NCBI GenBank assembly: GCA_913046825.1
Contig: CAJWTF010000044.1
Span: forward strand, 1-24,608
Source of the DNA: an uncultured Rickettsiales bacterium
Lineage (GTDB): Bacteria; Pseudomonadota; Alphaproteobacteria; UBA8366
DNA length: 24,608 bases
Direction: 5' to 3'
Below the pieces are notes generated by a model. It was not told where the DNA came from and made no database searches. It was given only the letters and a program-made list of their open reading frames with translations. Of this stretch, positions 1 to 24,608 are shown one piece after another. The translations under genes and the position numbers were made by a program. The stretch's first letter is position 1. Every line of letters starts with the position of its first letter.

Positions 1-453
1 GAATTAATCCCCCGTGTCGTCGAGAGCTTCCAGACCCAAGGCGTCGATCTAGCGTACCTGATACCATTATGACCCGTGTGCCACCAGACCGTGGGTCTGA
101 TCGCACGCCATCTCGAAGCCATTGGTATCCCGACCCTCTGTATGGGCTCCGCCCTCGACATCATGGAAGCCGCGAACCCGCCTCGCGCAGTCTTCACCGA
201 CTACCCACTGGGTCACACCACGGGTATGCCCGGAGATCCAAAAGATCAGTACGAGATCACCCGTATCGGCCTTGAAGCGTTCAAGAGCATCCAGCAGCCA
301 GGCACTATACTTAAGCTAGATCGCGAATGGACGCTCGATTCGAATTGGAAGGACGATACACTTGACGGCACGAAAGGCGACGAGCGGTCCCCCCGCGACG
401 AGACACCGCGCTATCAGCTGGAAGAAGACCGGATCGCCGCCGAAGGAGCTTAG
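1..453 (+). CDS. GrdB-like selenoprotein (3' part, selenocysteine at TGA 70-72)
   Basis: The frame open from base 1 runs to the TAG at 451-453 with one interruption, the TGA at 70-72. Translation flows naturally across it: ...AYLIPL-U-PVCHQTVGLIAR..., giving a U-x-x-C redox motif. The motif and the following text (IARHLEAIGIPT, then PPRAVFTDYPLGHT) match the short aerobic relatives of the glycine/betaine/sarcosine reductase selenoprotein B (GrdB/PrdB) family as I remember them, in which U-P-x-C is the conserved centre. Their reaction is not established; a thiol/selenol redox role is an inference. A hairpin fitting the bacterial SECIS pattern follows the TGA (separate entry). The start codon lies upstream of the window. 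A gene caller treating TGA as stop would give a truncated product from the GTG at 76. The C-terminal tail after about codon 105 is charged and looks poorly conserved. The main alternative is a nonsense mutation in a Cys homologue. Confidence 0.85.
75..107 (+). promoter_or_regulatory. Bacterial SECIS-like hairpin downstream of the UGA
   Basis: The lower stem pairs 75-80 (cgtgtg) with 102-107 (cgcacg), with one G-U pair. An internal loop follows (81-84 and 100-101). The upper stem pairs 85-90 (cagacc) with 94-99 (ggtctg) perfectly, closing a GTG triloop at 91-93. The apical loop begins 18 nt after the TGA and starts with G. This fits the known bacterial SECIS pattern of an apical loop about 16-37 nt after UGA with a G in its first two bases. 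It would recruit SelB with Sec-tRNA. SelB and tRNA-Sec are not in the window. Confidence 0.75.
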
Positions 454-498
454 ATAGCCGATCTAAAGAACGGTTCTTCAAGCATTCCCTATCGCTTT

Positions 499-523
499 CC
501 GGAAACGCGTTGGCGTTTTCCGG
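499..523 (+). terminator. Stem-loop after the selenoprotein gene, possible terminator
   Basis: Positions 499-508 (ccggaaacgc) pair with 513-523 (gcgttttccgg) through ten base pairs with one bulged T and a 4-nt loop. It sits 46 nt after the selenoprotein stop, between two convergent genes. There is no U-tract after the stem, so intrinsic termination is uncertain; it may instead be a small dispersed palindrome. Confidence 0.4.
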
Positions 524-559
524 GAGCCAGGGCAGACTGACGACACCGAGAGAACTAGC

Positions 560-589
560 CCCCGGTCTCTCGCTACGCTCGAACCGGGG
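560..589. repeat. Small GC-rich palindrome, REP-like
   Basis: Positions 560-566 (ccccggt) are the reverse complement of 583-589 (accgggg), enclosing a 16-nt loop that itself contains ctcgctacgctcga. It lies 15 nt beyond the stop codon of the minus-strand VOC gene, so it could serve as that gene's terminator on the minus strand. It could also be a short dispersed palindromic element. No second copy is visible in this window. Confidence 0.35.
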
Positions 590-603
590 AAAGAATTTGC
601 GCG

Positions 604-1482
604 CTAAGCCTGAATGAATGAGACGACCGGGCCGCAGGTGTGCTCGGGCGCAATCCAAATCGCCGGGTATTTGTGCGCAGTATACGGAACGCCATTACCG
701 TCGAGTAATGCTTTCGTCGCTTCCAGGTCTTTCACGCCGAAACCCACGGCCGAAACATACGGCATGTAAGGTGGTGTGACACCCGGCGTCCAGCCGTTGA
801 GACCGTCTGGATTGAGGACATAGACATTGCCGTGCGGCAGACCGAAGACCGAGACGCCCGGCATCGGCGCTTTCGGCTCCATTCCAAACAGTTTGCCGAG
901 CTTGCCGCAGGTTGCTTCCACATCCTCGACACAGAGCGCCACTTCGGCAATCGACACCGCGCCGTTCGGATGATCCATGAGATGCGGCTGCCAGAGAACA
1001 TCGCGTGTTTCGTGTTCGATGAAGATCAGTTTGGCTTCGGGGAAGACCGCCTGATCAACGGTAATATTATTGAACGCAGCTCGCCGGGTTTCCTCATCAT
1101 TCACGCCGAACGCCGCGTCGCGCTCCAATCGGCGCGCCGGTTGCACACCCTCGAGACGCGATGAGAGAGCCTTATAGGCGTTCTCCGCCTCGCCACTGCC
1201 GAAAGCCGTGATATGCGCGCCTTCGTATTTCTCGAGCATACCGAGCGCAGAGCTGTAAAGATTGGGATCCGTGAGGCCCATCACCTCGAAATAACCGGTC
1301 TCGAACATGGCGCAATGATTGCCGGAACCGAAAGGTTCAACCGGACCGCCAGGCTCGCGCGAGCCCGAATGAATGCTGCGTGACGTGAGCGTAAATCCGA
1401 GCTTGTCGTATGTTTGCCGGCCGACCTCCAAGTCGCGGATGGCAAGGCCTACGTGGTCAAGTTCAAGCGGCAGATCGGTCAT
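604..1482 (-). CDS. VOC family / glyoxalase-like protein
   Basis: The product has 292 residues. It begins MTDLPLELDHVGLAIRDLE, the usual opening of a vicinal-oxygen-chelate module (H10 is a likely metal ligand). A second VOC-like half starts near residue 170 (SIAEVALCVEDVE). The whole resembles the Glyoxalase-like domain group (PF13468). VOC proteins include lyases, isomerases and extradiol dioxygenases, and the reaction here cannot be named. The ATG at 1482 is chosen because GGGGAG lies 6 nt upstream (1489-1494 on this strand) and the family motif starts at once. The frame stays open to 1590, and that extension encodes a hydrophobic stretch that I consider non-coding. It is transcribed away from the acyl-CoA dehydrogenase, with a shared 156-bp promoter region. 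Confidence 0.85.
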   Translation of the reverse strand: MTDLPLELDHVGLAIRDLEVGRQTYDKLGFTLTSRSIHSGSREPGGPVEPFGSGNHCAMFETGYFEVMGLTDPNLYSSALGMLEKYEGAHITAFGSGEAENAYKALSSRLEGVQPARRLERDAAFGVNDEETRRAAFNNITVDQAVFPEAKLIFIEHETRDVLWQPHLMDHPNGAVSIAEVALCVEDVEATCGKLGKLFGMEPKAPMPGVSVFGLPHGNVYVLNPDGLNGWTPGVTPPYMPYVSAVGFGVKDLEATKALLDGNGVPYTAHKYPAIWIAPEHTCGPVVSFIQA

Positions 1483-1638
1483 TTTCGGCTCCCCGTCATA
1501 TTTGTATGTCGCATTGTCAATGAGATAGACCGACAGCACAACGAACAGAAGACAAAAAGTACCTAGGCGTGAGGGTGCCACACGTCGCACGCGACCTATC
1601 TTACAAGCTACATCGAGATCAGAAGCGGAGCAACGATC

Positions 1639-2847
1639 ATGGACATGACATTCAGCCCTGAAGACGAGGCGTTTCGCGAAGAAGTACGCACCTTCATTGC
1701 AGGAAACCTACCACCGGAAGTTCAGGAAGCTTCGCGACGCTCCCCTTCTTACGTGCCGAAAGAATACACTAGACGTTGGCACAAAATTCTATTTGAAAAA
1801 GGTTGGGTCGCGCCGAGCTGGCCGAAAGAACACGGCGGCTGTGAATGGTCGCCCGTGCAAAAACACATCTATGACGAGGAATATCAAAACGCCAATGCGC
1901 CGCGGTTGAGTTCCTTCGGGATCACGATGATCGGGCCGGTGCTTTATACTTTCGGTACTGAGGCACAAAAACGGCAACACATACCCTCGATCCTCAACGG
2001 CGATATCTTCTGGTGCCAGGGGTATTCGGAACCGGGATCAGGCTCTGATCTCGCGTCGTTGCAAACGCGGGCAGAGCTCGACGAGGGCGGCGAGAACTAC
2101 ATTGTCAACGGCCAAAAAATTTGGACTTCGCACGCCCATCACGCGGATTGGATTTTCGCGTTGGTCCGCACCTCGACCGAAGGCAAGAAGCAGGAAGGTA
2201 TCTCATTCCTGCTGATTGATATGTCGACGCCGGGCCTAGAAGTAAAACCGATCATCTCGATGGATGGTGGGCATTATTTGAACGAGGTGTTTTTCGTTGA
2301 CGTAAAGGTCCCGGTGACAAATCGGATCGGCGAAGAGAACATGGGCTGGACCTATGCCAAGTATCTTCTGGGTCATGAGCGCACCGGCATCGCTGGCGTC
2401 GCTAAATCGAAACGCAAATTGGAAAAGCTGAGAGAGATTGCCGGGCTTGAGCAAGATAGTGGCGAGCCGTTGATTGATGACCCCGATTTCAAATCCCGCG
2501 TCGCCAATGTCGGCATCAAACTCCAGGCGTTGGAGATAACCAACTTGCGCACGCTATCCGCCGTCAGTGCGGGTAAGTCACCGGGGGATGCGTCGTCGAT
2601 TCTGAAAATTCGTGGCACCGAAGTGGAGCAAGAGCTGAATGAATTGCTCGTCTGGACGATGGGCTATTACGCCCATCCCTATCAACCGGGCCGCTTGTTC
2701 AATCAACAAACAAACATGATCCCAGTAGGCCCCGACCATGCTGTCGGCCTGATGGAGGAGCGCCTGTTGCGCCGCGCCGCATCAATCTATGGCGGATCGA
2801 ACGAGATTCAGAAGAACATCATCGCCAAGGCGATCATGGGGTTGTAG
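1639..2847 (+). CDS. Acyl-CoA dehydrogenase
   Basis: The product has 402 residues, full length for the family. It would oxidise an acyl-CoA to the 2,3-enoyl-CoA using FAD, passing electrons to ETF. The N-terminal helical domain covers about 1-120. The flavin/substrate signature CQGYSEPGSGSDLAS lies near 126-140, followed by WTSHAHHADW and the C-terminal helical domain. The closing motif YGGSNEIQKNIIA, near 384-396, corresponds to the family's conserved YxGTxEIQ region. It is the first gene of a tight plus-strand run: the next gene starts 34 nt after its stop. Chain length and substrate are unknown; the class resembles large-substrate catabolic dehydrogenases rather than short-chain house-keeping ones. 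Confidence 0.93.
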   Translation: MDMTFSPEDEAFREEVRTFIAGNLPPEVQEASRRSPSYVPKEYTRRWHKILFEKGWVAPSWPKEHGGCEWSPVQKHIYDEEYQNANAPRLSSFGITMIGPVLYTFGTEAQKRQHIPSILNGDIFWCQGYSEPGSGSDLASLQTRAELDEGGENYIVNGQKIWTSHAHHADWIFALVRTSTEGKKQEGISFLLIDMSTPGLEVKPIISMDGGHYLNEVFFVDVKVPVTNRIGEENMGWTYAKYLLGHERTGIAGVAKSKRKLEKLREIAGLEQDSGEPLIDDPDFKSRVANVGIKLQALEITNLRTLSAVSAGKSPGDASSILKIRGTEVEQELNELLVWTMGYYAHPYQPGRLFNQQTNMIPVGPDHAVGLMEERLLRRAASIYGGSNEIQKNIIAKAIMGL

Positions 2848-2881
2848 ATCGGCCACGCACTGGCCCGGGGGGAATTGTATC

Positions 2882-3907
2882 ATGCGGCCAGAACTCCGCG
2901 TCGGCGTGGTCTACGATTTCCGCAACCCACCCCACTCCGGGATCGACAATCCCAGTTTCTATGCTGAGCTACTCGACCAGGCGGTTTGGCTCGAAGGGCT
3001 CGGCCTTGATCTGATCTGGTTTACCGAACACCACTTCGTCGAAGATGGGTACCTGCCGTCCTGGATTCCCGTGGCCAGCGCCATGGCCGCGCGTACAAAG
3101 CGGGTCCGATTTTCCTCCGACATCTCCATTTTGCCGCTCTATCATCCGGTACGATTGGCAGAGGATCTGGCCGTGCTCGACAACCTTAGCCGGGGACGCG
3201 TCGATATCGGGGTCGGCCTTGGTTATGTGCCGCGGGATTTCGCGGGCTATGGATATCCGGTCTCGCACCGGGTCTCGCGCACGGACGAGGGTCTCGAAAT
3301 TCTCTCACATTGTTTCCGTGGTGAACAATTCAGCTTTACGGGCAAACGCTATCAGACCAAAGACGTCCTCATCCGACCCGAGTACGTGCAAGAAGGGGGA
3401 CCGCCGCTCTGGATCGCAGCGTCTTCTCGCGAAGGAGCACTTCGGGCCGCTCGTTTTAATGCGCACCTACTGCCCCAAGGGCCGTTCGAGACTACGACCC
3501 AAGTGTGGCTCGATGCCCTCCGCTCCGATGGGCGGGACCCGGACGATTATCGCCTGGGAATCATTAAACCCGTTTTCGTCACCGACGACAGAGACCGTGA
3601 TTGGCCCGCGATCCGTGCGGCTGAGCGGTTCCGGATGGAGTATTACGCGGAGGCGTTCAAGACGGCCGGGCGCGGCACACCGCCAGACCAGGACAAGGAA
3701 CGCATTAATCAGAACTGGTTGATCGGCGACGTCGATCATTGCATCCGCGAGTTGACCACGTTCATCCGAGAAAATCGCATCACCGACTTCGTCACCTGGG
3801 CGGTACCTCCGGGCCTACGGCCGGATGCCGTCGAATCCTCCCTCCATCAATTCGCGACAAAAGTCGTGCCCCACGTGAAGGATGCGGTACGGGATCAAGA
3901 AGGTTAA
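2882..3907 (+). CDS. LLM class flavin-dependent oxidoreductase (monooxygenase)
   Basis: The product has 341 residues of the bacterial luciferase-like TIM-barrel family. Visible signs are the N-terminal strand VGVVYDF, the WFTEHHF motif near residue 45, the SDISILPLYHPVRLAEDLAVLDNLS region near 80-105, and GRVDIGVGLGYVP. These enzymes use reduced FMN delivered by a separate reductase to insert oxygen into a carbon substrate. The open frame extends upstream into the dehydrogenase, but ATG 2882 has a strong GGGGGGAA site about 8 nt upstream and starts the family homology. It sits between the dehydrogenase and a 2OG oxygenase. A flavin reductase gene at 19004-19672 is a possible but distant partner. 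Substrate is unknown. Confidence 0.9.
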   Translation: MRPELRVGVVYDFRNPPHSGIDNPSFYAELLDQAVWLEGLGLDLIWFTEHHFVEDGYLPSWIPVASAMAARTKRVRFSSDISILPLYHPVRLAEDLAVLDNLSRGRVDIGVGLGYVPRDFAGYGYPVSHRVSRTDEGLEILSHCFRGEQFSFTGKRYQTKDVLIRPEYVQEGGPPLWIAASSREGALRAARFNAHLLPQGPFETTTQVWLDALRSDGRDPDDYRLGIIKPVFVTDDRDRDWPAIRAAERFRMEYYAEAFKTAGRGTPPDQDKERINQNWLIGDVDHCIRELTTFIRENRITDFVTWAVPPGLRPDAVESSLHQFATKVVPHVKDAVRDQEG

Positions 3908-4859
3908 TCGATTGGAACAGGTCCCCGAAATTGATTTCGCGCCCTTTTTATCGGGTGATGCATCCGGAAAGGCCGAGGTTACGGAGAAGATCGGCACGGC
4001 ATGCGAGGGTATTGGATTTTTCTATCTTACCGGTCATGGCATCGCGCCCGAAATCACAGAGGGTATTTTTACGGCGTCACGGCAATTCTTCGCGCTGTCA
4101 TCGGAACAACGCCACGATCCAAGCTTGTTGATTTCCCCGCGGCATAGCAGAGGCTACCAGCCACTCGGCGCACGTCACTACAAAGACACCACCGCGCCGG
4201 ATTTGATGGAGGCGTTCAAATACCAACGCAAACTGCCGCTGAACGACCCGGATATCCTCGCGGGCGACCGCATCCAACAGCCGAACAAATGGCCGGCGGG
4301 CATGCCCGAATGGCGAGAGACACTGCTCAACTATTTCGAAACCATCGACGGTGTCGCCGCGAATTTACTTCAGGCTTTCGCCATCGCACTCGATGTCGAG
4401 GAAGATTATTTCCTCGGATTTTATCGAAAACCAATGACCCTGGTCTCTCTGCTCCACTATCCACCGCAACCACCTCAGGATGACGCTTTCGGCAACCGGC
4501 CGCATCTGGATGAGACCGCGTTCACCATTGTCCTGCAGGAAGACGTCTCCGGTTTGGAAGTGATGAGTAAATCGGGACAGTGGGTATACGTGCCGCCTGT
4601 CGCCGGCAGTTTTGTGGTCAATATCGGCGATTACATGGCTCGGTGGACCAACGACCGATATTCTTCGACCCGACATCGTGTCGTTAATCGTACCGGTGGC
4701 GAGCGCTACTCCATCCCCTATTTCGCCATCCCCGACTTTGACGCAATCATCGAATGCCTGCCGACATGTCACGGCCCCAGAAACCCGATCAAATACGAGC
4801 CACTGCATGTCGGCCAATCTATCAAACGTAAATTCTCCAGTGACTACATTCAAAAATGA
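3882..4859 (+). CDS. 2OG-Fe(II) oxygenase, isopenicillin N synthase-like
   Basis: The product has 325 residues if started at ATG 3882. The N-terminal DIOX_N-type part (VPEIDFAPFLSG, then GFFYLTGHGI) precedes a double-stranded beta-helix core. The iron triad is visible as H208-x-D210 (RPHLDET) and H265 (TRHRVVN). R275-x-S277 (RYS) is the expected 2-oxoglutarate clamp. The family couples 2-oxoglutarate decarboxylation to hydroxylation, desaturation or ring formation. ATG 3882 overlaps the previous gene by 26 nt with no spaced ribosome site. TTG 3912, in frame ten codons later, has AAGAAGG 8 nt upstream and may be the true start, giving a product beginning (M)EQVPEIDF. The native substrate is unknown. 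Confidence 0.9.
   Translation: MRYGIKKVNRLEQVPEIDFAPFLSGDASGKAEVTEKIGTACEGIGFFYLTGHGIAPEITEGIFTASRQFFALSSEQRHDPSLLISPRHSRGYQPLGARHYKDTTAPDLMEAFKYQRKLPLNDPDILAGDRIQQPNKWPAGMPEWRETLLNYFETIDGVAANLLQAFAIALDVEEDYFLGFYRKPMTLVSLLHYPPQPPQDDAFGNRPHLDETAFTIVLQEDVSGLEVMSKSGQWVYVPPVAGSFVVNIGDYMARWTNDRYSSTRHRVVNRTGGERYSIPYFAIPDFDAIIECLPTCHGPRNPIKYEPLHVGQSIKRKFSSDYIQK
3897..3903 (+). promoter_or_regulatory. Ribosome binding site favouring a TTG start at 3912
   Basis: AAGAAGG lies 8 nt upstream of an in-frame TTG at 3912 and overlaps the end of the preceding gene (stop at 3905-3907). The annotated ATG at 3882 has only GAAGG directly abutting it. The spacing favours TTG, while codon preference favours ATG. 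Confidence 0.45.
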
Positions 4860-4869
4860 GGTCTAATTG

Positions 4870-5913
4870 ATGCTCCCCCTCCTTCAATACGGCAAAAGCG
4901 GCTTACGCGTTTCACGGCTTTGCCTTGGTACAATGAATTTCGGCATTCCAGGCCACGGCGTGCATGGCAGTTGGACGCTTCCCATCGACGAAGCCCGTCC
5001 GATCTTCAAATCCGCGATTGAACACGGCATCAACTACTTCGATTGCGCCAACACATACGGACTCGGCGCTTGTGAGGAAGTCGTGGGAACGTTGCTCCGC
5101 GAATTATTGCCGCGCGACGAATACGTCCTGTCCACCAAATTCGCCATGCCCATGGGCAAGGGAGCCAATCAGGGTGGGCTCTCGCGTAAGCACATCATGG
5201 AATCGATGGATGCGAGCCTGAAACGTCTCGGCCTGGATTATGTCGACCAGATCATCATTCACCGCCACCCGCACACAATCCCGAACTCCGCGCATGCGCC
5301 ACTCGAAGAGATGATGGAGGCACTCCACGATATCGTCAAAGCGGGTAAGACCCTCTATCTCGGCGCTTCGTCGATGTACACATGGCAGTTCGTCGAATTG
5401 CAAATGCTGGCTAAACTTCATGGCTGGACGCAATTCATCTCGATGCAGAACCACTACAATCTGATCTACCGCGAGGAAGAGCGGGAGATGCATCCCTATT
5501 GCACGAAGACGGGCGTGGCCGTGACCCCTTGGTCCCCGCTCGCACGCGGGATGCTGGCAGGCTCCTATAAAGGCGGCCTCGATGCCGGGGCGACCACCCG
5601 TTCCCAAGGGCGCGATGCCGAACGCGCGAAAGGTCTCTATCAAGGCGAGAATGATTTCGAAATCGTCGCCCGCGTTGGAGAAATCGCGGAGAGGCTCGGC
5701 TATACATCGGCGCAAATCGCCATCGCTTGGATGTTGAGCAAGCCCGTGATCACGGCCCCGATTGTCGGCATCTCCAAGCTCGCTCAACTGGACCAGCTCG
5801 TCGCGGCTGCGGAGATCGAACTGTCGGCGGATGATATCGACTATCTGGAGAATCTCTATCGCCCGGTCCACAACATCCTGGACCAGGAAAAGCCTCTCAG
5901 CGTTCCGGCATAG
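4870..5913 (+). CDS. Aldo/keto reductase
   Basis: The product has 347 residues, typical of the bacterial AKR group. The catalytic tetrad is visible: D58 and Y63 (FDCANTYG), K90 (STKFAMP) and H131 (IIIHRHP). The C-terminal part carries the NADP-binding region near PIVGISKLAQLDQLV. It would reduce a carbonyl, or oxidise an alcohol, with NAD(P)H. ATG 4870 is used, with GAGGT seven nt upstream. The gene starts 10 nt after the 2OG oxygenase stop and is followed at once by the HAD gene, so all are likely one transcript. Its likely role is to process a carbonyl product of the oxygenases upstream; this is an inference from position. Confidence 0.93.
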   Translation: MLPLLQYGKSGLRVSRLCLGTMNFGIPGHGVHGSWTLPIDEARPIFKSAIEHGINYFDCANTYGLGACEEVVGTLLRELLPRDEYVLSTKFAMPMGKGANQGGLSRKHIMESMDASLKRLGLDYVDQIIIHRHPHTIPNSAHAPLEEMMEALHDIVKAGKTLYLGASSMYTWQFVELQMLAKLHGWTQFISMQNHYNLIYREEEREMHPYCTKTGVAVTPWSPLARGMLAGSYKGGLDAGATTRSQGRDAERAKGLYQGENDFEIVARVGEIAERLGYTSAQIAIAWMLSKPVITAPIVGISKLAQLDQLVAAAEIELSADDIDYLENLYRPVHNILDQEKPLSVPA

Positions 5914-5922
5914 GTGAGTGAC

Positions 5923-6591
5923 ATGAGTAAACCTTGGCTGACCTTCGATTGCTACGACACCTTGGTCCGTTACTCCGAAGGCAAGGCAGCGGCTCTCGCA
6001 ACGCTGGTACGCGAAAAGGGCGGCGACGACACGGCCGTGGATCGCGCACAATCGGCGTTCGAGGCCTGCGAGAAAAAGCTGCAACTGGGCCCGTTCATTA
6101 TTCTCGACGCCGTGCTTCGAAAGAGCTTGCATGCGGGCCTGGAGGCGGCGGGTTTGCCTATCACAGCAAGCGACGAAGAAACGATCATCAAGGCTGTCAA
6201 ATTGTCGGAGCCCTTCCCGGATACGGGCCCCGCCCTCGCCGATTTAAAACGGGATTTCCGTCTCGCGATCTTGTCGAATTCCGAACCCGAGATCATTCGG
6301 CACAACATCGTAAGTATTGGTATCGAATTCGATGCGGTTGTCTTGGCCGCCGAAGCGAAATGTTACAAACCCGATCCGAACATGTTCCGTGAACTATTAG
6401 ACCGCATCGACGAAACGCCGGAGAATGTCACCCATATCGCACAAAGTTTCTATCACGACATGCGCACCTCCAAAGACCTCGGCTTCGGTCGGCGTTTATG
6501 GATCAACCGCTACGGTCGTGACGGCGATCCGGACTATACGCCGGATGCGGAATTATCTGATTTGACAGGTGTACGAGCCCAATTGACCTAA
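5923..6591 (+). CDS. HAD superfamily hydrolase, 2-haloacid dehalogenase-like
   Basis: The product has 222 residues. Motif I is FDCYDTLV with D9 as nucleophile. The residue two places on is Tyr11, as in L-2-haloacid dehalogenases (DxY), rather than the Asp typical of phosphatases. Motif II is ILSNSE, motif III includes K of KCYKPD, and the late segment AQSFYHDM is common in class II dehalogenase-like proteins. The usual Gly after Tyr is Asp12, so dehalogenase activity is not certain. The start could be GTG 5914, but AGGTGAG at 5912-5918 lies at the right distance for ATG 5923. The gene is embedded in the plus-strand run, with a 12-nt gap to the damaged dehydrogenase. Confidence 0.88.
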   Translation: MSKPWLTFDCYDTLVRYSEGKAAALATLVREKGGDDTAVDRAQSAFEACEKKLQLGPFIILDAVLRKSLHAGLEAAGLPITASDEETIIKAVKLSEPFPDTGPALADLKRDFRLAILSNSEPEIIRHNIVSIGIEFDAVVLAAEAKCYKPDPNMFRELLDRIDETPENVTHIAQSFYHDMRTSKDLGFGRRLWINRYGRDGDPDYTPDAELSDLTGVRAQLT

Positions 6592-6603
6592 ACGGAGTAA
6601 GCC

Positions 6604-7352
6604 ATGGACCTTGGACTCAAAGGCAAATTAGCTTTGGTCACGGGCGCCAGCGAAGGCGTCGCGGAAGCCCTCGCCCGGGAAGGCGCTCAGGTCGCGATTG
6701 CGCCCGTACGAAATCCAAGCTGGAAGCCGTGGCTGCGAACAGTTTATCCGAGACCGGCAGCAACGTCTTTGCCATTCCAGCGGGCATGCGATCCCTTGAA
6801 GGGTCCGAAAGTTTCGTGGAAGCCGCGGCCGAGCGGCTCGGTGGGGTCGATATTCTGATCAATAATGCAGGGGTCTCGGCCTTCGGCGCATTCATAGACC
6901 TGCCCGACGATGCCTTTGTCGACGCGATCAACGGCAAACTCCTCGGATACATCCGCTGTGCCCGGGCAGCCATTCCGCATATGCAGAAACGCGTCGGTGG
7001 GAATATCCTGAACATTATCGGCGCTACTCAGCAGGCGGTGCCTTTGCACACCCCCGGCAGCAACTGTAACGCCGCGGTTCGGATGTTCAGCAAGGAATTG
7101 TCGATGGAACTCGGCCCGATGAACATCCAAGTGAACAGCCTGGGCCCCGGCTACATTCAAACCGCGAGAGCAGACCAATTGCTCAAGGCGAACGCAGAGA
7201 CCCAAGGTATCTCCGAGGCGGAAGTTTTAAGCGGCCTCGTCAGCACTGTCGCCGATATTGCCGACGCTGTCTGCTTCCTGGTTAGCGAGCGTGCCACATA
7301 TGTAAACGGCTCCGCCCTCGTCATCGACGGCAGCGAGTCACTGGTGATCTAG
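6604..7352 (+). pseudogene. Short-chain dehydrogenase/reductase, frameshifted
   Basis: Two overlapping frames together make one SDR. The first (from ATG 6604, GGAG upstream) reads LKGKLALVTGASEGVAEALAREGAQVAI. The second continues CARTKSKLEAVAANS up to the stop at 7350-7352. They join at about 6697-6700, where one base (probably a T, ATTTGC reduced to ATTGC) is missing. The glycine motif is also short: TGASEG is followed directly by VAEAL, where the family has about four more residues supplying GxG of TGxxxGxG. Downstream, INNAG is intact, but the usual YxxxK is GxxxN (HTPGSNCNAAV), as in an SDR side-branch. The result is either a decaying gene or a read error plus a real deletion. It is the last gene of the plus-strand run. 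Confidence 0.8.
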
Positions 7353-7423
7353 GCGATAAAACGAGCTATCACTACAGAATTAAAGTTTTGATTGAGGGCC
7401 CCATCGCAAATTCAAAATCAACC

Positions 7424-7816
7424 CTATTCTGAGACGATCGATTCGGAGGTCGAGAAATAGAGGTCTAGACGGGTAAACCGGTCATCCTCTATGCGGAACA
7501 ATTTCACATTCGACATACTGCTCTCGCGTCCATCTGTATCAACCAGGCGTACATCAAAGACGGCGGCGACTCTTTGAGCCGCTTCATCTACCGTCCATTC
7601 GAAATTGCCATGCCACATGGTCGGATAGCGCGCCATCGCACCTTCAAAGGCAGCACGGATTTCACCGTCACGTCCACTTAGCTCTATCCCAGCCGGATAA
7701 ATATTCCAGACACAGTCCGGCGCCAAACATTCTAGAGTTTCTTCGAGACGACCTTTATCCATCACGTTGAAGTAACGCTTTTCGACCAGATCGATTAGTT
7801 CCTGCTTGTTCAGCAT
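7424..7816 (-). CDS. SnoaL-like / nuclear transport factor 2 family protein
   Basis: The product has 130 residues, the size of a single NTF2-fold domain. Typical traits are the N-terminal helix (LIDLVEKRYFNVMDKGRLEETLECLAPDCVW), a central region with amphipathic strands (FEWTVDEAAQRVAAVFDVRLVDTDG), and the end KLFRIEDDRFTRLDLYF. The fold forms a cone-shaped pocket used by isomerases, dehydratases and non-enzymatic ligand binders, so no reaction can be assigned. It begins 28 nt after the PhyH gene stop on the same strand, so it is probably co-transcribed and may act on the product of that oxygenase. Its ribosome site is weak, suggesting translation partly dependent on the upstream gene. Confidence 0.85.
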   Translation of the reverse strand: MLNKQELIDLVEKRYFNVMDKGRLEETLECLAPDCVWNIYPAGIELSGRDGEIRAAFEGAMARYPTMWHGNFEWTVDEAAQRVAAVFDVRLVDTDGRESSMSNVKLFRIEDDRFTRLDLYFSTSESIVSE

Positions 7817-7844
7817 CGCGTTTCCATTTCGAATTGCACGCCCG

Positions 7845-8699
7845 TTAGCGGCTGACGGTTACGTCACCGCCATAAACTTCCGTCTTCGCCAACGGGCTGC
7901 CGTCAAAGACGTTCTTCCCAGTTTTGCGTGTCGCATTCTGCCAAGCCACCAATTCCTCCGGCCCGAATTCCACTTTCGGCGAAGGATCGACATCGACATT
8001 GTGATATTCGTCAACTCCGCGCACCAACACGCCCGTATCACGGTGAGCGCGCGCCTCGACGTGGGTCGGCATCATTTCGACCAACAGCATAATGCGGCGC
8101 TCGTCGCTGATATTGATCCGTGAGCCGTGAATGATCTCGGAATAGAACAAGCCAATCTCTCCCGCCTTCAATTCCAAATTAACGGCTGTCGATTTATCGA
8201 AATCTTCGGTGATGAATTGGCCACGCGCCAGAATGCTGTCCGGATTTCCGGTATCTTCATGCGGTAATGTTCCGTTCTTATGCGACCCCGGAAGCACGCT
8301 CAAGCAACCGTGATCGAGCGAGCAATCCGCTAGTGCCAACGCGCCGATGGCCAGTATCGGCTTGATCGGATTATAGGCGCCGTCTTGGTGCCAGCCGGCG
8401 AAGGTCCGTCCATCCGGTTCCTTGATCCGAAAAGCCATGCTGTAACAATAAATATTCGGCCCAATCAGATCCTCATAGACGTCGAGGATATACGGGTTAC
8501 GTGCGATTTCATCGACCCAGGGACAGAGCAGGTGCGACTTGCTCTTCAGTTTCTGGCGGTCGTCCGGATACTTCTTTTCGAACGCCTCGAGATGTCCGCG
8601 ATAACGTGCGATTTCTTCGGCGCTCAACACCGGTACCGGAGGCAGGAAGCCGTCACGATGGAAACGCTCGACTTGTTCCGAACTCAGCACTTTCGGCAT
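7845..8699 (-). CDS. Phytanoyl-CoA dioxygenase (PhyH) family protein
   Basis: The product has 284 residues. The 2OG-Fe(II) core has H104-x-D106 (GWHQDGAYN) and the distal H191 (EIIHGSRIN), followed by DERR, whose arginine is expected to bind 2-oxoglutarate. The opening SSEQVERFHRDGFLPP is characteristic of the family. Members hydroxylate acyl-CoAs, small acids, phosphonates or natural products; this substrate is not evident. ATG 8699 is supported by GAGGAG about 7 nt upstream; the open frame further upstream to 8747 lacks family character. It leads a two-gene minus-strand unit with the SnoaL-like gene and is divergent from a GNAT gene across about 210 bp. Confidence 0.93.
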   Translation of the reverse strand: MPKVLSSEQVERFHRDGFLPPVPVLSAEEIARYRGHLEAFEKKYPDDRQKLKSKSHLLCPWVDEIARNPYILDVYEDLIGPNIYCYSMAFRIKEPDGRTFAGWHQDGAYNPIKPILAIGALALADCSLDHGCLSVLPGSHKNGTLPHEDTGNPDSILARGQFITEDFDKSTAVNLELKAGEIGLFYSEIIHGSRINISDERRIMLLVEMMPTHVEARAHRDTGVLVRGVDEYHNVDVDPSPKVEFGPEELVAWQNATRKTGKNVFDGSPLAKTEVYGGDVTVSR

Positions 8700-8908
8700 C
8701 GTTTTCTCCTCATCGCGTCGGTTTCGTATTGTTGAAGTGTCCCGCACACGGAATTATCGGTCAACCGCATCCCTTTGCTCTAACCCGTGCTTGTTGAAAT
8801 TGTCCGGCAATGGTCCGCTTTGAATATGGGAATTGGACGCTTTCAAAGCACCGGTGAGTTAATATCTTGCCAGTTGCACATCAGACCACTCACAAGAAAG
8901 CCATACCG

Positions 8909-9631
8909 ATGACGCAAAGAACGAACGAGTTTGGGCAACCGGTCGGCGATGCCTTGCCCGATTGGCAACCAGTTTTACACCCTCCCCGGACACCGATGGA
9001 AGGGCGTTATTGCCGGACCGAGGCCTTCGATGTCGATCGGCATGGAAGTGACTTGTATGAGGCGTACGCAGCCAACGAAGACGGCAGCATGTGGACGTAT
9101 ATGCCAAGCGGCCCTTTCGCGGACGAGGCGGCATTCCTTGCGTGGATGGGGCCGGCTTGCGAGAGCGAGGACCCGTTATTCTACACGCTGATCGACACCA
9201 CGAGCGGTAAAGCCGTCGGCCAGGCCGCATATCTTCGAATTACGCCTGCGCACGGTGTTATCGAAGTCGGCAATATCGCGTTCTCCCCGCGCCTTCAACG
9301 CACGCCCATTGCTACCGAGGCCATGTTTTTGATGATGAAGCGAGTATTCAATGAGCTTGGATACCGCCGCTACGAATGGAAATGCGATTCCTGTAACGCC
9401 CCCTCGCGCCGCGCCGCCGCGCGCTTTGGATTCACATATGATGGGCTGTTCCCGCAGGCCATCGTCTACAAGGGCCGCAATCGGGATAGCACCTGGTTTT
9501 CGATCATCGACAAGGATTGGCCTGCCACGGAACGCGCCTATCAGACGTGGCTCGAGCCAGATAATTTCGACGTGGACGGACAGCAGAAACAGAAACTATC
9601 GGACTTGATCGCCGCCAATCGAACAGATTAA
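8909..9631 (+). CDS. GNAT family N-acetyltransferase, RimJ/RimL-like
   Basis: The product has 240 residues. The acetyl-CoA fold is seen in the order expected: RTEAFDVDRHGSDLYEAYA, FYTLIDTTSGKAVGQAAYLRI, VIEVGNIAFSP, then LQRTPIATEAMFLMMKRVFNELGYRRYEWKC, and CNAPSRRAAARFGFTYDG. The last segment is typical of the RimJ/RimL-type branch acting on proteins or small amines. The substrate is unknown and its link to the surrounding catabolic genes is not obvious. ATG 8909 is chosen because homology begins shortly after; the preceding site (AAGAAAG) is weak. It ends only 3 bases before the convergent lactonase gene, leaving no room for a terminator between them. Confidence 0.88.
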   Translation: MTQRTNEFGQPVGDALPDWQPVLHPPRTPMEGRYCRTEAFDVDRHGSDLYEAYAANEDGSMWTYMPSGPFADEAAFLAWMGPACESEDPLFYTLIDTTSGKAVGQAAYLRITPAHGVIEVGNIAFSPRLQRTPIATEAMFLMMKRVFNELGYRRYEWKCDSCNAPSRRAAARFGFTYDGLFPQAIVYKGRNRDSTWFSIIDKDWPATERAYQTWLEPDNFDVDGQQKQKLSDLIAANRTD

Positions 9632-9634
9632 CGC

Positions 9635-10525
9635 CTATCGGACCAAATACCAGGGATGCGGCATTCCGGGCGTTTTGACCCGCAGAGTGTAGACCGATGT
9701 CACTGCACACACGAACAGCGTACAGAGATCGTCGCCGCCGAAAGTGAAGTTTACCGCCATTTCAGGCAGGCGAATGATCCCGACATGCGTCCCATCAGCC
9801 TTGTTCACCCAAATGCCGCCGGGGCCGGTACAATAGACCCGCCCCTTTTGGTCGACCTTCATACCGTCGGGAATACCGGGCTCCTTGCCGCTCTGATCAG
9901 CGAATATACGCCGGTCCAGCAGATTGCCTTCCGCATCGATACCGATGGCATGAATGTATTGCGTCATGCGCGTATTGGCGATGTAGAGGGTGCGCTCATC
10001 CGGAGACAACGCGAGGCCGTTCGGATATTCAACACTCACTAAGGCGGAGATACTCTCTCCGTCAGGCGATATTCGATAAACCCGCGCTCCCGAATAGACA
10101 CCGTCTTCCCCACCAGGCCGCGGCTGCTCGCGCTTCTCGAATGGGATGCGCCCTGACGGATCGGTGAAATAGAGACTGCCGTCGGTATGACAGATGATGT
10201 CGTTGGGTCGATTGAAACGCCCCCCTTCAAACCGGTCGACCAGGGTCATGATGGAGCCGTCATGCTCTTCGCGGGTAATTCTTTTCCCTTCGCCTTCGCA
10301 TTGCACCAACCGGCCCTCGAGGTCGAAGGTCATGCCGTTACCGCCCTCGGTATTGCGAAGCATCTCGGGTTCCTCACCGAGCTTCATGCGGTACATGGTT
10401 CCAGGACGAATATCGTTGAAGTACCAGATATCATCCGGATGCCAGACCGGTCCTTCCGTGAAGACAAATCCGGTCGCCTCACGCACAGGATCAGAGGTCT
10501 CGAGAATTTCCGGTAATTCGTTCAT
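9635..10525 (-). CDS. SMP-30/gluconolactonase/LRE family protein
   Basis: The product has 296 residues forming a six-bladed beta-propeller. Metal-site residues expected for the family are in place: E24 (FTEGPVWH), N108 (NRPND), N169 (YPNGLALSPDERTLYIANT) and D220 (IPDGMKVD). These enzymes hydrolyse lactones using a divalent metal. ATG 10525 is chosen over the longer ATG 10552 because AGGA lies 8 nt upstream and the shorter start avoids overlapping the preceding amidohydrolase gene, which ends at 10531. The two are evidently co-transcribed and may open a lactone in one pathway. The exact lactone is unknown. Confidence 0.92.
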   Translation of the reverse strand: MNELPEILETSDPVREATGFVFTEGPVWHPDDIWYFNDIRPGTMYRMKLGEEPEMLRNTEGGNGMTFDLEGRLVQCEGEGKRITREEHDGSIMTLVDRFEGGRFNRPNDIICHTDGSLYFTDPSGRIPFEKREQPRPGGEDGVYSGARVYRISPDGESISALVSVEYPNGLALSPDERTLYIANTRMTQYIHAIGIDAEGNLLDRRIFADQSGKEPGIPDGMKVDQKGRVYCTGPGGIWVNKADGTHVGIIRLPEMAVNFTFGGDDLCTLFVCAVTSVYTLRVKTPGMPHPWYLVR

Positions 10526-10530
10526 TGCGA

Positions 10531-11373
10531 CTATCCTGGCGTTGGTTTCCATTTATAGACGCGCGCCAAACTCTCACCCATCAGCAGAGCGCGGTCACCG
10601 TCCGACAAACGATCCGTCATCCGGAACGGCTCAACCCCTTGTTCGTAGGTGATCAAATTCACCGCACGGGTCCAGTCGGTCCCCCATAAGCAACGCTCGA
10701 AACCAAAAGCATCGAAGATGCGGGCAAGTGGGCCCCAAATATCGTCGAAAGGATAAGCCGTTTTCGACAGCGTGCAGGCCCCGGTGATCTTAACGACGAC
10801 ATTGTCATAGGCCGCCAATGCCAACAATTTCGGCAAATCGGCGAAGGGTTCATCCGGCACTGGCGGCTCGAACGGCTGCTTCAATGCCAGATGGTCGATG
10901 ACCAGTTGAGTATCCGGATTGGCTGCAGCCAGTTTCGCGGCCTGCTCCGCCACGCCCCAGCACAACAAGTTGACCGGCAAGTCGTGCTTCGCGGCGGTTT
11001 GCAGCACATGATTAATGCCCGGATCGTCTGCATCCACCGAATCCCGATATGCCATCATCACCCGGATAGCAACCGACCCTTCCGTCGTCGCCCAATCGGC
11101 AATGGTGTCGGCGACGCCGGGGTCAGTCGCATCGACCGGCTTGATCAGCGCGAAACGGCCCGGATGTTTGGCGTATATCTCCAACGCGTAACTCGCGTCG
11201 TAGCGGTACATTGTGTACGGCGAGACCAGCAGCGCGCCATCGACCCCGACCGCATCCATCGCCACCACCATGTCGTCGCCGGTGACTTCGGGCGGACCCG
11301 CAAGAACAGCGGTCCAGGGGCGCTCCGGGCGGTCCCTTTCGTAGGCGTGGACCTGCGCATCGATGGTCAACAT
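10531..11373 (-). CDS. Amidohydrolase-2 family (PDC-hydrolase-like)
   Basis: The product has 280 residues with the Amidohydrolase-2 TIM-barrel. The N-terminal metal motif is D5-A-Q-V-H9, so Gln7 replaces the first His of the usual DxHxH. Later ligands appear as H of VIDHLAL and D of GTDWTR. Relatives of this type include the metal-independent lactonase LigI and 4-sulfomuconolactone- or barbiturate-related hydrolases, so C-C, C-N or C-O lactone hydrolysis are all possible. AAGGAAAA precedes ATG 11373. It is the first gene of a minus-strand pair with the SMP-30 lactonase, divergent from the TauD gene. Confidence 0.9.
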   Translation of the reverse strand: MLTIDAQVHAYERDRPERPWTAVLAGPPEVTGDDMVVAMDAVGVDGALLVSPYTMYRYDASYALEIYAKHPGRFALIKPVDATDPGVADTIADWATTEGSVAIRVMMAYRDSVDADDPGINHVLQTAAKHDLPVNLLCWGVAEQAAKLAAANPDTQLVIDHLALKQPFEPPVPDEPFADLPKLLALAAYDNVVVKITGACTLSKTAYPFDDIWGPLARIFDAFGFERCLWGTDWTRAVNLITYEQGVEPFRMTDRLSDGDRALLMGESLARVYKWKPTPG

Positions 11374-11486
11374 GGCGATTTTCCTTATGAGTTTCTATTC
11401 AGGACAGCAAGTATGCCGACAGCGGTGCCGCATCAACCATAGGCACATCTCCGCCTTCTCAACTCTGTCAGCATCAAATCGCACAT

Positions 11487-11516
11487 CTATTTATATATCG
11501 ACTATTTATATATCGA
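11487..11516. repeat. Tandem 15-bp AT-rich direct repeat in a promoter region
   Basis: The unit ctatttatatatcga occurs twice without a gap (11487-11501 and 11502-11516) and is followed by a further C. It sits 32 bp before the ATG of the TauD-family gene, in the 175-bp space between divergent genes. Placement suggests a promoter, or a binding site for a dimeric regulator, but slippage duplication of a promoter is equally possible. Confidence 0.6.
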
Positions 11517-11548
11517 CGCAGTGGGATTTTTATTGGACGGGCAAAACA

Positions 11549-12397
11549 ATGTCGATCGAGGTAAAACCGGCCACACCGACGACAGGTGCGGAAATAGTTG
11601 GCATCGATCTCGGATCCGGATTGTCGGATTCCGATTTCGACATCATCCAATCGGCCTTGGACGCGCATGGCGTTATCTATTTGCGGGACCAAAAAATCAC
11701 ACCCGAACAGCAGGTCGATTTCACGCGCCGTTTCGGCGTACCGGATATTAATTTCAACGCCCTGCGGTTTGGCGTCGACGGCAGTCCGGAAATCTACATT
11801 ATCTCCAATATCACCGAAGACGGGAAACCTATCGGCACGCGCCGAGCGGGGGAGACTTGGCATACGGATATGAGCTACGCGAAAGAGCCGGCGGCATCGA
11901 CCATGCTCTACGCGGTCGAGGTGCCGACGCTACATGGCTTGCCGCTCGGCGACACAGCGTTCGCCAATGCCGCAGCGGCCTGGGATACGTTGCCAGCAGA
12001 CCTTAAGGATGAGATTTTATGCCTGCGCGGCATTTTCGATTTTCGCGGTCGAAAACGGTCGTCTCCGGTGAGCGCAAAAGATATCGCCAATTATCCACCG
12101 GTAGAACACCCCATCGTGCGCAGTCATCCCAGAACCGGCCGTAAAAGCCTTTACATTGTTCGTAACGATTGCACCGAGATTTTGGGTAGGAGCGCGCGAG
12201 ACAGCGAAGCGCTGATCGAGGCTCTCGCTGATCACATCGTAAAGCCGGAGTTCATCTATCAACACAAATGGCGGGTCGGCGATGTCGTTATCTGGGACAA
12301 TTGCACGGTGCAGCACCGCGCTATCCTAGATTACGATCTCCCTCAACGTCGGCTGATGTGGCGCACCACGGTCAAGGGTACGGCCCCGTATTGTTAA
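11549..12397 (+). CDS. TauD/TfdA family 2OG-Fe(II) dioxygenase
   Basis: The product has 282 residues. The opening IEVKPATPTTGAEIVGIDL is characteristic of the TauD/TfdA family. The iron-binding H105-x-D107 (TWHTDMSY) and H256 (NCTVQHRA) are visible, as is the arginine-rich end (R267, R268, R272) containing the 2-oxoglutarate salt-bridge residue. Members hydroxylate taurine, aryloxyacetates, alkyl sulfates and related acids to release a leaving group; the substrate here is not determinable. ATG 11549 is chosen, as the upstream open frame is AT-rich and not protein-like. A weak GGACGGG precedes it. It stands alone, divergent from the amidohydrolase pair, and is the third distinct 2OG oxygenase family in the window. 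Confidence 0.92.
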   Translation: MSIEVKPATPTTGAEIVGIDLGSGLSDSDFDIIQSALDAHGVIYLRDQKITPEQQVDFTRRFGVPDINFNALRFGVDGSPEIYIISNITEDGKPIGTRRAGETWHTDMSYAKEPAASTMLYAVEVPTLHGLPLGDTAFANAAAAWDTLPADLKDEILCLRGIFDFRGRKRSSPVSAKDIANYPPVEHPIVRSHPRTGRKSLYIVRNDCTEILGRSARDSEALIEALADHIVKPEFIYQHKWRVGDVVIWDNCTVQHRAILDYDLPQRRLMWRTTVKGTAPYC

Positions 12398-12525
12398 CTC
12401 GATTAATGCTTTATTAAATATTTTTGCATAGAGTAAATTATAGCTAAGAGCGTAGTGCAGATGCCGTGGGGGCTGGAAGTTGAAATTAGCTCGGTTTAGC
12501 ACCGATCACGCTGGTAACGACGCGG

Positions 12526-12683
12526 ATGATTTGTCCGAAAGCGAAATCACTTTCGCTTTCCGTCACCCATCAATCTCCATCGGTCCGCCTTCTTGGAGAC
12601 GCCCCCAAACTGCGGCAAATCATTATTAATCTGCTCACAAACTCGACAAAGGCACGACCGTCAGCGTCATCTTCCCGCCGTAG
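12526..12683 (+). pseudogene. Relic of a histidine-kinase ATPase domain
   Basis: One frame reads KSLSLSVTHQSPSVRLLGDAP followed by KLRQIIINLLTNSTK, the classic N-box of a sensor kinase HATPase domain (LxGDxxRLRQIxxNLLxNAxKF). Just after NSTK, about 12645, the adjacent frame reads DKGTTVSVIFPP then TAG at 12681-12683, which is how such kinases typically end. The D-box, ATP lid and G-box region that should separate the two is missing. So an internal deletion has joined the N-box to the C-terminus out of frame. No DHp or sensor domain is visible upstream. Only about 160 bp remain; it is non-functional. Confidence 0.65.
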
Positions 12684-12890
12684 CGGACAATTCTGCTTAC
12701 ATAGGCGCGCCAAACCCATCCGAAATGGTTTCGTGAAAGCTGTTTCTGAATCTCAATATTGCCAAGCAAGTCCAAGAAGGTCGATTGACCTGGCCGCTTG
12801 ACGTAAGATAGAGCCTTCACCTTCCACCACTGTCCTCCGCAAATTCCGCTCTATCTCTTTTAAAGGTAACGAATTGAGGGAGAGAGAGGC
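12684..12890. other. Non-coding spacer upstream of the thiolase-like gene
   Basis: I find no convincing gene here. Together with 12398-12525, which is partly AT-rich, it flanks the kinase relic. A minus-strand open stretch across 12635-12820 has no recognisable protein character. The last 20 bases hold a strong purine-rich ribosome site (GAGGGAGAGAGAGG) for the next gene. Confidence 0.5.
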
Positions 12891-14159
12891 ATGGCCTTAC
12901 AAAGCGATACGGACGCTGCAACGCCAAAATTCCTGCGTGGCAAATATGCCATTTGTGGCGTTGGTGAGACCACCTATCGTCGGGGCTCGCAGGAATCGAC
13001 GCGGAACCTGGCCACGTGGGCGATAAACAATGCGTTGGAAGACGCGGGCATGACCGCCGACGACGTCGATGGAATGCTCGATTATTCGGGCAACGATTCG
13101 GTCTTTGCGCCGCAAGTCGCCAACGATCTTGGCATACGCCTCAACTTCTATATGGATGTCCACGGTGGTGGTTCCTCGACGGAAGCCTTGATCGGTATCG
13201 CCATCGGCGTCATCGAAGCTGGGATGTGCAAGACGGTTGCGATCTATCGCGCCATGAACGGCTATAGTCAGGTCCGCATCGGCGGTACAGGCGCACGTTC
13301 CGCCGTGCCCATCAACGGTGATCAGATCCATCACAGGGGATATGGCTGGCAGAGTGCCGGACAGATGTTCGCGCCCACCTTCCTACGCCACATGTACGAC
13401 TACGGCACCACACCGGAACAGGTAGCCCATGTGAAGGTCGCCCATTCAAAGCACGCCTCGAACAATCCGAAGGCTTACTACAAGACGCGCTATACAGTGG
13501 AGGATGTGGTCAACTCGCGGATCATCTGCAAACCATTGCACCTCCTCGATTGTTGCGTCGAGACGGATAACGCGACCTGCATCATCGTCACCAGCATCGA
13601 TAGGGCCCGCGACTGCAAGAATGCTCCCAGCGTAATCCAGTCAGTGGCCGGACGCGTCTGCAAGCCGCGCGGGGATATCCATCTGCACTACCAGCACGGA
13701 CCTATTTCAACCGTCGCTGGGCATTACGCGAAGGATATCATATTCCCAAATGCCGGCGTGGGACCGGAAGATATCGATATCACCGGTTCCTACGACGCAT
13801 TTACTTTCACCACGATGCTGCAGCTGGAGGATTATGGCTTTTGCGAAAAGGGCGAAGGCGGCGATTACGTCTCGTCAGGAGCCATTGAGCTTGGCGGACG
13901 GCGGCCGAACAACACGTCGGGAGGGCATCTTTGCGAGGGATATACCCACGGCATGAACATGGTGATCGAAAACGTCCGTCAATTGCGCGGCGAAGTTGAC
14001 GATTCCTGTCCGATTGGCCCCGACGGCAAGAAGCAACACACCTATGATTATTCCGAGGGCGGTTGCCGCCAGGTCAAAGGGGTCGAGATATCCGCCAATT
14101 TGGGGTGGGCGCATCCGGGCGCCGGCTCGGCGATGATCATGGCGAAAGACGCACGGTAA
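12891..14159 (+). CDS. Thiolase-like protein (SCP2/lipid-transfer type)
   Basis: The product has 422 residues with the thiolase fold: an opening AICGVGETTYRRGSQEST, a mid-region near 84-100 (FYMDVHGGGSSTEAL), GGH at 344-346 and the C-terminal SANLGWAHPGAGSAMIMA. The nucleophilic Cys that true thiolases have near residue 90 is replaced by Gly in HGGGS. The second thiolase Cys near the C-terminus (CxGGG) is also absent (HPGAG). This is the pattern of Ltp2-type retro-aldolases, which cleave a beta-hydroxyacyl-CoA together with a DUF35 partner. The neighbour 12 nt downstream is exactly such a partner. Strong GAGGGAGAG ribosome site. The function is inferred, and the substrate is unknown. Confidence 0.88.
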   Translation: MALQSDTDAATPKFLRGKYAICGVGETTYRRGSQESTRNLATWAINNALEDAGMTADDVDGMLDYSGNDSVFAPQVANDLGIRLNFYMDVHGGGSSTEALIGIAIGVIEAGMCKTVAIYRAMNGYSQVRIGGTGARSAVPINGDQIHHRGYGWQSAGQMFAPTFLRHMYDYGTTPEQVAHVKVAHSKHASNNPKAYYKTRYTVEDVVNSRIICKPLHLLDCCVETDNATCIIVTSIDRARDCKNAPSVIQSVAGRVCKPRGDIHLHYQHGPISTVAGHYAKDIIFPNAGVGPEDIDITGSYDAFTFTTMLQLEDYGFCEKGEGGDYVSSGAIELGGRRPNNTSGGHLCEGYTHGMNMVIENVRQLRGEVDDSCPIGPDGKKQHTYDYSEGGCRQVKGVEISANLGWAHPGAGSAMIMAKDAR

Positions 14160-14171
14160 GAGGAGAGAACA

Positions 14172-14693
14172 ATGCCAATCCAAGGCGAATACATGGGCAT
14201 GATGCTCACCATCGACGACGTCGATCAGGAAAACCGCGAGTTCTTCCGCCACTGTGCAGAAGGCATATTCCATCTGCAGAGGGGTAAGGAAAGCGGATTG
14301 CTGCGCTATCCCCCGACCACAGCCTGTCCGTGGACCCGCGACCGCGAATACGATTGGGTACCGGTCAAGGGCAAGGGAGCAGTCCATTCCTATGCGGAGG
14401 TGCATCACCCGATCCAACCAGCCTTCCGCGAGAAGGTGCCGTATATGGTGCTGGTGGTCGATCTCGACACGCAATTGGGACAACCGACAGAGCACGAGGC
14501 GCTCCGCGTCGCCGGTAATCTGCTAACGGCAGACGGCGAATTCGTATCGCCGGAGACGATCAAGACCGTTGGCATCGGCACCCGCGTGCGCATGGTTTTC
14601 ACGGAAGTAACGGAAGGTTTCGCCCTTCCCCACTGGACCATCGACGAGGATGCCGAGCAGCCGGAGAACCCGTGGCGCTATCCGCAGGAATGA
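14172..14693 (+). CDS. DUF35 OB-fold protein, partner of the thiolase-like protein
   Basis: The product has 173 residues. The OB-fold part is recognisable from YDWVPVKGKGAVHSYAEVHHP onward, with VPYMVLVVDLD and IGTRVRMVF as in DUF35 (PF01796). The N-terminal zinc-ribbon segment, which usually has two CxxC pairs, is degenerate: in the stretch leading to RYPPTTACPWT only one Cys remains, so it probably does not bind zinc. In ChsH2/Ltp-type complexes the DUF35 subunit is required by the thiolase-like subunit. The AGGAGAG site and 12-nt spacing indicate co-translation with that gene. The stop is followed by a palindromic repeat. Confidence 0.88.
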   Translation: MPIQGEYMGMMLTIDDVDQENREFFRHCAEGIFHLQRGKESGLLRYPPTTACPWTRDREYDWVPVKGKGAVHSYAEVHHPIQPAFREKVPYMVLVVDLDTQLGQPTEHEALRVAGNLLTADGEFVSPETIKTVGIGTRVRMVFTEVTEGFALPHWTIDEDAEQPENPWRYPQE

Positions 14694-14703
14694 TGCCAAT
14701 TAT

Positions 14704-14826
14704 CGTCATTCCGGGGCGTGCCGCGCACGAGCCCAGAATTACTGCCTGAGATTTCCAAGCTGAATCTTATCGATTATGCCGCTCAGGCAATAGTTCCGGA
14801 TAACGCTTTGCAATCCCGAAATGACG
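14704..14826. repeat. Palindromic intergenic repeat, copy A (about 123 bp)
   Basis: The outer arms are cgtcattccgg (14704-14714) and the near-complementary cccgaaatgacg (14815-14826). An inner pair, gcctgag and ctcaggc, forms a second stem, so the element folds as a long imperfect cruciform. A second copy of similar length and arrangement lies at 18863-18986. It separates the DUF35 gene from the carboxylesterase gene and contains no coding sequence; it may act as a terminator or RNA-stability element. Confidence 0.75.
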
Positions 14827-14851
14827 ACCATGAGTGAAGAAGGAGCGAGCT

Positions 14852-16408
14852 ATGAATGACGCTTCAGTAAAAAACACCTCCTCTCTCGTAGCTCGTGGTC
14901 CGGTTCGATTGGTTGGGGGAGAAGTGACCGGTGCGATTGCACCTGAGAGCAAAAGCATCTCCCGCTTCCTTGGTATTCCCTACGCGGCACCACCGATAGG
15001 TGATCTGCGCTGGCGGCCACCGCAAGCGATCGCTCCTTGGGACGGTGTCCGTTCCGCCGAAAGCTTCGGCCCGGCACCTGCACAACCCTTCGACCCGACG
15101 CTCTCTCTTTTCGGTCTGCAGGATGGCGACGAGATGTCAGAGGATTGCCTGCATCTCAACGTTTGGACTCCGGCATTGGATGCGAACGAGCGCCTACCCG
15201 TCATGGTATGGATTCACGGTGGCGGATTTCGCATCGGACATGCCGCACACCGGATGTATAACGGCGTGCGTTTGGCTGAAAAGGGCGTCGTCGTGGTGAC
15301 GGTCAACTACCGTCTCAACGTCGCGGGCGGCTTTGCCCACCCTCTGCTGACTGAAGAATCGGGCAATGGTGCGTCGGGCAATTATGCGCTGATGGATCAG
15401 ATCGAGGCTCTCGAATGGGTTCGCGACAACATTGCCGGTTTCGGTGGCGATCCCGGGAACGTAACGATCTTTGGCGAGTCCGCGGGCGGGCGCAGCGTCT
15501 CCGTCTTGATGACCTCACCACTCTCCAAAGATTTGTTCCACAAAGGCATCTGCCAAAGCGGGGCACTTCGGGATACCGGCGGTACTCTCTCCGCACGGGA
15601 AGCCCAAGGCGTCGCTGTCGCGGAAGCGATTGGCTGCACGACTCTACCTGACTTGCGCGCCGCTGATTGGCGGACGATGGAAAACGCCGTCGCGTTCGAC
15701 AGCAACCCCTTCGTCGATGGCAGGGTCATCCCCGATACCCCGGAAGCCCTCTATGCCGCCGGAAAAATACACGACAAACCACTGCTGATTGGCAACAACG
15801 CCAACGAAGCCGGATTGTTTGCCCAGATGCTGAGCACGCCCATCGATACGACGGCGAAATTCCACACTATCATCGAGGGAGAGTTCGGACCGGCCGCGAA
15901 CAATGTCCTGGCGGCCTATCCAGCGGTGAGTGACGCGGACGCACAAGATGCTTGGAACGCTCTGCGCACCGACATGTGGTTCAGCCTTCCCGCGCGCAAG
16001 CAAGCCCGTTGGTTGGAAGCAGCGGGGCGACACTCTTATCTCTACTGCCTCTCACGCATACCGCCGTGGCGGGGCGGCAGGACCATGGGGGCCCATCATG
16101 GGGCCGAAATTGCTTACGTCTTCGGTGGCGGCGTGCGCTGCGGATCCTTCGATCCCGACGGTGCGCAAGACCCGCTCGATCGCGCCCTGAGTGATGCCAT
16201 TATGTCTTATTGGGTAAACTTCGCCACAAACAGCGATCCGAACGGCGACGGTTTACCGAACTGGAAAGCATATTCATCATCGGACGAGGATTATCTGCAT
16301 TTCGGCGATACCGCAGCAGCCGACACCGGTCTGTTGCGCGAGCGGCTCGACGTGTTAGAAGCCGCACTCCCGTATCATTCCGGCAAATCCAATATCTACG
16401 GAGACTAG
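14852..16408 (+). CDS. Carboxylesterase type B
   Basis: The product has 518 residues, normal for the type-B family. The catalytic triad is visible: Ser210 in GESAGG, Glu319 in NANEAGLF, and His416 in GAHHGAEIAYVF. The oxyanion-hole GGGF is in WIHGGGFRIG, and the N-terminal FLGIPYAAPPIGDLRWRPP is diagnostic. No signal peptide is evident, so a cytoplasmic esterase is expected. ATG 14852 with AAGGAG 8 nt upstream is preferred over GTG 14834. It ends 9 nt before a CoA-transferase gene, which suggests that the acid released from an ester is next activated to a CoA thioester; that is an inference from position. Confidence 0.93.
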   Translation: MNDASVKNTSSLVARGPVRLVGGEVTGAIAPESKSISRFLGIPYAAPPIGDLRWRPPQAIAPWDGVRSAESFGPAPAQPFDPTLSLFGLQDGDEMSEDCLHLNVWTPALDANERLPVMVWIHGGGFRIGHAAHRMYNGVRLAEKGVVVVTVNYRLNVAGGFAHPLLTEESGNGASGNYALMDQIEALEWVRDNIAGFGGDPGNVTIFGESAGGRSVSVLMTSPLSKDLFHKGICQSGALRDTGGTLSAREAQGVAVAEAIGCTTLPDLRAADWRTMENAVAFDSNPFVDGRVIPDTPEALYAAGKIHDKPLLIGNNANEAGLFAQMLSTPIDTTAKFHTIIEGEFGPAANNVLAAYPAVSDADAQDAWNALRTDMWFSLPARKQARWLEAAGRHSYLYCLSRIPPWRGGRTMGAHHGAEIAYVFGGGVRCGSFDPDGAQDPLDRALSDAIMSYWVNFATNSDPNGDGLPNWKAYSSSDEDYLHFGDTAAADTGLLRERLDVLEAALPYHSGKSNIYGD

Positions 16409-16417
16409 TTCCAAACC

Positions 16418-17623
16418 ATGGCCAAAGCATTCGAAGACGTCCGCATCGTCGATTTCACTCAAGTCCTCTGCGGACCGATGGCGACCGCACAACTGGCGCT
16501 GCTTGGCGCGGATGTCATCAAGATCGAGCAACCGGAAATCGGCGATCAAATGCGCATGCTCTCTGCCCGAGACATCTGGGCGGAAAAACGCTGTGGGCCC
16601 GGATTCATGGGCGTTAATTACGGTAAGCGTTCCATCACCCTCGATCTAAAAGCGCCGGAAGCTAAGGAAATCATCGGGCGATTTGTGGATGGCGCGAATG
16701 CCATTGCCGAAAATTTCAAACCCGGCGTCTTGAACCGGCTTGGTTTCAGCTATGACTGGGCGCGAAACATTCAGTCGAATATCGTTTATTGCGCTATCTC
16801 CGGCTTTGGCCAGGAAGGCCCGATGAGCGGCGCCGGCGCCTATGATGGAGCCGTGCAGGCGATCTCGGGCATGATGGCGGCGACGGGCACACCGGAGAGC
16901 GGCCCGCTCCGCGTCGGCTTCCCGGTCGCCGACATGACTACGGGCATGAATGCCGCCTTTGCCCTGGCCAGCGCGCTTTACCGCCAGAAGGCGACCGGTG
17001 AAGGACAATATCTCGACCTTTCGATGACGGACGCGATCCTATCGCTTATGAATTACTCGGTCAGCCGCTATTCCGTTGCCGGCGACGTGCCGGAACTTCT
17101 CGGCAACAACTCACCGACCTTCCAAGGAACCTCGAGTGTTTTTCCGACCAAAGACGGTTTCCTCAATATTTCCGTCTTCACCGATAAAATGGCGCTGCGC
17201 CTATGTGATGCCATCGGCCATCCCGAATGGAAGGAAGATGCGCGCTGGAATTCTGCGAAAGGCCGCACGGAGGATTTCGACGAAATTCAAACCATCCTGA
17301 CGAACACCCTCTCCCAGAAAACGACGGCGGAATGGATGCCTATCATGGAAGCAGACGGCGTGCCAGTCGCGCCGGTGCACGACCTGCCGGGCGCGCTCGA
17401 CAGCGAACAAGTCAAACAACGGAAATTCATGATCGACCTTCCGGCACCCTCTGGTATCGACGGCGATGTCAGCTTACCGGGTGCCTCATTCATCGCCTCC
17501 GAAGACTCCCCCGGCACTGATCGCTCGCCGCCCCGTCTCGGGGAGCACACCGACGAAATCCTCGGAGAATTTGGCTACAGCAATTCCGAAATCGCCGCCT
17601 TTCACGATAAGGGCGTGGTTTAA
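16418..17623 (+). CDS. CaiB/BaiF (family III) CoA-transferase
   Basis: The product has 401 residues. The family opening VRIVDFTQVLCGPMATAQLALLGADVIKIEQP is followed by RSITLDLK and NFKPGVLNRLGFSY. The catalytic Asp is D172 in FPVADMTTGM, which would carry the acyl-anhydride intermediate. It transfers CoA from a donor acyl-CoA such as succinyl-CoA to a carboxylic acid; the acceptor is unknown. It follows the carboxylesterase by 9 nt. The nearest purine run, GGAG near 16400, is a little far from the ATG, so translation may depend on the upstream gene. A second family III gene lies at 23025-24230; the two are diverged paralogues rather than a duplication. Confidence 0.92.
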   Translation: MAKAFEDVRIVDFTQVLCGPMATAQLALLGADVIKIEQPEIGDQMRMLSARDIWAEKRCGPGFMGVNYGKRSITLDLKAPEAKEIIGRFVDGANAIAENFKPGVLNRLGFSYDWARNIQSNIVYCAISGFGQEGPMSGAGAYDGAVQAISGMMAATGTPESGPLRVGFPVADMTTGMNAAFALASALYRQKATGEGQYLDLSMTDAILSLMNYSVSRYSVAGDVPELLGNNSPTFQGTSSVFPTKDGFLNISVFTDKMALRLCDAIGHPEWKEDARWNSAKGRTEDFDEIQTILTNTLSQKTTAEWMPIMEADGVPVAPVHDLPGALDSEQVKQRKFMIDLPAPSGIDGDVSLPGASFIASEDSPGTDRSPPRLGEHTDEILGEFGYSNSEIAAFHDKGVV

Positions 17624-17708
17624 CCAGGAACGCCGCTGACTTTAACTATCACCGTGCCTCTCTAAATCACCTAACAGATAACCGGTGTTTAGTCAGACTG
17701 AGGATGCC

Positions 17709-18839
17709 ATGGATTTCAATCTCTTCATGTATTGCACGATCGGTCGCCGCGCCGAACTTGAGGCCGGCATGGCGGGCCACAAACCGGAACTTTATCAGCG
17801 CATGTTGAGCGAGATCGCGGAATATGCGCGCTACGCTGATGAAGCGGGCTATGGCGGCTTCGGTCATCCGGAACATCACCTGCAAATCGAAGGGTTTGAG
17901 ATCGCTAACGATCCAACCTTGATGTCCATGTGGCTCGGTAAACATACCGAACGCCTGAAGGTCATCACCTGCGGTTTCGTCTCCACCGCTCATAACCCAT
18001 TGCGCACGGCTGAAGCCATCGCAACCATGGATCATATGTTGGGCGGGCGGTTTGGCGTCGGCATTGTGCGCGGATATCAAGCGCGTTGGGTCGACAATTT
18101 CCGTATTCGTCCGGACTTACAAGCGGTCGGCCCTTGGAACAAGGACTCCGAACAAGACGGGCTCAATCGCGAGTATTTCGAGGAGTTTGTCGAAATTGTC
18201 GTGAAGGCGCTCACCCACGATACCTTCTCGCATCGGGGTAAGTTCTGGATCTTTCCACCGGAGGGGTTCGTCAATCCGCACCCGCATTCAGTCTATACGG
18301 ATTACGGGAAGGGCGTCGCTGCCGATATGGCGGTCAGCGAAATCGGCATCGCGCCGCGCCCGCTGCAATCACCGCACCCGCAACTCTATGGTGGCTTCAC
18401 GGCGTCAATGACCACCGCCAAATTCTGGGCGCAATACGCGGGTAGACCAATCGTTCTCGCCGAAGATTTGGATTTCTGTAAAACCATCTGGTCGGTCTAT
18501 CGCGACGAGGCAGCGAAATTCGGACATGCTATCACGCCCGGCGACGAAGCCGGTTGGGGTGGGTTGATGATCTGCGCCGAGACTGACGAGGAAGCCCATG
18601 CACAATTCGAGGACGTCAAATGGTTCTGGGATAAATGGCCGGAACAGTTCGGCCAAGGGATGCCGAAACTCCTGGTCGGCTCACCGGACACGATCTCGCG
18701 GGATATCGAAGCCGCGTCGAAAACCGTGCCTATCAACGAGTGTTTCCTATTGATACCGCAAGGGTTACACACGCGCGATCAGATCATGCGCTCGCTGGAG
18801 TTATTCGGCGATAAGGTGATGCCTCAGTTTGCAGGCTAA
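17709..18839 (+). CDS. LLM class flavin-dependent oxidoreductase
   Basis: The product has 376 residues of the luciferase-like family. The N-terminus MDFNLFMYCTIG, then YGGFGHPEHHLQ, the region ITCGFVSTAHNPLRTAEAIATMDHMLGGRFGVGIVRGY, and a C-terminal VGSPDTISRDIEAA segment all match. It differs clearly in length and sequence from the monooxygenase at 2882. It needs reduced FMN from a partner reductase; the flavin reductase on the opposite strand at 19004-19672 is the nearest candidate. ATG 17709 is chosen because GAGGA lies 6 nt upstream; the longer frame from 17685 adds no family sequence. The substrate is unknown. Confidence 0.9.
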   Translation: MDFNLFMYCTIGRRAELEAGMAGHKPELYQRMLSEIAEYARYADEAGYGGFGHPEHHLQIEGFEIANDPTLMSMWLGKHTERLKVITCGFVSTAHNPLRTAEAIATMDHMLGGRFGVGIVRGYQARWVDNFRIRPDLQAVGPWNKDSEQDGLNREYFEEFVEIVVKALTHDTFSHRGKFWIFPPEGFVNPHPHSVYTDYGKGVAADMAVSEIGIAPRPLQSPHPQLYGGFTASMTTAKFWAQYAGRPIVLAEDLDFCKTIWSVYRDEAAKFGHAITPGDEAGWGGLMICAETDEEAHAQFEDVKWFWDKWPEQFGQGMPKLLVGSPDTISRDIEAASKTVPINECFLLIPQGLHTRDQIMRSLELFGDKVMPQFAG

Positions 18840-18862
18840 TCGATACTCTCACTAGCGGTAAT

Positions 18863-18986
18863 CGTCATTCCGGAGCTTGCGTAGCAAGAATCCGTAATTA
18901 TGCCCGGAAGCTCTCAATTTGAATCCAAATTCATATAAGTACAACTCAGGCGATAATTCCGGATCGCTATCGCGTCCGGAATGACG
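18863..18986. repeat. Palindromic intergenic repeat, copy B (about 124 bp)
   Basis: The outer arms are perfect inverted repeats: cgtcattccgg (18863-18873) and ccggaatgacg (18976-18986). Inner segments aattatgcc and ggcgataatt are also partly complementary. The arrangement matches copy A at 14704-14826. It lies between two convergent genes, the monooxygenase and the flavin reductase, where it may terminate transcription in both directions. Confidence 0.8.
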
Positions 18987-19003
18987 GAGATCGGCAAGGA
19001 TGA

Positions 19004-19672
19004 CTAGCGCTTGCCCTTTGCCTCGCCGCCGAGCCCCGCATTTAAGGAGTCCGCGTCGGGGCCTTCGCTCATCGCCGTGAACATATCGGTGACGCTGGAG
19101 TAGTCCTGATACCCCAACCGCGCGAGTGGTCGTAGGCGAGCAATATCCAGCTTGCCTTCGGGGGTCAACGCATCGTCGCGGATATGCACGCCGACGACTT
19201 GTCCCACGACAACATGGGTCGTGTTTTGGTGGGAATAACCCGGCAATACGAGAATGTTGTGGAGCTTGCACTCCAGATGGACGGGCGATTCCGCGACCCG
19301 CGGCGGCTTCACTAATCGCGAGGCCTCTTTGGTAAGGCCAATGGCTTCCATCTCGTCCACGTCAGCGGGGAAATATTCCGCACTTTTCACAACCGCCTTG
19401 CGCAATTCATAAGTCGCCATGTTGCAGACGAATTCCCCGGTCCGCAGAATATTCGCGACGGAATCTTTCATCTCTCCGGTGGGCTTATGGCTGCCCGAAA
19501 ACATCACATATGGCGGGTCGTAGCCGAGATTATTGAACTGGCTGTAGGGCGCCAAGTTCACATTACTCTGCTCATCCAAAGAGCTAATCCAACCAATGGG
19601 TCGCGGCACAACAATCGATTTATACGGATTGTACGGCAGGTTATGGTCGTTCTTTTCCGTGTCGTAGAACAT
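19004..19672 (-). CDS. Flavin reductase family protein (FMN-binding split barrel)
   Basis: The product has 222 residues. The segment VVPRPIGWISSLDEQSNVNLAPYSQF is the hallmark of the flavin reductase-like FMN-binding domain (PF01613), followed by FSGSHKPTGEMKDSVANI and GEFVCNMATYELRKAV. Members reduce flavin with NAD(P)H for a two-component monooxygenase, or act directly as reductases. A luciferase-like monooxygenase gene ends 164 nt away on the other strand. Pairing with it is plausible but not shown. The C-terminus (about residues 190-222) is charged and not typical. The ribosome site before ATG 19672 is weak. Confidence 0.9.
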   Translation of the reverse strand: MFYDTEKNDHNLPYNPYKSIVVPRPIGWISSLDEQSNVNLAPYSQFNNLGYDPPYVMFSGSHKPTGEMKDSVANILRTGEFVCNMATYELRKAVVKSAEYFPADVDEMEAIGLTKEASRLVKPPRVAESPVHLECKLHNILVLPGYSHQNTTHVVVGQVVGVHIRDDALTPEGKLDIARLRPLARLGYQDYSSVTDMFTAMSEGPDADSLNAGLGGEAKGKR

Positions 19673-19821
19673 TGATTGCTTTTTTTTATATTAATTTCTG
19701 CATGCGTTGAGCAGATCTTACGCACCGACGCGTTGAGACACAAATTATGTCCGGACTTTCCCAAAGAAATACCCCCCCCAGCACCTTTGCCGGAAGGAGG
19801 CCTGACATTTGGAAATGTGGC

Positions 19822-20568
19822 CTATTTACCCTTTTTCAGGTTCCGCTTCCACAATGCGAAAATCGCATCCCACGCTTGCTCTGACGCCACCGGATGATAG
19901 GGGTCGCGCTCGGAGAATTGGAAGCCGTGCACTGTATCTTTATAGACCTTCACGGTCGCCTTACATTTCGATCCCTTGAGGGCCTTACGCAGGTTCTTCA
20001 CGTCGTCGTCCGGCACCGCGTGATCAACTTCGGCAAAATTGAACAGCATCTCGCCCTTGATATCGTTGAGACGGAGATGCGGGGAATCGTCCTTGTCCGT
20101 GACAATGCCGACACCGTACATGGATGCCGCCGCCGCGATCCGTGTCGCGAATTGCGCTGCGACCGTGGTGACGTACTGCCCGCTCATGCAGTGACCAACA
20201 ACACCGATGGGCCCCGGCGCGCATTTGTCCTGAGCATCGAGCCAGGCAATCCAACCCCCGGTGTCCTCTGCGACCATCTGATTGTCCAAATGATGCATCG
20301 CCGCGAAGATCACTTTCGACATGCCTTCATCACGGCGCGGGATATCGAAATGACAAGTACCAAGCCGGTAATACATATCGGGAAGGAGACAGAAATAACC
20401 CATCTTGGCGATCCGCCGCGCCATGTTCTCTAGTTCGGTCCGATAGCCCGGCGCATCCATGTAGAAGATGATCCCGGGATACTGCCCCAGCTCCTCCGGA
20501 CACGCGGCGAAGGACCGGCATTTCCCATATTTGGTTGTGACGTCGACGTGTTGTTCGATGAGGGCCAT
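19822..20568 (-). CDS. Dienelactone hydrolase family protein
   Basis: The product has 248 residues with the alpha/beta-hydrolase fold of the dienelactone hydrolase family. The Cys nucleophile is C127 in GHCMSG, the equivalent of GYCxGG in the classic enzyme. The acid is likely in FAEVDHAVPDD (E180/D182) and the His is H214 in TVHGFQF. The enzyme would hydrolyse an enol-lactone or ester. GGAGG precedes ATG 20568. It lies downstream of the CoA-transferase/hydrolase operon on the same strand, separated by about 150 bp containing a hairpin, so it is likely a separate transcript. Confidence 0.9.
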   Translation of the reverse strand: MALIEQHVDVTTKYGKCRSFAACPEELGQYPGIIFYMDAPGYRTELENMARRIAKMGYFCLLPDMYYRLGTCHFDIPRRDEGMSKVIFAAMHHLDNQMVAEDTGGWIAWLDAQDKCAPGPIGVVGHCMSGQYVTTVAAQFATRIAAAASMYGVGIVTDKDDSPHLRLNDIKGEMLFNFAEVDHAVPDDDVKNLRKALKGSKCKATVKVYKDTVHGFQFSERDPYHPVASEQAWDAIFALWKRNLKKGK

Positions 20569-20664
20569 GTAGGTGCCTCCCTGTCTGGCAAGTGATGGTC
20601 AATTCATTAGAAAATGACGTAAGTGCGAAGGATGGAATGACCACTAAGCGTTCATGGATTGGGC

Positions 20665-20706
20665 CCACCCCAACCCTCCCTCGCAAGCGGGAAATAGTTA
20701 GGGTGG
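20665..20706 (-). terminator. Inverted repeat after the alpha/beta hydrolase operon
   Basis: Positions 20665-20670 (ccaccc) pair with 20701-20706 (gggtgg), extended by aac/gtt inside, and an inner ccc/ggg closes over TCGCAAGC. It lies about 12 nt past the stop of the minus-strand hydrolase gene, the expected place for a terminator. The CCTCCC-GCAAGC-GGG core resembles a dispersed intergenic palindrome often seen in Alphaproteobacteria; there is no clear U-tract. Confidence 0.4.
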
Positions 20707-20717
20707 AGTCTTTGACT

Positions 20718-21503
20718 TTATTTCCCCCGCAAAAACGGCAGGGCCAGTTCCAGGAACAGTTCCGGCGTTTGCACGGCCATGAAGTGACCCGTCTCGGCCT
20801 CGATGAATTGTGAGCCAGGGATCGAATCCGCCACGGCCTTGGCGGTCTCTGGCGGGCGGACAGCGTCGTGGATACCGCCGATCACGAGGGTCGGACATTT
20901 CACGCGGTCGCCTTCCTCGTTGAGGTTGATCGAGCCCAACATTCGATTGATGGACGCAAAGCCATACGGGTCGTTGGCAAGCCAGCGGCAACGATACTTG
21001 GCGAACTTCGCCGCATCTTTGCGAAAGATATCTGGGTATGAGCGCGCAAGGCTGGCTTCAACCGATGCCCGCATGCCACTTTCCTCGACCAATTTCGCAC
21101 GGTCCTGATACTGCTGCGCGCGGTCGGCGGTGGTGCCTGTCGCGGGACTCGTGAGCATCAGACGTTTTACCCGCTCCGGATAATGCATCGCATAGGCCAT
21201 GGCGACCCCCGCACCCATCGCGGTCCCAATGACATGGCACGGCCCATCCATCCCAACGGCAGCGGTCAGCGCCGCGATATCACCGGTCATGTCGTTGACG
21301 TCGAGCGTGCCCTTGGACTTCTCTGACAAGCCGAACCCACGTTGATCGTAGCGCAGCACCCGGAACTCTTTCTCTAGGGCCGGCAACACATCGCTCCAAC
21401 TTTCCAACGCACCACCCAACTCATGCACCAGAACCAGGTTCTCCTTGCCTTCGCCCGAGACCGCGTAGCGCAATGCCACGCCGTTTACTTCCATCCAATC
21501 CAT
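20718..21503 (-). CDS. Alpha/beta hydrolase with Ala at the nucleophile position
   Basis: The product has 261 residues, similar to 3-oxoadipate enol-lactonase-type hydrolases. The nucleophile elbow reads VIGTAMGAG, so the residue that should be Ser/Cys/Asp is Ala95. The acid (D213 in GGIHDAV) and the His (H240 in ETGHFMAV) are kept. The codon is GCG; TCG would restore Ser. The segment VHELGGALESW carries the oxyanion region, and YDQRGFGLS is typical. It may be catalytically dead, or use a different chemistry. The start at 21503 has AAGGAA about 6 nt upstream, overlapping the stop of the CoA-transferase subunit B gene; GTG 21530 and ATG 21509 are alternatives. Confidence 0.88.
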   Translation of the reverse strand: MDWMEVNGVALRYAVSGEGKENLVLVHELGGALESWSDVLPALEKEFRVLRYDQRGFGLSEKSKGTLDVNDMTGDIAALTAAVGMDGPCHVIGTAMGAGVAMAYAMHYPERVKRLMLTSPATGTTADRAQQYQDRAKLVEESGMRASVEASLARSYPDIFRKDAAKFAKYRCRWLANDPYGFASINRMLGSINLNEEGDRVKCPTLVIGGIHDAVRPPETAKAVADSIPGSQFIEAETGHFMAVQTPELFLELALPFLRGK

Positions 21504-21513
21504 CGTCATTTCC

Positions 21514-22185
21514 TTATAGTTCGGGGGCACTCAAGACGCCGCAATCATCCGCGTAGCTTAGCGCCGCTCCGCTCTTGGCCTGTAACTCGTCCCCCGACAA
21601 TCCATCGATCATCTCTCGCACGAGGAACCCGCAGGGCGTGACGTCGACAACAGCGAGGTCGGTATAGACCCGGTCCACCGTGCCAACACCAGTCAACGGA
21701 TAGCTGCAGGTCTTGACCAGTCGCGGCTCTCCGGTTTTGGTCGTGTGCTGCATGGTGACCCTTACGCTCTTCGCCCCGGTCACCAAATCCATGGCGCCGC
21801 CGACGAGCTGGCCCTTGTGCGTCATCTTTGCGTCCCAGTTGGCGAGGTCGCCGGTCTGTGACACTTCGAACCCGCCGAGCAGGGTGACATCCAGATGCCC
21901 ACCCCGGATCATGGCGAAAGCCATAGTGGAATCGAACAGCGCCGCGCCGGGGTTGAGGGTGATTTTCTGGCTACCTGCGTCGACGAAGTCTGGATCTTCC
22001 TCGTTCTCACCCGCGACGGGACCGACACCAACGATGCCGTTCTCCGAATGGAACATCAGGTCGCGGTCGACTGGTTTGTAATTGGCGATCAACGTCGGCA
22101 TGCCAAGGCCGAGATTGACATAGGTGCCTTCTTCCAAGTCCTGCGCCGCGCGCCAGGCGATCTGATGGCGTGACAATGGCTGCAT
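21514..22185 (-). CDS. CoA-transferase (family I), subunit B
   Basis: The product has 223 residues. The opening QIAWRAAQDLEEGTYVNLGLGMPT is characteristic of the beta subunit. The catalytic Glu is E48 in FHSENGIVGVGP, which forms the glutamyl-CoA thioester. Toward the end VDRVYTDLAVVDV is typical as well. ATG 22185 shares one base with the TAA stop of subunit A (TAATG), so translation is coupled. It should exchange CoA between succinyl-CoA (or acetyl-CoA) and a 3-oxoacid or similar acid. The immediate downstream gene is the unusual alpha/beta hydrolase. Confidence 0.93.
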   Translation of the reverse strand: MQPLSRHQIAWRAAQDLEEGTYVNLGLGMPTLIANYKPVDRDLMFHSENGIVGVGPVAGENEEDPDFVDAGSQKITLNPGAALFDSTMAFAMIRGGHLDVTLLGGFEVSQTGDLANWDAKMTHKGQLVGGAMDLVTGAKSVRVTMQHTTKTGEPRLVKTCSYPLTGVGTVDRVYTDLAVVDVTPCGFLVREMIDGLSGDELQAKSGAALSYADDCGVLSAPEL

Positions 22186-22883
22186 TATCCGAGCCCTCCC
22201 GCGTTGGCGGGGCTCATGTCCTCGCAATGAAACACTCGGTCGACAAATATGCCGGGGATATGAACGTCCTCAGGCGGGATCGGGTCCTGCGAAGTGTCAC
22301 TCGTCTCGATCACCGTCACCCGCGCGGCCATCGCCATGGCGAGGCCAAAATTGCCCTGTGTGCCGCGAAACCGCACGTTACCCCAACGGTCAACCCGAGC
22401 GGCGCGGATCAAAGCGAAATCTGCCGTCAGCGCATTCTCCAAAATACAGGGTTGGCCCTCGAAATCGCGCTCTTCCTTACCGGTGGCGAGATCGGTGCCC
22501 GCGCCCGTCGGCGTGAAGAAGGCGGGGATACCGGCGCCGCCCGCGCGCATGCGCTCAGCGAAAGTTCCTTGCGGCACCATCTCAATTTCCAACTCGCCGT
22601 CGAGCCATTGGCGCTCGTAGTTTGACGTATCTGGCCCCCGGCTGCGCGCCGCGCTGACAACGACCTTGGAGACGCGCTTTGCGTCGAAAATGCCGGGCGC
22701 GAACCCATCGACGAACCGCACGCCGTTCAAGATCAAAGTTAGGTCCCGAGCAGACATTTCTTCCAACGCCCGGACCAGCGCAAAAGGCACGCCCGTGCCA
22801 CCGAACCCGTTCACCATAATGGATGCCCCATCGCCGAGCCCCTCCAGCGCAGCTTCCACTGTCTCTACTCGCTTGTCGATCAT
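22185..22883 (-). CDS. CoA-transferase (family I), subunit A
   Basis: The product has 232 residues. The glycine-rich signature MVNGFGGTGVPFALVRAL near the N-terminus is diagnostic for the alpha subunit, followed by FFTPTGAGTDLATGKEE and LIRAARVDRWGNVRFRGTQGNF. The end ETSDTSQDPIPPEDVHIPGIFVDRV is also conserved. It works only as a complex with subunit B, encoded next with a one-base overlap. Sequence alone does not decide between 3-oxoacid, 3-oxoadipate and acetate CoA-transferase, so no gene symbol is given. A GGGGG run lies about 6 nt before ATG 22883. It leads a three-gene unit divergent from a family III CoA-transferase. Confidence 0.93.
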   Translation of the reverse strand: MIDKRVETVEAALEGLGDGASIMVNGFGGTGVPFALVRALEEMSARDLTLILNGVRFVDGFAPGIFDAKRVSKVVVSAARSRGPDTSNYERQWLDGELEIEMVPQGTFAERMRAGGAGIPAFFTPTGAGTDLATGKEERDFEGQPCILENALTADFALIRAARVDRWGNVRFRGTQGNFGLAMAMAARVTVIETSDTSQDPIPPEDVHIPGIFVDRVFHCEDMSPANAGGLG

Positions 22884-22903
22884 AGTACCCCCGTGAACAT
22901 TCG

Positions 22904-22915
22904 CTAGACATCTAG
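22904..22915. promoter_or_regulatory. Small palindrome in the divergent CoA-transferase promoter
   Basis: Positions 22904-22908 (ctaga) and 22911-22915 (tctag) form a perfect inverted repeat with a 2-nt spacer. It lies in the 141-bp gap between the CoA-transferase A gene (minus) and the family III CoA-transferase gene (plus), a typical place for an operator. No regulator gene is in the window, and a match this short may be chance. Confidence 0.25.
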
Positions 22916-23024
22916 ACTGAAGATACGCAGGAGCGAGCCGATATTGCTGCCGAGCCTGGGGATTCTTTCTCGGAACGCTATTTTATGTCGCAACCGTAAA
23001 AACTCTGAAAAGCGAGATGAGACC

Positions 23025-24230
23025 GTGAGCAATCCCCTACCCCTCCAAGGCATTCGCGTCCTCGACATTGGCACCCTTATCGCGGGGCCATTCGGCGCCA
23101 CGATGCTCGGTGATTTTGGAGCGGAGGTAATCAAGGTCGAACAACCGGGACGCGGCGACGCCCTGCGCGGCACACCGCAAGCTGACGGCACCGCGAACAG
23201 GTCGACGAATTGGCTGGTTGAAGCGCGGAACAAAAAATCCGTGACGCTGAACCTGCGGGTTGAGGCCGGGCAGGGCATTCTCAAGGAAATGATCAAACAC
23301 GCCGATGTGCTGTTCGAGAATTTCACACCCGGCACCTTGGAGCGTTGGGGTCTCGGCTGGGAGGAAGTGCGTAAGATCAACCCGAAGATCATCATGGTCC
23401 GTGTCTCTGGCTACGGACAAGTCGGCCCGTATACGAAACGCTCCGGTTATGACCGCATCGCGCTTGGATTTTCAGGTTACATGTACCCGACTGGCTTCCC
23501 GGACCGCTTCCCAGTGCGCCCGGCCTTCCCGACGGCGGATTACAACACCGGCACTTTCGCCGCACTCGCCACTATGTTCGCGCTCTACCAACGCGACATG
23601 CAGGGCGGAGAAGGCCAGATGATCGACCTGGCGCTCTACGAGCCGACCTTCCGGATCACCGCAAACATGATGCCGAACTTCTTCCGCGACGGCGAAGTCC
23701 GCGAGCGCATTGGTAACCGCAATCCGACCTTCTCCCCCGCCGGCACGTTTGAGACCAAGGATGGCAAATACGTACAAATCGCGGCCGGCGGCGACAACGT
23801 CTTCCAACGCCTAGCCGCGGCCATGGGCATGCCGGAGTTAGCGGAGGACGAACGCTACAGTACCAGCCGAGAGCGCATCGCCCGCGCCGACGAGTTGGAA
23901 GCGCTCTTGGCGGACTGGGTCGGCCAGCAAATGTTCGCCGATATCGACAAACGCTTCGCCGCTGCCAACGTACCGTTTGGCGGCATCTACACAGCGGAGG
24001 ATATATCCCAAGACCCACATTACGCCGCGCGCGAGAACCTCGCGACGGTGAGTGACGAAGACGAAGGCGACATCGTCATGCCCGCCGTGATACCTAAGAT
24101 GAGCGAAACGCCGGGCAGGATCGCCCACGCAGGGCCCGCGATTGGATCTTACAACGATGAGATTTATGGGGAGTTGCTGGGAAAGAGTGAGGAGGAATTG
24201 TCGGCGTTGAAGAAGAATGGGGTTATTTAG
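23025..24230 (+). CDS. CaiB/BaiF (family III) CoA-transferase
   Basis: The product has 401 residues when started at GTG 23025. The opening GIRVLDIGTLIAGPFGATMLGDFGAEVIKVEQPGRGD is the family hallmark, followed by NFTPGTLERWGLGWEEV and RVSGYGQVGPY. The catalytic Asp is D172 in PTADYNTGTF. An upstream open stretch from 22944 is not family-like and runs through the presumed promoter, so the GTG start is preferred, though its ribosome site is weak. Acceptor and donor acids are unknown. It is followed by a long AT-rich gap with no gene. Confidence 0.92.
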   Translation: MSNPLPLQGIRVLDIGTLIAGPFGATMLGDFGAEVIKVEQPGRGDALRGTPQADGTANRSTNWLVEARNKKSVTLNLRVEAGQGILKEMIKHADVLFENFTPGTLERWGLGWEEVRKINPKIIMVRVSGYGQVGPYTKRSGYDRIALGFSGYMYPTGFPDRFPVRPAFPTADYNTGTFAALATMFALYQRDMQGGEGQMIDLALYEPTFRITANMMPNFFRDGEVRERIGNRNPTFSPAGTFETKDGKYVQIAAGGDNVFQRLAAAMGMPELAEDERYSTSRERIARADELEALLADWVGQQMFADIDKRFAAANVPFGGIYTAEDISQDPHYAARENLATVSDEDEGDIVMPAVIPKMSETPGRIAHAGPAIGSYNDEIYGELLGKSEEELSALKKNGVI

Positions 24231-24608
24231 GACTGAAATTCAACGACTGTTAATTAAAACAACCGCTCCACTGCTCAATGGCTAGAGATATAATCGTATG
24301 TATTCTGGAAACATTAATGATTCTTATATTTAATTTATGTTTGTAACATTATCAATTTATAGAAAATACAAAACAAATTTCAGAAAGATTATTGATACTT
24401 AACTTGGCATTTTAAATATTAATTATCAATTAATATTTAAAATTACCGGAGATTAATCGAAAACTATATTTGATATTCAATTATTATATACATTAATATT
24501 CCCCATAACTACTTTTAACATTTCAATATATTTTATTCTTTAACCCCTAATTCCCCAAGTGAGCTCGGTTTCCGATGCCTCGGTATGGAGATTTTGTACA
24601 AGATTCAA
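24231..24608. other. AT-rich non-coding tail
   Basis: This 378-bp stretch to the window end is strikingly AT-rich compared with the rest, until about 24540 where G and C return. No open frame of useful length or protein character is visible on either strand. It holds a perfect palindrome (separate entry). The base composition suggests a foreign or fast-decaying segment, or a non-coding region near another element beyond the window. Confidence 0.6.
24409..24443. repeat. Perfect AT-only palindrome, 16-bp arms
   Basis: Positions 24410-24424 (ttttaaatattaatt) are the exact reverse complement of 24428-24442 (aattaatatttaaaa), around the 3-nt loop ATC. A further A-T pair at 24409/24443 extends the arms to 16 bp. 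It lies about 180 bp after the CoA-transferase stop, too far for a simple terminator, in AT-rich DNA. Confidence 0.8.

Follow-up and report, generated by a model that had tools for sequence, protein, structure and literature searches.

The gene at the start of the window, by which we mean the whole 24,608-nucleotide stretch analysed here (contig CAJWTF010000044.1 of an uncultured Rickettsiales bacterium), was identified as the 3' part of a PrdB/GrdB-like gene whose UGA codon at 70-72 is, judging from its homologues, very probably read as selenocysteine (Sec), making it a selenoprotein gene. For the encoded selenoprotein, a redox role within the PrdB/GrdB superfamily is likely, with high confidence. 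UGA is usually a stop codon and Sec a rare amino acid, and automatic gene finding splits the genes that contain it.

In frame 1, the window has no stop codon between position 1 and the TAG at 451-453 other than the TGA at 70-72. The codons at 70-81 (TGA CCC GTG TGC) give U-P-V-C, and the translation around this site reads ...YLIPL-U-PVCHQTVGLIARHLEAIGIPTLC..., bearing out the initial annotation, which had described an in-frame TGA with a Cys three residues on and homology on both flanks. The 5' half of the gene lies upstream of the window, which covers the last 150 of about 290 residues. The following features were assigned.

1..453, + strand: 3' part of a PrdB/GrdB-like selenoprotein gene, 150 codons followed by TAG; 79% identity over 149 amino acids to the closest full-length orthologue (L001)
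70..72, + strand: UGA codon, the U of U-P-V-C, very probably read as Sec; TGA in 23/30 and a Cys codon in 7/30 relatives
76..108, + strand: putative bacterial SECIS-type hairpin; lower stem 76-81/103-108, upper stem 85-90/94-99
79..81, + strand: Cys codon in UxxC, probably the resolving Cys; alignment A1 (46 rows) shows no variation at this column, C173
91..93, + strand: apical loop GTG, G first; 18 nt between UGA and loop
76..453, + strand: 125-amino acid ORF, starting at GTG 76, that standard gene calling reports instead of the gene

The Sec/Cys column among homologues

The complete gene was found in locus L001 (MAG RS378, contig PBOZ01000056.1), in a frame running from 9563 to 10459 with a TGA in the same column and a likely start at GTG 9587, preceded by AAGGA. 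A second close relative, L002, starts downstream of the Sec codon and is uninformative on this column. Homologues were sought in 190 genomes from the class to which the genome of L001 belongs and were found in 21; the column counts given here refer to 30 homologous stretches read as loci, of 43 listed. At the Sec column these carried either UGA or a Cys codon and never TAA or TAG, and the U/C column was conserved, so that neither an ordinary stop in the homologues nor an unconserved column, both named beforehand as grounds for rejecting the selenoprotein, was seen. None of the 30 loci contained a second in-frame TGA within the matched region, and one (L031) had a TAG elsewhere in it. The invariant columns of alignment A1, in which Sec is written as C, include C170, P171, C173, H174 and Q175. 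Both flanks of the column were under purifying selection. Of 16 comparisons, Ka/Ks could be computed in 11, where it was 0.07-0.34; synonymous sites were saturated in the remaining five, including both sides of the window against L001. On the C-terminal side of that last pair, the UGA is shared at 81% amino acid identity despite a pS of 0.82. The gene thus combines an in-frame UGA aligned with the Cys of homologues and homology on both flanks, the pattern by which selenoproteins are recognised.

Protein databases reflect the splitting of this gene. The three closest database proteins are 125 amino acids each, the length of the ORF at 76-453, as expected from the earlier claim that gene callers begin at GTG 76. 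With the part encoded in the window as query, the best 120 of 222 matches all begin after the Sec column and represent C-terminal halves. With the full protein, the best 120 of 338 matches were examined: 59 stop just short of the column (N-terminal halves) and 61 span it, 60 with Cys and one with Arg. The Arg-containing protein (P0156) is the only one of its kind among the 61 column-spanning proteins listed. A further variant is found in a subgroup (L043, L045 and L065) with the motif U-P-L-D, which retains Sec and the hairpin and has Asp in the position of the resolving Cys.

A phylogenetic tree was based on 58 Cys-containing and 17 Sec-containing rows. The window sequence is placed beside L019 and L001 (support 100/98), in a group with Sec in 12/12 rows (support 82/92) that neighbours groups with Cys, many of whose members are more than 50% identical to the L001 protein. 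At least three changes between Sec and Cys are required, and Sec rows and Cys rows are each strongly clustered on the tree. Sec and Cys orthologues at more than 50% identity offer matched pairs in which the benefit of selenium could be measured.

Elsewhere in the window, no further U..C or C..U candidate was flanked on both sides by more than 60 open codons. The stop codons of its 23 larger ORFs are TAA in 11, TAG in 10 and TGA in two cases, TGA stops thus being scarce. At 6604-7352, a gene resembling short-chain dehydrogenases, a family named by eye, switches frame (an 84-amino acid ORF followed by one of 207 amino acids), a frameshift either of the organism or of the assembly.

The hairpin and the selenocysteine machinery

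A marine selenoprotein survey describes a bacterial SECIS element as a hairpin close behind the UGA with a small apical loop containing G (PMC1088965). The hairpin in the window lies close behind the UGA and has such a loop. The initial annotation was right about a two-part hairpin with a G-first loop 18 nt downstream, and its coordinates (75-107) were off by one base. The folding energy was lower than that of codon-synonymous shuffles of the same peptide (z = -2.7, p = 0.010); the pair 84/100, which would extend the upper stem, is a C-A mismatch. No Rfam family matched the hairpin at gathering score in a search of the entire window, and a relaxed search of bases 40-180, accepting E values of 10 or below, gave three matches at the level of chance and no SECIS family among them. 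Further support for the element came from the stem and loop in UGA-containing relatives.

For this comparison, 50 UGA sites (51 by motif, one containing an N being dropped) were set against 10 Cys sites. Sites were chosen by motif search and repeats were removed, leaving copies with other motifs, such as the UGA copy L056, uncounted; the synonymous-codon null drew its codon pool from 31 gene stretches of the PrdB/GrdB-like family rather than from whole genomes. On average 6.68 of the eight upper pairs were formed in UGA copies vs 4.87 in the null, and 4.40 in Cys copies vs 4.21, that is, at null level. Numbering from the base following the TGA, pair 15-25 was GC in 32, CG in 10, AT in four, GT in two and TG in two of the 50 UGA copies; pair 12-28 was CG in 24, TA in 14 and GC in six, with a CA mismatch in two, and pair 16-24 was AT in 36, GC in 11 and TA in one. 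The Val codon of the loop was GTG in 42/50 UGA copies vs 1/10 Cys copies. Taken singly, 12/50 UGA hairpins and 0/10 Cys counterparts had a folding-energy p < 0.05. Other parts of the structure were less informative. The outer lower-stem pairs 6-34 and 7-33 were formed in 18/50 and 22/50 UGA copies and are not generally kept. Pairs 8-32, 9-31 and 14-26 were intact in 10/10 Cys copies as well, so they provide no evidence for a SECIS. The innermost upper pair, 18-22 (90/94 in the window), was formed in 13/50 UGA copies, and because it is unformed in most of them the loop of most UGA relatives has five bases with G second. The hairpin sequences are related, so these counts are not independent events. 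Judging from the aligned copies, paired base changes and the choice among synonymous codons maintain the hairpin to a greater extent in UGA copies than in Cys copies.

The Rfam cut-off for tRNA-Sec was misleading by itself: it was passed by 109 of the 190 genomes, and the Cys-only G111 (49.4 bits) and G216 (49.8 bits) also scored above it. A clear tRNA-Sec was therefore defined as one of 68 bits or more, a threshold set after the scores had been seen, at a gap between 68.2 and 54.9 bits. In the class sample, 24 genomes had a clear tRNA-Sec and 23 of those had selB over its curated cut-off, the two sets being the same except for G001. A clear tRNA-Sec was present in 15/16 genomes with UGA copies vs 9/174 others and 0/5 Cys-only genomes (Fisher p = 3e-15 and 3e-4, respectively, kinship ignored). 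In one genome with a UGA copy (G013), selD was the only component found and a clear tRNA-Sec, selB and selA were not; the Cys-only G128 and G216 had no selA and no selD over the cut-off.

A sample of 43 genomes from the order gave a similar picture. Homologues were present in 25, 22 with UGA copies and three without, and selB scored over the cut-off in 18/22 UGA genomes vs 0/21 others (p = 1.2e-8, kinship ignored); selB was partial in G002, G206 and G207. The four UGA genomes of the order without selB over the cut-off were G001, G212, G213 and G229. Two of these had a tRNA-Sec (G001, 79.8 bits; G212, 67.8 bits), selA was over the cut-off in G212, G213 and G229, and G213 had selD too. In the closest relatives of the window, G001 and G002, a tRNA-Sec with anticodon TCA was confirmed by ARAGORN. 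G002 also contained selA, selD and a partial selB, which runs off the end of its contig. In G001, which carries the closest full-length orthologue, selA was not found and neither selB nor selD scored above the cut-off; the assembly of G001 may be incomplete. The proposed search for sel genes, run in relatives, thus recovered the machinery in G002, and a lack of selB or tRNA-Sec, which would have spoken against a selenoprotein, was not what most genomes with UGA copies displayed. In G036 (C4), G055 (C48), G104 (C5) and G069 (C80), a TGA-bearing longer GrdB-like paralogue has tRNA-Sec and selB nearby, at distances of about 0.6-5.6 kb.

Two other readings of the UGA were weighed against these data. 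Gene callers treat the codon as a true stop, which would mean either that two ORFs lie next to each other or that a nonsense change has left a pseudogene; the chance of this is very small given a TGA in the same column in 23 of 30 relatives with Cys in the other seven, purifying selection on both flanks, a covarying hairpin and the association with tRNA-Sec and selB. The open frame, and nothing more, would equally suit insertion of a different amino acid such as Trp at the UGA, through suppression or a changed code. This we regard as negligible, homologues having Cys rather than Trp at the column, UGA copies being accompanied by tRNA-Sec and 2/23 window ORFs examined ending in TGA. Decoding as Sec through SelB and the hairpin at 76-108 is strongly supported by the comparative data: SelB carrying Sec-tRNA would bind the hairpin, and UGA 70-72 would be read as Sec.

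Family assignment and gene neighbourhood

The best NCBIfam match of the L001 protein was PrdB (TIGR04483), with 126.7 bits over residues 38-253, below the curated cut-off of 300; the window fragment scored 47.6 bits against the same model and cut-off. GrdB-type models matched 101-150 residues, the Sec region among them, at 43.1 bits or less, all under curated cut-offs (for GrdB TIGR01917, 31.1 bits against 602.2). The L001 protein passed PF07355 (24.2 bits, gathering score 22) through residues 101-165, a match that ends before the Sec, and the window fragment did not match this family. The label 'GrdB-like' given initially hence names the right superfamily, but PrdB outscores every GrdB-type model.

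PrdA above the cut-off was found in 0/43 genomes of the order, with one weak fragment of 38.6 bits (G206), and a Pfam scan of 20 window proteins revealed no PrdA-type domain. GrdA was not found in 42/43 genomes and was present in G206, where a GrdA with TGA, a GrdB-like match and the weak PrdA match lie side by side (G206:C421:22344-24740). This is the sole glycine-reductase-like cluster in the 43 genomes; it appears to be a separate cluster and is possibly foreign sequence in that assembly. The PrdA and GrdA searches gave no positive in 14 control genomes, so the G206 cluster is the only positive control and the sensitivity of the searches rests on it. Because PrdA above the cut-off is absent from 43/43 genomes and GrdA from 42/43, the protein is probably neither a D-proline reductase nor a glycine reductase.

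Compared with clostridial D-proline reductase PrdB (TIGR04483), the protein shares the UxxC in the same place and homology over residues 38-253, and differs in its sub-threshold score and in belonging to an order without PrdA above the cut-off. GrdB, GrdF and GrdH, the protein B of glycine, sarcosine and betaine reductase, share the 101-150 residues including the Sec region and provide, in their reductive cleavage chemistry, a model for the window protein; they differ in length (431-435 residues by profile vs about 290) and in that GrdA occurs in 1/43 genomes.

The neighbourhood as a guide to function was rejected, as nothing was common to all loci. A family III CoA-transferase gene, its Pfam name taken from homologues in the window, flanks 13/58 loci in 12 genomes, co-directionally in 12/13 and downstream in 11/13. 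About 2-3 such flanks would be expected from 3 non-adjacent genes per 222 kb in 13 wider neighbourhoods, a rough figure that ignores kinship. Most of the 13 loci lie outside the subgroup of the window; L054 lies inside it. In the window, L001 and L002, the selenoprotein gene is followed by a convergent VOC gene and an acyl-CoA dehydrogenase gene, and at a threshold of 38% identity the neighbours in the window (VOC, acyl-CoA dehydrogenase, aldo-keto reductase, HAD hydrolase and amidohydrolase) were seen again in L001 and/or L002 and nowhere else. Oxygenase-type genes and genes of CoA-linked catabolism abound in the window, including luciferase-like monooxygenases, 2OG/PhyH dioxygenases, TauD and CoA-transferases. 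The 'aerobic bacteria' of the initial annotation agree with the oxygenase-type genes, which are the sole basis for that inference. A role in organic-acid catabolism through CoA thioesters is probable. In L084, L086 and L090 (G205, G206 and G207), the orthologue adjoins a hutH-like gene, with a hutU-like gene in 2/3 (assigned by eye).

Proposed chemistry and the marine 'PrdB' selenoproteins

An AlphaFold2 model (pLDDT 91.7, pTM 0.91) comprised an alpha/beta domain with residue 170, the Sec, between a strand (163-167) and a helix (171-186). The Sec is thus predicted to lie just before a helix N-terminus and three residues ahead of a Cys, as in thiol redox enzymes; matches of the model to solved folds were too weak to inform function. 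In GrdB and PrdB, according to a review, Sec is thought to bond to the substrate carbon, from which a thiol then releases it (PMC10298544). A GrdB-family selenoprotein, FarB, has been proposed to cleave C-F bonds in the fluoroacetate reductase of Cloacibacillus porcorum MFA1 together with FarE, an E subunit without the pyruvoyl-forming cysteines (PMC10838667). The FarB/FarE system as described there is a precedent for new substrates, in that a selenoprotein of the GrdB family is proposed to act on another bond; unlike the window protein, which is known from its sequence, it is of GrdB type, comes from an anaerobe and is encoded in an operon upregulated on its substrate (PMC10838667).

By analogy with the chemistry of GrdB, PrdB and FarB, we tentatively propose that the window protein is a reductase cleaving a carbon-heteroatom bond, a reaction class that we consider plausible while placing it somewhat short of even. 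Its selenolate would attack a small organic substrate and cleave the bond reductively, the adjacent Cys would resolve the intermediate, and a cellular thiol system would recycle the Sec/Cys pair. The protein might work alone or with partners other than PrdA or GrdA. Any single named substrate would be very doubtful.

Two competing views of the selenoprotein differ in what it would act upon. The first, that the protein serves as PrdB in an ordinary D-proline reductase, agrees with its best NCBIfam match and with the name used in the marine surveys of 2005 and 2008 (PMC1088965, PMC2398784), yet is highly unlikely with a score of 126.7 bits where the curated cut-off is 300, PrdA (the pyruvoyl subunit) over its cut-off in none of the 43 genomes of the order, by searches whose controls gave no positives, and no PrdA-type domain among the scanned window proteins. 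With PrdA and GrdA lacking and scores under the cut-off, 'D-proline reductase PrdB', the label that some database sources give to the family, is unsupported as a function. The second view accepts Sec insertion and sees a generic thiol-disulfide or peroxide reductase with a thioredoxin-like UxxC. The position of the motif at a helix N-terminus in the predicted model would suit this, as would a glutathione reductase-like gene flanking L058, L059 and L076 (by eye), but the homology is to substrate-binding B subunits and not to thioredoxins, three copies retain Sec with Asp in place of the resolving Cys, and the many paralogues per genome would better suit a diversity of substrates. We consider a generic reductase rather unlikely.

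Selenoproteins with a UxxC motif named 'PrdB' were reported from the Sargasso Sea in 2005 (42 Sec and one Cys; PMC1088965) and from the GOS survey in 2008, where 235 Sec and 110 Cys forms were listed with pfam07355 (PMC2398784); in both, 'PrdB' ranks among the commonest marine selenoproteins. The window protein resembles these in its UxxC, its marine setting and the predominance of Sec over Cys that the surveys record (PMC1088965, PMC2398784). The surveys named their 'PrdB' by homology, and the match to the group of the window is one of description rather than of sequence. Since its description fits the published UxxC 'PrdB', the window protein is a further member of an already known kind of selenoprotein. 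'Unannotated selenoprotein' accordingly holds for the databases, which split the gene at the column, but not for the family, which fits the one described in 2005 and 2008. What is added here to the marine 'PrdB' picture is the lack of PrdA and GrdA, the number of paralogues and the gene context. In the open-licence literature we found no experimental study of the PrdB-like UxxC family, and neither the missing PrdA/GrdA nor the paralogue number nor the CoA-transferase link was found in print. It is possible, though we advance this with reserve, that the marine 'PrdB' are an expanded set of selenium-dependent reductases, independent of PrdA and GrdA, that cleave carbon-heteroatom bonds in the catabolism of oxygen-using alphaproteobacteria, partly from operons with family III CoA-transferases. 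A family that is among the commonest selenoproteins of two marine surveys is halved in databases and, where it carries a name, is called after an enzyme whose partner subunit the genomes analysed here lack; with the halves rejoined and the name dropped, it becomes testable which bond is reduced and why selenium is used alongside oxygenase-type genes.

Matches in plasmid records numbered 24, all below 60% identity and mostly from Terrisporobacter (8), Enterococcus (6) and Ligilactobacillus (5). The superfamily is unusually expanded in some genomes of the order: G205 has eight PrdB/GrdB-like copies and G225 has seven, with a single in-frame TGA in every copy, and G206 has twelve matching places. 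Longer GrdB-like genes with TGA occur in tandem pairs, about 1.2 kb from start to start, in G224 (C24), G225 (C55), G226 (C14), G230 (C4) and G231 (C3).
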